This document shows, piece by piece, positions 1 to 64,000 of a stretch of 64,000 nucleotides of DNA. The DNA comes from Clostridia bacterium. GTDB taxonomy: Bacteria > Bacillota > Clostridia > Christensenellales > Aristaeellaceae. Position 1 is the first letter of the stretch; each line of letters starts with the position of its first letter. Position numbers and translations under genes: made by a program. Under the pieces are notes generated by a model. The model was not told the DNA's origin, ran no database searches, and saw only the letters and a program-made list of their open reading frames with translations. The DNA lies in contig JAFWZN010000079.1 in NCBI GenBank assembly GCA_017522345.1, positions 1 to 64,000 on the forward strand, written 5' to 3'.

Positions 1-2
1 TG

Positions 3-143
3 GTACGATGGCGAATGAATTTTTCGTCAGATGCAATTGCAAAAATCGAAGGTTTACTGGAGGTAAATCGAGATTTTTGCGAGCAGCAGATGGCGGAAAA
101 GGCATCGCCAGCGTCGCCGCCGAATAAATCAGCGTTTACTTAA
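3..143 (+). CDS. C-terminal fragment of an unidentified protein (cut by window edge)
   Basis: An open frame enters from the left edge and runs 46 codons to a TAA stop, converging on the M20 peptidase gene 10 bases further on. The readable tail is mixed hydrophilic (it contains ...IAKIEGLLEVNRDF...) and ends in a Ser/Pro/Ala-rich stretch. Codon choice resembles the neighbouring genes, which favours a real coding end over chance, but no domain can be recognised from so little. The other two forward frames stop earlier or give unlikely composition. Confidence 0.5.
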   Translation, partial: VRWRMNFSSDAIAKIEGLLEVNRDFCEQQMAEKASPASPPNKSAFT

Positions 144-153
144 AAGGAAATTT

Positions 154-1287
154 CTATTCAAAGCTCCATTTGAGGATGCCCAGCGCGATTTTGATCGCGT
201 TTTCAAGGCAGCCAAGCTCAATCCATTCGCCTCTTGTATGCGCGCCGCCGCCTACGATTGCGCCGACGGTCACGCTCGGAATGCCAATGGCAAGGGAGGC
301 GTTTGCATCGGTGGACGCGGCGTGCAGGGATACACTTGCTTTTGTGATTTCTTCTACGAGCTTCACGGCTTTTTCCGTAAGGGCCCTTTGCTTTTCCTCG
401 TCCACGTCGCCTTTGCATGGGCGAAGGCCGAGGACTTCCGTTTGAATGTTATAGCCTTTTTTTCTGAAATGATCGATGGTTTCCGTAAGATATTTATCCA
501 TTTCCTGCATGCATTCGCGGCTTTCGCTTCGGTATTCGTAAAGGAGCGAGCATTCGCCGGCGATGGAATTGATGGTGCTTCCGCCCTCGATTACGCCTGC
601 GTTGTAGGTGGTTTTTGCGCCTGTCGGAGGCGTTTTTTCGTAAAGCCGCGTGATGATTTCCGCCATTTGCACGATGGCGTTTTCATTTCCAAAATTGGAA
701 TAGGAGTGGCCGCCCTTTGCGTAAACGGTGATCTTTACGCGGTATGAGCCGACGGCATTGTTCACAATTTCGCCCGCTGAGCAGTCGATGGAAACGAGAG
801 AGGCGATTTTGCCGTCAAAATCCTTTAAAATCTGCTTTACGCCCTTTAAGTTGCCAAGCCCCTCCTCGCAGGCGTTCGCCGCAATGATGAGGCCGTCTTT
901 GGGGATGAGATTTTGAGAAAGGATATATTTTGCGGCCATCAGAAGCGCAACCAGATTTGCCGTATCGTCGCCGATTCCCGGGGCGTAGAGCCTTCCGGCT
1001 TCTTCGCGCATGGGAAGCTGCTGCGTATCGTTAAACACCACGTCTGTATGCGCCATGACGAGGGAAACGGGATGCACGTCGGTTCTGCCGATTTTGAGGA
1101 TCACATTTTTGGCTTCGTCGATCGAAACGTCCTTCGCGCCCTGCTCTTTGAGCCAGTTAAGTATAAATTCCGCGCGTTTTTCTTCGTGATGAGAGGGCGC
1201 GGGGATTTTGCCGAGCGTTTTAAGAAGCGCTTCGGCTTCGTTCACGTGTGCTTTAATCCAGCTGTTTTCAAAGTCGGTAAAGGACAT
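154..1287 (-). CDS. M20 family metallopeptidase (PepT/ArgE-like)
   Basis: Predicted di-zinc aminopeptidase or amidohydrolase of the M20 family, 377 residues, cytoplasmic (no signal peptide). Seen: the MAHTDVV zinc motif (His80, Asp82), GIGDD (Asp107/Asp108, bridging ligand), the general-base pair in ACEEG (Glu141/Glu142), Asp168 in SIDCSAG and the C-terminal ligand His350 in GGAHTRGEW. GGHSYSNFG near residue 192 matches the dimerisation-domain histidine motif. Length is typical. Substrate cannot be assigned: tripeptidase, dipeptidase and acyl-amino-acid deacylase members share these motifs. It is transcribed divergently from the UroD-like gene and has its own promoter in the 138-base gap. Confidence 0.88.
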   Translation of the reverse strand: MSFTDFENSWIKAHVNEAEALLKTLGKIPAPSHHEEKRAEFILNWLKEQGAKDVSIDEAKNVILKIGRTDVHPVSLVMAHTDVVFNDTQQLPMREEAGRLYAPGIGDDTANLVALLMAAKYILSQNLIPKDGLIIAANACEEGLGNLKGVKQILKDFDGKIASLVSIDCSAGEIVNNAVGSYRVKITVYAKGGHSYSNFGNENAIVQMAEIITRLYEKTPPTGAKTTYNAGVIEGGSTINSIAGECSLLYEYRSESRECMQEMDKYLTETIDHFRKKGYNIQTEVLGLRPCKGDVDEEKQRALTEKAVKLVEEITKASVSLHAASTDANASLAIGIPSVTVGAIVGGGAHTRGEWIELGCLENAIKIALGILKWSFE

Positions 1288-1319
1288 ACTGCTTCTCCTT
1301 TGAGTGAATCTTGCTTTTT

Positions 1320-1348
1320 ATTATACACGCGATTTTGCAATCCGTAAA
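1320..1348 (-). promoter_or_regulatory. sigma-A-type promoter of the M20 peptidase gene
   Basis: Read on the minus strand, TTTACG (1348-1343) and TATAAT (1325-1320) are separated by exactly 17 bases. The start codon lies 33 bases further on with an AAGGAG-type ribosome binding site. The -35 box matches the consensus at four of six positions; the -10 box is perfect. Confidence 0.65.
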
Positions 1349-1359
1349 GCATTGCCGGA

Positions 1360-1388
1360 TTGTGTAAAACGCGCGTAGATGGTATAAT
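1360..1388 (+). promoter_or_regulatory. sigma-A-type promoter of the UroD-like gene
   Basis: TTGTGT (1360-1365) and TATAAT (1383-1388) with a 17-base spacer. It sits back-to-back with the promoter of the divergent M20 gene. Because the start of the longest reading frame falls on this -35 box, the promoter position also supports the internal ATG at 1426 as the true start. Confidence 0.65.
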
Positions 1389-1425
1389 GACGGTAAATGA
1401 CCGAGACGAAGGGAGATGCCTTTTG

Positions 1426-2661
1426 ATGATTTCGATCAGGGATAAAGAGCGGCTGCGCGAATTGGCCTGTAAGCATATGGAATATGCGACGAATGCGGAA
1501 AACGACAGAATTCTGAATTCGTGGCATGCGCTTTCCAGAGGGAAGCGAGAAACGCCCACGGTGCGCCTTTTGTTTTCGAATTTCATGGACGAGGTTGTCG
1601 ACAATCGCCTCGTTTGCGAAAATGAGCAGGCGCGTTCCGTTGAGCGCCGGCTTGTATCCGGTCTTGTCGGACGAGAGCTGTTTAACGACGACACGCCGAT
1701 CGCGCCGTATTTTCCCGTTTCGTGGAGCGTGAATTTTACGCTTTTCGGGGTGCAGCCGGTAAAAAGCCGCTCTATTGATCCCAAAGCGAAGGGCTTTCAC
1801 ATCGAGCCTGTGATTGAGAATCTCGAAGCGGATTTTGACAAGCTCAGAGGCGGCGGGTTTTCCGTGGATCGCGCGGATACGGAAAAGAATTTCCGATTTG
1901 CCGAGGAGATCTTCGGCGATATCCTGCCCGTTAAAATGACCATGGGCAGCTTAACGGGCGCGATTACCAATCCGCTTGTGCAGCTGATGGGAATGGAAAA
2001 TTATTATTTCGCCATGTACGATACGCCTGACGCCCTTCACGCGCTTATGGATATGGCGACCGGGCTCTACGAAGACTATTATGATTTTCTTGAAAGGGAA
2101 CGCCTTTTGCTTCCGACGAGCGAGTTTTCGCCTGTAGCGCAGGAGAGCTTTGCGTTCAACAGCGAGCTTCCGACGGACAAGGCCGAAAAAACCACGGATG
2201 TGTGGGGCTTTTTGGAGTCGCAGGAGACCACGGCGGTTTCCAAGGAGATGTTTGGAGAATTTGTTTATCCCTATCAGGATCGCCTCGTGAAGAAGTACGG
2301 CCTGCTTTCCTACGGCTGCTGCGAGCGTGTGGACGCGATATGGCCGGATTATCTTTCCAAGTGGAAGAATCTTAGAAAGCTTTCGGTATCGCCGTTCAAC
2401 AACGAAAATCGAATCGGCGAATATCTGCGCGGATCAAACGTCGTTTACTATTCCAAGCCGCGCGCGGAATATGTGACCAATCCCGGTCCCATGGACGAAA
2501 ATGCGCTTCGCAAATCGTTTAAAAACGTCTGCGAAGCGGCGAGCGGATGCTTATTTGAGATTGCCCAAAGAGAAGTGGGCACGATTTTCGGCGATTATTC
2601 GCGCGGAAAACGCTATGTGGAAATTTTGAAAGAGTGTATCGGCGAATACTGGAAGCCGTAG
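1426..2661 (+). CDS. uroporphyrinogen decarboxylase (URO-D) superfamily protein
   Basis: 411 residues from the ATG at 1426, which has GGGAG a few bases upstream; an in-frame start at 1360 would overlap the promoter and is rejected. The C-terminal half shows the URO-D/MtaA TIM-barrel pattern: LSYGCCERVDAIWP (residues about 303-316), then KLSVSPF and the late strand with YYSKPRAEYV. Members of this broad family include UroD and corrinoid-dependent methyltransferases. The double Cys near residue 307 could bind metal, but the substrate is unknown. No haem-pathway or corrinoid-protein gene lies nearby, so a role in haem synthesis is unlikely. Confidence 0.6.
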   Translation: MISIRDKERLRELACKHMEYATNAENDRILNSWHALSRGKRETPTVRLLFSNFMDEVVDNRLVCENEQARSVERRLVSGLVGRELFNDDTPIAPYFPVSWSVNFTLFGVQPVKSRSIDPKAKGFHIEPVIENLEADFDKLRGGGFSVDRADTEKNFRFAEEIFGDILPVKMTMGSLTGAITNPLVQLMGMENYYFAMYDTPDALHALMDMATGLYEDYYDFLERERLLLPTSEFSPVAQESFAFNSELPTDKAEKTTDVWGFLESQETTAVSKEMFGEFVYPYQDRLVKKYGLLSYGCCERVDAIWPDYLSKWKNLRKLSVSPFNNENRIGEYLRGSNVVYYSKPRAEYVTNPGPMDENALRKSFKNVCEAASGCLFEIAQREVGTIFGDYSRGKRYVEILKECIGEYWKP

Positions 2662-2664
2662 CGC

Positions 2665-3504
2665 TTATTTGGGAAGGTTCAAAAGCGCGAGTGCGAGCAA
2701 AATAATGGAAAGCGCGATCATTTTTCTTCGGGTGAAGCTTTCCTTGAAAAGAAGCTTTCCGCATATGGCGACTAAAATAATCGTTCCCGCGCTGAAGGTG
2801 GGATAGGCGACCACGGCCGGAATATCGCGAAGCGATAAAAGCAGAAAGCGCGAGGAAAAATAGTTGGGTATGCCGATCAAAAGGCCGAAAAGCACGTCCC
2901 ACAGGCAGAAGCGGCCCTTTTTTGCAAGCACCAGAATAATGCAAAGCGCAAACGCGACAAAAAAGACGTAGAAGAGAAAATGCCCGGACAATTCGCTGGG
3001 CGCGCTTTGGTCATAAATCTTGGACATTGCGTCCGCCATACCGCCGCCGACTAAAAGAAGAATAAGTCCGGCGGCATTTTTGGTCTTCTGCGCGCTTTTT
3101 TCCTTCAGAAGCACAATGGCTGCAAGCGCCAAGAAGATGCCTGCGATTGTAGATGGGCGAAGCTCTTCCTTGAAAACCGCGGCGGCCAGCACGGTGGGCA
3201 CGAGCACACCCAGTTTCATGAATGTAGCGGGCAGCGTAACGCCGCTTGTTTTCACGTTCCATTTGAGCAGAAGAAACGCCCAAAGGTATAGGCCGCCGCC
3301 GATGACGCCCAGAAGAAGTACGATGGAAAGCTTGTCATGCGCGGGAAAAATCTGACAGCCTTCCATAAACAGAAATGCCATCACGCTGCAGGAAAGATAG
3401 TTCATGGAAAGAAGGCTTAATTCGTTTTTGCTTTTGCCCTCGCTAAGACGCATAAAAACGGTAATGAGCGTGCTGGATACGATCGCAAGAACCAGATAGA
3501 GCAT
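2665..3504 (-). CDS. DMT superfamily (EamA-type) transporter
   Basis: Integral membrane protein of 279 residues with about ten evenly spaced hydrophobic helices, the two-times-five EamA layout of drug/metabolite transporters. The N-terminus begins directly with helix 1 and there is no signal peptide. The fourth-fifth helix region (TFMKLGVLVPTVLAAAVFKEELRP) and its counterpart in the second half (FSAGTIILVAICGKLLFKE) show the internal duplication typical of the family. Substrate unknown. Three bases separate its stop from the stop of the convergent UroD-like gene, and it has its own promoter. Confidence 0.8.
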   Translation of the reverse strand: MLYLVLAIVSSTLITVFMRLSEGKSKNELSLLSMNYLSCSVMAFLFMEGCQIFPAHDKLSIVLLLGVIGGGLYLWAFLLLKWNVKTSGVTLPATFMKLGVLVPTVLAAAVFKEELRPSTIAGIFLALAAIVLLKEKSAQKTKNAAGLILLLVGGGMADAMSKIYDQSAPSELSGHFLFYVFFVAFALCIILVLAKKGRFCLWDVLFGLLIGIPNYFSSRFLLLSLRDIPAVVAYPTFSAGTIILVAICGKLLFKESFTRRKMIALSIILLALALLNLPK

Positions 3505-3545
3505 GGAATTAAGATCCCTCTTTTCGAGTGTTTTTCAGCCGGCAT

Positions 3546-3575
3546 ATTATAGCATGCATGTCCTATATATGTCAA
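3546..3575 (-). promoter_or_regulatory. sigma-A-type promoter of the EamA transporter
   Basis: Minus strand: perfect TTGACA (3575-3570) and perfect TATAAT (3551-3546) with an 18-base spacer, about 40 bases before the start codon. Confidence 0.7.
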
Positions 3576-3602
3576 AAAGTTTGTGCCGCGCGCCTGTTCA
3601 GC

Positions 3603-3631
3603 TTGTCAATAATGCTTAGAAACGGTATAAT
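3603..3631 (+). promoter_or_regulatory. sigma-A-type promoter of the SGNH hydrolase gene
   Basis: TTGTCA (3603-3608), 17-base spacer, TATAAT (3626-3631), followed by an AGGAG ribosome binding site before the ATG at 3669. Confidence 0.7.
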
Positions 3632-3668
3632 AATATCGGATACCCAATGACACATAAAGGAGAGCACT

Positions 3669-4451
3669 ATGGACTGGCAGAACTTGTTTTTCATGGAAAA
3701 TGAACAGCCTCTGGACAGATTTCCCGAGGGAATCAGCAATACCGCGATTTTCAGAACCATGGCTTTTGTCGGAGACAGCCTGTCCTCGGGCGAGTTTGAG
3801 TCGAGGGGCGCGGACAATTCGAAAGGCTATCACGATTATTTTGAATATTCGTGGGGACAGTATATCGCGCGCAAAAACGGCCTGACCGCCTACAATTTCT
3901 CGCGCGGCGGCATGACGGCAAAGGAATATATGACCTCCTATGCGGACGCGAACCGCTTTTTCCAGCCCGAAAAAGCCGCGCAGGCATACGTCATTGCGCT
4001 GGGTGTGAACGATATTTTAAATGCCGGTCAATCCGTCGGCTCAATTTCGGATATCGATCTTGAAAACTACAAAAACAATAAGGACACCTTTGCGGGCTAT
4101 TATGCCGCGATCATCCAAAGATACAAAAAGCTTCAGCCGAGGGCCAAATTCTTTTTGATCACCATGCCCAAGGGCGAAAGAGGAGCGAAGAGAAACGAGC
4201 TGGTTCTTGAGCACAGAGCGCTTTTATACGCCCTTGCCGAATTTTTTGAAAATACCTATGTGATCGACCTTTACCAGTACGGTCCGGTCTATGACGAGGA
4301 ATTTGGAAGGCGCTTCAATCTCTACGGACACATGAATCCCATGGGCTATATTTTTACGGCTAATATGGTGGATGCGTACATCGATTATATCATCCGCAAA
4401 AATCCGGAGGATTTTTATCGCGTTCCCTATATCGGAACGGAGCTTGAATAG
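3669..4451 (+). CDS. SGNH/GDSL-family hydrolase
   Basis: 260-residue esterase or acetylhydrolase-like protein, no signal peptide. Seen: block I FVGDSLS with nucleophile Ser37, a block II glycine in FSRGGMT (residues 78-83), block III GVNDIL with Asn114, and the late block YGHMNPMGY giving the catalytic His221. The usual DxxH spacing is replaced by GHMNPMGY, as in many bacterial lipase-GDSL-2 members. The natural ester is unknown; deacylation of a carbohydrate or cell-envelope substrate fits the neighbouring envelope genes but is inference. Monocistronic, with a terminator just downstream. Confidence 0.85.
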   Translation: MDWQNLFFMENEQPLDRFPEGISNTAIFRTMAFVGDSLSSGEFESRGADNSKGYHDYFEYSWGQYIARKNGLTAYNFSRGGMTAKEYMTSYADANRFFQPEKAAQAYVIALGVNDILNAGQSVGSISDIDLENYKNNKDTFAGYYAAIIQRYKKLQPRAKFFLITMPKGERGAKRNELVLEHRALLYALAEFFENTYVIDLYQYGPVYDEEFGRRFNLYGHMNPMGYIFTANMVDAYIDYIIRKNPEDFYRVPYIGTELE

Positions 4452-4458
4452 ACAGAAA

Positions 4459-4488
4459 AAAGCGAAGCAGGCGGATTGCTTCGCTTTT
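4459..4488. terminator. bidirectional rho-independent terminator
   Basis: An 11-base-pair stem (AAAGCGAAGCA / TGCTTCGCTTT) with a seven-base loop, flanked by A-run and T-run. It serves the SGNH gene from the left and the convergent GtrA gene from the right. Confidence 0.85.
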
Positions 4489-4495
4489 GTGCCTG

Positions 4496-4909
4496 TTATT
4501 TGGCTTTTTGGTCCGCATCGATCGTTTTTCCGAAGACGAAGAAGCGGTCGTAGAGGAATTCCGTCACGAAATTCACGATCATGGTTCCGACGAGCACGAG
4601 ATATTCGTTCATGCCTGCGCCGGTTAACGCATCCGTCCACCACGTGGAAAGAGGCGTAAAGACGACGTAGAACAGCGCCACCTTGGTCATGGCGACGGGA
4701 ATATTGCCCGCGGAGTGGAAGGTGAATTTTCGGTTGAAGGTGAAATTCCAAAGAACCGACAAAATCAGCGACGCCAGATAGCTGAGCCAATGGGGCGCAT
4801 AGGTGAGCTCTTCTAAAAGCGTAAACGACAAAACCTGTATAATGCCCGCGCTTACAGAGAAAAGAAGGAACTTTAAGGAACGCATGAGCTCCTTTTTGCG
4901 TGTGTTCAT
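4496..4909 (-). CDS. GtrA-like membrane protein
   Basis: 137-residue protein with four hydrophobic helices and the GtrA family signature NFTFNRKFTF between helices 2 and 3. The related C-terminal motif EFLYDRFFVF is also present. GtrA-family proteins are thought to move undecaprenyl-linked sugars across the cytoplasmic membrane or help wall-polysaccharide glycosylation. A family glycosyltransferase partner is not adjacent here. AGGAGG lies nine bases before the ATG. The gene is divergent from the M55 aminopeptidase, and a TATAAT at 4942-4937 (minus strand) is a likely -10 box. Confidence 0.85.
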   Translation of the reverse strand: MNTRKKELMRSLKFLLFSVSAGIIQVLSFTLLEELTYAPHWLSYLASLILSVLWNFTFNRKFTFHSAGNIPVAMTKVALFYVVFTPLSTWWTDALTGAGMNEYLVLVGTMIVNFVTEFLYDRFFVFGKTIDADQKAK

Positions 4910-4999
4910 AATTTCGCCTCCTTGGATAGGATGATTGATTATAACATATCAATTGCAAAAATGCCACAATAAGATCATAAAGCACGGAGGGAAGGAATC

Positions 5000-5821
5000 A
5001 TGAAAATCTATATTTCAGTGGATATGGAAGGTATCAGCGGCGTAAACAGCCCGGATTATGTGCTGAGAAGCTCGCATTTATATCAGACAGGGCAAAGGCT
5101 TATGACGGAGGATGTGAACGCCGCAGTGCGCGGCGCGTTTGATGCGGGCGCGGACGAAGTGATCGTTGCGGACATGCATGCGGCAAGCGGCAATATTTTG
5201 GTTGAGCAGCTGGATCCCCGCGCGCTGTTTTTAGCGGGAACGCCGCATCAGCCGAGATTTCCCTTTATGGATGAAAGCGTGAACGGCATGTTTCTTATTG
5301 GGTATCATGCGATGGCGGGCACGCTGCATGGGAATTTAGAGCACACCATGTCGTCGGCTTCGTGGTTTCAATATGTTGTAAACGGCGTGCCGTTTGGTGA
5401 AGTGGAAATCGACGCGGCGATTGCGGGCGAATGCGGCGTGCCGGTTGTGATGGTTTCGGGCGACGACAAGCTGTGCGAGGAAAGCAGAAAAATGCTCGGA
5501 AACATTGAAAGCGCCATGGTCAAGCAAGGCTTGGGCCGCCAAAGCGCATTGTGTCTGTCGCCCGAATACGGCAGAAAACGCGTGTATGAGAGCGCAAAAA
5601 GGGCGGTCGAGCGTCTGAAAAACGGCGAGAAATTCGAACTTTTCAAAGTAGAATCGCCCGTCAGCGTACAGACCACCTATAAAATGGTGCCCGACGCGGA
5701 CAGAGCCAATGTTTACGGCACGCGACGCATCGACGGATACACTGTGGAAGAAACAAGGAGCAGGATGGCGGATTTCTACGGCGGGATCTGGAAGGAATTC
5801 GGCGTAGAGAAGAAGATATAA
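5000..5821 (+). CDS. M55 family D-aminopeptidase (DppA-like)
   Basis: 273 residues. The N-terminal SVDMEGISG supplies Asp8 and Glu10, DMHAASGN supplies His60, and IGYHAMAG supplies His103 as zinc ligands. GNLEHT carries His115, the position of the catalytic histidine in Bacillus DppA. These numbers agree almost exactly with DppA, so the active site is intact. DppA releases D-alanine from D-Ala-D-Ala or similar D-peptides and is linked to reuse of peptidoglycan peptides. GGAGGG lies before the ATG. No dipeptide permease (dpp) genes accompany it here. Confidence 0.9.
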   Translation: MKIYISVDMEGISGVNSPDYVLRSSHLYQTGQRLMTEDVNAAVRGAFDAGADEVIVADMHAASGNILVEQLDPRALFLAGTPHQPRFPFMDESVNGMFLIGYHAMAGTLHGNLEHTMSSASWFQYVVNGVPFGEVEIDAAIAGECGVPVVMVSGDDKLCEESRKMLGNIESAMVKQGLGRQSALCLSPEYGRKRVYESAKRAVERLKNGEKFELFKVESPVSVQTTYKMVPDADRANVYGTRRIDGYTVEETRSRMADFYGGIWKEFGVEKKI

Positions 5822-5822
5822 G

Positions 5823-5860
5823 AAAAAAGTCCCGACCGTTTTTTACAGCGGTCGGGACGA
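5823..5860 (-). terminator. rho-independent terminator of the LCP gene
   Basis: Ten-base-pair stem GTCCCGACCG (5829-5838) / CGGTCGGGAC (5849-5858). On the minus strand it is followed by six T residues. On the plus strand only a poor T-run follows, but it probably also helps end the M55 transcript. Confidence 0.8.
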
Positions 5861-5865
5861 ATGTT

Positions 5866-6999
5866 TTATTGGCTTAAAAACTCCACGAAATAGTCGTGGT
5901 TTTTTTTGTAATTCACATTTTCAAACATGCCGCCGTTATCGGTATAGGTGCCGCTTGCGGGCAGGCGGGTTTGATCGGGGACGCCGCCTGTAACGGCCTT
6001 TAAAGCGATCGAGGCGATTTCCAGAGCATTCATGTTGGTGTCGATTTCGTTAAACGCCGCTTTCGCCGCGTTTATGAGGCGCAGGGGATGCTGTTTGGCT
6101 TGGGAAAGAACGGCCGAGAGCACCTTGCGCTGACGGCTTGTTCTTTGGTAGTCGCTGCCTATGCTTCGGATTCGGGCATAGCCAAGCGTTTGCAGGCCGT
6201 CCAGATGCAGGCTTTCGCCGCCCCTTGCAAGGAGCTCGGACTGATAAAGCTGATAGCCCTCGTCATAGGGCATGACGCCCTTTTGGACGTCCATATAGAG
6301 AAGACCGCCCACGTTTTTGTTGATTTCCTCGGCCTCGGCGTCGGTGACGGATAAAGTAACGCCGCCGAGCTTATCAATGATTTTCGGGAAGCCGTCGTAG
6401 TCCACCATCGCGTAGCGGGTGATGTTCAGACCGAAATTCGAATTGATGGTTTTTAAAAGCAGCTCAATGCCGCCATAGGCATAGGCGGCGTTCAGGCGGT
6501 GGGTTCCGCTTTTTCCGGGAATGGTTACGCCGGTATCGCGCAGAAGCGAGGTCAATTTGATTTCGCCCTTTTTGACGGAGGCAATAATCATGGTGTCTGA
6601 ACGGCTGGTGCCCACGGAATCCATATCCACGCCGACAAGCAGCACATGAACATAGCCGCCCGGAAGCTCGTTATCGGCCAGATACATGCTCTTTGAGCGC
6701 GAACCGAAAACGCCCACGGGCAGAAGGTACAGAAGGAAGGAAAAAGCAAGAAGGCAAGCGAAAAGGAGGGCGAAGGCTTTCAAAAGAAAATGCTTCTTTT
6801 TTCTTTTCGGTGCAGCGTCGTTTATTTCTTCCGGCTCCTGATATCCCTTGGGCGCGTGAACGGGCGTTTCGAAGAAGAATTTGAAAAGAGAAGATTTTTC
6901 TTCCCTTCTGCTTTCCTCGATTCGCTTATCGCGCGCTGTATTCTCTTTCCTTTGGGCTTCTTCCGGTCTTTTTCGTTTGCCCGGCCGATCGTAATACAC
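5866..6999 (-). CDS. LytR-CpsA-Psr (LCP) family cell-wall glycopolymer ligase
   Basis: 377 residues: a highly charged cytoplasmic tail of about 70 residues, one membrane helix (about 71-93), then an extracellular LCP domain. Recognisable LCP blocks are VLLVGVDMD, SRSDTMIIASV, LTSLLRDTGV, HRLNAAYAYGG, DGFPKIIDKLGGV, and late GYARIRS...YQRTSRQRKVL. LCP enzymes transfer wall teichoic acid or capsule-type polymers from undecaprenyl diphosphate to peptidoglycan; the Arg/Asp residues that bind the lipid pyrophosphate are in the listed blocks. The long Lys/Arg/Glu-rich N-terminal tail is more extended than in Bacillus TagU. Confidence 0.9.
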   Translation of the reverse strand: MYYDRPGKRKRPEEAQRKENTARDKRIEESRREEKSSLFKFFFETPVHAPKGYQEPEEINDAAPKRKKKHFLLKAFALLFACLLAFSFLLYLLPVGVFGSRSKSMYLADNELPGGYVHVLLVGVDMDSVGTSRSDTMIIASVKKGEIKLTSLLRDTGVTIPGKSGTHRLNAAYAYGGIELLLKTINSNFGLNITRYAMVDYDGFPKIIDKLGGVTLSVTDAEAEEINKNVGGLLYMDVQKGVMPYDEGYQLYQSELLARGGESLHLDGLQTLGYARIRSIGSDYQRTSRQRKVLSAVLSQAKQHPLRLINAAKAAFNEIDTNMNALEIASIALKAVTGGVPDQTRLPASGTYTDNGGMFENVNYKKNHDYFVEFLSQ

Positions 7000-7030
7000 G
7001 TGATTTTCCTCCGACTGCTTGGATAAGTAA

Positions 7031-7062
7031 GGGCTGCCGCCATATAAAACAAGCGGCAGCCC
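7031..7062 (-). terminator. GC-rich hairpin after the GH130 gene
   Basis: Perfect ten-base stem GGGCTGCCGC / GCGGCAGCCC with a 12-base loop, 16 bases past the GH130 stop codon. It lacks a good T-run in either direction, so it may be an RNA-stabilising end or a partial terminator between the GH130 and LCP genes. Confidence 0.5.
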
Positions 7063-7077
7063 GAAAAGGGTAGAAAA

Positions 7078-8061
7078 TTAGACCTTGCTGTTCTTCTTGA
7101 TGAAATCGATGACTTCGTTGACTTCGCAGAACGCCATGCAGATGACGGTGTCGGCGCCGCCGTAGTAAATGGCGATGCGGCCGGTATCCGCGTCGGCGAG
7201 GGCTGCGCAGGGGAAGGCAACGTTCGGAACGTCTCCGACCTGCTCGTACAGCTTCTGGGGCGAAAGCAGGTAAGGCTCGGTGCGGTACAGAACCTTCCAG
7301 GGCTGCTCGAGGTCAAGCAGAGCTGCGCCGAAGGAATATACAAAGCCGTTGCAGCTGGTGAGAACGCCGTGGTAGAAAAGCAGCCAGCCTTCGTCGGTTT
7401 CAATCGGGATGGGGCCTGCGCCGATCTTGGTGGACTGCCAGCCGCCGTTGGGAGCCATTACGTGGCGATGCTTGCCCCAGTACACGAGGTCGGGGGACTC
7501 GGAATAGAAGATATCGCCGAAGGGGGTGTGGCCGGTGTCGGAGGGACGGGAGAGCATGGCGTAGTTGCCGTTGATCTTTCTGGGGAACATAACGCCGTTG
7601 CGGTTAAAGGGCAGGAAGGCGTTTTCCTTCTGGGTGTAGGTTTTGAAGTCCTTGGTGGTGGCTACGCCGATGGTCGGGCCATGGTAGCAGTTGCACCAGG
7701 TGACGATGTGCTCGCCGTCGATTTCACAGCAGCGGGGATCGTAGCCGTAGATGAACGGGCCGACTTCGCCTTCGATGGGGTTGACGAGGTTAAAGGGCTC
7801 GTGATCGATGTCCCAATGGATGCCGTCCTTGGAATGGGCGGAGTGAATGCGCATTTCGCGTCTCTTGTCGTCGCAGCGGAACACGCCGGCGAACTCGCCG
7901 TTAAAGGGAACTACGGCGCTGTTGAAGATGGAGTTGGAGCAGGGGATGGCGTCGCGCTGAACGATGGGATTCGCGCTGTAGCGCCATACTACGTCAGTGC
8001 ATCCCTCGGGCTTGTTCTCCCACGGGATATTGGGAAGCGCTTTACCGATGATCTTGGCCAT
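7078..8061 (-). CDS. GH130 family glycoside phosphorylase/hydrolase
   Basis: 327-residue five-bladed beta-propeller enzyme of the beta-mannoside phosphorylase family. Seen: RYSANPIV near residue 30, [16 protein letters not shown], the HSKDGIHW blade motif, [16 protein letters not shown] with the candidate proton-donor Asp, [30 protein letters not shown], and [13 protein letters not shown] near the C-terminus. The family phosphorolyses beta-1,4-mannosyl-glucose or mannooligosaccharides to mannose-1-phosphate; exact specificity cannot be read. No sugar transporter sits beside it. No clear promoter was found in the 35 bases to mrp, so it may be co-transcribed with mrp. Confidence 0.88.
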
Positions 8062-8096
8062 GTCGTTTCCTCCTAAAAATACTAATGTATCTTAAT

Positions 8097-8912
8097 TTAC
8101 TTAAGAATTTCAGAAATGATGTTGTTGAGCCAATCGCCTTCGAACAGCTCGATCATGCCTTTGTCGCAGGCCGCGGCCAGCTTGGGGTTGATGGGCATGC
8201 GTGCGCCGATTTCGGTTCCGATGATCTTCTTGGCTTCTTCAAGCTTGCTTTCGCCGTAGAGCTCGATTTTCTTTCCGCAGTCGGGGCACTCGAGATAGCT
8301 CATGTTTTCAACGACGCCCAGAACAGGGATGTTCAGCATGCCCGCCATATTGACGGCCTTCTGAACGACCATCTGCACAAGCTCCTGTGGGGAGGTGACG
8401 ACGACCATGCCGTCTACGGGGATGGACTGGAAGACGGTCAGCGGAACGTCGCCGGTTCCGGGAGGCATGTCGATAAACATGATGTCGATGTCGCCCCAGT
8501 TGACGTCGGTATAGAACTGCTTGACCGTGCCTGCAATGACGGGGCCGCGCCAGATGACGGGATCGGTCTCGTTTTCAAGCAGGAGGTTTACGCTCATCAC
8601 CTTGATGCCGGTGGCGGTGACGGCGGGAACGAGCGCCTCGCCGTCGGCGGTGGCGGGCTGAGTGAATTTGTACATTCTCGGAATGGACGGGCCGGTGATG
8701 TCCGCGTCCAGAATGGCGGTTTTATAGCCCATGCGCTGAGCAAGCGTCGCAAGAAGGCCGGTGGTCAGGGATTTGCCTACGCCGCCTTTTCCGGATACGA
8801 CGGCGACCGCTTTTTTGATCATGGATTTGTCGTTGGCTTTTTCTTTCTGAATGCCGCCCTTGCTTTCGCAATCGAGCGTGCAGGTATCGCAATTGTGGGT
8901 ACACTCGGACAT
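8097..8912 (-). CDS. mrp: Mrp/NBP35-type iron-sulfur carrier ATPase
   Basis: 271 residues from the ATG at 8912 (AAAGGAG six to nine bases upstream); an in-frame ATG 11 codons earlier has no good ribosome binding site. Deviant Walker A GKGGVGKS (41-48), MFIDMPPGTGD and the C-terminal CxxC in LECPDCGKK mark the ApbC/Mrp family, which binds and transfers [4Fe-4S] clusters. A short N-terminal Cys cluster (Cys4, Cys8, Cys11, Cys15) resembles the ferredoxin-like extension of NBP35 types. The IscU/NifS operon at 39-42 kb is the probable cluster source. Confidence 0.9.
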   Translation of the reverse strand: MSECTHNCDTCTLDCESKGGIQKEKANDKSMIKKAVAVVSGKGGVGKSLTTGLLATLAQRMGYKTAILDADITGPSIPRMYKFTQPATADGEALVPAVTATGIKVMSVNLLLENETDPVIWRGPVIAGTVKQFYTDVNWGDIDIMFIDMPPGTGDVPLTVFQSIPVDGMVVVTSPQELVQMVVQKAVNMAGMLNIPVLGVVENMSYLECPDCGKKIELYGESKLEEAKKIIGTEIGARMPINPKLAAACDKGMIELFEGDWLNNIISEILK

Positions 8913-8949
8913 GGTTATATCTCCTTTAATATGGTTTAAATACACGGAT

Positions 8950-8970
8950 CAGGGAAAAGCAAATTCCCTG
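8950..8970 (-). other. small hairpin in the mrp 5' leader
   Basis: Seven-base inverted repeat CAGGGAA / TTCCCTG with a seven-base loop, between the predicted -10 box and the mrp start. It may stabilise the leader or weakly terminate read-through from the ABC operon; it has no T-run. Confidence 0.4.
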
Positions 8971-8977
8971 CTTTCTC

Positions 8978-9002
8978 ATTATAACACTTCTTTTATGAAA
9001 TC

Positions 9003-9006
<4 letters not shown>
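8978..9006 (-). promoter_or_regulatory. sigma-A-type promoter of mrp
   Basis: Minus strand TTGAGA (9006-9001), 17-base spacer, TATAAT (8983-8978). The -35 box overlaps the stop codon of the upstream ABC ATPase gene, so mrp can be expressed independently of the long upstream unit. Confidence 0.65.
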
Positions 9007-9912
<906 letters not shown>

Positions 9913-9920
<8 letters not shown>

Positions 9921-10608
9921 CGTCATCACCTGCCACTTTTCCGTCTAAAATCTCGTAAACCCTGTCTCCGATTTCCATAAGACCGGTATCGTGCGTGGTC
10001 ATGACGATGGTCACGCCTTCTTTTTCGATGAGGTCCTTAAAAATCTTGACCACGCGAAGACCGGTGTTTGTGTCAAGCTCGCCCGTCGGCTCGTCCGCAA
10101 AGATGACCTTGGGCTTGTGCGCGATGGCGCGGGCGATGGCGACGCGCTGCTGTTCGCCGCCGGAAAGCTCCTGAGGCATGTGGTTTGCGCGTTTGTCAAG
10201 GCCGACCATTTTGAGGCATTCGAGCGCGCGCTTGGCGCGGTTGCCCTTGAAGCGGGCCAGGCGCAGGGCGAACTCAATGTTCTCCTGCGCGCTCATCATG
10301 GGAACGAGCGCGACCGACTGGAAGACGAAGCCGATGTCGCGTCTGCGCAGCCGGGCTCTGCGCATTTCATCCATTTTGCAGATGTTTCTGCCGTTAAAGA
10401 CGACTTTGCCGTTGGTGGGCTTGTCGAGCGCGCCCAGAATGTTGAGAAGCGTCGTTTTGCCCGAACCGCTTCGGCCCTTTAGAATGGTGAGCGCGCCGGC
10501 GGGGATATCCACGTCGATTCCCTTGAGCGCCCAGAACGTTTTGCTGCTGACCGGGAAAGCGCGCTTGATCCCGCGCGCCTGAATCATGTATCTTTGTTTA
10601 TCCGCCAT
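9913..10608 (-). CDS. ABC exporter ATPase, MacB/LolD type
   Basis: 231 residues, a stand-alone nucleotide-binding domain. Walker [10 protein letters not shown] (about residues 45-53), Q-loop VFQSV, signature LSGGEQQR, Walker [13 protein letters not shown] and switch THD are all intact. The short acidic end (GDDDE) is translationally coupled to the second ATPase. It lies 22 bases after the permease gene. Two non-identical ATPases with one double permease suggest an asymmetric dimer, which is inference. Confidence 0.92.
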
Positions 10609-10630
10609 AATTTTCTCCTTATCCCCTCCG

Positions 10631-13429
10631 TCAGTCTTCGCCCAATTTCAGCGCCTGGGCAATCTTCATTCTCTTGACGATAATTCCGAGAATCATCATG
10701 CTCAGAAGCAGCATGCTGCCGACAACGGAGAAAAGCTGGGTTGTGGCCGTGATGTTCAAGGCATTGGTGAGCGGAAGCGCGTTGTCGAAGGAGGAATAGG
10801 CAATCTGAATCATCGGCATGAAGAGGGAGGAGGCAATAAAGCCGATTGCGCCGCCCAGCACGATGGAAACGACGGAGATCAAAATCTGCTCGTTTATGAG
10901 CATTGTGAAAATTTCCCGCATGCTCATGCCCATCGCGCGGTAAATGCCGAACTGCAATGTTCTTTGGCGGATGGACAAGATCCAGTACATCAAAAAGCCG
11001 ATGATGCAAAGCGCGAGCACTACGATGAAGCCGACCGTCAGAACGCCGTTTAAGCTTTTGAGCATCGGGTCGTTCTTGCCCTCTACGATTTCCGCCTCCA
11101 TATCGATAAATTTCGGGAATCGGATTTCGTTTTCTTCGGCGTATTCGTAGATAAAGCCGGCGTCGTCCTTAGCGTCGATCCATACTTCATAGGGGCGAAG
11201 GCCGAACGCGTCCTGCACCTGAGAAAGATTTGCGACGATTAGATAATTGGGCGATTCGCGATAGATGCCGTCTGTGCCCTTTCGGTATACAAAGGGCTGA
11301 TAACCCGGCCAGTAGTCCACAAAGCCGTAGACAATGCCTCGGCTGGAATCCTTGGCGGTGTTTTGATAATTGATGACGTCGCCGACCTCGAAACCGTACT
11401 GGTCGCGGAAGTTGGAGGAAAGCAGCACGGCGCGGGCGTTATAGGCCATGGCGTTTAAGAAATGATAGGGATGCTCGGGATAAAGCGACAAATCAAAGTA
11501 GGCCGTTTTTCCGAAATCGTCCGTATCGATTGCAAAAAGCAGGATGTTGTTGACCGTTCCGCCCGAAACGGAGGCGTTGATTTTGTCGTTTCGGTATACG
11601 CGCGCGGCGCTTTGAACACCGTCCATTGTTTCATAAACACCGAAATCCGGTTCGTAGTAGATGAGATCCAACGAGGGATTCTGTTGCACCTGTTCGGAGT
11701 TGGACGACCATGATTCGCGAAGCACGATGTCCGCGCCGGAAAGATAGCGGATGTTTTTTTCGCCGTTTTCGTTGATGGTGCTGGCCGTCTGGGCGTTGAA
11801 CACGCCAAGGGCGATGGTCATGATTAAGAAAATCATGATGAAGTCCTGATTGCTGCGCTGCCTTAAAACCTTCAAAAACGACGCATACAATGCGGGCGAC
11901 CAGAAGCGCTTGAAAAGGTGGTAAACGACGGTGATCAGCGCGGGAATGACGCGGATGGCAAGAAGGCCCGCGCCGATTATGAAAAGAGACGAGCACAGCA
12001 GCAAAAGAGGATCGGGCATTTCGCCCTGAAGAATCCTCTGCGCAATCATTTCCTTCTGGTTGTTAAAGGAATAAAGGCCGTAGATCGATACGCCCAGCGC
12101 GATTACGTCCAAGAATGCTTTACGCCAAAGGGGCTTTTGCTTTCGGTTCTTTTTCTGCTTCTGCGTGACGATGGAGCCTCTGGTATATTTTCTGACCGGG
12201 AAAACCATGGCGATCACTGCGATCAGGCATCCAGCAAGGGCGTACAGAATGGGCGTCAGAGTGACTTCAATCGGCAGGGCGCGGCGGGAGACGAACTCTA
12301 AAAACGCATTGGCGGAGCCCAACACCTGCGTAATCAATACGCCCAGCGGAACGCCCGCTATGAAGGAGACGACGTTTAAAAGAATGCTCTGAGTAAAATA
12401 GACGCCCAAAATCTGGCGATTTTTAACGCCTCTGCTTTTAAGAACCGCGATTTCCGCCGCTTCCGTTTCCAGAATCTGGCGGGAAACCATGAAGATAAAG
12501 GCGATCAGCAGGATGTAAATCGGAGCCTGAAGCACCCAAAGGGTTACGCCGACCTTGCTTTTCATCTTGATGTGTTCGTTTAGAATATTCTCAAAATAGG
12601 TTGAGATGGTAATGAATTTGTCGTCCTTGTCGATTGCGGACATTTCTTTTATGACCGACTGCATGCTGCTTGCGTTTCTTGAAAGCATGCTGTGCGCATC
12701 CAGCACCTCGTACCACGCGGCGTTTAAAAGAAGCTTGGAGCCGTCGAAGACAAAAAGCTCGCGAAAAATGTCTTCGGGCATCATGTATTCGGATTTGTAG
12801 TGCTTGGGCTGTCTGACCCAATAGGTGTCGGACGTATCGAGAATATCGTATACGCCGACCACCTCGACCGTGACCGGAACGCCGTTTTTGTCCGTATATT
12901 TGGGGAAGGTGCGCCTTTCGCCAAGCAGCACGTTCAGGTCAATCAGCGCGGTTTGGCTTACGACAACCTCGATGACGCCGTCTTCGCGGATTTTATCCGA
13001 ATACATGCGTCCGGCGATGATTTTGGCGTGCTTGTCAAGATCGGTCAAGGAGCCGAGAGCGGCGTTTTTATAGTAGGTATCGTCTCGGACAATTTCGGGG
13101 TTGTTGGCGGCGACGGGGGTGTAGAGGTGACAAATCTGATAATGCGCCTTTACGCCGTATTTCTCGGGCAGGGAATGCGCCAGGGTCTCGTATTTTTGAA
13201 CGATGCCGTTTTTTTGCTGCGTGCCGCCGAAGGAAAAGATGATGTTTCCAGGATAGGAATTGCGGCTTAACAGATAAGCGTCCATATCGTCGTTCAGCAT
13301 GCGCTGCATGACCGCGTTGGAGTACAGGGGATTGGAGCAAGCGATGCTGACCAAGAGGATGTTTCCGATCAAGAGAGCCAAAAACATCCATTTTTTAGAG
13401 GCGATTTTTCGGAAAATGAATCGCAGCAT
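10631..13429 (-). CDS. ABC exporter permease with two FtsX domains
   Basis: 932 residues. One N-terminal helix is followed by a large extracytoplasmic domain (about 45-300) and a three-helix FtsX core (about 305-425). The layout then repeats: helices near 440-500, a second helix at about 530-550, an extracytoplasmic domain (about 560-790) and a final FtsX core (about 800-925). Each core has the characteristic segment between helices (EAAEIAVLKSRGVKNRQI and QFGIYRAMGMSMREIF). This is the MacB/BceB-like type VII ABC fold with both halves on one chain, which normally works as a mechanotransmitter rather than a channel. It stands between the membrane-fusion genes and the ATPase genes, all leftward with short spacing. 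Confidence 0.9.
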   Translation of the reverse strand: MLRFIFRKIASKKWMFLALLIGNILLVSIACSNPLYSNAVMQRMLNDDMDAYLLSRNSYPGNIIFSFGGTQQKNGIVQKYETLAHSLPEKYGVKAHYQICHLYTPVAANNPEIVRDDTYYKNAALGSLTDLDKHAKIIAGRMYSDKIREDGVIEVVVSQTALIDLNVLLGERRTFPKYTDKNGVPVTVEVVGVYDILDTSDTYWVRQPKHYKSEYMMPEDIFRELFVFDGSKLLLNAAWYEVLDAHSMLSRNASSMQSVIKEMSAIDKDDKFITISTYFENILNEHIKMKSKVGVTLWVLQAPIYILLIAFIFMVSRQILETEAAEIAVLKSRGVKNRQILGVYFTQSILLNVVSFIAGVPLGVLITQVLGSANAFLEFVSRRALPIEVTLTPILYALAGCLIAVIAMVFPVRKYTRGSIVTQKQKKNRKQKPLWRKAFLDVIALGVSIYGLYSFNNQKEMIAQRILQGEMPDPLLLLCSSLFIIGAGLLAIRVIPALITVVYHLFKRFWSPALYASFLKVLRQRSNQDFIMIFLIMTIALGVFNAQTASTINENGEKNIRYLSGADIVLRESWSSNSEQVQQNPSLDLIYYEPDFGVYETMDGVQSAARVYRNDKINASVSGGTVNNILLFAIDTDDFGKTAYFDLSLYPEHPYHFLNAMAYNARAVLLSSNFRDQYGFEVGDVINYQNTAKDSSRGIVYGFVDYWPGYQPFVYRKGTDGIYRESPNYLIVANLSQVQDAFGLRPYEVWIDAKDDAGFIYEYAEENEIRFPKFIDMEAEIVEGKNDPMLKSLNGVLTVGFIVVLALCIIGFLMYWILSIRQRTLQFGIYRAMGMSMREIFTMLINEQILISVVSIVLGGAIGFIASSLFMPMIQIAYSSFDNALPLTNALNITATTQLFSVVGSMLLLSMMILGIIVKRMKIAQALKLGED

Positions 13430-13445
13430 GGTTGCTTACTCCCTC

Positions 13446-14537
13446 CTATCTGTCGATGATCAGCTTTTCGCCGTCTTTAACGCCGTCAATCAGAATGACG
13501 CCTGTCTGCTGGCTTCCGAAGGCGAAGCCGACATATCTTTTGGAAACCATTCCGTCTTCGGAAAGCTTATATACATGATATCTGCCGTTATGCTGCGTGA
13601 TTGCTTCGCGGTCAACCACGAAAACGTCCTCGAGATACTGAGCGTAATAAGAGACCTGAGGACTGGTCTGCGTTTTAATGGGGCCGGAGAACGAATCGAC
13701 GCGGATATACGCGAATTTATCGCCGCTTCCGCCCGGCTGCGCCATGGGGCAGGCTACGACGCGTCCTTTGCCGAATACGCGGCTGTCCGCGCGGCCGACG
13801 GATACCATGACCTCCATGTTGTAGCGCATGCGCCCCTGATCGTCGTTTGCTCTGTACATGATGACGCTCGGATCATAGGCTTTCAGCAGCTGGGTTCCGG
13901 AAGAAACCCACTGAAGCTCGCGCAAATATGTGATTTCGCTGATAATGCCGTTGAAATCGGCATAAATGCTGGTGTTTTCGTAGGTTTCCAGAAGCTCCTC
14001 AAGCGACTTTTTCTGATCGGAAATCTGATTTTCCGTCTCAAAGATGTATTTTTCGCGTTCGATCAGGATTTTTTCTTTTTCAAGAGATCGGATTTCGCGT
14101 TCGAAGGCGCTTTGCGCGCGGGCGATCTGCTCATCGGCCGACAGAAGCCTTTCTTCAAACTGCGCAAGCGTTCTTAAATAAGTCTCTTCGCTTTTTTGAA
14201 TGTTCATCGTGCGGCGCGTGATTTCGACCTCGTCCCTTTGAATGGAGAAGGTGGCGATGAGATCGCCCACTTTGACTTCGTCGTTGCGCTTTACGTGGAA
14301 GGCGACAAACTGCGCGGCGGCGCCCTCATATTTCACCGTATATTCGTTGGGATAATAGGTCTGGACGGCGCCGTTTTGAAGCTTTTGAAAGGTGTCCTTT
14401 TTGACCTCCACGGTTTTATAGTTGGCGGCAGTTTCCTGCGTGAGGCTGGTTACGTCGATCAGATACTCGCTTGCGGAGGCGGAAAAGGTGAAAAGACACG
14501 CGATCAGGAGCGAGAAAATTCTAATTATCCGTGACAT
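13446..14537 (-). CDS. membrane-fusion (HlyD/RND-MFP-like) exporter subunit 3
   Basis: 363 residues from the ATG at 14537, which has AAGGAG eight to nine bases upstream; it overlaps the end of the previous gene by 17 bases. A cleavable signal peptide (about 1-22, ...FTFSASAS) is present but no lipobox. Then come a lipoyl-type half-motif (EVKVGDLIATF), a coiled-coil region (about 125-195, rich in Glu/Gln/Arg) and a beta-barrel part ending in ILIDGVKDGEKLIID. Third adaptor in a row, probably an extracytoplasmic partner of the permease. Confidence 0.82.
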   Translation of the reverse strand: MSRIIRIFSLLIACLFTFSASASEYLIDVTSLTQETAANYKTVEVKKDTFQKLQNGAVQTYYPNEYTVKYEGAAAQFVAFHVKRNDEVKVGDLIATFSIQRDEVEITRRTMNIQKSEETYLRTLAQFEERLLSADEQIARAQSAFEREIRSLEKEKILIEREKYIFETENQISDQKKSLEELLETYENTSIYADFNGIISEITYLRELQWVSSGTQLLKAYDPSVIMYRANDDQGRMRYNMEVMVSVGRADSRVFGKGRVVACPMAQPGGSGDKFAYIRVDSFSGPIKTQTSPQVSYYAQYLEDVFVVDREAITQHNGRYHVYKLSEDGMVSKRYVGFAFGSQQTGVILIDGVKDGEKLIIDR

Positions 14538-15645
14538 AAATCTTTTCTCCTTCCTCAAGTCCTTCCAGAACTACGCTGTATACGGAGTCCGGGTAATTTC
14601 TGATTTTTACTAAACGCTTGACGCTTTCGCCGTTTTCGCCCACGACGTAAACGTATTTTCCGTCGGCTCCGCTCAATACCGCGTTCTGGGGGATCAGAAG
14701 CTGATCGGGCAGATAATTATGAACAAGCATCAAACCAACGTATTGCCCGGGCTCAACCTCGTTTTCCCAGCCTTCGGGGCCGGTGAAGTTCATTTCGGCG
14801 TACACAACGTCGCCTACCAGAACTTTTGCGGCGTATTCGTCCTTATCAAGCTCAATGCGCTCTATGGTGTATTTCTTATTGCCGATCAGCGCATAGCTTC
14901 CGCCGTTTGCGCTTCTGAATGTAATTTCGGACACGGAGGGAGACATGATTTTCATGCGGCTGTGATCGGCAAGGAGGATAACGGTCTGATAGGCCTTTAC
15001 GGCTGAACCCTTTGTAACCTCGATGCCGCGCGAAACGTATCCGTCGAAGGGCGCGATGATGGCGTCATTTGCCAAAATGTCGCTGAGACGATCAAGCGCT
15101 TCGCGGCTTTTGGCAAGGTTCATGCTTTGAATCTCTATGGCCTGCTCAAGATCCGTTTTCTTTTGAAGGATGTCAAGCTCCTTCAGGCGGATTTCATCGC
15201 CCGAGGCATTCTGCGCAATCAGCGCTTGCTTTTCAATCTCCAGAATCTGAATGTCGATTTCGGCAAGGCGGTTTGAATAGGCGTTGGACGCCTCCGTCCG
15301 CGCAATCGATTCGGCCAAGGACTCGGCTTGTTCGCGTTCGGCATCCAGATTCAGCGTCACAAGACGGTCGCCCGCATGAACGAAATCGCCCGGCAGCACG
15401 TTTACTTCGTCTACTATGCCGTTTACGTTGAAGCTGAGCTCCTCCGTATAGCAAACGGTGAATGCTTCATACAATTTGGGCGTGGCATGGTCGCCTCTTA
15501 TGACCGAAGCGATGTCTCTTGCGACGCCTGCTGCGGGAAGAAGCTCAGGCGCGGCAAATTCGGCCTTCTCCTGAGCGCAGCCGGACAGGAGAAGAGAAAT
15601 GAAGGCAAGAAGGAGAAATGCGAGGCGTTTTCTTTCGTTTCTCAT
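14521..15645 (-). CDS. membrane-fusion (HlyD-like) lipoprotein, exporter subunit 2
   Basis: 374 residues. Lipobox LLLSGC puts the lipid-anchored cysteine at residue 23. An N-terminal biotinyl-lipoyl half (EELSFNVNGIVDEVNVLPGD) is followed by a coiled coil (about 100-185), the second lipoyl half (IIAPFDGYVSRGIEVTKGSAV), a beta-barrel and a membrane-proximal end (VLEGLEEGEKIYV). It overlaps the preceding gene by four bases (ATGA), implying translational coupling. In Gram-positives such adaptors work with MacB-like permeases at the outer face of the membrane. Confidence 0.87.
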   Translation of the reverse strand: MRNERKRLAFLLLAFISLLLSGCAQEKAEFAAPELLPAAGVARDIASVIRGDHATPKLYEAFTVCYTEELSFNVNGIVDEVNVLPGDFVHAGDRLVTLNLDAEREQAESLAESIARTEASNAYSNRLAEIDIQILEIEKQALIAQNASGDEIRLKELDILQKKTDLEQAIEIQSMNLAKSREALDRLSDILANDAIIAPFDGYVSRGIEVTKGSAVKAYQTVILLADHSRMKIMSPSVSEITFRSANGGSYALIGNKKYTIERIELDKDEYAAKVLVGDVVYAEMNFTGPEGWENEVEPGQYVGLMLVHNYLPDQLLIPQNAVLSGADGKYVYVVGENGESVKRLVKIRNYPDSVYSVVLEGLEEGEKIYVTDN

Positions 15646-16724
15646 CCGACGATTACCTCCTCGCCCTCTTTAAGGCCTTCAACGACCTCGTAATATTTTC
15701 CAACCTTGAGGCCGACTTTTACTTTCTTATACGTCTTCATGCCGTCTTCGCCCAGCACATAGGCGATGGATTCGCCGTTTGCCGAGGAAATTGCGTCCTC
15801 ATGCACAATCAAAACGTCCTTTCTTGAATCCAGAACGAGTTCGATTGAGCCCTTGTCGTTGTCCTCAAGCTCAAGCGCGGGCACGACGAGGATGAGATAG
15901 GCGTTTGCGCGTTTACCGATTTCGCGCACGCCGGGATCAATGCCGTATTCGGCGGGATCAATGACGATTGCCTCATAATCGGTCTTGTTGCAGGTGATGA
16001 TATGGCTGTCGCCCGGTTTGAAAAGATCCCATCTGTCGGAGGATGCGCTGAACAGGGACATTGATGCGTCAACGACAGTCGCAGACCGCTCCTTTTCGTC
16101 GGAAACCGAGGATTCGGTGTATTTTCTGACATAGGTCACCGTTCCGTCGATCGGAGAAATCAGCTGTCTTTTGCGCTTTAACTCGTACGCTTCCTGAAGC
16201 TCCATTTCGTATAGGTAAATCCGATCCCGATAATCCTTTTCGGTCAGCGCGTAGGATTCGGTGATATCGTCAACCGCCTCCTGCAATTTAGCGGGATCGG
16301 CGGCGTATAGGATCTTTTGCCGCTCGATGGCGAGGTTTTTGTCCATGAACAGATGCTCAATGGATAGCTTTAATGAATCAATATTGAAATTGAGATCGCG
16401 GATTACATCGTCCACGCCGTCCATGCGAAGCTGACCCAGCACCTGCCCCTTTTTCACGACGTCGCCGGCCTGAACATAGATTTCATCTATGTATTCGCCG
16501 CTTACGCCGAAGGAGAGCTGGATTTTCTGAATCGGAATATAGGTGCAGCTGACGCGCTGGGTGAGGGAGAGGTCTCCGCGCGTGACATAGGAGAGATTGA
16601 ATTGTTCGGTTTCCGTTTCGACGAGCAGGGGCGCGTTTCTTCTGATTTCCTCTTTGGGGAGAAGCGAACAGGCGGTCAGAAGGACGGAAAGCGCGAAACA
16701 CAAAAGCCTTTTCAGATGCTTCAT
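15642..16724 (-). CDS. membrane-fusion (HlyD-like) lipoprotein, exporter subunit 1
   Basis: 360 residues. Lipobox LLTAC gives anchored Cys19. Lipoyl half IDEIYVQAGDVVKKGQVLGQL, a coiled coil (about 110-185), then ISPIDGTVTYVRKYTESSV and an extracytoplasmic barrel, ending KVGKYYEVVEGLKEGEEVIVG. The ATG abuts the stop codon of rsmI with no space, so exporter and rRNA methyltransferase genes are read as one unit. The three adaptors share architecture but little obvious sequence, so they are old paralogues rather than recent duplicates. Confidence 0.87.
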   Translation of the reverse strand: MKHLKRLLCFALSVLLTACSLLPKEEIRRNAPLLVETETEQFNLSYVTRGDLSLTQRVSCTYIPIQKIQLSFGVSGEYIDEIYVQAGDVVKKGQVLGQLRMDGVDDVIRDLNFNIDSLKLSIEHLFMDKNLAIERQKILYAADPAKLQEAVDDITESYALTEKDYRDRIYLYEMELQEAYELKRKRQLISPIDGTVTYVRKYTESSVSDEKERSATVVDASMSLFSASSDRWDLFKPGDSHIITCNKTDYEAIVIDPAEYGIDPGVREIGKRANAYLILVVPALELEDNDKGSIELVLDSRKDVLIVHEDAISSANGESIAYVLGEDGMKTYKKVKVGLKVGKYYEVVEGLKEGEEVIVG

Positions 16725-17588
16725 TTATTCTTCCTCCCCTTCGAACAGGTTTTCGATGGCAAGCTTTGCTTTGTAGATTTCGTTTCGGCTTTTGCCCGTT
16801 TCGCTTGCGCGCGCCAAAGCCTCGCGCATGGAAAGGCCTTCAAGCAGCGCGTCAAGAAGGATGTGCTCGGCCTTAAGCTCGGCTCTTTCCTTAGGCTTTT
16901 TTTGAACGAGGCTCGTATCCAGAACGATGCAGTATTCACCCTTTTCGACATTGGGATTTGACCGCATTTCGTTCAGAACTTCGCCCGCGCCGCCCCGCAG
17001 GATTTTTTCGAACTTTTTGGTCAGATCGCAGCACACGCACACGCTTGCGCCGGGCAGCGTTTTTTCGATCATTTCAACAAGCTGAACTACGCGGTGAGGA
17101 GATTCGTAAAGGACGGAAACGGGAATGCCCGTCTCCAAAATAGACAATAGCTTTTCTTTAAGCGGCTTATTTTCCCGCGGAAGGAAGCCGTAGAACGCAA
17201 ATTCCCTCGAATCAAAGCCCGAAACGGACAGCGCCGTGACGACGGCCGACGGGCCGGAAACGGGAATGATTTCAATGCCCGCCTCCCATGCGGCGTTTAC
17301 CAGCGTTTCGCCGGGGTCGGAGATGCCGGGCGTGCCCGCATCGCAGGTCAAGCAGACGGTCAGATCTTCCGCCAGCATTCTTTCGATCACGCCGTCGGAT
17401 TTCTGATCCTCGTTGTGCCTGTGCAAAGACATCATCGGCTTTTTTATGCCGATAAACTGCGTAAGCTTCATCGTTACGCGCGTATCCTCCGCGCAGATTA
17501 AGTCGCACGCCGAAAGCGCCTCGGACATCCGGGGCGTTAAGTCGTTTAGGTTTCCAATCGGCGTCGCCACTACAAAAAGCTTTGCCAT
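16725..17588 (-). CDS. rsmI: 16S rRNA (cytidine-1402-2'-O)-methyltransferase RsmI
   Basis: 287 residues; the ATG at 17588 has AAAGGA eight bases upstream, so an in-frame start five codons earlier is rejected. Tetrapyrrole-methylase fold with VATPIGNLNDLTPR, AEDTRVT, TCDAGTPGISDPG (SAM loop), PVSGPSAVVTALSVSG and FYGFLPRE, all diagnostic of RsmI. It adds the 2'-O-methyl group to C1402 in helix 44 of 16S rRNA. RsmH, which methylates N4 of the same base, is three genes upstream. One base separates this start from the stop of the ArmA-like gene. Confidence 0.95.
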   Translation of the reverse strand: MAKLFVVATPIGNLNDLTPRMSEALSACDLICAEDTRVTMKLTQFIGIKKPMMSLHRHNEDQKSDGVIERMLAEDLTVCLTCDAGTPGISDPGETLVNAAWEAGIEIIPVSGPSAVVTALSVSGFDSREFAFYGFLPRENKPLKEKLLSILETGIPVSVLYESPHRVVQLVEMIEKTLPGASVCVCCDLTKKFEKILRGGAGEVLNEMRSNPNVEKGEYCIVLDTSLVQKKPKERAELKAEHILLDALLEGLSMREALARASETGKSRNEIYKAKLAIENLFEGEEE

Positions 17589-17589
17589 G

Positions 17590-18369
17590 TTATTTCCTTT
17601 CAAGCGTATATGCTAATTCGTTCCCGATCACAAAGCGGTCGATCACCTTGTGCGTTTCCGGAATTTTTTCCTCAAACCACTCGGTATAGTGCCTTTCCAT
17701 GCCTACCTTTTTGCCGCCCAGCGTTTGTGTGGGGAAGGTTACGAGCATGTAGCGGCTTTTGATATTTTCTAAAAGCGCCTTTGCCGCGCCGGTTTTCTGC
17801 GTTTCAAGCACGGGAAGGAGCTTCATCATAAGCGTGATGTCCGCTTCCTCCTCGGGCGGGTTCAAAATCAGATCCTGCGCCTTCGCCCTCGTATTCCACT
17901 TAAAAAACTGTGCGCATTCGTTTATAAGCTGTGCGCAGCCGGCGTGAATATCGAGGCCGAGAACGTTTGTATAGCCCATTTTGCCTAAAAAAATGGGGTT
18001 GATGCCGCAGGCAAGATCAAGAATCGTTTTAAGCTCCTCGCAGGCGGAAAACGCGCGGGCATACAATTTTTCTGCAATCTGAACGCGCTCTCTGGTGGAG
18101 GAATGATACAGCATCGCGCGAACAAACGCATCCTCATCGCCCGCCATCCATTCGCTGAGCGCCTTTTTGGCGTTTTTGAGTTCATCGGGCGATATGAACG
18201 CGCCGGTGATGGCGTGCAGATGGGCTCTTGCGGCCTTGTCCGCGTCCTTCAGCTTTCCGTGCCGCTTTGTTTGCTCAAAAAAGGCGTTTTTTACCGTGTC
18301 CGGGCAGATGTCCGCGTATTTTTTGGATGTCAGCAAATCGCTTAATGCTTTTTCCGTCCTATTGTCCAT
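17590..18369 (-). CDS. ArmA/Rmt (FmrO)-family 16S rRNA methyltransferase
   Basis: 259 residues, typical length for this family. Seen: HSSTRER (89-95), the SAM motif LDLACGINP (117-125), Asp140 at the end of strand 2, KLLPVLETQ (183-191), FPTQTLGGKKVGM (212-224) and YTEWFE. These blocks occur in the same order and spacing in ArmA and RmtB, enzymes that make m7G1405 in 16S rRNA and block kanamycin/gentamicin-class aminoglycosides. It overlaps the TGT-like gene by 11 bases and precedes rsmI by one base. Codon use matches its neighbours and there is no mobile-element context, so it looks resident. Methylation of G1405 is inferred from family; resistance is not shown. Confidence 0.82.
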   Translation of the reverse strand: MDNRTEKALSDLLTSKKYADICPDTVKNAFFEQTKRHGKLKDADKAARAHLHAITGAFISPDELKNAKKALSEWMAGDEDAFVRAMLYHSSTRERVQIAEKLYARAFSACEELKTILDLACGINPIFLGKMGYTNVLGLDIHAGCAQLINECAQFFKWNTRAKAQDLILNPPEEEADITLMMKLLPVLETQKTGAAKALLENIKSRYMLVTFPTQTLGGKKVGMERHYTEWFEEKIPETHKVIDRFVIGNELAYTLERK

Positions 18370-19450
18370 TTCGAATCTGCTCCATAAGCCGCCCGTAAAA
18401 GCGGAGATTGTGCGCGGTTGCCAGACGCAGCGCCTGACTGTCGCCGACCTTGAAAAGGTGAGTCAGATACGCCTTGGAATAATTTCTGCAAAGCGCGCAG
18501 TCGCACGTTTTGTCCACGGGCTCAGCGCTTCTGATGTGCTCGTCGTCCATGGCGTAGTGAAAATGATAGAATTTGCCGTCCGGAACAAAAACGCCATCCG
18601 GCGTATCCATGCCGTCGTTAAACACATACAGCCGCTGGTGGCGCGCTTCTCTTGTGGGAATCACGCAGTCAAACAGCGAATAGCCCATTTTGACGAGGTT
18701 TACGATTTCCTCGGGTCTTCCTACGCCCATGGCGTATTTGACCTTATTGTCCGGCATGGCGTCCGCCGCCATTTGAAGAACGTCGTAAAGGATTTTGCCG
18801 TTTTCATCGGTCGGCCAGCCGCCAAAACCGTAGCCGTCAAAGCCGATTTCTTCAAGGCGCTTTCCGCATTCCATGCGAAGGGCTGCATTTCTTCCGCCCT
18901 GAACGATGCCGAACAGAAGGGGCTTGGGCCCTTTGACCGTTTTCACCAGCCGGTCGTATTCCTCGCGGCAGCGTTTGCCCCATTTGATCGTGAGGTTTAC
19001 GCTTTTCTCCTGCGCTTCGATCGGATCGTCCGGGTGCGTGCACAGATCCAGCGCCATCATGATGTCGCTTCCGTACATAAACTGCGCCTGAATGCACTTT
19101 TCCGGCGTGAAATGCATTTTCTCCTGTCCGCGATCGGGACGGAACAGGATTTCCTTTTCACGGATTTCTCCGTATTCCGCATTTTCTCGGATCATGGAAT
19201 ACAGCTGAAATCCGCCGGAATCGGTTAAAATCGCGCCCTTGAAGCCGGTAAAAGCGCGCAACCCGCCGAGCGACTTGATCAGCCGCGCGCCGGGTTTGGA
19301 ATACAGGTGATAGCTGTTCATTTCAAGGCCGTGAAGGCCCGCGTCATATACGTCCTCAAAGCCCGCTGCGCGCACGGCTCCGTACGTCGCATCCGGGAAA
19401 AACGCGGGCAGGCGAACTTCGCCCGAGGGCAGATTCAGTCGGTCGATCAT
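18359..19450 (-). CDS. divergent tRNA-guanine transglycosylase (TGT) family protein
   Basis: 363 residues from the ATG at 19450 (AAAGGA upstream). TGT-fold hallmarks: TDSGGFQ with Asp77 (general acid/base position), MALDLCT with Asp137, GIVQGG (181-186), LFDCVIPTR with nucleophile Asp261, and the zinc site Cys316-x-Cys318-x2-Cys321-x25-His347. The substrate pocket differs: the usual GGLAVGE is GGWPTDE (210-216), GNTYHL is MNSYHL, and the arginine loop ends REARHQ instead of RNARNG. It may therefore be a paralogue with another base or RNA target. It starts five bases after rsmH ends and overlaps the ArmA-like gene. Confidence 0.85.
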   Translation of the reverse strand: MIDRLNLPSGEVRLPAFFPDATYGAVRAAGFEDVYDAGLHGLEMNSYHLYSKPGARLIKSLGGLRAFTGFKGAILTDSGGFQLYSMIRENAEYGEIREKEILFRPDRGQEKMHFTPEKCIQAQFMYGSDIMMALDLCTHPDDPIEAQEKSVNLTIKWGKRCREEYDRLVKTVKGPKPLLFGIVQGGRNAALRMECGKRLEEIGFDGYGFGGWPTDENGKILYDVLQMAADAMPDNKVKYAMGVGRPEEIVNLVKMGYSLFDCVIPTREARHQRLYVFNDGMDTPDGVFVPDGKFYHFHYAMDDEHIRSAEPVDKTCDCALCRNYSKAYLTHLFKVGDSQALRLATAHNLRFYGRLMEQIRNGQ

Positions 19451-19455
19451 TGAGA

Positions 19456-20406
19456 TTAAATCCTTTCGGCAATACGAAGCGTCGCGCTGCGCGCGCGCGG
19501 GTTTTCTTTGAGCTCCTCTTCGCCCGAGACAATGGGCTTTCGGGTGATGATTTTTATCATGGGCTTTTTTCCGCACACGCACACGGGAAAGTGCTTCGGG
19601 CACGTGCAGGGATTCTGAAGCGTCTGATAGGCGTTTTTAACGAGTCTGTCTTCCAGAGAATGGAAGGCGATAATGCAGATGCGTCCTTCGACGTTCAGCA
19701 TCTTAACAAAATCGTTGATGGCGGGCGTGAGCGGCTCAAGCTCGTCGTTGACCGCGATCCGAAGCGCCTGAAACGTGCGCCTTGCGGGATGGGAATTGTC
19801 CTTTGCGCGGAATTTTTTCGGAATCGCCGCGTCGATGATGGAAACAAGCTGGCTTGTGGTTTCGATGGGAGAAAGCTTTCTTCTGTCCACGATCACGCGC
19901 GCAATCTGAACCGCCCAATTTTCCTCGCCGTAATCGCGCAGAATCCGGGCGATATCCTTCTCGTCCCACTCGTTTACGATGTTACGGGCGTTAAACGGCT
20001 GGTATACGTCCATGCGCATGTCCAGAGGCGCGTCGTCGTGATACGAAAATCCTCTTTCGCGCGCGTCCAGCTGATAGCTTGAAACGCCCAAATCCAGTAG
20101 CACGCCGTCCACCTTGGAAACGCCGATTTCATTAAGCAGCATTTTCGCATCATGGAAATTCCCGTGAATGAGCGTCACATTCTTAACTTTATCGGGACAC
20201 ACCCGTGAAAGCTTTTCGGAGGCGGCGCGAAGCGCATCGGTATCGCGGTCGATGCCGATGAGCCTGCCGGTCGTCAGGCGTTTTAAAATTTCGCTCGAAT
20301 GTCCGCCGCCGCCGAGCGTTCCGTCTACGTAAATGCCGTCGGGTTTAATGCTTAAGCCTTCCAGACATTCGTTCAGCAATACCGATTTATGGATAAATTC
20401 CGTCAT
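19456..20406 (-). CDS. rsmH: 16S rRNA (cytosine-1402-N4)-methyltransferase RsmH
   Basis: 316 residues from the ATG at 20406 (AAAGGG about ten bases upstream); eight extra in-frame codons upstream are discounted. [52 protein letters not shown] and [13 protein letters not shown] are the RsmH/MraW signatures. It makes the N4-methyl of m4Cm1402. In most Firmicutes it opens the dcw division cluster beside ftsL and pbpB; here none of those genes follow, and it heads a run of RNA-modification genes. Confidence 0.95.
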
Positions 20407-20450
20407 TTGATCCGTCCCTTTTTGAAGCAATAATGAATGACGCTTTTCTG

Positions 20451-20506
20451 AAGCCTTCCCCTGGAGGGGAAGGTGTCTCGGCTTTGAGCCGAGACGGATG
20501 AGGTGG
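20451..20506. repeat. double-hairpin intergenic palindromic repeat, family A
   Basis: Two adjacent stems: GCCTTCCCC/GGGGAAGG and TCTCGGC/GCCGAGA, followed by GGATGAGGTGG. A related copy in the opposite orientation lies at 23274-23326, and a related element starts at 23140. It occupies part of the 251-base gap between folC and rsmH. Confidence 0.7.
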
Positions 20507-20558
20507 CGCTAACTTTAATTTCCAATGATACTAAGAGCAGATATGAAATCAGCGACCG

Positions 20559-20587
20559 GCGGGACGGGAAACTCGTCCCCTACGGCG
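20559..20587 (+). repeat. GCGGGACG...GTCCCCTACGG repeat, family B
   Basis: Imperfect 29-base palindromic unit (GCGGGACGGG...CGTCCCCTACGG). Close copies are at 24677-24705, 28488-28516 (inverted) and as the arms of 36383-36453; a longer relative is at 39184-39265. Confidence 0.65.
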
Positions 20588-20657
20588 GAATTGTATGTTT
20601 TTTTCGTTATCGCTGCCTCTTATTCCGTAGGCGAAGCCTTTCGGCCTGCCGCTTCCT

Positions 20658-21938
20658 TTACAGGCATCCCTTGTCTTCCGGCAGAAGCAGATTCCGAACA
20701 TCGCCTGCAAGGTAAATGCTGCCGGCGGCAACCACCACGCCGTCTTTTCCGGCAAGGCCGCGGGCGTGACGCAAAGCGTTTTCCACGCCTTCTACGGCGA
20801 TCGCATTTTTATAGTAATTCTGAAGCTCTTTTGCATGAACCGCGCGGGGCCAGTTGACGTTGGTTGTCACGACATAATCGGAAAATTCCTTGAAGATGGA
20901 CGCGCAGGCCTCCACCTGCTTATCCTGCATCATGCCGGTTAACAGCACGACGGGCTTACCTTGCACATACGCGTCCAGATACCGCTTGAGCGCATGCGCG
21001 CCCTGCGGATTGTGCGCGCCGTCGATCAGCACGTTTTCAATCCATTCAAGGCGGCCCGGCCAGACGGCTTTTTCGACGCCCTTGACCGCTTTTTCCATAT
21101 TGACGCCGAGGCGGTCGAGAACGTTTAATGCGATCGCGGCGTTTTTCTGCTGATGCTCGCCCGGGAGATTGCCCTTTACGCGCGTAAATCCGTTTGCCGG
21201 AAGCTCGACTGCGATTTCGAAGGAGGCTTTGTCCTGACTGAGCGTATGGATGATGCCCGTTTCAAAAAGCGGCGCATGCACGCTTCTCGCCTTTTCCCGA
21301 AAAACGCGCATCACGTCTTCATCCTGCGAAAGCACGACGGCGGGAACGCCCTGCTTCATGATGCCGGCCTTTTCGCCCGCGATTTCTGAGAGCGTGTTTC
21401 CAAGCTTCGACATGTGATCCATGCCGATTGCACAGATGGCGCAGACAGCCGGGGTTAAAACATTCGTAGAGTCGAGCCGTCCGCCCATGCCGACCTCCAT
21501 GACGGAAAAGTCGGCCTGTTTGTCTGCATAGTACAGGCATGCGCAGGCGGTCAGAAGTTCGAAGGTGGTGGCGTAAATTCCCCTTGCAAACAGGCTCTCG
21601 GCGGCCTCGCGCACGCGGGAGGCAACGTCGATCAAATCTGCATCTGAAATGGGCGCGCCGCCAAAGCGGATGCGCTCGTTAAAGGCGCAAAGATAGGGAG
21701 AAGTGAAAAGGCCGGTTTTATAGCCGCATTCGCGAAGCGCCCGGTCGATCATGGCGCAGGTCGAGCCTTTTCCGTTTGTGCCCGCCACGTGGATGATGCG
21801 CCCCATTCGCTTATCGGGGCGTCCGAGGGCTTCAAGCAGCGCCTTTGTGTTTTCAAGTCCGTTTTTTTCGCCCTTCCAGCGCGCGCCGTTGATCCAGTCG
21901 GCGGCGGCCTGAGCGGTTTCAAAACGAGTCATCTTCAT
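20658..21938 (-). CDS. folC: folylpolyglutamate synthase / dihydrofolate synthase
   Basis: 426 residues of the Mur-ligase fold. P-loop HVAGTNGKGSTCAMID (about 50-65), omega-loop FTSPYLCAFNERI, VGMGGRLDSTN, GDHxxK-type region IGMDHMSKLGNTLSEIAGEKAGI with the carbamylated-lysine position, and LIDGAHNPQGAHAL in the C-terminal domain. It adds glutamate to dihydropteroate and folates. It follows trpS by 15 bases. Its own end is trailed by the repeat-bearing gap before rsmH, so co-transcription onward is uncertain. Confidence 0.95.
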   Translation of the reverse strand: MKMTRFETAQAAADWINGARWKGEKNGLENTKALLEALGRPDKRMGRIIHVAGTNGKGSTCAMIDRALRECGYKTGLFTSPYLCAFNERIRFGGAPISDADLIDVASRVREAAESLFARGIYATTFELLTACACLYYADKQADFSVMEVGMGGRLDSTNVLTPAVCAICAIGMDHMSKLGNTLSEIAGEKAGIMKQGVPAVVLSQDEDVMRVFREKARSVHAPLFETGIIHTLSQDKASFEIAVELPANGFTRVKGNLPGEHQQKNAAIALNVLDRLGVNMEKAVKGVEKAVWPGRLEWIENVLIDGAHNPQGAHALKRYLDAYVQGKPVVLLTGMMQDKQVEACASIFKEFSDYVVTTNVNWPRAVHAKELQNYYKNAIAVEGVENALRHARGLAGKDGVVVAAGSIYLAGDVRNLLLPEDKGCL

Positions 21939-21953
21939 AAAACCTTCTTTGTA

Positions 21954-22967
21954 TTACAGCTTCATGGGCGCAAGGCCGACCTTTTTGCGAACCTTGAGCA
22001 TGGTTCTGTAGGCGATGGACTGAGCGCGTTCGCGGCCGTCTACCATGACGGATTCAAGATACGCCTTGTCCGCGGAAATGCGGTCGTATTCCTTCTGAAT
22101 GGGTTCGAGCACGCTGATGACCGCGTCGGCCACCGCATCCTTGAAAACGCCGTAGCCGCGTCCGTCGTATTCATTCGTGATTTCGTCCATGGTCTTTCCG
22201 GTGAGTGCGCTCATGATGGACATGAGGTTCGAGATACCCGCGTGGTTTTCGGGGTCGAAACGAACCATGTTGTCGCTGTCGGTGACGGCGCGGCGCATTT
22301 TCTTGCGGATGATTTCGGGCTTGTCGAGGATGGCGATATAGGTGTCCTCGGGATCGGACTTGCTCATCTTTCTCGTGGGCTCCTGAAGGCTCATAACGCG
22401 TGCGCCGACCTTGGGAATATAAGGCTCGGGCACGACGAACACATCGCCGTAAATGGCGTTAAAGCGCTGAGCGAGGTCGCGCGCAAGCTCCAGATGCTGC
22501 TTCTGATCCGCGCCGATGGGAACCAAGTCGGTCATATAAAGAAGGATGTCGGCCGCCATGAGCGTGGGGTAGGCAAACAGGCCGCAGTTGATGTTGTCGG
22601 CGTGCTTTGCGCTCTTGTCCTTAAACTGGGTCATGCGGGACAATTCGCCCATGTAGGTGAAGCAGTCTAAAATCCATCCGAGCTCGGCATGCTGGGGCGC
22701 CTGACTCTGGAAATAGATGATGTTCTTTTCGGGATCCAAGCCGCTGGCGAGGAAAATGGCCATCGTGCGCAGGCAAGCCTTTCGAAGCTCGGCAGGGTTC
22801 TGGCGAACGGTGATGGCGTGAAGGTCCACGATGGAATAAAGGCAGTCGTATTCGTTTTCAAGCAGCTTAAAATTGCGAAGCGCGCCGATATAATTTCCGA
22901 GCGTCAGATTACCGGTCGGCTGAATGCCGGAGAATATGCGTTTTTTGGGCGTCTGATTGTTTTCCAT
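21954..22967 (-). CDS. trpS: tryptophanyl-tRNA synthetase
   Basis: 337 residues, class I. The HIGH-type motif is PTGNLTLGN (about 17-25) and the KMSKS loop is intact (RKMSKSDPED). Tryptophan-pocket segments IVDLHAIT, FQSQAPQHAELGW, MADILLY and PIGADQKQH(LE) are all present. Unlike leuS and cysS in this window, no T-box leader precedes it: only about 60 bases separate a GTGTATAATA box from the GGGGGA ribosome binding site. Confidence 0.97.
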   Translation of the reverse strand: MENNQTPKKRIFSGIQPTGNLTLGNYIGALRNFKLLENEYDCLYSIVDLHAITVRQNPAELRKACLRTMAIFLASGLDPEKNIIYFQSQAPQHAELGWILDCFTYMGELSRMTQFKDKSAKHADNINCGLFAYPTLMAADILLYMTDLVPIGADQKQHLELARDLAQRFNAIYGDVFVVPEPYIPKVGARVMSLQEPTRKMSKSDPEDTYIAILDKPEIIRKKMRRAVTDSDNMVRFDPENHAGISNLMSIMSALTGKTMDEITNEYDGRGYGVFKDAVADAVISVLEPIQKEYDRISADKAYLESVMVDGRERAQSIAYRTMLKVRKKVGLAPMKL

Positions 22968-23139
22968 GATAATTTCCCCCTATATAAAGCTGAATGCATA
23001 AATTGCTATTCTATATTATACACCACAAATATGCGAAAGAAAAGAGAAAATGAAAATTTAAGAAGCGAGACACAGAATGTGAAACAAAAAAGCGTTGACA
23101 AAGAAGGTATAATGAATTAAGCGGCATTTCGCGTACCAA

Positions 23140-23190
23140 AAGGCTCCCTCCGGGAGGGAGCTGGCGGCGAAGCCGACTGAGGGAGAAAGC
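23140..23190. repeat. intergenic palindromic repeat related to family A
   Basis: GGCTCCCTCC/GGGAGGGAGC stem followed by a GGCGGCGAAGCC/ACTGAGGGAGA segment, the second common form of this two-hairpin layout. Confidence 0.65.
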
Positions 23191-23273
23191 GGGGGAAAAG
23201 CTTGAATGAAGAGAAGGATTCATCCGAGCACAAAGTCTGTTGTTCAAACCGACAGCGCAGGCAAACTTTACGC

Positions 23274-23326
23274 ATTCTCCTTCCGTCGCGGCTGCGCCGC
23301 GCCACCTTCCTCTCGGAGGAAGGCTT
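23274..23326. repeat. double-hairpin intergenic palindromic repeat, family A (inverted copy)
   Basis: Read on the minus strand: AGCCTTCC...GGAAGGTGGCG, then CGCGGC/GCCGCG and GACGGAAGGAG, matching the order of parts in the 20451-20506 copy with substitutions in stems that keep pairing. Confidence 0.65.
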
Positions 23327-23374
23327 TTGGCTTCGCAGGTTATTGATAGAGCGGATGTCCAAAGGGAGGTTTAT

Positions 23375-23737
23375 ATGTCGCTTCCGTATCAAAAGACGAA
23401 TATTGATCATGCAAAAAACCTTCGAAAAAAGGCAACGCGTCAGGAGAGGCATTTGTGGTATGATTTTCTGAGCAAATACGAGATACGATTTCAGCGTCAG
23501 AAGGCGATCGACCATTTTATTGCGGATTTTTATTGCCATCGTGCAAAGCTTGTGATAGAAATTGACGGATCGCAGCATTTTTCTGAAGAAGGCAGGCGTA
23601 TGGATCAGTTTCGGACAGAAATTCTCGAAGGATATGACCTCAAAGTGATTCGCTTTACCAACATGCAGATTGACAACAATTTCCGCGGAGTGTGCGAGTA
23701 TATTGATTTGGTTGTAAAGCGCTTGACCGATGTTTGA
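23375..23737 (+). CDS. DUF559 / very-short-patch-repair-like nuclease domain protein
   Basis: 120 residues from the ATG at 23375 (AAAGGGAGG six bases upstream). The DUF559 layout is clear: AKNLRKKATRQERHLWYDFL, then RFQRQKAIDHFIADFYC and VIEIDGSQHF. The restriction-fold residues Asp51, Glu62, Asp64 and Gln67 are kept, so an active PD-(D/E)xK nuclease is possible. Biological role of the family is unknown. It is a stand-alone gene between repeats and uppP, with no methylase or defence partner nearby. Confidence 0.85.
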   Translation: MSLPYQKTNIDHAKNLRKKATRQERHLWYDFLSKYEIRFQRQKAIDHFIADFYCHRAKLVIEIDGSQHFSEEGRRMDQFRTEILEGYDLKVIRFTNMQIDNNFRGVCEYIDLVVKRLTDV

Positions 23738-23775
23738 AAATGCCGATGGAGAATCGAGAAGAATTTTATGAGGGC

Positions 23776-23804
23776 AAAAAACCGCCGCCCCGTTTGAGGC
23801 GGCG
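23776..23804 (-). terminator. rho-independent terminator of uppP
   Basis: CGCCGCC/GGCGGCG stem with an eight-base loop at 23783-23804; on the minus strand it is followed by GGTTTTTTG. Confidence 0.8.
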
Positions 23805-23810
23805 ATTGAA

Positions 23811-24629
23811 TTATTTGATGAAATCCATGATGAGAATGACCGCGCCCAGAATTCCGACATAGACGCTGAATACGCGAAGGCGGATTTTGCGGATCATGTA
23901 GAGCATGAATTTGATGGCGATGAGGCCTGAAATGAAAGCGACTGCGATGCCTGCGATGACAGGACCGATGGATTCCGTCAGCGCGGTGGCAGTTGCGCCT
24001 TCAAGGTCGAGGATATCCAGAAGAACCGCGCCCAATATGGCGGGGATGGACATCATGAAGGAGAAGTCCGCGACCTTTTTGCGGTTAAGGCCGGTCACAA
24101 GACCGCCCGTGATGGTGGAGCCGCTTCGGGACACGCCGGCAAAGGTTCCGATGCATTGCATAAGACCCATGGCGAGCGCGTCTTTGAACTTCACGTTCTT
24201 GTGCGTGGATTTACCTGCCGCGTGGTATTGCGCGAATTTGTCTGCAAGGAACAGGAAAATGCCCGTTACGAAGAACATCCACGGAAGCAGGGTTCTTGCC
24301 AAGCCGTCCAGCGTGTCTTCAAGGCCGGTCACCTTTAAGGCGAGGGCGTAGACGACGGTGGGAACCGTTGCGACGACCAGCCATTTAAAGTCCGACGCAA
24401 AGGGGTGGCGGATCATTTCGATGATGTTTTTCCTGTACATGATCAGAACAGCAAGCAGCGTTCCCACATGCAGAAAAATGGTGAACAGCTGAAGCGCGCC
24501 GCCTTCAAGGTTTACGTTCAGCCATTCGTTCAGAATCATAATATGGCCGGAGGAACTGACCGGAAGAAATTCCGTAAGCCCCTGAAACAGACCGATGAAT
24601 ATGGCGCTCAGCCAGGAAATGGTTTCCAA
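23811..24629 (-). CDS. uppP: undecaprenyl-diphosphatase (BacA/UppP family)
   Basis: 272 residues, about eight membrane helices. QGLTEFLPVSSSGHIMI (about 15-31) holds the catalytic Glu/Ser/His region and GVSRSGSTI near residue 160 is the second signature with the catalytic Arg. It recycles the C55 lipid carrier at the membrane and can confer bacitracin tolerance. The start is TTG with GGGAGGG eight bases upstream; no in-frame ATG gives a complete N-terminus. Confidence 0.95.
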   Translation of the reverse strand: METISWLSAIFIGLFQGLTEFLPVSSSGHIMILNEWLNVNLEGGALQLFTIFLHVGTLLAVLIMYRKNIIEMIRHPFASDFKWLVVATVPTVVYALALKVTGLEDTLDGLARTLLPWMFFVTGIFLFLADKFAQYHAAGKSTHKNVKFKDALAMGLMQCIGTFAGVSRSGSTITGGLVTGLNRKKVADFSFMMSIPAILGAVLLDILDLEGATATALTESIGPVIAGIAVAFISGLIAIKFMLYMIRKIRLRVFSVYVGILGAVILIMDFIK

Positions 24630-24676
24630 TGCGCAGCCCTCCCGATTGGTTTGATGGCGTTTTGATACAAACGACG

Positions 24677-24705
24677 ACCGGGACGTAAAACCCGTCCCCT
24701 ATCGG
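24677..24705 (+). repeat. family B palindromic repeat
   Basis: ACCGGGACG...CCCGTCCCCTATCGG, same order as the copy at 20559-20587. Lies between uppP and leuS. Confidence 0.6.
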
Positions 24706-24746
24706 ATGAAAGGCGGGAAGGATGTTCCGCCTCCCGAAACATATCT

Positions 24747-24780
24747 ATGCGAAAGGCGAAGCGTTTATCGCCTTTCGCAT
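24747..24780 (-). terminator. terminator-like hairpin after leuS
   Basis: Thirteen-base-pair stem ATGCGAAAGGCGA / TCGCCTTTCGCAT with an eight-base loop, just past the leuS stop. The T-run is weak on the minus strand, but the position supports transcript termination. Confidence 0.65.
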
Positions 24781-24788
24781 TTATTGTT

Positions 24789-27203
24789 TTATACTACGGC
24801 GTTTAAAAGTCTTCCGGGAACGTAAACGAGCTTCTTGGGCGCGTTGGTTCCGATCATGCGGAGGGCTTCCTCGTTTGCCATAAAATATTCGTTGGCATTT
24901 TCGCGGGTGAGGGTTGAGGGAACCATGATCCTTCCGCGAACCTTGCCATTGACCTGAACGGCGATTTCGATTTCGTCCTTGATAAGCGCCTTTTCGTCAA
25001 CCTTGGGCCAAGGCATGCGCACAAGTTCCTGACCGAAGGAACACAATTCGCACATTTCCTCGGTGATGTGGGGCGCTACGGGGTTTAACAGCTGAATAAG
25101 CGTCTTGACTTCGCCGCGTGTGACATGGCCCTTTGAATACATCTGATTGACCAGCGTCATCATTTGAGCGATGGCGGTGTTGAACTTCATGCGTTCGTAG
25201 TCTTCCGAAACCTTCTTGATGCAGGTGTGAACGTCGAACGCCATGTCCTTCGAAATGCCTTCGTCGGTGGTCATGATTTCCATGAGCTTCCATACGCGGT
25301 CGAGGAAGCGGCGGCATCCGCGCGCGCCGTCGGTCTGCCACGGAATGGCCTGATCGAATGCGCCCATGAACATCTCGTACAGGCGGAACGCGTCGGCGCC
25401 CAGCTCGTCTACGACGTCGTCGGGGTTGATGACGTTTCCGCGGGACTTACTCATCTTCTCGCCGTCGGTGCCCAGAATCATGCCCTGCGCGGTGCGCTTC
25501 AAATAGGGTTCGGGCGTGTTGACAACGCCGATATCGTAGAGGAAGCGATGCCAGAAGCGGGAATACAGCAGGTGGCGCGTAACGTGCTCCATGCCGCCGT
25601 TGTACCAGTCGACGGGCATCCAGTAGTTGAGCTCCTCGGGAGAAGCAAAACAATTATCGTTGTGCGGATCGCAGTAGCGCAGGAAGTACCAGCTGGAGCC
25701 GGCCCACTGGGGCATGGTGTCGGTTTCTCTCTGCGCAGGCGCGCCGCACTTGGGGCAGGTGCAGTTTACAAAGCTTTCGATGTGCGCAAGCGGGCTCTTG
25801 CCGTCGGTGCCGGGACGGAAATCCTCAACCTCGGGAAGCTCCAAGGGAAGCTCTTCATAGGGAACAGCGACGGTTCCGCACTTTTCGCAGTGAATCAGCG
25901 GGATGGGTTCGCCCCAGTATCTCTGGCGGTTGAACGCCCAGTCCTTCATCTTGTACTGAACGCCGGGCTTGCCGAAGCCCTTCTTTTCGATTTCTTCCAG
26001 TACGCGGGCAATGGAGTCCTTTTTGTTCGTGTAGCCGTTTAAGAAATCGGAGTTGACCATTTCGCCGTCGCCGGTGTAGGCTTCCTTCTCGATGTCGCCG
26101 CCCTTGATGACTTCGATGATCTCGATGCCGAACTTTTTGGCAAATTCCCAGTCTCTCTGATCGTGCGCGGGAACGGCCATGATCGCGCCGGTGCCGTAGC
26201 CCATCATGACGTAGTCGGAGATGAAGATGGGAACGATCTTGCCGGTTAAGGGGTTGACGGTGGAAAGGCCTTCGATCTTAAGACCGGTCTTGTCCTTGAC
26301 AAGCTGGGTGCGCTCAAACTCGGTCTTCTTGGCGCACTCCTCGCGGTAGGCGAGGATTTGGTCCATGTTGGAAATCTTATCGGCGTACTTGTCGATCAAC
26401 GGATGCTCGGGCGCCATGACCATGAAGGTTACGCCAAAGAGGGTGTCCGGGCGCGTGGTGTAGATCTCGATGGACTCGTCAATGCCGTTTAAGGCGAACT
26501 TTACGAACGCGCCGGTGCTCTTGCCGATCCAGTTGACCTGCTGCTGCTTGATGTTTTCGGGATAATCGACCGTCTCAAGGCCTTCCAAGAGCTTGTCGGC
26601 ATACTTGGTGATGCGCAGATACCAAACGTCCTTCGGAAGCTGAACGACGTCGCCGTGGCAGATGTCGCACTTGCCGCCCTGGCTGTCCTCGTTGGACAGA
26701 ACGACCTTGCAGGAGGGGCAGTAGTTGACGAGGGTTTTATCGCGGAAAACCATGCCGTGCTCAAAGAGCTTTAAGAAGATCCACTGGGTCCACTTATAGT
26801 ATTTGGGATCGGTGGTGTCGATTTCTCTGGAATAGTCGAAGGAGAAGCCGAGGCGCTTGAGCTGCGTGCGGAAATGATCGATGTTTTTCTTGGTAACGAT
26901 GGCGGGATGGACGTTGTTTTTGATGGCGAAGTTTTCGGTCGGAAGGCCGAACGCGTCGTAGCCCATGGGGAATAAAACGTTATAGCCCTCCATGCGGCGT
27001 TTACGGGCGATGATGTCCATGGCGGTGTTGGAGCGCGGATGGCCTACGTGAAGGCCGGCGCCGGAGGGATAGGGGAACTCGATCAGATTGTAGAATTTGG
27101 GCATGTCGTGAGACGCAAGCGCGTTTAAGCATCCGGTTGCGTCCCAATGATCCTGCCACTTTTTCTCGATGGTCTTCGGATTGTACTCGGGGTACTTGTT
27201 CAT
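24789..27203 (-). CDS. leuS: leucyl-tRNA synthetase
   Basis: 804 residues from the ATG at 27203; the longer frame would read through the T-box leader. HIGH motif variant HVGH in YPSGAGLHVGHPRSN, the CP1 editing domain with TTRPDTLFGVTFMV and GTGAIMAVPAHDQRD, KMSKSRGN near residue 590 and a C-terminal anticodon-binding domain with VQVNGKVRG. A zinc-knuckle-like CPSCKV...CDICHG sits in the early insertion. Regulated by a leucine T-box leader. Confidence 0.97.
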   Translation of the reverse strand: MNKYPEYNPKTIEKKWQDHWDATGCLNALASHDMPKFYNLIEFPYPSGAGLHVGHPRSNTAMDIIARKRRMEGYNVLFPMGYDAFGLPTENFAIKNNVHPAIVTKKNIDHFRTQLKRLGFSFDYSREIDTTDPKYYKWTQWIFLKLFEHGMVFRDKTLVNYCPSCKVVLSNEDSQGGKCDICHGDVVQLPKDVWYLRITKYADKLLEGLETVDYPENIKQQQVNWIGKSTGAFVKFALNGIDESIEIYTTRPDTLFGVTFMVMAPEHPLIDKYADKISNMDQILAYREECAKKTEFERTQLVKDKTGLKIEGLSTVNPLTGKIVPIFISDYVMMGYGTGAIMAVPAHDQRDWEFAKKFGIEIIEVIKGGDIEKEAYTGDGEMVNSDFLNGYTNKKDSIARVLEEIEKKGFGKPGVQYKMKDWAFNRQRYWGEPIPLIHCEKCGTVAVPYEELPLELPEVEDFRPGTDGKSPLAHIESFVNCTCPKCGAPAQRETDTMPQWAGSSWYFLRYCDPHNDNCFASPEELNYWMPVDWYNGGMEHVTRHLLYSRFWHRFLYDIGVVNTPEPYLKRTAQGMILGTDGEKMSKSRGNVINPDDVVDELGADAFRLYEMFMGAFDQAIPWQTDGARGCRRFLDRVWKLMEIMTTDEGISKDMAFDVHTCIKKVSEDYERMKFNTAIAQMMTLVNQMYSKGHVTRGEVKTLIQLLNPVAPHITEEMCELCSFGQELVRMPWPKVDEKALIKDEIEIAVQVNGKVRGRIMVPSTLTRENANEYFMANEEALRMIGTNAPKKLVYVPGRLLNAVV

Positions 27204-27460
27204 TTGAAATCTCTTCTCTCTATAAAAATATAAGCGCATCCCCGCCTGAAGAGACGTGAGCATTGTCACGCGGTACCACTCTTCTTGATCCGGCAGGATC
27301 CGCCTTGTGTGCCATATAACGCCGGCTTGCGCCCAAATGGATGGGATTCTCCGGAACGAGTTCGGCGGTCTGCGCCTCCGCCTTGCACCAACCGGCGGCT
27401 CTCTTTGCGCGCAGAAAACGCGTACTGCTTTCCATCACAGATGGGACTATTATAGCATAA
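27204..27460 (-). promoter_or_regulatory. leucine T-box leader of leuS
   Basis: This 360-base gap contains a complete T-box. Reading the minus strand: TTGCAT, 16-base spacer and TATAAT (about 27454-27449), a stem I region, AGAGAGCC plus a GGTTGGTG loop, the likely specifier CTC (Leu) in GAACTCGTTCC, and the T-box GAGTGGTACCGCG (27283-27271). Uncharged tRNA-Leu should bind the specifier and T-box. After the T-box I see no clear hairpin-plus-T-run terminator. Instead TCTCTTC (27254-27248) is complementary to GAAGAGA at the leuS ribosome binding site (27216-27210), which suggests translational control. The rest of the gap up to 27564 is the leader of the next rightward gene, with no other feature seen. 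Confidence 0.85.
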
Positions 27461-27564
27461 GAATGGGAAAATGCAAGTTATGTTTTCAGTTCATGCAGAT
27501 GTGAGCGCTTGGGAACGAAATACGCATAAAATCCGTCTAAATAAAAAAAGGGAAGAAGAGGAAG

Positions 27565-28353
27565 ATGAAGATAAAGAATATGAAATCCAATTGTGTTTTA
27601 AGGCAGATTCTGATTGCCGTATTGATTGTCGCGCTTTTCGCCATAGGACTTTTCGGGGTATTGTTCATAATAAAGGACGCCCCGATAACCGTATTGTCCG
27701 CTTATGATATTAATGGGGCGACGGCGGTCGTTTTTCGCTCCGAAAGCAAAAAAACGGGCGCGGATTGTCCTTTGTATTCTCTGGGCGAAAATACATATCT
27801 CGCGCTTTTTGACGCCTCGTGCAGTCTTTCGGGCGGCGTGATGGGAGAGATGGACATTGCGCGAAACGGCGACGAATGCGAAATTGCCGGCCAGGGGGAA
27901 AAAGAAACGCGCCCTGTGGAAAAGGCGCAGACGGATGGAAAGCAATATGAGTTTTTCGGCGGAGAAATTTCGTTTTATCCCTTTGAAAAGGGATGGATAT
28001 CGGTAATTTCCCTTATGAACCATGCAGGCGACGCGGCGTATGAACGCGTTCAGTTCGGAACGATTGAAATGACGGCGAAACAATACCGCGAAGCATACCC
28101 GAAGCAGGCGGATGGGCTTCATTGGGATGAAGAAAATGAAGCGTACATAGATGAAAAGACGGGCAGCGTCTATAAAACGAGGACCGCCCCCGCCTTTGAG
28201 ATTCCCGTTCTGTATCGGACGCAGGGTGAGGACGCATACGTTTGTTTCTACCTTACGGATGCGGATTATTTGTGCATGATGGAGGATATGGGCTTTGCGC
28301 TTCCGGACGTCGAGGGCGGACATATGAGCGCGATGTTCTGGAAGAAGGAATAA
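27565..28353 (+). CDS. membrane-anchored extracytoplasmic protein, function unknown
   Basis: 262 residues. One N-terminal membrane helix (about 13-36, LIAVLIVALFAIGLFGVLFII) and a soluble outer part, with no lipobox. The outer part has many acidic and aromatic residues and no domain I can name. AGAGGAAG precedes the ATG. The gene lies alone, downstream of the divergent leuS leader and upstream of the repeat-bearing gap. Confidence 0.65.
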   Translation: MKIKNMKSNCVLRQILIAVLIVALFAIGLFGVLFIIKDAPITVLSAYDINGATAVVFRSESKKTGADCPLYSLGENTYLALFDASCSLSGGVMGEMDIARNGDECEIAGQGEKETRPVEKAQTDGKQYEFFGGEISFYPFEKGWISVISLMNHAGDAAYERVQFGTIEMTAKQYREAYPKQADGLHWDEENEAYIDEKTGSVYKTRTAPAFEIPVLYRTQGEDAYVCFYLTDADYLCMMEDMGFALPDVEGGHMSAMFWKKE

Positions 28354-28383
28354 GGCGTGAATAGGCAAGAAGCGGCCGGATAA

Positions 28384-28603
28384 AACAGACTATGGTCTGT
28401 AAATATGCGGCGCAATGGCGTTAGGAGGCGAAACGCCTCCATTATGGAATATGCTGGACGATTGATTTCTGAAAAAACGCTTGCATACGCCGTAGGGGAA
28501 GGGTTTCCCGTCCCGCGCATGGAGCTTGGACACACGAATCAGCAGAAACGAAAGGGAACGGCACACAAGCCGTCCCTTGCGAAAAAACAGACCAGAGTCT
28601 GTT
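28384..28603. mobile_element. possible MITE-like element with palindromic ends
   Basis: Both ends carry an ACAGAC-N4-GTCTGT palindrome (28384-28400 and 28587-28603), flanked by A/T-rich tracts, 220 bases apart overall. No transposase, and no target-site duplication could be confirmed. Could equally be two separate small hairpins. Confidence 0.35.
28488..28516 (-). repeat. family B palindromic repeat (inverted)
   Basis: Minus strand reads GCGGGACGGGAAACCC then TTCCCCTACGGCG, differing from the 20559-20587 copy at only a few positions. Confidence 0.65.
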
Positions 28604-28662
28604 ATAAAGGATGCGAGTCTAGAGGAACAAAGTAAAATATTACAAAAGTGCTACAAAACGAT

Positions 28663-28691
28663 TTGACATTCTGTAATAACTGGTGTATACT
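28663..28691 (+). promoter_or_regulatory. near-consensus sigma-A promoter
   Basis: Perfect TTGACA (28663-28668), 17-base spacer, TATACT (28686-28691), about 55 bases before the start of the 92-residue membrane protein. Among the best promoters in the window. Confidence 0.8.
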
Positions 28692-28744
28692 GTCACTATG
28701 AAATAAGAGTGGGCGGAAAGCCTGCTTGAGGAGGCATATTACAC

Positions 28745-29023
28745 ATGGCCAGAGATAGGAATATGAAAAAGGTTTCTTTTTTTAATTGGTTTGTCACGCT
28801 GATTTTTTCCCTGATTCCCGGCGTCAATCTGCTTTTCTTTATCGGAAGCAGCATGTTTGCCCGCAATCCTTCCAAGCGCACGTACGCCGCTGCGGCATTG
28901 GTTCTGACGCTGATCATTCTGATCGCCCTTTGCGTCGGCGTGATCTTTTTTGGAAACGAAATCGTCGAGTGGGCGGAAAAGGTGCTTGCGGAAGCCGAAA
29001 AGACTACGCCGGTCATCGAATAA
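28745..29023 (+). CDS. small membrane protein, function unknown
   Basis: 92 residues with two hydrophobic helices (about 12-34 and 47-70). The Arg/Lys-rich N-terminus and loop point to a cytoplasmic N-terminus. FSLIPGVNLLFFIGSSMFARNPSKRTYA resembles small clostridial membrane proteins of unknown role. GAGGAGG lies 11 bases before the ATG and a near-consensus promoter precedes it, so it is probably well expressed. It converges on the caspase-like gene with only three bases between stops. Confidence 0.7.
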   Translation: MARDRNMKKVSFFNWFVTLIFSLIPGVNLLFFIGSSMFARNPSKRTYAAAALVLTLIILIALCVGVIFFGNEIVEWAEKVLAEAEKTTPVIE

Positions 29024-29026
29024 ACG

Positions 29027-30958
29027 CTATCGCATAATAACAAACGTATCGCCGCGCGGCCAGACGTCAACCGTCTGTCGCGCGGTTGATTTGTTCAAAT
29101 AGCTCATGGTACGCTTCATCGTGTACAGCCATGCCTCGTGAAGGGAGATTTGACGGTTGTTGTCAATGTCCGCCTTCATGGAGGCTTTTTTGTCTTTGAT
29201 GAGATTCCAGCCGAGCCCCTCGGTTAAGGATCGGGCAAAGACGGTGGACATGTTCTGCTCGGTCGCCGGGGACGAGGAAGCCATGCGGTAGCTGTTCTGG
29301 CTTGCGGAGGAGGAGACGAGCAGCTTATATTTTCTGGAGGCAAACGCGCTTTTTCCGGCGCTTTCGCCCGTAAACTGGCTGATCATTTTTGTGGCGAAGG
29401 CGCTTTCGCCGAAAGACCCTTCCAAAAATGCGCCGGACTGGCAGCAGTCGATGATGACAATGACCGTGCCGGGGATTTTTCGAAGCGCGCTTTCCAGCTC
29501 CATGGCGGTTACTTTGCTTCCGTAGCGCATTTCAAGCCAAGCTGTTCCTGCCGTCATGCCGCCGTGGCAGTTGATGTAAAAAAGCGAGACGTCGTTTTCG
29601 GTCGCGCCTGAAAAGGTTTCATGGATTGCGTCAAACAGTTCTTTTTTTGTCAGATCCAGCCGCATATCGGTCAGATATCCTTCGCCCGAGCGGCTGAGCG
29701 CGTCGGCCATACCCTGCGTTGTATTGATGCAGCCCGTGCGTTCGCGCTCGTTTTCATACGTTGCGATGCCGACGGTCAGCGCGCGGTATACGCTTTCGGG
29801 TTCTTTTACGGTGACGATTACGGTATCGGTAAAGCCGCCCTCTCCGGTTGTGATGGTGACGGTGGTTGTGCCGGGATTTACGCCGATGAGGGAGGCGTTT
29901 TGTGAGACTGTCACAACGCTTTCATCGGCGCAAGCAAATGAAACCGAGTGATCCGATGCATACGGGGGAAGGATGGTGTAGGCGGGATATATGAATTCGC
30001 CCACGTGCAGGGTGATTTCAGTTGACTGAAATTCTACGCCCGTGACGGATGCGCGCTCGACGGATACGGGAACCAGGCATGTGTTTCCGAAAAGGTCGCG
30101 GATGGAAAGCATGCCCTCGCCTTCGCCCGTTCCCGTGATAACGCCGTCTGCGGTTACGGTGAACACATGCTCTGCATCGCTTGTCAGAATAAAATCGGAA
30201 GACGCGATATCGACGCGCGTCCACTCGCCCGTGACAAGGCGGATAGGCGCAGGCGTCTTATTGTCTGTAAGACGCGCTTTATCGGAGGTTACCGCTTCAC
30301 AGGCGAGCACGTATGCGCCTGTTTCGTCGCCCTCGGCCCATACGCGCAGAATGCACGTTTCGCCCGCCTTCAAATGGACGAGGCTCGACGCGCTGTCCTG
30401 GTTGATATAGGTCTTTCCAAGCGTTTCGCCGCTTGGGGAAAGGGGAAGAAGATGCGTGCGCACGCCTTTTTTGATGGCGGGTTTGGAACGAAAAAGCACG
30501 GTTTGATCGGTTTTGGCCGTATAGCTTAAAAAGTGAACGTCGCGCGCGCGGGTGATCGTGCGGTTCATGGAGGGCGTAATTTCGATTGCGGAGAGCGCGT
30601 TCCGGCCGTGGGATGCGCGCATGACTTCAAAGGTGAAGGGAGCGTTAGAGAAAAGCCGAATCGCAATTTCAATGTTTTCCGGGATGCTGACGGTCAAAGG
30701 CAGCGTGCCCGAGGCGAGGATTTCGCCGTCCAGAACCGCTTCGGCATGCACGGTTTTTTCTGAAAATGCGTGAAGAATATAGCTGCCCGATACGGACGTT
30801 TCGATTTTTACGATTGTTTCGCCCGCTTCAGCAAAAAGACGCTGGTTAAGCGGGAGCGGAATTTCGCTGTTTTCGGACACGCAAACGCCTGCACCTATCC
30901 ATGCGGACAGGAGCAGGCACAAAAAAGCATATATTAGCTTTTTTCCGTTTGCGTGCAT
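29027..30958 (-). CDS. exported caspase-family (C14) protein with bacterial Ig-like domain
   Basis: 643 residues with a signal peptide (about 1-26). Residues 30-300 form beta-rich modules, about 302-385 is a Big_2 Ig-like domain, and about 392-590 is a caspase-like peptidase domain. The catalytic dyad is visible: His465 in YINCHGG and Cys506 in IIDCCQSGAF. The C-terminus has DIDNNRQISLHEAW, an EF-hand-like calcium loop. The caspase domain starts with RALTVGIATYENE, matching the first caspase strand. Secretion is inferred from the signal peptide. It lies nine bases after the SpoIID-domain gene, so the two are probably co-transcribed. Substrate unknown. Confidence 0.87.
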   Translation of the reverse strand: MHANGKKLIYAFLCLLLSAWIGAGVCVSENSEIPLPLNQRLFAEAGETIVKIETSVSGSYILHAFSEKTVHAEAVLDGEILASGTLPLTVSIPENIEIAIRLFSNAPFTFEVMRASHGRNALSAIEITPSMNRTITRARDVHFLSYTAKTDQTVLFRSKPAIKKGVRTHLLPLSPSGETLGKTYINQDSASSLVHLKAGETCILRVWAEGDETGAYVLACEAVTSDKARLTDNKTPAPIRLVTGEWTRVDIASSDFILTSDAEHVFTVTADGVITGTGEGEGMLSIRDLFGNTCLVPVSVERASVTGVEFQSTEITLHVGEFIYPAYTILPPYASDHSVSFACADESVVTVSQNASLIGVNPGTTTVTITTGEGGFTDTVIVTVKEPESVYRALTVGIATYENERERTGCINTTQGMADALSRSGEGYLTDMRLDLTKKELFDAIHETFSGATENDVSLFYINCHGGMTAGTAWLEMRYGSKVTAMELESALRKIPGTVIVIIDCCQSGAFLEGSFGESAFATKMISQFTGESAGKSAFASRKYKLLVSSSASQNSYRMASSSPATEQNMSTVFARSLTEGLGWNLIKDKKASMKADIDNNRQISLHEAWLYTMKRTMSYLNKSTARQTVDVWPRGDTFVIMR

Positions 30959-30967
30959 TTCGTTCCT

Positions 30968-32899
30968 CTATTCTTTTACGATGTAGTCGCCCTTGACATA
31001 GCCCGAAAGTTCCACCGTCTTGATCTTGAACCAGCCGTCATCGGCAGGCTCCATGACAATCAGTCGATCGTTGTGGTTTAAAAGGCCCACAACGCCGTAG
31101 GATGTGGCGGGGCCGCCGCGAACATTCAATGTGGAGGATGCGGTTTCAAGCTTCACGCGCGCGTAGTACTCCGCTCCCTGAAGGGGCGGAAGCGGCGCGG
31201 GCGTGGGACGGGGCGTGGGACGCGCGCGGGCAAGGCCGACGCTGTCGGGAAGCGCCGAGATTTCGGTTAAGCTTGCGCCCGACCAGTCGATTTGTTCAAG
31301 CGTCATGCCGGGATAGTAGAATTTGAGGATTTCATCATAGGTCTTGTCGTATTCGCCCGCCATGGTTTCCGCGCCTCTTTGGCTCATGCCGACGCCGTGG
31401 CCGAAGCGGCGGGAATACACACTGTATCCGATTTTGGTCTCTTCAACGGTGAAGATTTCGATGTTGGTTGTATTGATCGAAAGATTGAGCGCCTGCTCGA
31501 CAAGGCCGTAGGTGGCAAGCTTCACCGTGCGCGTTCCTTCAAGCTTTTCAAAGTCCGAATACAAAAACGGATCAACGTCGATTTCCGCTTCGGGTTCTTC
31601 CGCGGTTGCCTTTTCCTGATCCGCCTTCGTAAACGACCAGCCCAGCGCCCACGAGGAAGTCGGGGCGGGCGTTATCGTGGGTTCGGGCTCGACGGGGGTG
31701 TCTTCCTCAGGCGAAGCCTCGCAAGGCGTGGGGGAGAGCGCAAGGTATTCCGGGTTGTCGCCGATGATTCGCTTTCCCGAAATCTCAACCTCAAAGAGCA
31801 TGCTTTTATACATCCTGCTGCCCTTTGTGTCGGGATCGGTCAGGGTAATGGATGTGATTTTGTCGATACGGATATTTTCGATGTCGTCGCTCATACCAAG
31901 CGCGGCCATTTCCTCTGAAAGCTCTGTTGCAATCAGGCGGTGCATTTCGCTTCCGTAGGCGGGGGAGAAGGGAATGCGCGCAGATTTTACCGTGCTTCGC
32001 GGGTTTTCAAGATCGTAAGGGTCGTCCTTCATTTCAATGTATTCCGCGCCGCTTCCGCCCCAGATCTGCTTGGCGCTTGCGACCTGTCCGCCGTTGGAGG
32101 CGGTATAGTAGCATTTGGCGTACTTGCCGTTTGCCATGCCGACGATGCCGCTTGTTTCCTGAACGGCTGTGATGACATTGGTATATTTCGGATCAAAGCC
32201 CTTATAAACCTGATCCTGCGTGGTATCGACCACATCGTAGGAGCGATTGCCGGAGGTGCGCTTGGCGTCGATGGCATAAGTGCGCGCGGCAATGGCCTGC
32301 GCTTTGAGCGCCTCAATCGGGAAGGAGTCGCTCATTTCGTAGGCGACTACGCCTAAAAGATAATCCTCAATTCCAATGGTCAGGGTCGCGTCGATCAGGC
32401 CGTTTTCGTTGACCAGCTTAAGATCGCCCCCAAACAGCGCGTCCTTTTCGCTTTCGTGGATATAAAGGCCGTTTGCTTGTTTGCCGTCTGATGGGAGATG
32501 GCGTTTGAGCGTAAAGCTTGAACCCATGTCGAGCGTCATGCCGCCGCAGGTCAGAAGCAGCGTTCCGTTATCTGCGGCTACGGTGATTTCGCTGTCCCTT
32601 GCAAAGCGGAAGCCCGCGTCGCCGTCGACGGTGTACGCGCCGTCCAGCGTCATGCCGAGGGCGGGGACTCGAGAGAGGGATTTAAGGTATACGCGAATTA
32701 AGCCCGTGTCCTGTATGTCGGATTTCTTAGCCGCCAATGGATCGCGTCTTTCGGACTTATTCATGGTCAGCCCCATGAGGACGACGAGAATGACGAAAAG
32801 CGCGCTAACAAATATGCATGCGCGGCGGATTTTTTTCATCCTTGCCTTTTTCTTTTTAAGGGCGATTCTCTCATCTTTGGTCAGTTTTGTTTTTGCCAT
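30968..32899 (-). CDS. SpoIID/LytB-domain wall protein with C-terminal SH3 domain
   Basis: 643 residues: a basic cytoplasmic tail, a membrane helix (about 27-46), then an extracellular SpoIID domain. YLLGVVAYEMSDSFPIEALKAQAIAARTYA carries the catalytic Glu188, and RFGHGVGMSQRGAE near residue 500 ends the domain. Between the halves is a Pro/Thr/Glu-rich insert (about 385-450). A Pro/Arg linker leads to an SH3-type domain (about 585-643, STLNVRGGPATSYGVVG). SpoIID enzymes cleave denuded glycan strands. Such proteins occur in spore formers and non-spore formers, so this does not prove sporulation. Confidence 0.9.
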   Translation of the reverse strand: MAKTKLTKDERIALKKKKARMKKIRRACIFVSALFVILVVLMGLTMNKSERRDPLAAKKSDIQDTGLIRVYLKSLSRVPALGMTLDGAYTVDGDAGFRFARDSEITVAADNGTLLLTCGGMTLDMGSSFTLKRHLPSDGKQANGLYIHESEKDALFGGDLKLVNENGLIDATLTIGIEDYLLGVVAYEMSDSFPIEALKAQAIAARTYAIDAKRTSGNRSYDVVDTTQDQVYKGFDPKYTNVITAVQETSGIVGMANGKYAKCYYTASNGGQVASAKQIWGGSGAEYIEMKDDPYDLENPRSTVKSARIPFSPAYGSEMHRLIATELSEEMAALGMSDDIENIRIDKITSITLTDPDTKGSRMYKSMLFEVEISGKRIIGDNPEYLALSPTPCEASPEEDTPVEPEPTITPAPTSSWALGWSFTKADQEKATAEEPEAEIDVDPFLYSDFEKLEGTRTVKLATYGLVEQALNLSINTTNIEIFTVEETKIGYSVYSRRFGHGVGMSQRGAETMAGEYDKTYDEILKFYYPGMTLEQIDWSGASLTEISALPDSVGLARARPTPRPTPAPLPPLQGAEYYARVKLETASSTLNVRGGPATSYGVVGLLNHNDRLIVMEPADDGWFKIKTVELSGYVKGDYIVKE

Positions 32900-33116
32900 T
32901 CACTTTTCTCCTCCTGCCTGCGCTTTGTTAGACGCGCAATGGGGCGACGGGGTTCATTTTTTATGGATTTCGCATTTTATGCGCACATTTCAAATTGAAA
33001 AGGTGGTCTGGACGAAAGAGAGTATCGGCGGATTTTGGGAAAATATGCATTATTGCTTTAAAAGCACAAAAGGGGCGGCCGCAGGGAAACCTGCAGCGCC
33101 CCGTATGGATGGTTTG

Positions 33117-34805
33117 TCACTCGGTGAGTGCGGCGGCAGCGGCGGAAAGGGAGGCAAGCGCGTCCTTGGCTTCGCTTTCGGTCTTCTCGCGAACGCCTAC
33201 ATAGATTTTGAGCTTTGGCTCGGTGCCGCTGGGGCGTACGCACGCCCATGCATCGCCCTCAAGTACGTACAGAAGCACGTCGGCGCGGGGCAGACCCATC
33301 GTGCCTTCGTTTTTAAAGTCGAGCGCCTCAATGACCTTGCGTCCGCCGATTTCCTTGGGCGGGTTCTCGCGAAGATTTCTTGTGGCGGCTTCGCGCTTGG
33401 CCATGCCGTCAACGCCGGGCATGGTGACGGAAACGGTCTTCTCCATGAAGTAACCGTACTTTTTGAACATCTCCTCCATCGCGTCGAACAGGCTCTTGCC
33501 TTCAGACTTATAGTACGCGGCAAGCTCCGCTGCAAGCACGGAAGCGATGACGGCGTCCTTATCGCGGATATAGCCGCCGGTTAAGTAGCCGTAGCTCTCC
33601 TCAAAGCCCAAGAGGAAGCCGTTGTTTTGAGCCTTTTCCTTCTTATCGATGACTTCGCCGATGAATTTGAAGCCGGTTAATACGCGGATCATATCAACGC
33701 CGTATTCCTTGCAGATGGCGTCGGTCATGCGGGTGGAAACGATGGTGGAAACCGCATACGCGCCGCTTCCGGGGGCGGGCTTCTTGGCGCGCAGGATATA
33801 TTCCAGCATCAGGCAGCCGGCTTGGTTTCCCGTGACGGGAATCCATTTTCCGTCCTTTTTGAGCATCATGCCCATGCGGTCGCTGTCGGGGTCGGTGCCG
33901 ATGATGACGTCCGCGCCTTCCTTGTCGGCGTATTCCCGGATGGCGATTTCAAAGGCTTCGGGATTTTCGGGGTTGGGGCTTTTTACGGTCGGGAACGCGC
34001 CGTCGGGCGCTTCCTGCTCTTTTACGACGGTGACATTTTTGTAGCCCGCGCGCTTTAATGCCTCGCGAACAAGCAGATTGCCCGCGCCGTGCAGGGGCGT
34101 GTAGACGATCTTAAGGTCTACGCCGGTGCGCGCAAGCAGCTCGGGATCGGGACGGAGAGAGAGAACATGGTCGATGTATTTATCGTCCACTTCTTTTCCG
34201 ATGTAGGTGAGAAGGCCCTTTTCAATCGCCGCGTCCTTGTCCATGAGCGTAACAGTGAAAGGATCAATTTCACTCATGGTCTTATAGACCGCGTCGGCGG
34301 TTTTTAAGGTGATCTGTCCGCCGTCGGGGCCGTAGGCCTTAAAGCCGTTGTACTCGGCGGGATTGTGGCTGGCGGTGATGACGATGCCGGATACGGTCGA
34401 AAGATGCTTGATGGTGAAGCTGAGTTCCGGCGTGGGGCGCAAAGATTCAAACAGGTATACGCGGATGCCGAGCGCGCAGAGCGCAAGCGCGGAATCCAGC
34501 GCGAATTCTTTGGACATGATGCGGCTGTCATGCGCGATGGCGACGCCCTTTTCCTTCGCGTCCGGGTATTCATGGATCAGCTGCTTTCCGAGGCCCGCCG
34601 CGGCGCGTCTTACGGTGTAAACGTTCATGCGGTTGGTGCCTGCGCCCAGAACGCCTCTCAGACCGCCCGTTCCGAATTCCAGATCCTTGTAAAAGCGATC
34701 CTCGATCTGCTTTTCGTCGTTCTTTATTGCTTCAAGCTCCTTGCGGGTTTCTAAGTCGAGTGCGTTGTTCGTCAGCCAGGATATATACTTATCGTTTGCA
34801 GTCAT
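33117..34805 (-). CDS. phosphoglucomutase/phosphomannomutase
   Basis: 562 residues, the long PgcA-like form of the alpha-D-phosphohexomutases. GTGGLRG (45-51) opens domain 1; TASHNP holds the phosphoserine Ser146; GTDPDSDRMG (about 300-309) is the magnesium loop; the sugar-specificity loop is GFEESYGY, whose Glu/Ser favours glucose/mannose; and RPSGTEPKLKIY is the phosphate-binding end. It interconverts glucose-1-P and glucose-6-P, feeding cell-wall polymer and glycogen synthesis. GGAGG lies before the ATG. Monocistronic. Confidence 0.93.
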   Translation of the reverse strand: MTANDKYISWLTNNALDLETRKELEAIKNDEKQIEDRFYKDLEFGTGGLRGVLGAGTNRMNVYTVRRAAAGLGKQLIHEYPDAKEKGVAIAHDSRIMSKEFALDSALALCALGIRVYLFESLRPTPELSFTIKHLSTVSGIVITASHNPAEYNGFKAYGPDGGQITLKTADAVYKTMSEIDPFTVTLMDKDAAIEKGLLTYIGKEVDDKYIDHVLSLRPDPELLARTGVDLKIVYTPLHGAGNLLVREALKRAGYKNVTVVKEQEAPDGAFPTVKSPNPENPEAFEIAIREYADKEGADVIIGTDPDSDRMGMMLKKDGKWIPVTGNQAGCLMLEYILRAKKPAPGSGAYAVSTIVSTRMTDAICKEYGVDMIRVLTGFKFIGEVIDKKEKAQNNGFLLGFEESYGYLTGGYIRDKDAVIASVLAAELAAYYKSEGKSLFDAMEEMFKKYGYFMEKTVSVTMPGVDGMAKREAATRNLRENPPKEIGGRKVIEALDFKNEGTMGLPRADVLLYVLEGDAWACVRPSGTEPKLKIYVGVREKTESEAKDALASLSAAAAALTE

Positions 34806-34886
34806 AGTAAAACGCCTCCATCGATATTATTCCACCAAATACAATACCACAAAAAGATGGAAAAATCAACGTCGCATTCGTTTTTG

Positions 34887-34915
34887 TTGACTTTTTCTCT
34901 TTATAAGCCTATAAT
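34887..34915 (+). promoter_or_regulatory. sigma-A-type promoter of the barnase-barstar operon
   Basis: TTGACT (34887-34892), 17-base spacer, perfect TATAAT (34910-34915), about 25 bases before the GTG start. Confidence 0.75.
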
Positions 34916-34941
34916 TTACAAAGGAAAGGCGGGTGTTTTTA

Positions 34942-35520
34942 GTGAAAAGGATTCTTGCTTTATTTTTGGCGCTTTTGATGTTTTTTTCTTTTTCCGCATT
35001 TGCAGAGGAGACGGCGGAAACTCAAATCCTCGTGGAAGACGGCGTTGTCATCACGGAGGATTTGCTGGTTGAACACGGCTACGATTATTATTCGGATGCG
35101 GAAGTGGCTTTGTATCTGTACGTATTCCGCGAGCTTCCGCCGAACTATCTGACCAAAGACGAAGCTTATGACCTTGGCTGGAACAGCAGCAAGGGAAATC
35201 TGTGGGACGTCGCCTTCGGCCTTTCAATCGGCGGCGACAGGTTCTCAAACAGAGAAGGAATTCTTCCGGACGCGTATGACCGCCTGTGGTACGAGGCGGA
35301 CGTGAATTATGAGGGCGGCTATCGCGGAAGCGAGCGCATCGTTTTTTCGAACGACGGCTTGATTTACGTTACATTTGATCATTATGAGACGTTTGAGCTT
35401 CTGTACGAGGGCTGGTATGGAGACGATTTGAATCTGTACCGCTATCCCGAAGACGCGTACACCGTTTATCTGTACGATGAATACTACTTTGATCCTTATT
35501 GGGAGATATACGGCTACTGA
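34942..35520 (+). CDS. secreted barnase-like ribonuclease
   Basis: 192 residues from the GTG at 34942, which gives a standard signal peptide (MKRILALFLALLMFFSFSAFA); a GTG three codons earlier is possible. The mature part follows barnase block by block: LPPNYLTKDEAYDLGW, SKGNL, GLSIGGDRFSNREG, WYEADVNYEGGYRGSERI, and DHYETFE. Counting from the earlier GTG, catalytic Glu121, Arg135 and His150 correspond to barnase Glu73, Arg87 and His102, so the enzyme should be active. After the barnase fold is an odd tail of about 40 residues that is very rich in Tyr and acidic residues. The inhibitor gene follows. Confidence 0.9.
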   Translation: MKRILALFLALLMFFSFSAFAEETAETQILVEDGVVITEDLLVEHGYDYYSDAEVALYLYVFRELPPNYLTKDEAYDLGWNSSKGNLWDVAFGLSIGGDRFSNREGILPDAYDRLWYEADVNYEGGYRGSERIVFSNDGLIYVTFDHYETFELLYEGWYGDDLNLYRYPEDAYTVYLYDEYYFDPYWEIYGY

Positions 35521-35532
35521 GGGGGAAAACGC

Positions 35533-35793
35533 ATGGAGTATGTAATTGAAGGAACGAAGATGACGGACAGGCGCGCCGCGCACGAGGAAATCGCCCGTGC
35601 CATGCGGTTTCCGGGATATTACGGATGCAATCTGGACGCGCTTTTTGACATGCTTTCCACCTTTGAGGGAAAAGCGGTCATAAAAAACACCGCCTGTGCG
35701 CTCAATATCCTCGGCGGCTACGGATGCAATCTTTTAAAGACCTTTTTTGACGCGGCGGAGGAAAACAGCCGCTTTACCTTCATTTTGGAATAG
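35533..35793 (+). CDS. barstar-family ribonuclease inhibitor
   Basis: 86 residues, standard barstar length. FPGYYGCNLDALFDML matches the barstar helix that plugs the barnase active site, with the Asp of NLDAL at the place of the key barstar Asp39. GAGGGGG sits seven bases before the ATG. It lies 12 bases after the RNase gene, so the cytoplasm is protected while the enzyme is exported. The pair is a classical toxic-RNase and immunity unit. Confidence 0.9.
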   Translation: MEYVIEGTKMTDRRAAHEEIARAMRFPGYYGCNLDALFDMLSTFEGKAVIKNTACALNILGGYGCNLLKTFFDAAEENSRFTFILE

Positions 35794-35804
35794 GAGAAAG
35801 AAAC

Positions 35805-36368
35805 ATGCTGACACTTGAAAGAGCGAAGGAACTGCTGAAAACCACGACCACCGAAGATCATCTTTTCCTTCATGCCAAAAACGTAATGGCGGCGATGGGC
35901 GGCCTTGCAAAGCATTTCGGAGAAGACGTCGCCCATTGGCAGGCAATCGGATATCTGCACGATTACGACTACGAACAGCATCCCGAGGAGCATCTTCAGT
36001 TCACGAAGGAGCCGCTTTTGCAGGCAGGTCTTGATGAAGCGGAAGTTCGCGCCATCCTTGCGCACGGCTACGAAATCATAAACGACGTAGAGCCCATTAC
36101 CAACCTTGAAAAATCCCTGTTCGCCGTAGATGAACTCACTGGCATCATTCAGGCTGCGGCCAGAATGCGCCCGGCAGGCATTACGGATATGGAGATTTCG
36201 TCGTTTATGAAGAAATTCAAGGATAAGAAGTTTGCCGCCAAGTGCGACAGAGAGCTGATCAAAAAGGGCTGCGCAATGCTGGGAATGGAAGTAAAGGACG
36301 TAGCAAATATCTGTATTGAAGCCATGAAGGAATTTGCGGACGAGCTGCAGCTTGGCGTGAAAGCGTGA
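35805..36368 (+). CDS. HD-domain phosphohydrolase-like protein
   Basis: 187 residues. HD/HDIG-type metal site with LFLHAKNV (His23), GYLHDYDY (His52-Asp53), a later LAHGYEI histidine and FAVDELTG supplying the final Asp. AGGAG precedes the ATG and it starts only 11 bases after barstar, so it belongs to the same transcript. Family members hydrolyse nucleotides or act on signalling nucleotides. The substrate and any link to the RNase pair are unknown. A long hairpin ends the operon. Confidence 0.85.
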   Translation: MLTLERAKELLKTTTTEDHLFLHAKNVMAAMGGLAKHFGEDVAHWQAIGYLHDYDYEQHPEEHLQFTKEPLLQAGLDEAEVRAILAHGYEIINDVEPITNLEKSLFAVDELTGIIQAAARMRPAGITDMEISSFMKKFKDKKFAAKCDRELIKKGCAMLGMEVKDVANICIEAMKEFADELQLGVKA

Positions 36369-36382
36369 GAAACAAAACGGCA

Positions 36383-36458
36383 GCGGGACATAAAAACCGT
36401 CCTCTACGGGAAAAGTGCGACTTTCCTTGGTAGGGGACGGGTTTTTGTTCCGCTTTTT
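36383..36458. terminator. long palindrome acting as bidirectional terminator (family B arms)
   Basis: Arms 36383-36410 and 36430-36453 (GCGGGACA...CCGTCCTCTAC and GTAGGGGACGGG...GTTCCGC) can pair over most of their length, followed by TTTTT. It ends the HD-gene transcript and the convergent cysS transcript. Each arm is a family-B repeat unit. Confidence 0.75.
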
Positions 36459-36460
36459 CG

Positions 36461-37909
36461 TTATGCCTTTTTGACCTTCGGGCCTTGAGGCGTGTCTTCG
36501 ATGACATAGCCTTTTTCAAGAATTTCGGCGCGGAGGCGGTCGGCCTCCTGGAAATTCTTGGCCTTCTTGGCGGCGGTTCTGGCCTCGGCGAGCGACTTGA
36601 TTTCTTCATTTTCTTCGCAGCTGTCGAAGATGACGGAAATGGTATTCGCCTGCGCGGCCTGCTTTTTAAGCTCCTCGCGCTTAAGGGCTGCCTTTTTGAT
36701 CAGGTCAAGGCCGAGCACCGTGTCAAAGGACGCAAGAGCGGCTAATTTGGTGTTGTCTGTGGTCTTGTATTTGAGTACGTCGTAAAGCGCGGTTACGGCT
36801 AAGGAAGTGTTCAAGTCGTTATCGAGCGCAGATTTGAACTTCTCGGTGAGGGCGGAAAGGGCCGCTTCATCGATTTCGCCTTCCTCTTTGAGAGAAGCGA
36901 TTTTGGCAATCAGTTTGTTGTAGGCGCCCTGCGCATTGTCAAGGTTCTCCCAGCTGAAAACGAGGTTTCGCCTGTAGTGGCTCTGCAGGCAGAAAAGACG
37001 GTAGGCAAGGGGATCATAACCCTTTTCTTCAAGAAGGGAAACCGTCAAAAATTCGCCCTTGGACTTACTCATTTTGCCGCCAGCGGTGTTCAGGTGCGAA
37101 ACGTGCATCCAATAGTTGCACCACTTATGTCCAAGATAGGCTTCCGACTGTGCGATTTCATTGGTGTGATGGGGGAAGGCGTTGTCCACGCCGCCGCAAT
37201 GGATATCGAGATCTTCGCCCAGATGCTTCATGGAGATTCCGCTGCACTCGATGTGCCAGCCGGGATAGCCCACGCCCCACGGGGAATCCCATTTGAGCGC
37301 CTGATCCTCAAACTTCGACTTGGTGAACCAGAGAACGAAGTCGTTCTTGTTTTTCTTGTTCGTGTCCTCTTCAACGCCCTCGCGAACGCCGACCTCGAGG
37401 TCATCCTCCTTGAATTCGTTGAAGATGTAATACTTTTCAAGCTTCGAGGTGTCGAAATATACGTTTCCGCCCGAAATGTAACCGTAGCCCTTTTCGATGA
37501 GCGTTTCGATAATGTGGATGTAATTGTCGATGAGGTTCGTCGCAGGCTCGACAACGTCGGGACGCTTGATATTCAGCTTCTCGCAGTCGGAGAAAAACGC
37601 GTCGGTGTAGAATTTGGCGATCTCCATGACGGTCTTGTTTTCGCGGCGCGCGCCCTTGAGCATCTTATCTTCGCCCTCGTCGGCGTCGCTTGTCAGGTGG
37701 CCGACGTCGGTAATATTCATGACGCGCTTTACGTTGTAGCCGATAAAGCGCAGATATTTTTCAAGAATGTCCTCCATGAGATACGAGCGGAGGTTTCCGA
37801 TGTGCGCAAAATGATAGACCGTCGGGCCGCAGGTGTACATCTTGACGATGTCCGGATGGTTGGGCACAAAGTCTTCCCTGTTTCGGGTGGCGGTGTTGTA
37901 AAGCTTCAT
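36461..37909 (-). CDS. cysS: cysteinyl-tRNA synthetase
   Basis: 482 residues from the ATG at 37909, with GGGAGG six to eight bases upstream; the longer frame would run into the T-box. CGPTVYHFAHIGN is the zinc-Cys/HIGH region, GYPGWHIECSGIS and HCGGVDNAFPHHTNE give the other zinc ligands, and GGKMSKSKG is the KMSKS loop. The C-terminal DALR domain ends KNFQEADRLRAEILEKGYVIEDTPQG. Controlled by a T-box leader. Confidence 0.97.
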   Translation of the reverse strand: MKLYNTATRNREDFVPNHPDIVKMYTCGPTVYHFAHIGNLRSYLMEDILEKYLRFIGYNVKRVMNITDVGHLTSDADEGEDKMLKGARRENKTVMEIAKFYTDAFFSDCEKLNIKRPDVVEPATNLIDNYIHIIETLIEKGYGYISGGNVYFDTSKLEKYYIFNEFKEDDLEVGVREGVEEDTNKKNKNDFVLWFTKSKFEDQALKWDSPWGVGYPGWHIECSGISMKHLGEDLDIHCGGVDNAFPHHTNEIAQSEAYLGHKWCNYWMHVSHLNTAGGKMSKSKGEFLTVSLLEEKGYDPLAYRLFCLQSHYRRNLVFSWENLDNAQGAYNKLIAKIASLKEEGEIDEAALSALTEKFKSALDNDLNTSLAVTALYDVLKYKTTDNTKLAALASFDTVLGLDLIKKAALKREELKKQAAQANTISVIFDSCEENEEIKSLAEARTAAKKAKNFQEADRLRAEILEKGYVIEDTPQGPKVKKA

Positions 37910-38187
37910 ATGATTTCCTCCCGGAATGTATTTTGAATAAAAAAAGCCGCGCCCCAATACAGAGGCGTGGCCGCGGTTCCACTCTGCTTAAGACAGAAAA
38001 TCTGCCTTATCTCAAACGCGGTAACGGCGCGTGCCCGGCGAAGGATACTTTTGAAAATGTTCCCCTTCGCGGCTCCCGGGTGCAATTGGGCGATGGAACG
38101 CACAAAACCGCTTTCAGCCCGAGGCGGTTTCTCTCTGGGCGCGCCTAAACATCGCTTTTAATCCCGTTCAAAGCCTTTATGAAAAAG
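37910..38187 (-). promoter_or_regulatory. cysteine T-box leader of cysS with transcription terminator
   Basis: Minus strand: AGAGAG with stem segments near 38135, a likely specifier TGC (Cys) in CAATTGCACCCGGG, and the T-box GAGTGGAACCGCGG (37984-37971). Directly after it a terminator stem pairs CGCCTC with GGGGCG and GCC with GGC, then a run of seven T residues (37945-37939). Uncharged tRNA-Cys should favour the antiterminator and allow cysS transcription. The 328-base gap is fully used by this leader and the psuG terminator. Confidence 0.87.
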
Positions 38188-38225
38188 ATTTTACGCCCTT
38201 AGACCGCTTTGGTCAAGGGCGTAAA
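38181..38225 (-). terminator. rho-independent terminator of psuG
   Basis: Fifteen-pair stem TTTACGCCCTT-GACC / GGTCTAAGGGCGTAAA with a single bulge and an AAAGC loop, then ATCTTTTTC on the minus strand. Lies 13 bases after the psuG stop codon. Confidence 0.8.
38188..38216 (-). promoter_or_regulatory. candidate cysS promoter inside the psuG terminator
   Basis: TTGACC (38216-38211), 17-base spacer, TAAAAT (38193-38188) on the minus strand. Both boxes overlap the terminator stem of psuG. Confidence 0.55.
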
Positions 38226-38237
38226 GGTTAATTCGAA

Positions 38238-39152
38238 TCAGCGCACCATCGCTTTGGCGATCTTCGCGCCGAGACGAGCGTTATTCAAAACCAGCTGGAT
38301 ATTGCTTTCAAGGCTCTTGCCGCCGGTTAATTTCTGGATATGATCGAGCAGATAGGGCGTGGTTTCCTTGCCCTTGATGCCGAGGGCTTTCGCGTCCTCA
38401 ACGGCCTTTTCGATGGTTTTATTGATCTCATCGGGATCCATGGCGTATTCGTGCGGAATGGGATTGGTGACCAGCATGCCGCCTTTCATGCCGAGCGCCG
38501 TTTTGACATTGAAGGAATCGGCGATTTCTTCGGGGGTGTCCAGGCGATAATCGACCTTCAGGCCGCTTTTGTCGGTGTAGAAGGCGGGAAGCTCTTCGGT
38601 TTTGTAGCCGATGACCGGAACGCCCTTGGTCTCGAGATACTCAAGGGTGAGGTTGAGATCGAGAATCGACTTACAGCCTGCGCATACGACCATCACATCG
38701 GTCATGGCGAGCTCTTCAAGGTCGGCGGAGATGTCCATGGTGACTTCCGCGCCCCTGTGTACGCCGCCCACGCCGCCGGTAGCAAAGACCTTGATGCCGG
38801 CGAGGCTCGCGCCGATCATGGTGGTGGCGACGGTGGTTGCGCCGTCCATGCCGCGCGCCAAAAGCACGGGAAGGTCGCGTCTGCTGGCCTTTGTTACGGA
38901 AAGTCCGGCCTTGCCTAAATGCTCGATGTCTTCCTTGGAGGCGCCGACGACGATTTTTCCGCCGATTAAGCAGATGGTCGCGGGGATTGCGCCTTCTTCG
39001 CGCACGGCCTGTTCGACCAAAAGCGCGGTTTCTACGTTCTTGGGATAGGGCATGCCGTGGGAGATGATGGTGCTTTCAAGCGCGACGACGGGTTTGCCGC
39101 TTGCGAGGGCTTCCTTAACTTCGTCGGAGACGCGAAGGTATTTTTCAAGCAT
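38238..39152 (-). CDS. psuG: pseudouridine-5'-phosphate glycosidase
   Basis: 304 residues, full length. ALESTIISHGMPYPKN holds the catalytic Glu, IGGKIVVG and KASRRDLP follow, and FATGGVGGVHRGAE forms the phosphate-binding region with the active-site Lys near KASRRD. TPYLLDHIQKLTGGKSLESN ends the fold. It splits pseudouridine 5'-phosphate into uracil and ribose 5-phosphate. The kinase partner PsuK, usually adjacent, is not in this window. Confidence 0.95.
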   Translation of the reverse strand: MLEKYLRVSDEVKEALASGKPVVALESTIISHGMPYPKNVETALLVEQAVREEGAIPATICLIGGKIVVGASKEDIEHLGKAGLSVTKASRRDLPVLLARGMDGATTVATTMIGASLAGIKVFATGGVGGVHRGAEVTMDISADLEELAMTDVMVVCAGCKSILDLNLTLEYLETKGVPVIGYKTEELPAFYTDKSGLKVDYRLDTPEEIADSFNVKTALGMKGGMLVTNPIPHEYAMDPDEINKTIEKAVEDAKALGIKGKETTPYLLDHIQKLTGGKSLESNIQLVLNNARLGAKIAKAMVR

Positions 39153-39183
39153 GGCGGATCGTTCCTTTCTGTTATAGGTTTAT

Positions 39184-39265
39184 GCGGGACGATGTGGGCG
39201 TCGACCCCTGCGGGGAATGTAAACGATTCGGTTCTGCGTAGGGGACGATGCCCACATCGTCCCGC
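39184..39265. repeat. long palindromic repeat related to family B
   Basis: Perfect 16-base ends GCGGGACGATGTGGGC / GCCCACATCGTCCCGC with an interior that includes GCGTAGGGGACG. It lies between psuG and the GNAT gene and could fold into a strong hairpin that stops read-through. Confidence 0.7.
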
Positions 39266-39268
39266 GAT

Positions 39269-39775
39269 TCATTCGTATGACTTCAAAGGATAAATGTAAT
39301 CGCAGACGGTCTGCCACGTGCCGAACTTATAGCCGACGTTTGGAAACACGCTGACCTTTTGAAAGCCCAGCGCCAGAAACATTTTCTCGCTTCTTTCATT
39401 CGGGCTCGTAATGTCGGCGATGGCGGTATATCGGCGGGGGTCTTTTTTGAGTTCCTCAAGGAGCGAGAGTATGATTGCGCGGCCTCTGCCTTTTCCGAGG
39501 AGATGATGATCTGTGTACACGGTCAATTCCACCGTCGGATCGTAGGCGGCCTTTTGCTTGTAGGCGTGCGCGTAGGCAAAGGCGGTGACGCGTCCTTCCT
39601 CCTCGATTACGAGATAGGGATAGTTTTTCTGAATATCCGATATCTTCTCTCTGATTTCGTCCTCTGTGGGAGGCTCGGTATCAAAGGTGATGGCGGTGTT
39701 TTCCACATAGTAGCGGTAGATTTTCGTCATATCCCCTGCGTCCTTCTGGCATGCGGGACGAATCAGAAACGCCAC
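39269..39775 (-). CDS. GNAT-family N-acetyltransferase (phosphinothricin-acetyltransferase-like)
   Basis: 168 residues. IRPACQKDAGDMTKIYRYYVENTAITFDTEPP matches the N-terminus of the Pat/Bar subfamily, LGKGRGRAIILSLLEEL is the acetyl-CoA loop (motif A), and SPNERSEKMFLALGFQKV is motif B. ATP is not involved; it acetylates an unknown amine. GTG start one base after the nifU stop, so it is coupled to the iron-sulfur operon. Confidence 0.87.
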   Translation of the reverse strand: MAFLIRPACQKDAGDMTKIYRYYVENTAITFDTEPPTEDEIREKISDIQKNYPYLVIEEEGRVTAFAYAHAYKQKAAYDPTVELTVYTDHHLLGKGRGRAIILSLLEELKKDPRRYTAIADITSPNERSEKMFLALGFQKVSVFPNVGYKFGTWQTVCDYIYPLKSYE

Positions 39776-39776
39776 C

Positions 39777-40163
39777 TTATGCTTCTCCGGCTTCCTGCTT
39801 GGCCTTGTAATCGGCGATGGCGGCGTGGAGCGCCTCCTCGGCCAGTACCGAACAATGCAGCTTTACCGGGGGCAGGCCGCCCAGAGATTCGGTGACCATT
39901 TGGTTGGTAATCTGAAGCGCCTCGTCGATGGTTTTGCCCATGACCATTTCGGTCGCGCGGGAGGAGGTTGCAATCGCTGCGCCGCAGCCGTAGGTTTTGA
40001 ACTTCACGTCCACGATCACGTCGTTTTCAACCTTAATGAAGATTTTCATAATATCGCCGCATTTGGCGTTGCCGACCAGGCCTACGCCGCTGGCGTCTTC
40101 CATTTCGCCTACGTTACGGGGGTTCATGAAGTGATCCATTACCTGCTCAGTATACATATTCAA
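39777..40163 (-). CDS. nifU: IscU/NifU-type iron-sulfur scaffold protein
   Basis: 128 residues. The three cluster-ligand cysteines are present: Cys35 (NAKCGD), Cys60 (TYGCGAA) and Cys104 (KLHCSVLAEEA), with Asp37 in the stabilising position. It assembles [2Fe-2S]/[4Fe-4S] clusters using sulfur from the desulfurase next door. NifU-type short scaffold without the C-terminal Nfu domain. Confidence 0.93.
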   Translation of the reverse strand: MNMYTEQVMDHFMNPRNVGEMEDASGVGLVGNAKCGDIMKIFIKVENDVIVDVKFKTYGCGAAIATSSRATEMVMGKTIDEALQITNQMVTESLGGLPPVKLHCSVLAEEALHAAIADYKAKQEAGEA

Positions 40164-40191
40164 AATCCTTCTTTCTGTTATTTCGGATGAA

Positions 40192-41352
40192 TTAGCCGTT
40201 ATAAAGGGGAGACATGGCGCGAAGGCGCTTTACGATGTCTTCAAGCGCATCCACCACATAGTCTACTTCTTCCATGGTGTTTTCTTCGCTTAACGAAAGG
40301 CGCAAAGAGCCGTGGGCAATTTCGTGGGGAAGGCCGATGGCCAAAAGCACGTGGCTGGGGTCTAAAGAGCCGGAGGTGCAGGCCGAACCGGAGGAGGCCG
40401 CGATGCCCTTTAAATCGAGACTCAGAAGAAGCGCTTCGCCTTCGATATAGCTGATGGAAACGTTCACGTTTCCGGGCAGGCGCTTTTCCTTATGGCCGTT
40501 TAAGCGGGTCTCGGGAATGCGGGTAAGGATTTTTTCGATCAGAGCGTCGCGCATTTCGGAAAGCTTTGCGTTGTGCTCGTCAATGTTTTCGTTGGCAAGG
40601 GTGATGGCCTTTCCGAGCGCGACGATGGAGGCGAGGTTTTCGGTGCCCGCGCGCTGTGTGCGCTCCTGCGCGCCGCCCGCGATCAGGGGACGGATTCGAA
40701 GGCCGTTTTTGATGTAGAGAACGCCGACGCCTTTGGGCGCATGAAATTTGTGGCCGGAAAGGGACAGCATGTCGATGCCCATTTCCTTTACGTTAAAGCG
40801 CATGCTTCCGATGGCCTGCACCGCGTCCGTGTGAAAGAGGGCGCCTTTTTCGTGGGCGAGAGAAGCGATTTCTTCAATCGGCTGAATGGTTCCGATTTCG
40901 TTGTTGGCCGCCATGACGGTGACTAAAAGCGTGTCCTCGGTAATCGCCTTTTTCATTTCGTCCATCTTTACGATGCCTTCTTCATCGACCGGCACATAGA
41001 TGACGTTAAAGCCTTCCTTTTCAAGCGCTTCCAGCGTGTGAAGCACGGCGTGGTGCTCGATATTGGTGGAAACGATGGTTTTTCTGCCGTTTTTGGCGGC
41101 GTAGGCGCAGCCTTTGATGGCCCAGTTGTCGCTTTCGGTTCCGCAGCCGGTGAAATACACTTCTCTGGCCTCGCAGCCGAGGGCGGCGGCCACCTGACGG
41201 CGAGCCTCCTCGACGGCGCGGCGGGCTTCGCGGCCGAAGGCGTGAACGGAAGAGGGATTTCCGTAAAGATCGCAGAAATAGGGCTTCATGGCCTCAAACA
41301 CGGGTTCGGTAACGCGGGTGGTGGCCGCATTGTCCATATAAATTCTGTTCAT
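40192..41352 (-). CDS. nifS: cysteine desulfurase (NifS/IscS type)
   Basis: 386 residues. PLP lysine Lys202 in [31 protein letters not shown], and catalytic Cys325 in [15 protein letters not shown], in the long-loop NifS/IscS class. It releases sulfur from cysteine as a persulfide for the scaffold. Second gene of the Rrf2-nifS-nifU operon, 18 bases after the regulator. Confidence 0.96.
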
Positions 41353-41370
41353 ATTGTTTTTCTCCTTTAA

Positions 41371-41784
41371 TTAAAGGCACTCGCAGCTTGTAATCATATC
41401 CTGAAGGGTGATGCCGTCCACAATGGCGTTTACGCCGTCGTGAACCTTTTGAACCACCATTCTCGTAGGGCAGCCGCCTGCCTTGTCGCAGCTGTCTTCA
41501 AATTTCAAACAATCGGTCATGCACAGATCGCCCTCAAGCGCGCGAAGAATCATGCCCACAGTGATTTCGGCAGGCATTTTCGCCAATGTGTAGCCGCCCT
41601 GTGCGCCGCGAACGGACTGAACGAGCTTTTCCTTCCGTAAAACCAGCATCAGCTGTTCAAGATACGCTTCCGGGATTGCCTGCCTTTCACAAATGGCCTT
41701 CAGCGGCTGGGGTTTATCGTTTCCCATGAGCGCAAGGTCATACATGGCGTGGATGCCGTAGCGTGCGCGGGTGGAAAGTTTCAT
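41371..41784 (-). CDS. Rrf2-family (IscR-like) transcriptional regulator
   Basis: 137 residues from the ATG at 41784, with GGAGG five bases upstream. Winged-helix start MKLSTRARYGIHAMYDLAL and the wing VRGAQGGYTLAK are typical. Cys92, Cys99 and Cys105 (plus Cys88) sit at the IscR cluster-ligand positions. It should sense iron-sulfur supply and control nifS-nifU. Its own promoter has an inverted repeat just downstream of the -10 box. Confidence 0.92.
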   Translation of the reverse strand: MKLSTRARYGIHAMYDLALMGNDKPQPLKAICERQAIPEAYLEQLMLVLRKEKLVQSVRGAQGGYTLAKMPAEITVGMILRALEGDLCMTDCLKFEDSCDKAGGCPTRMVVQKVHDGVNAIVDGITLQDMITSCECL

Positions 41785-41798
41785 TGATACCTCCATAT

Positions 41799-41825
41799 GA
41801 ATCCCGACTTTTTTGTAGTGGATTC
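41799..41825 (-). promoter_or_regulatory. candidate Rrf2 operator
   Basis: Inverted repeat GAATCC / GGATTC (arms 41799-41804 and 41820-41825), located at the expected transcription start of the Rrf2 operon. Position suits autorepression. A second dyad, TTCCGA/TCGGAA, lies upstream of the -35 box near 41868-41886. Confidence 0.5.
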
Positions 41826-41834
41826 AACATGCTT

Positions 41835-41863
41835 ATTATAACCGTACTCGTTCTCTGCGTCAA
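41835..41863 (-). promoter_or_regulatory. sigma-A-type promoter of the Rrf2-nifS-nifU operon
   Basis: Minus strand TTGACG (41863-41858), 17-base spacer, TATAAT (41840-41835). Confidence 0.78.
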
Positions 41864-41949
41864 GCAATTCCGACTAATTTATCGGAAATTAACGAGGCGC
41901 GCAAACGAGATGCGTTTGCGCGCCCGAAATACGGAAAAACGACGAGGGT

Positions 41950-44004
41950 TTACTCGACCGAAACCAGCACGAAAACCTTCTGCCCCGAGTAAAGCGATGC
42001 GGTTATGACGCTTGTGCCTTTTTTGCTTGTTGTGATCAGCCCTGTTTCGTCCACATCCGCAATATCCGGATGGGATGAGGAATAGAAAAATTCGATATCC
42101 GGCGCGGAAGGGACAGAAGCGTTCAATTCGTGCTTCGCGTTCTTAGGCAGTATGACATAATAGTCGAAATGGGGGCTGACGGCGAGCTTTTCAGCGGAAA
42201 CGATGATTTCCGATTCTTCCACGACGTTAACGCTTGAGACGGCTGAAAGGCCGTTGTGCGTCTTAACGGTCACATTCGCGCTGCCCGTCCTTTCCCCGCA
42301 GTAGAGGAAGCCGTCTTCATACCACACAAGCTGCGGGTCGGACGACAAAACGGCGTACGCGGTTTGCGCGCCTTCGTTTACGGTAAAGGAGAAGGCGGCG
42401 CGGTTGAAGGGCGTGAGCGTATAGCTGCTTTTTTGAATGGACACGCTTTCGGGCGCGGGAGAAACGGTGATGGGGAAGGAGGCGGATACGCCCTTTGAGA
42501 CGGAGAGCGTAATTTTGCACGTACCCGGCGAAAGCGCGGAAATCATGCCGGTCGCCGCGTCGATTTCGGCAACAGATCTGTCGCTCGACTCGTATCGAAC
42601 CGTGCCTGCGCCTTCCAATAGGGTGAAGGATGCTTCTGCTGATTCGCCGACGCCCAGTTTATCCTTCGACGCCCAGGCTTTAATGCCCTTGGCGGGCGGA
42701 AGAACGGTGACATTGATTTCGCTCACAAGACCGCCGGAGTGAATGCTGACGACGGCTGTGCCCTTGCTTATGCCCGTGATCACGCCGTATTCGTCCACAT
42801 GCGCAATATCGTTGTCGGTGCTTTCATACCATGTGAACTGAGGCTCGTATCCGTCAAGATTATGAAACGTGCTGACGACTTCGCCAAGGAGGATTTCGTT
42901 TTTTTCTGCGGTGAAGGCTACCTCCTGCGGGCCTTCTACGATGTTCAGCAGGAATTCTCCGAAGATGTAATTCGGCGTGATGGCCAATATGTATACGCTG
43001 CCTGCGCGTTTTGCGCAGATTTCGCCGGTTTCGGGATCAATTTCGGCGATCGAGGTATCCATGGATACGTATTCGTATTTTCCGCTTCCGCCTTTAATGA
43101 TGGGTTCAAAGATCGTCCGGCCGCCGACATAGAGGGTAATTTCGCTTGTCGGGAACGAAACGGAGGTTGAACCCTCTTTTACGGTAACGCTGACGGATTG
43201 AACCGCGCCGCCCGAAGCCTTTATTGAGACGGTGGTTTTTCCGACGTTTACGGCGGTGACGACGCCGTTTTCGTCAACGGTCGCTGCGGAGGGATTGCTC
43301 GACGACCATTGCAAGGTTTCATGATAGCCGCCTTCAAGCGTGTATGGAACGGGCGCGGATTCGCCCTCGTAAAGCGTCATTTTGCCGGATGCAATGTGAA
43401 TTTTGGCGGGCGCGGGCTTTTTTACCGTGACGGCGCATTCGGCGGTCAGACCGTTGTGCGTTTCGGCGGTGATTACGCATTCTCCGGCGGCGAGCGCGGT
43501 GAGAAGCCCTGTGTCGTCTACGGAGACGACGCCTGCGTCGGACGACGACCATGTGATGGAGGCGTTGGTGGATTTGGGCAGAACCGCCTTCAGCGGATGC
43601 GTATCGCCGATTTCAAGCGTGCCCTTTTTCTCGCTCAGCTTAATGGATTTGGGCGCGGAGGTAACTTCCACAATCAGATCTTTTCGGACATTGTATTCGA
43701 AATAGACGCAGATGGTTGTTTTGCCCCGGCTGACCGCGCGAAGAACGCCGTCATTATCTACGGAGACAATATTGTGGTTATAGGAGGCGAAGTATTTCGC
43801 TTCGTTTGCAATCGCGCGCGTTTCGCCTACGCCCAAAAGAAGCTTTTCGCCAATCTCCAGATACCCTTCGGGGCATTTATCCGCGAACAGTATTTCGCCC
43901 GGACGCGCGAAAAAGCCTTCGGAAAAAGCGAAGGCGGATGAAAACAGCAAAATGATGACCGTCAATACGATAATCCTGATACTTTTCAAAGGTTTTTCCT
44001 CCAT
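41950..44004 (-). CDS. exported protein made of eight bacterial Ig-like (Big_2) repeats
   Basis: 684 residues. Signal peptide (about 1-28, ...LLFSSAFAFS), then eight repeats of about 75-80 residues. Each has the Big_2 pattern V-x-L-x3-E-x4-G, then W-S/E-S-S-D/N-x6-VD-x2-G-x-[IV]-T-A-x3-G-x4-[IV]. No membrane anchor, sortase motif or enzyme domain was seen. Such repeats usually mediate adhesion or form surface stalks. The neighbouring caspase-family protein at 29-31 kb has one similar domain. Confidence 0.87.
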   Translation of the reverse strand: MEEKPLKSIRIIVLTVIILLFSSAFAFSEGFFARPGEILFADKCPEGYLEIGEKLLLGVGETRAIANEAKYFASYNHNIVSVDNDGVLRAVSRGKTTICVYFEYNVRKDLIVEVTSAPKSIKLSEKKGTLEIGDTHPLKAVLPKSTNASITWSSSDAGVVSVDDTGLLTALAAGECVITAETHNGLTAECAVTVKKPAPAKIHIASGKMTLYEGESAPVPYTLEGGYHETLQWSSSNPSAATVDENGVVTAVNVGKTTVSIKASGGAVQSVSVTVKEGSTSVSFPTSEITLYVGGRTIFEPIIKGGSGKYEYVSMDTSIAEIDPETGEICAKRAGSVYILAITPNYIFGEFLLNIVEGPQEVAFTAEKNEILLGEVVSTFHNLDGYEPQFTWYESTDNDIAHVDEYGVITGISKGTAVVSIHSGGLVSEINVTVLPPAKGIKAWASKDKLGVGESAEASFTLLEGAGTVRYESSDRSVAEIDAATGMISALSPGTCKITLSVSKGVSASFPITVSPAPESVSIQKSSYTLTPFNRAAFSFTVNEGAQTAYAVLSSDPQLVWYEDGFLYCGERTGSANVTVKTHNGLSAVSSVNVVEESEIIVSAEKLAVSPHFDYYVILPKNAKHELNASVPSAPDIEFFYSSSHPDIADVDETGLITTSKKGTSVITASLYSGQKVFVLVSVE

Positions 44005-44108
44005 ATAAGGATAGATGTATTGTAGCCCACGGGGAATTTTCTGTCAAGCGGGAACCGATCAAACCGTACATCCGTCTAAATACCGGAATATGGAAAGGAG
44101 CTGAAATT

Positions 44109-45353
44109 ATGACCAAACGAATGAAAACCGCACTGTGCGTTTTGCTTGTTGCCGCGACTCTGACGACCGCCGCCGTTGTCCTTCTGTCCGGCAGCGGAAA
44201 CGGCTATGAAACCGTGTTCAGGGCGGGTGTGAAAAGCCTTTTTGAGGCAGACAGCAAAACCGTAAAAATTACATATAAACTCGCCGCCGACGGAGAAACG
44301 GAAGAAGAGAGCGAGATGCTCGTCATGATCGAAAACGGCAAAAGATATGAATTCTCAACCGATCGCCTGACGGGCGAAACACGTGAAATCTATGAATTCC
44401 CGGACAAGCGTTATTCCAATATCGACCATGAAAACAAAACGTATGAGCTGTATGATATGAACTGGAACAGCATGCCTCAATCGGAGCCGGAGGAGGATCC
44501 TGCGCAGGATACGGTGATTCGCATTGCGAAGCTGTTTTCGGACTTTTTCATGGGCAACGCGAAGAACCAGTTTGTCCGCGAGCCGATGGACGGCGGCAAT
44601 CGCTATGTCCTGATGCTCAAAACGGAGCAGATGCCGGATCTTGTGAATCTTCTTGTGAAGCTTTTCAATGAGTCGGAGGAAGTACGCGGGCTCAGGGATT
44701 CCGTCACCGCCAAATACATGGACAAAGACGCCGCGATTAAAGCGTATTATAAAAAGCTCACGGGCAATGAAATCGACGGGCGCGTGATGGAGCATTATCC
44801 GTTCCGCACCTGGGACGACTGGGCAAAGCCGGACAACGAACGGCTGAACGACGCCTATTTCGATTTTGAAAATGAAATGGAAGAGATGTATTACGAAGCC
44901 GGTGAAAATGTCTCGCCGACCGCCTTCGTATTTGTCAATGAGGACGGCACGTATGAGGTATATGCTTCCGAAAAGGACATGTACATCAAGCGCCTTACGG
45001 AAGAAAAGCCCCTGCCCGAAGGAACAGACGAACTTTTGTATCCGAACGATTTGACTATCCGATATTTCCGCGCGGAATTTGAGGTGTCGGACGAAGGATA
45101 TCTTACGCACATTTCCCTGAAGGGTGAGGTCAGCGTTCAGGATGTACTTGAAAAGACGCACACGGATACGCTGGAGGCCGAAATTTATATTGACGCCTAT
45201 AACACCACGAAAATCACGCTTTTCGATGTTGACGCCTATACTGAAAAGGAGAGAGAAGCGTTTGTTGTTCCCGAAACCGCCATCGGGGAAGCGACCATTG
45301 AATTTCTGGGCGAAACTTACGAAGTAAACTATACGTACTACGTGGAGGAATAG
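44109..45353 (+). CDS. membrane-anchored or secreted protein of unknown function
   Basis: 414 residues. N-terminal hydrophobic segment (about 6-27, TALCVLLVAATLTTAAVVLLSG) without a lipobox, then a charged extracellular part rich in Glu, Asp and Tyr. Beta-strand-like repeats such as TVKITYKLAADGETEEESEM and TDTLEAEIYIDAYNTTKIT hint at an LppX/LolA-like fold, but this is only a guess. AAGGAG precedes the ATG. It is three bases from an ABC ATPase gene and probably forms one transcript with the exporter. Confidence 0.65.
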   Translation: MTKRMKTALCVLLVAATLTTAAVVLLSGSGNGYETVFRAGVKSLFEADSKTVKITYKLAADGETEEESEMLVMIENGKRYEFSTDRLTGETREIYEFPDKRYSNIDHENKTYELYDMNWNSMPQSEPEEDPAQDTVIRIAKLFSDFFMGNAKNQFVREPMDGGNRYVLMLKTEQMPDLVNLLVKLFNESEEVRGLRDSVTAKYMDKDAAIKAYYKKLTGNEIDGRVMEHYPFRTWDDWAKPDNERLNDAYFDFENEMEEMYYEAGENVSPTAFVFVNEDGTYEVYASEKDMYIKRLTEEKPLPEGTDELLYPNDLTIRYFRAEFEVSDEGYLTHISLKGEVSVQDVLEKTHTDTLEAEIYIDAYNTTKITLFDVDAYTEKEREAFVVPETAIGEATIEFLGETYEVNYTYYVEE

Positions 45354-45356
45354 AAA

Positions 45357-46079
45357 ATGACGGCGGTTCTTGAATTAAGCGGCGTTTCGCGCGTTTACAG
45401 AAACGGGCGGGGACTGAAAAATACCTCTCTTTCCATGTCCGAAGGAGAGATCGTAGGCCTTCTGGGTGCAAACGGAAGCGGCAAGACCACGCTTATGAAA
45501 ATCGCCTGCGGCCTGACGCGGCCGGACACGGGTGAAGCCTGCGTGATGGGTGAAAGCGTGAAGGATGCGCCCGAAAAGGCGCTTGCGTTTGTCGGCGCGC
45601 TCATCGAAACGCCGGCGCTGTATCCGTTTATGAGCGGGCGGGATAATCTTCTTTTTGCATCGGACTATCTGGGCATCCGCGGAAAAAAAGCCGCGATGGA
45701 TGCGCTTGAAAAGGTGGGTCTCATTGATTTTGCGAAGGACAAGGTGAAAAGCTATTCCCTCGGTATGAAACAGCGTTTAGGCCTTGCCATGGCGTTCATC
45801 GGCGGAAAGAAGCTTCTTCTTATGGATGAACCCACCAACGGTCTGGACATTGAAAGCGCCGCAGGCATCAAGGAATCCATTAAGGCAATGTGCAGTGAAA
45901 CCGGCGCGGCGGCGATCGTTTCAAGCCATCTCGCAAGCGAAATCGAACGCCTTGCTACGCGCATCATCATTCTTCACGACGGAATGATTTTAAAGGACGT
46001 GTCGATTTCCGAGGTCATAAAGGATGGCCGGACGCTTGAAGACTACTACCTCGCGGTCAGAAGGGGGGAAGCGGTATGA
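45357..46079 (+). CDS. ABC transporter ATPase (BcrA/CcmA-like)
   Basis: 240 residues. Walker A GANGSGKTT (about 37-45), signature YSLGMKQR (a BcrA-type variant of LSGGQ), Walker B LLLMDEPTNGLD, and switch-His in SSHLASE. Similar ATPases drive bacitracin- and lantibiotic-immunity exporters or membrane-remodelling ABC-2 pumps. The next gene is its permease, overlapping by four bases. Confidence 0.92.
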   Translation: MTAVLELSGVSRVYRNGRGLKNTSLSMSEGEIVGLLGANGSGKTTLMKIACGLTRPDTGEACVMGESVKDAPEKALAFVGALIETPALYPFMSGRDNLLFASDYLGIRGKKAAMDALEKVGLIDFAKDKVKSYSLGMKQRLGLAMAFIGGKKLLLMDEPTNGLDIESAAGIKESIKAMCSETGAAAIVSSHLASEIERLATRIIILHDGMILKDVSISEVIKDGRTLEDYYLAVRRGEAV

Positions 46080-46783
46080 CGAGCTTTTTCCGCGCGCTGA
46101 AAGGCGAAATGAGAAAACTCAACAAGCGCAGAAAGTACAATGTTCTGTTTATCCTTCTTCTGATTCCCTACATGATCGGGCGCGTAGTCGCGGCTTTTAC
46201 GCACATGAACGCGGCAAGCGGTGTTGTGCTCGGAAATACGCTTCTTATGTTTTATCTTCCGCTCATCGCATTTGTGGGCGTAAACGATCTCATTTCTTCC
46301 GAAATCAAGGAGCGCAGCATCCAGCACTGCCTTATAAAGCCGGTTTCGAGAATGACGGTGTACATCGCAAAATGCGCAGCTGTTTTTCTGAAATGCGCAC
46401 GCCATGCTTTCTGGCTTATGCTGGTTGATTACGCGTTCGGCTTTATCGGCATCGGAAGCGGATCATACTTTCAGATTTTCTACCTCGTCTTTGACATGAT
46501 CCCGCTTTTTGCGCTGATTGCCTTCGCGGCGCTCATTTCGGTTTGCGTAAACAGCCCTGCGCTTTCCATGCTCCTGACCATCGTAGCCTACATAGCCATG
46601 ATCGTAGCAGGCTCGTTCCTGGGATGGTCGCAGATTATGTTTACAAGCTACATGGCCTGGCACAGCATGCTCCACGGCGGCATCGGCATCATCGGCTTTA
46701 TCGAAAGGCTGCTTATCGTCATTGCTCCCGGAATCGTATTTCTGACATCGGGCGCAATTGTGCTTGAAAGAAAGAGATTCTGA
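46076..46783 (+). CDS. ABC-2 type transporter permease
   Basis: 235 residues with six hydrophobic helices, starting in the cytoplasm with FFRALKGEMRKLNKRRKYNV, the ABC-2 entry motif. Also SSEIKERSIQHCLIKPVSR, the amphipathic coupling segment of BcrB-like permeases. ATGA overlap with the ATPase gene. Substrate unknown. The operon ends at the terminator beyond its stop, which faces glyA. Confidence 0.87.
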   Translation: MTSFFRALKGEMRKLNKRRKYNVLFILLLIPYMIGRVVAAFTHMNAASGVVLGNTLLMFYLPLIAFVGVNDLISSEIKERSIQHCLIKPVSRMTVYIAKCAAVFLKCARHAFWLMLVDYAFGFIGIGSGSYFQIFYLVFDMIPLFALIAFAALISVCVNSPALSMLLTIVAYIAMIVAGSFLGWSQIMFTSYMAWHSMLHGGIGIIGFIERLLIVIAPGIVFLTSGAIVLERKRF

Positions 46784-46796
46784 TTGCAAAAAAAGA

Positions 46797-46823
46797 CGCG
46801 CCCGGCAAAAAATGCCGGGCGCG
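46797..46823. terminator. terminator between ABC-2 operon and glyA
   Basis: Eleven-base stem CGCGCCCGGCA / TGCCGGGCGCG with a five-base loop. On the minus strand it is followed by TCTTTTTTTGC, a good terminator for glyA. The plus-strand side has only a weak T-run. Confidence 0.85.
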
Positions 46824-46830
46824 AAATTGT

Positions 46831-48066
46831 TTATTCGTATAAGGGGAAGCGGGCGGTGAGTGCGAGGGCGCGCTTTGAAACGTCTTCGACGGCGCTCTCG
46901 CCTTTTTCGATGATATCCGAAATCATATCGGCGATTTCAATCATTTCATTTTCCTTCATGCCGCGCGTGGTGACGGCGGGCGTGCCGATTCGGACGCCGC
47001 TTGTGATGAAGGGGGAGCGCTTTTCGCCGGGGACGGTGTTTTTGTTGACGGTGATGTGCGCTTCGTCCAGCATTTTTTCAAGGGCTTTGCCGGTGATATC
47101 GCGATCCGAAAGATCCAAAAGCATCAGGTGGTTATCGGTTCCGCCGGAAACCAGCTTCATGCCGCGCTCGAGGAAGCGCTTGGCCATGGCGGCGGCGTTT
47201 TTGACAATCTGCTTTTGATAGGTCTTGAACGCTTCATCCTGCGCTTCCTTAAAGCACACGGCCTTGGCGGCGACGACGTGCATTAAGGGGCCGCCCTGTG
47301 TTCCGGGGAAGATCGCTTTGTCGATTTGCTTGGCGTACTTTTCACGGCACAAAATCATGCCGCCGCGCGGGCCGCGCAGAGTCTTGTGCGTGGTGGTGGT
47401 GACGACGTCTGCGTAGGGCACGGGGTTCATGTGCTCGCCTGCTGCGACGAGGCCTGCGATGTGCGCCATATCAACCATCAGGTATGCGCCGCATGCGTCC
47501 GCGATTTCGCGAAAGCGCTTGAAATCAATCGCGCGCGGATAGGCGCTTGCGCCTGCTACGATCATCTTAGGCTTATGCTCCATGGCAAGCCGCATCACTT
47601 CGTCGTAATCGATCATGCCGGTTTCCTCGCTCACGCCGTAGGGCACGATGTTAAAGTACGTGCCGGAAAGGTTTGCGGGACTTCCGTGCGTTAAATGCCC
47701 GCCGTTGTCCAGCGCCATGCCCATGATGGTATCGCCGGGCTTTAAAAGGGCAAAATAGACGGCGATGTTCGCCTGCGCGCCGGAGTGGGGCTGAACATTG
47801 GCGTGCTCCGCTGAGAAGATTTCGCAGGCGCGCTTGCGTGCAAGGTTTTCCGCTACGTCCACGCACTGACAGCCGCCGTAGTAGCGCTTGGAGGGATAGC
47901 CTTCGGCGTACTTGTTGGTTAAAACGCTGCCCATGGCCGCCATGACAGCGGGGCTTACGTAGTTTTCGGAAGCGATGAGCTCGATATTCTCTCTCTGGCG
48001 GGTAAGCTCCGCGTCAAAGGATACGGCGAGCTCGGGGTCAAAATTGCGGATGAGTTCAAAAGCCAT
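46831..48066 (-). CDS. glyA: serine hydroxymethyltransferase
   Basis: 411 residues. PLP lysine Lys228 in [14 protein letters not shown], plus [25 protein letters not shown], and HAASANL-type [10 protein letters not shown]. It makes glycine and 5,10-methylene-THF from serine. ATG at 48066 preferred over an in-frame TTG two codons earlier. No glycine riboswitch was seen; it follows the glycyl-tRNA synthetase gene by 22 bases, so glycine supply and charging are probably co-expressed. Confidence 0.96.
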
Positions 48067-48088
48067 ATTCAATAATCTGCCTTCTCAA

Positions 48089-49468
48089 TTAAAATTCCAT
48101 TTTGGATTCGAGCCAGGAAGTGAGGTCGTCGATGGCAACATGGGTCTGCTCCATTGTGTCTCTGTCGCGAACAGTGACCATGCCGTTTTCGAGGGTGTCG
48201 AAGTCGATGGTTACGCAGAAGGGCGTGCCCGCTTCGTCGGCGCGGCGGTAGCGCTTGCCGATGGAACCGGTCTCGTCGTATTCGCACATGAATTTCTTGG
48301 CGAGCTTGGCGTAAACTTCCTTCGCCTTGTCGCCCAGCTTATTTTTCTGAAGCGGCAGAACCGCGCACTTGATGGGCGCGAGCGCCGGATGGAGGTGGAG
48401 AACCGTGCGGACGTCGCCGCCTTCCAGCTCTTCCTCTTCGTATGCGTTGCAGAGGAACGCAAGAACAAGTCTTTCTACGCCGACGGAAGGCTCTACGCAG
48501 TAGGGGATGAACTTTTCATTCGTCGTGGGATCCATGTATTCCATGGACTTGCCGCTATGCTCCTGGTGCTGCTTTAAGTCATAATCGGTTCTGTCGGCAA
48601 TGCCCCAAAGCTCGCCCCAGCCGAAGGGGAACAGGTATTCAAAGTCGGTGGTTGCCTTGGAGTAGAACGCCAGCTTTTCCTTCTCGTGATCGCGCAGACG
48701 CAGTTTTTCTTCCTTAATGCCCAAGGAGAGAAGCCAGTCCTTACAGAAGGAGCGCCAGTATTCGAACCAATCTAAATCTTCGCCGGGCTTGCAGAAGAAT
48801 TCAAGCTCCATCTGCTCAAATTCCAGAACGCGGAAGATGAAGTTGCCGGGGGTGATTTCGTTACGGAAGGATTTACCGATCTGGCAGATGCCGGCGGGCA
48901 GCTTTTTGCGGGTGGTGCGCATAGCGTTTAAGAAGTTGACGAAGATGCCCTGCGCGGTTTCGGGGCGAAGGAGCACTTCGGAAGCCGAGGCTTCATTTAC
49001 GCCCAGATGGGTTTTGAACATCAGGTTGAACTGGCGGATGCCGGTAAAGTCCTTTTTGCCGCAGACGGGGCAGACGATGTCGTGCTCGGCGATGTAGGCT
49101 TCAAGCTCGGCATTTTTCCATCCGTCGCCGGTCTCGGCGCCGTTTGTGAAATCCTCAATCAGCTTGTCCGCGCGGAAGCGGGCCTTGCAGGCTTTGCAGT
49201 CCATTAAAGGATCGTTGAAGCCGCCGATGTGGCCGGAAGCAACCCAGACTTCGCGGTTCATTAAAATGCCGCAGTCAAGACCGGTGTTGTAGGGGCTCTC
49301 CTGAACGAACTTCTGCCACCAGGCGCGCTTGATGTTGTTTTTGAATTCTACGCCCAGAGGACCGAAGTCCCAGGTGTTGGCGAGACCGCCGTAGATTTCG
49401 GAGCCGGCGAAAATGTATCCCTTGTTTTTGCAAAGAGCAACCAATTTGTCCATCGTGAGCTCTGCCAT
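48089..49468 (-). CDS. glyS: glycyl-tRNA synthetase, single-chain class II (alpha2) type
   Basis: 459 residues from the ATG at 49468 (AAAGGA upstream). [15 protein letters not shown] and [17 protein letters not shown] begin the catalytic core. Zinc-type pairs CKACKARF and CPVCGKKDF are present. Class II motif 2 lies in [10 protein letters not shown] and motif 3 in [14 protein letters not shown]. Anticodon-binding domain follows ([12 protein letters not shown] to the end). This eukaryote/Mycoplasma/clostridia-type enzyme contrasts with the two-subunit GlyQ-GlyS of many bacteria. Confidence 0.95.
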
Positions 49469-49504
49469 AAAAATCATTCCTTTTTGTCAAAATATAGTGG
49501 GTAT

Positions 49505-49533
49505 ATCATACCAAACGCGTTTTACGCATGCAA
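49505..49533 (-). promoter_or_regulatory. sigma-A-type promoter of glyS-glyA
   Basis: Minus strand TTGCAT (49533-49528), 17-base spacer, TATGAT (49510-49505). The short leader leaves no space for a T-box. Confidence 0.6.
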
Positions 49534-49585
49534 GCATCTGCCGTTAAATCTTCGCTTGAGTTTCACTCAAAATGATTCGGCGAGA

Positions 49586-49614
49586 TTTACAATGGGCAGA
49601 ATATATGTTAAAAT
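49586..49614 (+). promoter_or_regulatory. sigma-A-type promoter of the 275-residue membrane-protein gene
   Basis: TTTACA (49586-49591), 17-base spacer, TAAAAT (49609-49614), with AAAGGAGG before the ATG. Confidence 0.6.
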
Positions 49615-49644
49615 AAAGTGAATGTGATCAAAGGAGGATGAAAA

Positions 49645-50472
49645 ATGGCGAAGCGCGTGTTTTGCACGATGCTGCTGGCGGTTTTGGGCGCTTTTGCGGT
49701 TTTTATTATGTTTTCGGGCATGCTCGGCACAGATTTGAACGAAATGATGCCCATGTTTGATTTTGTGGACAAAAACGAGGTTATGATTCAGAAATTTCCC
49801 TTCTATGGCGGAAATGCGGACGAGGGCAATTTCGGCGTTTTTGATATCGTAAAAACCTATTCTCAAAACATTAAGGATAAAAATGCGCCTTTTCCGAATT
49901 TTATGGGCGAGATCGGAAAGCTCTATGCCCGTGCGGATTTTATGGACGCGCTGTATGCGTTTTTGCTGATTGCGGTCATGACCATTCCCGTTTACATGGT
50001 TTTGTGCTTTGTCGTGTTTAACGGGGCTTACGAGCTCGGCAAAAAATGGTTTTTCCCGTTTAAATATCTGTGGTTTGGCATTGTCACGGTCGTTTCAAGC
50101 TTTGTGACCGTCGCATCGACGTGGGTGATGTATAAAACGGTGATTTACGACATCGTTCTAAAATTCCTGATGAATCTGGCGGAGGAGATTACGAAAAACG
50201 TTCAGATCGCCTTGGCTACCAGCAACATTCTGACCCTTGCGGTCGTGGGCGTTCTCGTGTGCCTGCTTCTTCACAGAACTTTGTTCAGAGGCAGCGTATT
50301 TCTCTCCCTTTTGGGCGCGGTTTTGAGAACGATGCTATTTTTGGTGCTCGTCGCGTTTGTGAATGTGATCGTATATGAACTGAATGTTCGAAGCATGCTG
50401 TTTGTCCTCGTTTTCCTGTTTGCCATGGGGCTTTTTAAAGTGATTCTCTTTCCCGATAAGCACACAAATTAA
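49645..50472 (+). CDS. polytopic membrane protein, function unknown
   Basis: 275 residues. One N-terminal helix (about 5-27), an extracytoplasmic loop of about 75 residues with MMPMFDFVDKNEVM, then five or six helices to the C-terminus (107-128, 140-165, 193-211, 218-239, 246-265). No family is recognised. AAAGGAGG lies five bases before the ATG. It shares a transcript with the Smr gene 21 bases downstream. Confidence 0.7.
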   Translation: MAKRVFCTMLLAVLGAFAVFIMFSGMLGTDLNEMMPMFDFVDKNEVMIQKFPFYGGNADEGNFGVFDIVKTYSQNIKDKNAPFPNFMGEIGKLYARADFMDALYAFLLIAVMTIPVYMVLCFVVFNGAYELGKKWFFPFKYLWFGIVTVVSSFVTVASTWVMYKTVIYDIVLKFLMNLAEEITKNVQIALATSNILTLAVVGVLVCLLLHRTLFRGSVFLSLLGAVLRTMLFLVLVAFVNVIVYELNVRSMLFVLVFLFAMGLFKVILFPDKHTN

Positions 50473-50493
50473 GGCGGAAAAGGAGAGATACCG

Positions 50494-50736
50494 ATGAATG
50501 CAGTTGTGAAGATCGATCTTCACGGCATGAGCCTTGACGAAGCCAGGGACGCGCTGGACGAGGTTTTGCGCAATACCGACATGAGCGTGTACCGCGTGCG
50601 CGCCATCCACGGCTTCAACAGCGGAACCGCCATCCAGCAAATGATCCGCAGGGAATACAATATGCATTTTAAGGTAATCCGCGTATGTAAAGGCCCGTCA
50701 AACGGGCAGACGGATCTGATACTCAGGGAATATTGA
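50494..50736 (+). CDS. stand-alone Smr-domain protein
   Basis: 80 residues, just one Smr domain. IDLHGMSLDEARDAL gives the LDLHG-type motif 1, and AIHGFNSGTAIQQMI gives the second motif, in place of the common GxGSG form. Smr domains bind or nick nucleic acids; MutS2 and small Smr proteins act in ribosome rescue or recombination. Here it is not fused to MutS. AGGAGA precedes the ATG. A terminator follows. Confidence 0.85.
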   Translation: MNAVVKIDLHGMSLDEARDALDEVLRNTDMSVYRVRAIHGFNSGTAIQQMIRREYNMHFKVIRVCKGPSNGQTDLILREY

Positions 50737-50743
50737 TCTTAAG

Positions 50744-50775
50744 CGCCTTCGCTTTTTCGGCAAAGGCGTTTTTTC
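50744..50775 (+). terminator. rho-independent terminator after the Smr gene
   Basis: CGCCTT / AAGGCG stem (50744-50749, 50763-50768) followed by TTTTTTCTT. Confidence 0.75.
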
Positions 50776-50805
50776 TTGCGCATGCAATCCTTAAAACAAC
50801 GCATG

Positions 50806-50834
50806 TTGACAAGCGCCTAAAATCCGATTACAAT
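50806..50834 (+). promoter_or_regulatory. sigma-A-type promoter of the plsX operon
   Basis: Perfect TTGACA (50806-50811), 17-base spacer, TACAAT (50829-50834). A second TATAAT a few bases on would need a 22-base spacer. No FapR box was identified. Confidence 0.65.
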
Positions 50835-50870
50835 ATAATGAGGTGAATTTTGCCGGAGGTGAATCTATTT

Positions 50871-51884
50871 ATGGAAAAAATCATCATTGCCGTCGACGCA
50901 ATGGGCGGCGACAACGCTCCCGGCTGTGTGATTGAAGGCGTAGTGACCGCGCTTAAGGCGTATGAGGACATTTCCGTCCGCTTATTTGGCGACGAGGCAA
51001 GGATTAAAAAGGAGCTCGAAGGAAGTTTCTTCGATGCAGACCGTCTTGAGATTATCCACTCGGAGGAAGAAATCACCATGCACGACGAGCCGATGATGGC
51101 CGTTCGCAGAAAGCTGAAGTCTTCCATGGTGATGGGTCTAATGGACGTTAAGGAAAAAAGAGCGCATGCGTTTGTTTCCGCAGGTTCTACGGGCGCTTTG
51201 TTTTTAGGCGGCATGGCTTATGTGCGCCTTGTAAAGGGCATCGACCGTCCCGCGCTCGCGCCGGTTCTTCCGGGCCTTAAAAAGCCGTTCCTCCTGATTG
51301 ACAGCGGCGCAAACGCCGACTGTCAGCCGAAATATCTCATGCAGTTCGGCCTCATGGGCTCCGTGTATATGAACAAGGTGATGGGCGTTGAAAAGCCCAA
51401 TGTCGGCCTTGTAAACATCGGCGCGGAAGAAGAAAAGGGCAACAAGCTTCACAAGGAAGCCTATCAGCTGATGAAGAATCAGTCCGTTTACGCCTTTGGC
51501 GGCAACTGCGAAGCAAGAGACATTCAGGTGGGCGACTTTGACGTCGTTGCGACGGACGGATTTACCGGAAACGTGATTTTAAAGTACGCCGAAGGCCTTA
51601 CCAAGGTTCTTTTCAAGCAGATTAAGTCGGGCGTTATGGAAACCCTTCGCGGAAAGATGGGCGGCGTTATGCTCAAGCCCGTTTTCGGAAAGATCAAGGA
51701 CAAAATGAACCCCGACGAATACGGCGGAGCGCCGCTTCTGGGGCTTGACGGCGCGGTTGTGAAGGCGCACGGCTCGTCAAACGGCTATGCATTCTCCCGC
51801 GCGATTTTCCAGGCCAGAAAAATGGTTCTGGGCGACATTGTAGGCACGATCAAAAAAGGACTTAACGATATTCAGGAGGGATAA
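50871..51884 (+). CDS. plsX: phosphate acyltransferase PlsX
   Basis: 337 residues from the ATG at 50871, with GGAGGTG upstream; a TTG seven codons earlier overlaps that site. AVDAMGGDNAPGCVIEG opens the fold, SAGSTGALFLGGM and GANADCQPKYLMQFGLMG follow, and GFTGNVILKYAEG ends the active-site region. It makes acyl-phosphate from acyl-ACP for phospholipid synthesis. It leads the operon plsX-acpP-rnc-smc-ftsY, the common Firmicutes order minus the fab genes. Confidence 0.96.
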   Translation: MEKIIIAVDAMGGDNAPGCVIEGVVTALKAYEDISVRLFGDEARIKKELEGSFFDADRLEIIHSEEEITMHDEPMMAVRRKLKSSMVMGLMDVKEKRAHAFVSAGSTGALFLGGMAYVRLVKGIDRPALAPVLPGLKKPFLLIDSGANADCQPKYLMQFGLMGSVYMNKVMGVEKPNVGLVNIGAEEEKGNKLHKEAYQLMKNQSVYAFGGNCEARDIQVGDFDVVATDGFTGNVILKYAEGLTKVLFKQIKSGVMETLRGKMGGVMLKPVFGKIKDKMNPDEYGGAPLLGLDGAVVKAHGSSNGYAFSRAIFQARKMVLGDIVGTIKKGLNDIQEG

Positions 51885-51888
51885 TACC

Positions 51889-52128
51889 ATGACCAGAAAT
51901 GAAATTTTTAATAAGGTAGCCGAACTCATCACCGCGCAGCTCCCCGTGAGCCTTGACAAAGTCACCCTCGAAAGCCGCCTCGTAGAAGATCTCGGCGCGG
52001 ACAGCGCCAACGTCATGATCCTCGTTTTCGACCTTGAGCGCGAATTCAGCGTAGAGGTTGACAACGACATGCTGGCCTCCATTGAGACCGTAAAGGACAT
52101 CGTTGACTATCTGGAGAAAAACGCCTAA
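51889..52128 (+). CDS. acpP: acyl carrier protein
   Basis: 79 residues, highly acidic. The phosphopantetheine serine is Ser39 in DLGADSAN, and helix II reads ANVMILVFDLEREF. The usual DSLDTVEL helix is changed to DSANVMIL, yet charge and hydrophobic spacing remain. It starts four bases after plsX and overlaps the next gene by one base. Confidence 0.95.
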   Translation: MTRNEIFNKVAELITAQLPVSLDKVTLESRLVEDLGADSANVMILVFDLEREFSVEVDNDMLASIETVKDIVDYLEKNA

Positions 52129-52796
52129 TGGATAAGATCCAGGAGCGGATCGGCTATGCGTTTCAAGATATTCGCCTGCTCGAAACCGCGCTGACGCACC
52201 CGTCCTATGCGGGCGATCATCATGTGGAAAGCTATCAGCGCCTGGAATTTCTGGGCGACGCCGTTTTAGAGCTTTGCGTTAGCGAAGCGCTTTATCGGGC
52301 GCATGCCTCGCTTTCGGAGGGTGTGCTTACGCGTATGCGCGCGGAGCTCGTGTGCGAGGACGCGCTTTCGGAGGCTGCGAAACGGCTGGGCCTTGACAAG
52401 GGGCTGCGCCTTTCCGTGGGCGAAGAAAGAAGCGGCGGGCGAAACAAAAAAAGCATTCTGTGCGATGTGATGGAGTCGGTCATCGGGGCTGTGCATCTGG
52501 ACGGCGGGAGAGAAGCGGCCAATCGGCTTATATACCTTGCCATCGGAGAGCGCATCAAAAACGGTTCGGGAAAGACCGATCATCTGGACGCCAAAAGCAA
52601 GCTGCAGGCGGTTCTTCAGGCCAAGGGCGATATGCCGGAATATGAAATGGTTTCCATGTCCGGCCCGCCGCACAAGCCCGTGTTTGTATACAGGGTGAAG
52701 GTGAAGGGCGAGGTCGTCGGCGAAGGCGAGGGCGGCAGCAAGCAGATTGCGCAGACGCTTGCCGCCAAGGATGCGCTTTTAAAACTATCCAAATGA
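52128..52796 (+). CDS. rnc: ribonuclease III
   Basis: 222 residues. Signature YQRLEFLGDAVLEL with Glu40 and Asp44, then Asp113 and Glu116 in LCDVMESVIGA, are the metal-binding residues. The C-terminal dsRNA-binding domain (about 153-222) ends KQIAQTLAAKDALL. It cuts rRNA precursors and structured mRNAs. One-base overlap with acpP and a short gap to smc show operon coupling. Confidence 0.96.
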   Translation: MDKIQERIGYAFQDIRLLETALTHPSYAGDHHVESYQRLEFLGDAVLELCVSEALYRAHASLSEGVLTRMRAELVCEDALSEAAKRLGLDKGLRLSVGEERSGGRNKKSILCDVMESVIGAVHLDGGREAANRLIYLAIGERIKNGSGKTDHLDAKSKLQAVLQAKGDMPEYEMVSMSGPPHKPVFVYRVKVKGEVVGEGEGGSKQIAQTLAAKDALLKLSK

Positions 52797-52847
52797 GAAC
52801 ATATGGGATGAACCGGCGCGTTCATCCGGGAAACGGAGCTAATTGAG

Positions 52848-55800
52848 TTGCGACTTAAAAAGCTGTACATTCACGGCTTCAAATCCTTTGCGGATCGAAC
52901 GGAAATGCTGTTTGAGCATGGCGTTACGGGCGTTGTCGGCCCGAACGGCTGCGGAAAGAGCAACATTTCCGATGCGGTCCGCTGGGTTTTGGGCGAACAG
53001 AGCGCGAGACAATTGCGCGGCGCAAAGATGGAGGACGTTATCTTTAACGGCACCGAAAAGCGCCGCCGCATGGCGTTTTGCGAGGTAACGCTCGTTTTTG
53101 ACAACGAGGACCATTCGCTGCCTTCCGACTATACGGAAGTCGCCGTCACCCGCCGCGTGTTCAGAACGGGCGAGAGCGAATACCTTTTAAACGGCACGAA
53201 CTGCCGCTTAAAGGATATCGTTGATCTCTTTCGCGATACCGGCATCGGCAGAGACGGCTATTCCATCATCGGTCAGGGCCGAGTGGGCGAAATCCTCTCG
53301 CAGAAAAGCGAAGAACGCCGCGCCATATTCGAAGAAGCCGCGGGCATTGTAAAATACAAAACGCGAAAGCTGGAAGCGGAAAAGCGGTTGGAAAACACCA
53401 ATTCGAATCTTTCCCGCGTTAGCGACATTGTGTCGGAGCTTGAAGCGAGAATAGAACCCCTGCGTCTGCAAAGCGAGGACGCGCGAAGATACCTTCAGCT
53501 CAGAGACGAACAGAAGGATCTGGACATGAACGTGTTTCTGATCCGCTCGGAAAGATATTCCGAGCGCATAGAGGAACTCAAAAAGACGGTATCGGAGCTG
53601 ACCGAAGCGCTTTCACAAAGCGAAAGGGAGCAGGAGGACATAAACGCCCGCCGCGAGAAGCGCCAGACGGAGCTTTCCGAAAAGGAAATCGAAACCGCCT
53701 CGCTTCGCGATACTCTGCAGGAGCTGATCCGCGATGTGGAGGCGCAGGACGGAAGCGTAAACGTCGTCAGAGAGCGCATGCAGGCTACTTTACGCGACAA
53801 GGAGCGCGCCGAACGCGAACAGCAGGCCGCCAAGGACGGCGAAAGCGGTATCGAAGAAAGAATAAAGGGCCTTGAGCATGAGGTCGAAACAGAAAAGGAA
53901 AAGCTGACCCAAAGCGCCCGGCACACCGAGAAGCTTGAAAACGCGCTTTTCAAGGCGGAAGAAGAAACGATGCGCCTTGAAGAAGAAGCCGAGGAAGCCA
54001 AGGAAAACGTCATAAACGCTATGAACGCGCTGGGCGACGTTAAGAGCGAGCAGGCGAGACTCACCGCGCTTTCGGAAGCCATCGACAGGCAGATTGCGGC
54101 GATTTCCAAAAATGCCGAGGACGACACGCATGCGAAGGAAGAGCTAAACCGTGCGCTCGCCGACGCAAGCGATATTTTCAGCGCCGAATGCGAACGGCTG
54201 GGCGTGCTGACCGACGCGGCCAGGGAAATCTCCAAAAAAACCCGAAAAGCCGGCGAGGAATACGAGCGCTTGGCGGTTGAGTCCCAGAATCTCCTCTCCG
54301 AGAGGCAGGAGCTTTCAAGCCGCTTAAAGCTGTTAACCGAAATGCAGCGCGACTATGAGGGCTATAACCAGTCGGTCAAGCAGGTGCTTAAGGAGGCGGA
54401 AAGGCGCGGCGGCGCGGGCGTTCACGGCGTAGTGGCAAGCGTTATTCATGCGCCTGCCAAAATCGAGCGCGCGCTTGACATGGTGCTTGGCGCATCTCTT
54501 CAGAACATCGTCGTCGACCGCGACGAAAACGCCAAGGACATGATCGAATACCTAAAGCGTAACCGCTTCGGACGCGCAACGTTTTTGCCCATTTCCTCCA
54601 TTCGCGGCCGCACGCTGGACGCAAACGAGCGCCGCGTGCTTTCCATGCCCGGATGCGTGGGCCTTGCAAGCGAAATGGTTTCGTTCGATCCCATCTATTC
54701 CGGCATCGTCAATAATCTTTTGGGCAGAACCGTTATCGCCGAGGATCTGACCAGCGGCATCGCTATCCAGAGAGCCGGAAGATATCAGTTCCGCCTTGTA
54801 ACCTTGGACGGCGACGTCATGCACTCCGGCGGTTCAATGTCGGGCGGCTCGGTGCAGTCGCGTATGACCAGCCTTTTATCCCGCGAACGCGAGATCAAGG
54901 AAGCTTCCGAGAAAATGGCCGAGATTTCCGCTTCCTACAAAAATATGCAGGAAGCCATGCGCGAAAAGGACGCGGAAAGGGCAAATCTCAAGAAAGAGCG
55001 CGCCCAGCTTTTTGACGACGTTCACCAGCAGGAAATCGCCGTCACCCGCGCAGAGGAGCATCTTTCGCGCGCAAAAGCCGCGCTTAACGAGCATAATCAG
55101 CGGTTTGAGCGCGTGAGGCTCGCCCTTGAGCAGCTGAACGAGCAGAAGGACGAGGCGGTCAAGGATCTTAAGCTTCTCTCCATGCGCAAGGATAATAATG
55201 AAGGCGCGCAGGCCGAGATGAAAAAGAGGGTAGGCGAGCTTACAAGAGCGCTTTCCCAAAAACGCGCGCAGCTGAACGATCTGAGAAACGAGACAAACGA
55301 CGCGCGCGTAGCGCTCGCCACAATTCGCCGCGGCTTTGAGGCCATGAAAAATGATCTTGACCGCTTAATCAGCCAGAAGGGCGATGCAAAGCGAATGCTT
55401 GAGGAGGCGGCAAGAACGCTTGAAATCTGCCGCCAGCGCATGCTGGAGGACGAGGAGCAGCTCAAAAAAGAAGAGGGCAAGCTCGTAATTTTTAAACAAA
55501 GCCTGCTCGCTTCCCGCGAGGAATTCAATAAATCGGATAAAGAGCGCCTTTTGGTTCAGGAGGAGCTTAAAAAGATCAATGAAGCTGCGGAGGAGCTCAG
55601 AGTCCGCACTGAGGACTTCTCCGACCGCTGCCACAGAGGCGAGATGATGCTTGCCCGCGTGGAAAACGATTTAAAGCAGATCACCGACCGCATCTGGGAG
55701 GACTACGAGGTCACCTTCGAAGGCGCCGAGCAGTTCAGAAATGCGGATTTCAAGCTTTCCGAAGGCGAACGCCGCTTAAACGCCGTGCGCGCCGAAATCC

Positions 55801-56408
55801 GCCAGATGGGCACGGTTAATGTATCTGCGGTTGAGGAATACCGCCAGACGGTGGAGAGATTTACGGATCTATCCAAGCAGCGGGACGACCTATTAAAAGC
55901 ACAGGGCGATCTCAAGGGTATTATTTCCGAGCTGACCGGCAAGATGGAAAAGCAGTTCAGGGCGCAGTTTGAGCAGCTGGACGTGTACTTCCGCCAGACC
56001 TTCACCGAGCTTTTCGGCGGCGGACGCGCAGAGCTCAGGCTCGAAAACCCGGGCAATGCGCTTGAAAGCGGCATCGAAATCGTTGCGCAGCCCCCGGGAA
56101 AGAAGCTGCAAATGCTTTCGCTCCTTTCAGGCGGCGAACGAGCGCTGACCGCCATTGCGATTCTGTTTGCAATGCTGAAATTAAAGCCCACGCCGTTTTG
56201 TATTCTGGACGAAATTGAAGCGGCGCTGGACGACGCAAACATTGATAACTTTGCGGAATATCTGAAAACCTATTCGGCGAAAACCCAGTTCGTAGTCGTT
56301 ACGCACAGAAAGGGAACGATGACCAGATGCGACGCGCTTTACGGCGTCGCCATGGAGGAAAAGGGCGTTTCCAAGATGATGAGCGTAAAGCTTTCGGACG
56401 CTGTATAA
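52848..56408 (+). CDS. smc: chromosome condensation protein SMC
   Basis: 1186 residues with a TTG start (GGAG ten bases upstream). Walker A GPNGCGKSN (about 33-41), Q-loop region RRMAFCEVTLVFDN, coiled coil (about 165-500), hinge (about 515-650) with GVVASVIHAP and GDVMHSGGSMSGGS, coiled coil (about 670-1010), signature LLSGGERALTAIAILFAML and Walker B FCILDEIEAALDDANI. It forms the ring of the SMC-ScpAB complex, which segregates and compacts the chromosome. scpA and scpB are not in this window. Confidence 0.97.
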   Translation: MRLKKLYIHGFKSFADRTEMLFEHGVTGVVGPNGCGKSNISDAVRWVLGEQSARQLRGAKMEDVIFNGTEKRRRMAFCEVTLVFDNEDHSLPSDYTEVAVTRRVFRTGESEYLLNGTNCRLKDIVDLFRDTGIGRDGYSIIGQGRVGEILSQKSEERRAIFEEAAGIVKYKTRKLEAEKRLENTNSNLSRVSDIVSELEARIEPLRLQSEDARRYLQLRDEQKDLDMNVFLIRSERYSERIEELKKTVSELTEALSQSEREQEDINARREKRQTELSEKEIETASLRDTLQELIRDVEAQDGSVNVVRERMQATLRDKERAEREQQAAKDGESGIEERIKGLEHEVETEKEKLTQSARHTEKLENALFKAEEETMRLEEEAEEAKENVINAMNALGDVKSEQARLTALSEAIDRQIAAISKNAEDDTHAKEELNRALADASDIFSAECERLGVLTDAAREISKKTRKAGEEYERLAVESQNLLSERQELSSRLKLLTEMQRDYEGYNQSVKQVLKEAERRGGAGVHGVVASVIHAPAKIERALDMVLGASLQNIVVDRDENAKDMIEYLKRNRFGRATFLPISSIRGRTLDANERRVLSMPGCVGLASEMVSFDPIYSGIVNNLLGRTVIAEDLTSGIAIQRAGRYQFRLVTLDGDVMHSGGSMSGGSVQSRMTSLLSREREIKEASEKMAEISASYKNMQEAMREKDAERANLKKERAQLFDDVHQQEIAVTRAEEHLSRAKAALNEHNQRFERVRLALEQLNEQKDEAVKDLKLLSMRKDNNEGAQAEMKKRVGELTRALSQKRAQLNDLRNETNDARVALATIRRGFEAMKNDLDRLISQKGDAKRMLEEAARTLEICRQRMLEDEEQLKKEEGKLVIFKQSLLASREEFNKSDKERLLVQEELKKINEAAEELRVRTEDFSDRCHRGEMMLARVENDLKQITDRIWEDYEVTFEGAEQFRNADFKLSEGERRLNAVRAEIRQMGTVNVSAVEEYRQTVERFTDLSKQRDDLLKAQGDLKGIISELTGKMEKQFRAQFEQLDVYFRQTFTELFGGGRAELRLENPGNALESGIEIVAQPPGKKLQMLSLLSGGERALTAIAILFAMLKLKPTPFCILDEIEAALDDANIDNFAEYLKTYSAKTQFVVVTHRKGTMTRCDALYGVAMEEKGVSKMMSVKLSDAV

Positions 56409-56424
56409 AGGAGGCACGGCACCT

Positions 56425-57327
56425 ATGGGCCTTTTTTCCAAGATCAAAGAGGGACTTTTCAAAACGCGCGGCAATATGGGCGCGAAGATGGACGAGCTGG
56501 TCGAGAATACCAAGAAAATCGACGACGACTTTTTTGAGGACTTAATCGACATCATGATCATGTCCGACGTGGGCGTGAAGACGGCGGAGGAAGCCGTTAA
56601 CAAGCTTCGCGAGAAGTGTGAAAGCGACAAAATCACCGATGCGGTCAAGGCCAAGAGCGAATTTGCCAAAATTATGGCTGATATGATGCGCGATCAGCCG
56701 ATGAAGCTTGAAAATCCGTCGGTTCTGTTCATCATCGGCGTAAACGGCGTAGGAAAGACCACCTCCATCGGAAAGCTTGCCTCCCGCATGAAGCTGATCG
56801 GCCGCCGCGTTATGATCGTCGCGGGCGATACCTTCCGCGCCGCCGCTGCCGAACAGCTGACGGTGTGGGCGGAAAGAGCCGACGTTCCGATTGTCAAGCG
56901 CGGTGAAGGCGCAGACCCCGCAAGCGTTGTATTCGACGGCATTCAGGCCGCGAAAGCCAGACATGCCGACGTTCTCATCGTCGATACCGCCGGACGCCTT
57001 CACAACAAAGCTCACCTGATGGAGGAGCTCAAGAAAATGGCGCGCATTGTAAGCCGCGAATTCCCGGAGGCCGGCATGCACGCCCTGCTCGTCATCGACG
57101 CGACCACGGGACAAAACGGCCTTAACCAGGCGGCTGTCTTTAAGGACGTTGCAAACTTGGACGGCATTATCTTAACCAAGCTCGACGGAACTGCCAAGGG
57201 CGGTATCGCCGTGGCCATCCGCCGCGAACTTGGACTTCCTGTGCGCTACATCGGCGTGGGCGAGGGTCTGGACGATATGCAGCCCTTCGACGCCAAGGAA
57301 TATGTGGACGCGATTCTGGGCGAATAA
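56425..57327 (+). CDS. ftsY: signal recognition particle receptor FtsY
   Basis: 300 residues, with AAAGGAGG before the ATG. N-terminal helical N domain, then the GTPase: G1 [16 protein letters not shown]2 [15 protein letters not shown]3 [10 protein letters not shown]4 [10 protein letters not shown], and G5 [14 protein letters not shown]. It receives ribosome-SRP complexes at the membrane. The acidic A domain seen in E. coli is absent, as usual for Gram-positives. A strong terminator closes the operon. Confidence 0.97.
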
Positions 57328-57335
57328 AACCAATA

Positions 57336-57368
57336 AAAACCGACTTCAGACCGAAGTCGGTTTTGCTT
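57336..57368 (+). terminator. rho-independent terminator of the plsX-ftsY operon
   Basis: Twelve-base stem AAAACCGACTTC / GAAGTCGGTTTT with a five-base loop, then GCTTTA. Lies nine bases past the ftsY stop. Confidence 0.85.
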
Positions 57369-57686
57369 TATCCAAGAAAATTCCTTTGCCGGACGCCTCG
57401 GCGCAGCTTTTGTTGGAGCTGTCAGGGAAGGTTAATCTAAGGGGGAGGCGTGTGTTTTTTCAAAGGTTTGTTGCCCAAATGAGTATTCGTCATCAAAACG
57501 CATCAAAATTCGGACAAAATACAGATGAAAATATGAAAAAGTAAAAATATTTTTTCTATTCAGGCAGGAAAAATCTTCATGTATATCGAATATATCTATA
57601 CGAAAGGGGGATGACGCCCATGGCAAATGATGCTTCTTACTGAAGCAGACGAAATTGATTTCAAACGGAAGGCAGGTACTTTAATT
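57369..57686. other. 318-base intergenic region before hpf
   Basis: Contains a degenerate G/C-rich stretch (57388-57450) that resembles the palindromic repeats elsewhere, an A/T-rich promoter region, and a possible seven-codon leader frame at 57620-57643. No other gene is visible. Confidence 0.55.
57620..57643 (+). CDS. possible seven-residue leader peptide upstream of hpf
   Basis: ATG with AAAGGGGG nine bases upstream opens MANDASY and stops at TGA, 43 bases before the hpf start. The ribosome binding site is stronger than that of hpf itself. Function unknown; it could be a regulatory upstream frame or chance. Confidence 0.35.
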   Translation: MANDASY

Positions 57687-58217
57687 ATGAAGATCAAATA
57701 TCTCGGAAGATTTATGGATGTCACGGATAGTCTGAAGGACTATGCAGATAAAAAATTGGCGAAATTAGAGTGGTTTTTTGACGACAATGCCGACGCGCAG
57801 ATTAAGTTTACGCAGGAAAAGGGCGCGAAGAACATCGCCGAAATCACCATCGTTCATAAACACATGATTTTCCGCGCGGAAGAAATCACCGGCGATATGT
57901 ACGCCAGCATCGATAAGGCGGTCGACAAGCTGTCCCGTCAGATCCGCCGCCACAGAACCAAGCTCGATAAGCGCCTGCATGTGCCTGCGCCCGAAGTTAT
58001 GCCCGAACAGGAAGAGCCTCCGGTTGAAGAGGAGGAGCGCAAGGTTGTTCGCGTAAAGCACTTCAGCGTAAAGCCCATGAGTGTTGAAGACGCCATTATG
58101 CAGATGGAAATGCTGAACCACAGCTTCTATCTGTTTGAGAATTCGGACTCCGGACGCATGTGCGTTCTGTATATCCGTCAGGACGGAGATTACGGTCTGC
58201 TGGAGCCCGAAAACTGA
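57687..58217 (+). CDS. hpf: long-form ribosome hibernation promoting factor
   Basis: 176 residues from the ATG at 57687, which begins MKIKYLGRFMDVTDSLKDYADKK, matching the family start. Residues 1-100 are the S30AE/RaiA domain, 110-125 an acidic linker, and 128-176 the C-terminal dimerisation domain (FSVKPMSVEDAIMQMEMLNHSFYLF). The long form dimerises 70S ribosomes into 100S particles in stationary phase. The region before it has a weak ribosome binding site and a tiny leader frame. Confidence 0.93.
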   Translation: MKIKYLGRFMDVTDSLKDYADKKLAKLEWFFDDNADAQIKFTQEKGAKNIAEITIVHKHMIFRAEEITGDMYASIDKAVDKLSRQIRRHRTKLDKRLHVPAPEVMPEQEEPPVEEEERKVVRVKHFSVKPMSVEDAIMQMEMLNHSFYLFENSDSGRMCVLYIRQDGDYGLLEPEN

Positions 58218-58287
58218 TAAAACAGCTTTTTACGGGGCGAACGGATCGTTCGCCCCGTTTTTATGAATTCTTTGGAGGAAATATACC

Positions 58288-59994
58288 ATGCTTACGGAAT
58301 TTACCGCTTCCCTGTTTGACGAGCTCGCTTCCCTGTATCCCGATTCGGACGCATCCGCCGGCGAGGATGTAATCGTCCTGTCCGGCGCAAATCAAACGAC
58401 GGTCGGCGCGCACATTATGCTAAACGGCTTGACGCCGGGGCTTCCCGTTTATCTTGAAGTCAGCGGCCCGCACACATCGTTTAAGCTGTTTGAACTGATT
58501 CCCGTCCCGGTTGAGGTGAATACCGGCGCAAGGCAGAGAAGCGCGTATCTTCATGACGATGTAAACGAGTCCGTCATCCGAAAAGCGCCCTTCTATGTGT
58601 ATGAGGCGCTGAAGCCGATTTACAACCTCATGATGCCCACGGGCGTGACGGCTGCGTTTGCGTTTAAGACGCTCATCGAATATGCCCGCGCGTACAGAGA
58701 AGACGAATGGACGATCCGTGTTATTCATGCGGGCAAGGAAAAAACGCTGAAAATCTATGTTCACGCTTATCCCGTAACAGTCGAAAAGGCCGGCAAAAAC
58801 ACGCACAAATACGTCAATTGGGTATCGTATGCCAATATAAGCAAATATCACCATGTTCAAATGGATTCGCCGGCATATTTTAAGCTTTTGGATCGGTATC
58901 TCAGGATGGCGGTATATCTGAGGCAGAACCTGATTAACGTAAGCATTGATATGTTCATTAAATATGAAAACGGCGAAGCGATTGTCGACGAAGCGCGGCT
59001 TGACAAATACATCGCCGCATTCAAAAAAGCGGGCTTTGAGTGCTTCCACGGAACGGGCTTCTGCGGACGAATGGAAGGTCAGGGCGACAACGATCAGTTT
59101 TACAATTCCCTCGATCACGATAAAATCGAATCGCCCGAGGAAATCAGAAAGGCGTTTCGCAAGGTCGCCTTCGACAAATTCGATAACGGAACGCGCGCCG
59201 CGGAAAGCTTTACCGGAAAGGATATCGCAACAGAGGAGGGGCAGACGGTTTTAAGAGCCTGCGCCCGTGCGCTTTATACGTATCTCACTTCGCGCGGCCT
59301 TGAAAAGGACTGGGAGCAGTGCCTTCTGGACGAGCCGAACGACGCGCTTTCAGACGTCTACAAGATCATTTCCCGGATTGCGCATGAAGAAATGCCCGGT
59401 ATCCGCATGATGGAGCCGGTTCTTCCCACGCACGCGCTCACGGGATACATCGATATCTGGTGCCCGACGGTTGAGACGTATGAGCTTGACAGAGAATACT
59501 ATGACGAGCGCGTGAAAAACGGAGACAGCCTGTACGTATACACCTGCCTGACGCCCGGCGGAAAATACTTAAACCGCATGCTCGACATGCAGCGCCTGCG
59601 CCAGACGTATCTGGGCTGGGCGCCCGCCAAGTATGAAACCATTTCCGGCTTCCTGCATTGGGGCTATAATCAGTTTTTGGACGATCAGGACCCCTACGAC
59701 AGAAGCGCTTGCATGTTCTCGGAGGGCGTGATGCAGTTCCATCCGAAGCTGGATCTGTTCCTTCCGGCAGGCGATTTCTCCATCGTATATCCCGGCTACA
59801 ACACGGTTTACCACACCACCCGCGCCGAAGCGCAGAGAATCGGCCTTGAGGATCTGTGCCTTTTAAACCGGCTTGATCCGGACACGAAAAAGGAAATTGT
59901 TAACAGCGTGTTTAGAGGATACACGGAATACGAGCTGGACATTTCAAAATACCGCGCGGCGAGAGAAAGGCTTTTGATCGCGGCAAGCAAATAA
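58288..59994 (+). CDS. DUF4091 domain protein, glycoside-hydrolase-like
   Basis: 568 residues, cytoplasmic (no signal). N-terminal beta-rich part (about 20-170), a TIM-barrel-like centre, and a C-terminal DUF4091 region. Late motifs ISGFLHWGYNQF and FLPAGDFSIVYPG with RAEAQRIGLEDLCLL mark this family, whose barrel resembles beta-galactosidases. Predicted carbohydrate-active, but no reaction is known. GGAGGAAA precedes the ATG. The gene stands alone between hpf and a strong terminator. Confidence 0.72.
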   Translation: MLTEFTASLFDELASLYPDSDASAGEDVIVLSGANQTTVGAHIMLNGLTPGLPVYLEVSGPHTSFKLFELIPVPVEVNTGARQRSAYLHDDVNESVIRKAPFYVYEALKPIYNLMMPTGVTAAFAFKTLIEYARAYREDEWTIRVIHAGKEKTLKIYVHAYPVTVEKAGKNTHKYVNWVSYANISKYHHVQMDSPAYFKLLDRYLRMAVYLRQNLINVSIDMFIKYENGEAIVDEARLDKYIAAFKKAGFECFHGTGFCGRMEGQGDNDQFYNSLDHDKIESPEEIRKAFRKVAFDKFDNGTRAAESFTGKDIATEEGQTVLRACARALYTYLTSRGLEKDWEQCLLDEPNDALSDVYKIISRIAHEEMPGIRMMEPVLPTHALTGYIDIWCPTVETYELDREYYDERVKNGDSLYVYTCLTPGGKYLNRMLDMQRLRQTYLGWAPAKYETISGFLHWGYNQFLDDQDPYDRSACMFSEGVMQFHPKLDLFLPAGDFSIVYPGYNTVYHTTRAEAQRIGLEDLCLLNRLDPDTKKEIVNSVFRGYTEYELDISKYRAARERLLIAASK

Positions 59995-60001
59995 CGGAAA
60001 C

Positions 60002-60050
60002 AAAAAACGGGGCTTATGCGGATTTTTCTTCTGCATAAGCCCCGTTTTTA
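60002..60050. terminator. strong bidirectional terminator
   Basis: ACGGGGCTTATGC-type stem (60008-60019 with 60033-60044) with A-run on the left and TTTTTA on the right. It separates the DUF4091 gene from the convergent engB. Confidence 0.85.
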
Positions 60051-60061
60051 TGGGCGTTTGA

Positions 60062-60721
60062 TTATTCCTCTTCTTCCCGCGTCGGGCCGTCTTCAAAGGT
60101 GATGCCTTCCGGGATTTCAAAGCCGTCGTCATCGATGGCGGGGTGGAGAATGGCGTCGATCAAATCGAGAAGCTTGTCTCTGCCCGTTCCGTCCTCGGAC
60201 GAATAGGCGATGACCTGCCACGGCTGAACGGTGAGCGAGCGGCAGATGACGGGAAGCGTGCGGCTTCTTTGGGCTTTGCTCAATTTGTCCGCCTTGGTTG
60301 CGATGACGGAGAAGGGAATATTATAGTGGCGAAGATAATTCGCCATCATTTTGTCTTCGTTTGTCGGGTCGTGGCGGATGTCGGCTAAAAGGAAGACGTG
60401 CTTAAGGGTATCGGAACCTTCCAGATAGCTTTCCATCATGCGCGCCCACTTCGCCTTTTCGCTGCCCGGGGCTTTGGCAAAGCCGTAGCCGGGCAGATCG
60501 GCCAGAACGAATTCCTCATTGACCCGATAAAGGTTGATCATGCGGGTTTTGCCTGGCTCGGAGGAGGTTCGGGCAAGCTTGTTGTTCTGGCACAGGGAAT
60601 TGATGAGCGAGCTTTTTCCCACATTGGATTTTCCGGCCATGGCAATTTCGGGAAGTCCCCTGCCGGGATAGTCGCGGAGCTTATCCAAGGACGTTAAAAA
60701 TGCCGATTTTGTTATCCTCAT
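60062..60721 (-). CDS. engB: ribosome biogenesis GTPase EngB/YsxC
   Basis: 219 residues. G1 GKSNVGKSSL (30-39), G3 LADLPGYGFA, G4 ATKADKLSK and G5 YSSEDGTG. It helps 50S subunit assembly. It follows lon by one base, the usual lon-ysxC order in Firmicutes. The acidic C-terminal extension (about 197-219) is longer than in Bacillus. Confidence 0.95.
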   Translation of the reverse strand: MRITKSAFLTSLDKLRDYPGRGLPEIAMAGKSNVGKSSLINSLCQNNKLARTSSEPGKTRMINLYRVNEEFVLADLPGYGFAKAPGSEKAKWARMMESYLEGSDTLKHVFLLADIRHDPTNEDKMMANYLRHYNIPFSVIATKADKLSKAQRSRTLPVICRSLTVQPWQVIAYSSEDGTGRDKLLDLIDAILHPAIDDDGFEIPEGITFEDGPTREEEE

Positions 60722-60722
60722 G

Positions 60723-63086
60723 TCACACGACCGCCTTTACGATATTTCCCTTATTTTCCGTCATGACATAGCGGAAGGCCTCGTCGGCGGATGAAATCGC
60801 ATGAACGGTGAGCTCCTTCAGGATTTCCTCGGGAATTTCCTCCAGATCCTTCTTGTTTTCCTCGGGAATAAGCGCAAGCTTCATGTGCGCACGGTGCGCG
60901 GCAAGCAGCTTTTCCTTGAGCCCGCCGATGGCGAGCGCTTTTCCGCGAAGGGAAATTTCACCCGTCATTGCGATATCCTGTCTGGCTTTAAAGCCCGTTA
61001 CAGCGCTGAACATCGCGCAGGCCATGGCGATGCCGGCGGAGGGGCCGTCCTTGGGCGTCGCGCCCTCGGGAATATGCACGTGAATATCGTGCTTCTTTCT
61101 GAACTCCTCATCGACGCCCGCCTGCTCCATGCGGCTTCGAACGAAGCTCCACGCGATTTTCGCCGATTCCTTCATGACGTCGCCTAATGAGCCGGTGAGC
61201 TCAAGATTTCCGCTTCCGGGCAAAACGCCTACTTCAATCGGCATGACCTCGCCGCCGACGCTCGTCCATGCAAGGCCGTTGACGACGCCCGCTTCGGGGG
61301 CTTTTCCGGTTTCGGCGTGCGTATAGCGAAGGACGCCTAAGTAGGAAGCGACGTGCTGCGGCTTGACCGTGACGGGCTTTCTTTCCGCCTCGGGCGTGTC
61401 CAGCATTTTGACAACCGCTTTGCGGCAAATCGTCCCAAGCTTTCTTTCAAGCGTTCTTACGCCGGATTCCCTTGTATAGCCGTCGATCACTTCGCGGATG
61501 GCTGCGTCCGTGATTTTGAGCATTTTGCTTTCAAGGCCGTTTTCATGAAGCTGCTTTTTCCAAAGATGGCGCTTTGCAATCTGCACCTTTTCCTCAAGCG
61601 TATAGCTCGGAACCTCAATGATCTCCATGCGGTCCAGAAGCGGGCGAGGGATCTGATCCATATTGTTGGCGGTTGTGATGAACAGAACCTTTGAAAGATC
61701 GAACGGCGCTTCAAGATAATGATCGCGGTAGGCGCTGTTTTGTTCGGGGTCTAAAACCTCCAGCATCGCCGCCGCAGGATCGCCGCGAAGGTCGGAGGCC
61801 ATTTTGTCGATTTCGTCAAACAGGAACACGGGATTCATCGTGCCCGCCTGCTTGATGGCGGAGATGATGCGGCCGGGCATTGCGCCGATATAGGTTCTTC
61901 TGTGGCCGCGGATTTCCGCTTCGTCGTGAACGCCGCCCAGAGATACCTGGCAGAAGGAACGCTTAAGCGCCTTTGCCACAGACCGGGCAATGCTGGTTTT
62001 ACCGACGCCGGGTGCGCCGACCAAGCACAGAATAGGACCCTTGGAATCCTTTTTGATGCTTCTGACCGCCAGATATTCGACGATGCGCTTTTTCACGTCT
62101 TCAAGCGCGTAGTGATCGGCTTCAAGAACGCTGCGGGCGCGTTTGATATTAATGTCGTCCGCGTCAAATTTTCCCCACGGAAGCTCCAGCATGTATTCCA
62201 CATAGCTCTGAATGACATTGCTTTCGGGGGTATTGGTGCCCATTCGCGCAAGGCGCTTCAGCTCTTTTTCGCACCTTTGCCTGGCTTCGCCCGCGATTTT
62301 GCTCTCGGCGAGCTGCTTTTCATACGCCGCGATATCGTCGTCCGATTCGCCCAGCTCGTCTTCGATCACGTGCATCTGCTCGCGCAGATAGTATTCGCGG
62401 TTGTTTTTTTCGATGCGCTCGTGAACGCGCTTTTGAAGCTTGGCTTCCAGCTGAACGACGTCCAGCTCCTGCGCCATGAAATCGACAAGCAGGTCAAGGC
62501 GCATATAAGCGTCCGCGCATTCAAGCGCCTTTTGCATATCGTGTATGTCGTTTAAGATATTGGTAGACAGAATATCGGCAAGCTGACCGGGCGTGCGCGC
62601 GCCGGACGCCGCCTGTTTCATTTCGGGGCTCAAATCTTTTCGGGTTTGAGAGAGCCTGTCAAACTGCTTTTTGGCGACGCGCATGAGCGCAAGCGCCTGC
62701 GTTGTGCGTTCGTTTCCTTTTTCCTCAACGACGCAGACTTCGGCATGCTGCATATTTCCCGCGTCGAAAATTCCCATGAGCACGGCGCGGCTTTCGCCCG
62801 CGACCAGCAGACGGAAAATACCGTCGGGCATGCGCACAACCTGCTTGATACGCACAATCGTGCCCACCATATATACGTCCTGAATGCCGGGCTCGTCCTT
62901 CATGGCGTTTTTCTGCGTAACGACAAAAAGACGGCTGTCGCCCTCAAGCGCGGTATTCATCGCCTGAACGGATTTCTCGCGTCCGGCGTCAAAATGCACA
63001 ACCGTTTCGGGAAAAATTACCGTTCCGCGCAGCGGAATCATCGGCAGCTTCAATTCCTTCTGTGTGCCGGTTTGGTTTACGTTCAA
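60723..63086 (-). CDS. lon: ATP-dependent protease Lon
   Basis: 787 residues. N-terminal LAN substrate-binding domain, AAA+ module with Walker A GAPGVGKTS and Walker B VFLFDEIDKM, sensor GYTRESGVR, and protease domain with Ser683 in KDGPSAG and Lys726 in GGLKEK as catalytic dyad. TTG start with GGGGG upstream. It degrades misfolded and regulatory proteins. Its promoter is near-consensus; no CIRCE or CtsR box was noticed. Confidence 0.97.
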   Translation of the reverse strand: MNVNQTGTQKELKLPMIPLRGTVIFPETVVHFDAGREKSVQAMNTALEGDSRLFVVTQKNAMKDEPGIQDVYMVGTIVRIKQVVRMPDGIFRLLVAGESRAVLMGIFDAGNMQHAEVCVVEEKGNERTTQALALMRVAKKQFDRLSQTRKDLSPEMKQAASGARTPGQLADILSTNILNDIHDMQKALECADAYMRLDLLVDFMAQELDVVQLEAKLQKRVHERIEKNNREYYLREQMHVIEDELGESDDDIAAYEKQLAESKIAGEARQRCEKELKRLARMGTNTPESNVIQSYVEYMLELPWGKFDADDINIKRARSVLEADHYALEDVKKRIVEYLAVRSIKKDSKGPILCLVGAPGVGKTSIARSVAKALKRSFCQVSLGGVHDEAEIRGHRRTYIGAMPGRIISAIKQAGTMNPVFLFDEIDKMASDLRGDPAAAMLEVLDPEQNSAYRDHYLEAPFDLSKVLFITTANNMDQIPRPLLDRMEIIEVPSYTLEEKVQIAKRHLWKKQLHENGLESKMLKITDAAIREVIDGYTRESGVRTLERKLGTICRKAVVKMLDTPEAERKPVTVKPQHVASYLGVLRYTHAETGKAPEAGVVNGLAWTSVGGEVMPIEVGVLPGSGNLELTGSLGDVMKESAKIAWSFVRSRMEQAGVDEEFRKKHDIHVHIPEGATPKDGPSAGIAMACAMFSAVTGFKARQDIAMTGEISLRGKALAIGGLKEKLLAAHRAHMKLALIPEENKKDLEEIPEEILKELTVHAISSADEAFRYVMTENKGNIVKAVV

Positions 63087-63124
63087 ATCTATATATCCCC
63101 CATATCACTATAAAGCTAACTGTG

Positions 63125-63153
63125 ATTATACCTTTCATTTGAAAACGTGTCAA
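63125..63153 (-). promoter_or_regulatory. consensus sigma-A promoter of lon
   Basis: Perfect TTGACA (63153-63148), 17-base spacer, perfect TATAAT (63130-63125) on the minus strand. Confidence 0.85.
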
Positions 63154-63205
63154 GCATAAAGCCCGCCATCGGCTTTAATTGGCAGAGCCAAAATATGTAC
63201 ATAAC

Positions 63206-63243
63206 AAAAGCGAAGGCTTTCTAAAATACGGCCTTCGCTTTTT
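63206..63243 (-). terminator. rho-independent terminator of the small secreted-protein gene
   Basis: AAAGCGAAGGC / GCCTTCGCTTT stem with a 13-base loop; on the minus strand a TTTTG run follows. On the plus strand it has TTTTT, so it works in both directions. Confidence 0.78.
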
Positions 63244-63266
63244 AAGAAAGAATGCGGATACGGAGT

Positions 63267-63749
63267 TTACCAGTCCGTCACGATTACGTAGTCGGGCGTG
63301 TAGGCGAGGTTCCAGATCGCCTGTTCGGCGTATTCATAAGCCAAAACCACGTCGCCCCAGCGCAGGAACTGGATCTCGGTAAACGCGCCGTCCGTAATCA
63401 CGAAAACGAGCGCGCCAACGGCCTCGTCCTCGGGCGCTTCGAAGGGAACGGCAATTTTCCATATCGCCTCTTCCGGCCATGCGACCGAAACCTCGGTCTG
63501 AACGCTGCCCATATAGATTTCCTTGCATGTAAGATCGATAAACTTCTTAAGCGCTGCGCCGTCGTAAACCTTATCCAGCATCAGATGCTTAAGCGCCATA
63601 TCGTACTCGCCGTAGGAAATCAGGCTGACGCTTTCCTTTGCGCATGTAAACATCATTTCATCCGGAACGTATTCCTTCTCCGCATGCGCAAATACGGATG
63701 CGGCCAGCATGAGGATGATAGCGCATACTGCTAAAACTGTCTTTTTCAT
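63267..63749 (-). CDS. small secreted protein of unknown function
   Basis: 160 residues from the ATG at 63749, with GGAGG nine bases upstream. Signal peptide of about 23 residues (KKTVLAVCAIILMLAASVFAHA). The mature part is about 137 residues, acidic, with WGDVVLAYEYAEQAIWNLAY near its end. No domain is recognised. It lies between the lon and probable holA genes. Confidence 0.72.
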   Translation of the reverse strand: MKKTVLAVCAIILMLAASVFAHAEKEYVPDEMMFTCAKESVSLISYGEYDMALKHLMLDKVYDGAALKKFIDLTCKEIYMGSVQTEVSVAWPEEAIWKIAVPFEAPEDEAVGALVFVITDGAFTEIQFLRWGDVVLAYEYAEQAIWNLAYTPDYVIVTDW

Positions 63750-63839
63750 ACCCTTAGCCTCCATAAAGGCAAATTTCATATCTTCCGGTACGTTTTTGAC
63801 GAAACGGGCGATGGTTTGGTTGCATTTTTCTTTGTAAAG

Positions 63840-64000
63840 TTAATGTGAAATCTCAAACAGCGCGAGCATCATTTGATCCAGCGCGGCGCGATCGCGGATT
63901 TTACCGCTTTTTACGTCAAAATCCATCTGAACGCCCGCGCGGTAGCTTTTTTCAAGCTGTTGGGCGCTCAGTTTCTCGACCTGTCCGTATACCTTCTGGG
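63840..64000 (-). CDS. holA: 3' end of a probable DNA polymerase III delta subunit gene
   Basis: The last 53 residues are visible on the minus strand and end at a TAA; the rest lies beyond the window. The tail (LEKSYRAGVQMDFDVKSGKIRDRAALDQMMLALFEISH) has the typical HolA C-terminus, with a D-x-K-S/T-G-x-I-x-D-R-x-A-L pattern. Assignment rests on this short segment. Confidence 0.5.
   Translation of the reverse strand, partial: QKVYGQVEKLSAQQLEKSYRAGVQMDFDVKSGKIRDRAALDQMMLALFEISH

Follow-up and report, generated by a model that had tools for sequence, protein, structure and literature searches.

A chromosomal Rmt-family methyltransferase gene in a clostridial RNA-modification operon, its Tgt-like partner and its kinship to plasmid-borne aminoglycoside resistance genes

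Rmt enzymes encoded on plasmids defeat almost every aminoglycoside in clinical use, and they are usually taken to originate from actinomycete drug producers. A gene of this family in the window (the whole stretch of 64,000 nucleotides analysed here, from contig JAFWZN010000079.1 of the Clostridia bacterium assembly GCA_017522345.1) raises the question of what such an enzyme does in a clostridial host and whether lineages of this kind supplied the plasmid genes. The gene lies on a 128-kb contig of a 2.87-Mb metagenome-assembled genome (MAG). We consider it likely that it encodes a native, vertically kept methyltransferase of the m7G1405 (Arm/Rmt) type from an RNA-modification operon, and that the clostridial lineage, or close unsampled relatives, is the source of acquired RmtB, RmtD, RmtG and probably RmtF.

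The rmt open reading frame (ORF) is intact, running over 259 codons from ATG to TAA on the minus strand at exactly 17590-18369, and its product belongs to the ArmA/RmtB/FmrO family, as the original prediction had it. The FmrO profile PF07091, a check named beforehand, matched strongly (E=2.4e-35, 122.6 bits against a cut-off of 27), aligning residues 15-254 of 259 with profile positions 2-254 of 255, and the protein scored 274.9 bits with the NCBIfam equivalog model of the Rmt family (NF000466, cut-off 250). The top subfamily model was RmtF at 287.6 bits, under its own cut-off of 500, and the window protein is thus an Rmt but not RmtF itself. Sequence matches spanned nearly the whole length of the solved RmtF, RmtB, Sgm and RmtC proteins; with phmmer, they were strongest for RmtF (PDB 6pi9; E=6e-84, residues 1-258), with RmtB at E=3e-56 and Sgm at E=5e-35. 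Identity to plasmid-borne RmtF is 52%, taken over the whole protein, compared with 30-42% to the plasmid-borne RmtB, RmtD and RmtE, 35% to RmtG and ~31% to Sgm and the other actinomycete self-resistance methyltransferases, which share its family and fold. All 14 residues that are invariant in 20 sequences (ArmA, RmtB-G and chromosomal relatives) are present (L51, H52, H89, S91, T92, R95, D118, C121, P125, D140, P213, G219, G223 and E251), in line with the predicted presence of the family blocks.

An AlphaFold2 model of the protein (mean pLDDT 95.6) showed the same fold as RmtF, aligning over residues 1-259 (Z 35.0, rmsd 1.9 over 259 residues), followed by RmtB (Z 32.7), Sgm (Z 27.6) and RmtC (Z 24.3), while the next methyltransferases reached only ~Z 15. 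Because the alignment with RmtF runs end to end, the model indicates an N-terminal helical RNA-binding domain beside the Rossmann methyltransferase domain; this domain, a second point singled out in advance, is kept whole in the predicted structure (RmtF Z 35, RmtB Z 32.7).

On the minus strand, the genes follow in the order leuS, uppP, an ORF without Pfam match, trpS, folC, rsmH, tgt2, rmt, rsmI and transporter genes (Table 1). The overlap of tgt2 with rmt, together with an rsmI start right after the rmt stop, suggests that tgt2, rmt and rsmI are probably co-translated. Directly downstream of rsmI (window positions 9003-16724) lies a block with two efflux-adaptor-like ORFs, genes for two ABC ATPases and an FtsX permease, and one ORF that matches no Pfam family; the two efflux-adaptor-like ORFs are kept in both same-genus genomes.

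Table 1 Features of the rmt locus in the window
Feature	Position	Strand	Description	Evidence
rsmI	16725..17588	-	16S rRNA C1402 2'-O-methyltransferase; ATG directly after the rmt stop	TIGR00096, 219.7 bits (cut-off 167.9)
rmt	17590..18369	-	Rmt/FmrO-family 16S rRNA m7G1405 methyltransferase homologue, 259 aa	PF07091, NF000466, PDB matches, AlphaFold2 model
tgt2	18359..19450	-	Tgt paralogue, 363 aa; 3' end overlaps the rmt start by 11 bp	PF01702, separate clade (support 100), co-occurrence
Tgt2 diagnostic loop, codons Gly210-Gly211-Trp212-Pro213	18812..18823	-	Corresponds to Gly229-Gly230-Leu231-Ala232 in Z. mobilis Tgt	
rsmH	19456..20430	-	16S rRNA C1402 N4-methyltransferase; longest ORF, TTG start, putative	TIGR00006, 383 bits (cut-off 154)
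folC	20658..21938	-	Upstream operon neighbour; adjoins rsmH in several relatives too	TIGR01499, synteny
trpS	21954..22967	-	Tryptophanyl/tyrosyl-type tRNA synthetase	PF00579

Among the ORFs scanned at 9-28 kb of the window are genes for translation, folate, the cell wall and ABC transport, but neither a transposase nor an integrase. Within this same scanned range, the IS, transposon or plasmid context that is typical of acquired 16S-RMTase genes was not found around rmt, which sits instead in a conserved operon; the chromosomal, non-mobile setting proposed originally was therefore confirmed. Codon use agrees with that of the neighbours, again as proposed (GC3 of 0.63 for rmt versus 0.60-0.68). 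The flanks had been described as housekeeping, and this holds for trpS, folC, rsmH and rsmI and, further off, leuS and uppP, but not for the gene directly upstream, which is a Tgt paralogue. Compared with a sister genome, dN/dS is 0.10 for Rmt, 0.048 for Tgt2 and 0.08-0.10 for rsmH and rsmI, and rmt is thus under purifying selection like rsmH and rsmI.

The operon is old. A profile search gave a set of relatives whose loci were read (~226 further relatives were left out of this set), with hosts that include ~55 rumen and gut MAGs of Clostridia, many of which bear names from the neighbourhood of Christensenella, followed by Chloroflexota, Omnitrophota and others. Every relative from the window's own family whose locus was read showed the order rsmH-tgt2-rmt-rsmI, even where Rmt identity falls to 37%, and so did nearly all of at least ~55 clostridial loci; in the gut MAGs of Clostridia, rsmH, the tgt-like gene, rmt and rsmI keep this order at 37-81% Rmt identity. 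Tgt2 also adjoins Rmt in most Chloroflexota loci, and adjacency was seen in Omnitrophota. The two genes are likewise neighbours in the cultured Thermosporothrix hazakensis ATCC BAA-1881 (L097). In three Chloroflexota genomes (G758, G790 and G694), a single contig holds two Rmt-family genes, in tandem or a short distance apart. Outside these groups, a Candidatus Liptonbacteria genome of the CPR (0.9 Mb; L102/G323, positions 5995-6792) has an Rmt with a good PF07091 match (200.7 bits), and no Tgt was detected in it.

The conserved gene order at 37-81% identity, the purifying selection and the absence of mobile genes nearby (ORFs scanned at 9-28 kb) indicate that rmt is a native chromosomal gene, vertically maintained in an old conserved operon. 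Its uneven occurrence in the family, where 69 of 300 genomes have it, could instead point to a resistance gene that was recently acquired and inserted in the chromosome. We regard this as extremely improbable, since rmt holds the same operon position across many genera, has a GC3 like its neighbours and a dN/dS like rsmI, has no mobile genes nearby and is present or absent jointly with Tgt2. Self-protection of an aminoglycoside producer, the role that family members such as Sgm have in Micromonospora, is very improbable here, as no aminoglycoside biosynthesis genes were found among the ORFs scanned at 9-28 kb of the window.

We then compared the chromosomal genes with acquired ones. In a tree of 90 Rmt rows, RmtB1/B2, RmtD1, RmtF1 and RmtG fell in one clade with the clostridial chromosomal genes (SH-aLRT 100), which places the window protein inside the family. 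RmtD1 and RmtG lie deep inside the clostridial clade, where the lineages closest to RmtG and RmtD are from rabbit and horse gut, RmtF lies beside the window gene with a support of only 86, the placement of RmtE, RmtC and ArmA is unsure, and Sgm is near Chloroflexota genes. These trees, like those of Tgt below, are 'quick' searches on rapidly evolving proteins, and RmtA, RmtH and ~226 further relatives were left out.

The plasmid loci themselves carry pieces of the operon. RmtG islands in Klebsiella and Enterobacter (for example, pKP13f) repeat the window's arrangement of a trpS end, rsmH, tgt2, rmtG and a truncated rsmI, with folC absent: the trpS-end ORF is a C-terminal piece matching chromosomal loci upstream of folC/rsmH, rsmH (68.7% identity) and tgt2 (70.7%) are complete, and the first 79 aa of rsmI (70.9%) remain. 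Unlike the window locus, these islands have been mobilised between ISVsa3/IS26. The RmtD1 island retains an rsmH end and a complete tgt2, the RmtB2 island a complete tgt2 (63.5%), the RmtE2 island a partial tgt2 (54%) and the RmtE4 island the last 29 codons of tgt2. No tgt2 or rsmI remains were found at the RmtF, RmtB1, RmtC and ArmA plasmid loci; rmtF differs from the window gene in lying on an IncF plasmid between an integron, aac(6')-Ib and IS elements, with no tgt2 or rsmI adjoining. In the Tgt tree, the Tgt2 of the RmtG plasmid is sister to two loci from rabbit-gut MAGs (L082/L085, support 95), and that of RmtB2 is basal to the family. Plasmid Tgt2 and the matching Rmt thus take the same tree positions, as expected if the genes moved together. 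The best DNA identity of the plasmid islands to any sampled chromosome is ~73-76%, and the actual donor species are thus unsampled.

Together, the trees and plasmid fragments show, at the level of sequence, that the clostridial lineage or close unsampled relatives are the source of acquired RmtB, RmtD and RmtG. RmtF probably comes from the same source, with a tree support of 86 and no operon fragments. For RmtE, whose tgt2 is only 54% identical, the sequences indicate a more distant carrier of the same module. The original proposal of a chromosomal lineage feeding this resistance family is thus strongly supported by trees and operon fragments alike, and the evidence points to commensal gut Clostridia for RmtB, RmtD, RmtF and RmtG and to a related carrier of the same module for RmtE.

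The operon on rmtG plasmids has already been reported: the review PMC9311965, citing Passarelli-Araujo 2019, places rmtG together with rsmH, tgt and 'rsmL' in one operon, and a gene for a tRNA ribosyltransferase upstream of rmtG is mentioned in the Kp13 genome paper. In the literature covered, which excludes most subscription journals, we found no report of a clostridial or chromosomal source or of a Tgt2 subfamily.

Other features of the acquired loci were recorded. The start of the same lipoprotein-like gene lies directly downstream of rmtE in RmtE2 (L033, 5558-5875) and RmtE4 (L027, 1810-2172) and may mark the RmtE donor. This ORF and the one downstream of RmtD1 were considered as rsmI remains and rejected, being unrecognisable as rsmI fragments and having no match in the chromosomal loci. 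Two partial rmtF-like fragments flank an intact rmtF1 on the plasmid NZ_CP130916.1 (L025, 5823-5978 and 6789-6887), as if pieces had been duplicated. On the chromosome of Providencia rettgeri PROV023 (L068, 6001-6732), an RmtB gene is integrated, with 901 bp that match the plasmid RmtB1 region exactly.

The operon tgt is not the sole, housekeeping Tgt of its host, a reading that was rejected on finding a canonical Tgt elsewhere in the same genome and the two copies in separate tree clades. Genomes with rmt have two Tgts, the canonical one elsewhere and the operon copy, compared with only the canonical kind in relatives without rmt, and the two-Tgt pattern recurs in Chloroflexota and Omnitrophota. 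A tree of 74 Tgts has a branch, with support of 100, that separates the 43 Rmt-linked copies (from Clostridia, Chloroflexota, Omnitrophota and plasmids) from the canonical copies that these genomes also carry. The operon copy of the window scores just below the cut-off of TIGR00430, the canonical Tgt equivalog (306.5 versus 306.75 bits). By the tree and the two-Tgt pattern, the operon gene is a distinct Tgt paralogue, here called Tgt2.

Tgt2 shares the fold, catalytic aspartates and zinc site of canonical bacterial Tgt (Z. mobilis Tgt aligns at Z 44.2, with an rmsd of 1.8 over 337 residues), with D102, D156 and D280 conserved in 82 of 82 sequences and Q203 and the zinc ligands in 81 of 82. It differs in the base-reading loop, which reads GGWP(L/M/T/I) in 82/82 Tgt2 rather than the canonical GGL(S/A)VGE: positions 231-232 are Trp-Pro throughout, compared with Leu-Ser/Ala in 46 of 48 canonical Tgts, and Gly234 and Glu235 are not conserved. 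Extra segments relative to canonical Tgt occur near residues 88-91, 167-172 and 281-297. In canonical Tgt, the 231/232 peptide acts as a switch, turning its NH towards guanine and its C=O towards preQ1, helped by Glu235 (PMC3660597). With proline in this place, the peptide NH is lost in Tgt2, and the pocket seems, from its residues, suited to a base with a substituent or a charge at position 7. One Tgt2 match (G345:C9:4517-5590) contains an in-frame TGA.

Tgt2 is an obligate partner of Rmt across two phyla. In a survey of 300 genomes from the family to which the window belongs, both genes occurred in 67 and neither in 231; Rmt stood alone in 2, whose assemblies are incomplete, and Tgt2 alone in none. 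In 63 of the 67 pairs, Tgt2 lies immediately upstream of Rmt, on the same contig and strand. Of 241 Chloroflexota genomes, 42 carry the pair and a further 3 carry Rmt with fragments of Tgt2 next to it; Rmt was found alone in 4, and Tgt2 alone in none. Gene order varies among these pairs, five of which are unlinked. A survey of 398 Bacillota genomes added 6 with Tgt2, all with Rmt within the 1.5-kb flank. Across the Bacillota and Chloroflexota surveys, no Tgt2 genome out of 115 lacked Rmt, unlinked pairs included. Genera g5 and g152 each contain some species with both genes and others with neither. Protein distances of Rmt and Tgt2 are correlated, with r=0.90 across 75 loci and r=0.86 inside the family (0 of 999 permutations). 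As the surveyed genomes are MAGs and mutually related, p-values (Fisher) overstate the independent evidence.

Rmt does occur without Tgt2, on plasmids and at L102, but Tgt2 never without Rmt, which suggests that Tgt2 needs the product of Rmt. The operon and the Tgt2 partner, which the original prediction had missed, turn a lone resistance gene into a two-enzyme RNA-modifying module; Rmt is plausibly part of an ancient module of this kind with the decoding site as its target.

The rsmH-tgt2-rmt-rsmI operon would then be devoted to modifying RNA at the decoding site. Two of its products, RsmH and RsmI, which unlike Rmt are widespread housekeeping enzymes, modify C1402 (m4Cm1402), and Rmt, encoded beside them, would most likely methylate N7 of G1405, three nucleotides away. 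From what is known of the family, host ribosomes would carry m7G1405 and hence resist 4,6-disubstituted 2-deoxystreptamine aminoglycosides. ArmA blocks RsmI at C1402, according to Lioy et al. as cited in PMC12406665, and given this interference, co-expression of rmt and rsmI may serve to order the modifications. Tgt2, in turn, would act together with or after Rmt. A search for 16S rRNA (RF00177) had no hit in 18 genomes (the host MAG and 17 relatives), and a candidate host 16S h44, a 14-mer match on contig C2, was rejected as a chance match and not rRNA.

The G1405 function of Rmt is itself predicted from its family, and the gene sits among housekeeping RNA-modification genes, so it might be a housekeeping methyltransferase with another target nucleotide that confers no resistance, G1405 specificity having evolved in the plasmid copies only. 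This is improbable: given 52% full-length identity to RmtF and at least four acquired families nested among the chromosomal genes, the specificity would have to have arisen several times. It is also found in Sgm, which comes from an aminoglycoside producer, and the family-invariant residues are all present.

For Tgt2, the main rival to a role tied to the Rmt product is a plain tRNA role, in which Tgt2 would be a second tRNA-guanine transglycosylase acting on tRNA G34, perhaps with another base, and the link to Rmt would reflect decoding in general or shared regulation, the two enzymes having no substrate in common; we rate this a little short of an even chance. In favour of it, Tgt2 resembles tRNA Tgt in fold (Z 44 to the Z. 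mobilis enzyme) and has the same catalytic residues, and the known PF01702 enzymes, DpdA excepted, to our knowledge act on tRNA. However, a canonical Tgt is already present in the hosts, 14 of the 15 genomes checked also have QueA, and a tRNA role leaves unexplained both the absence of Tgt2 without Rmt and the fixed Trp-Pro loop. These two features, with the missing NH and the lack of a conserved Glu235, agree with a sequential base exchange, in which Rmt would make m7G1405 and Tgt2 would remove 7-methylguanine by transglycosylation, either restoring guanine as an eraser of a resistance methylation or inserting a 7-deazaguanine base. We know of no enzymatic base exchange in ribosomal RNA, of which this would be the first case, and we hold the sequential scheme to be rather unlikely in this specific form. 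Also in its favour, free 7-methylguanine is a competitive inhibitor of Tgt (PMC9299380).

That a 'resistance' enzyme lies in nature nearly always beside a Tgt paralogue makes its original, non-clinical function directly testable, and the pair has a cultured host in Thermosporothrix hazakensis.
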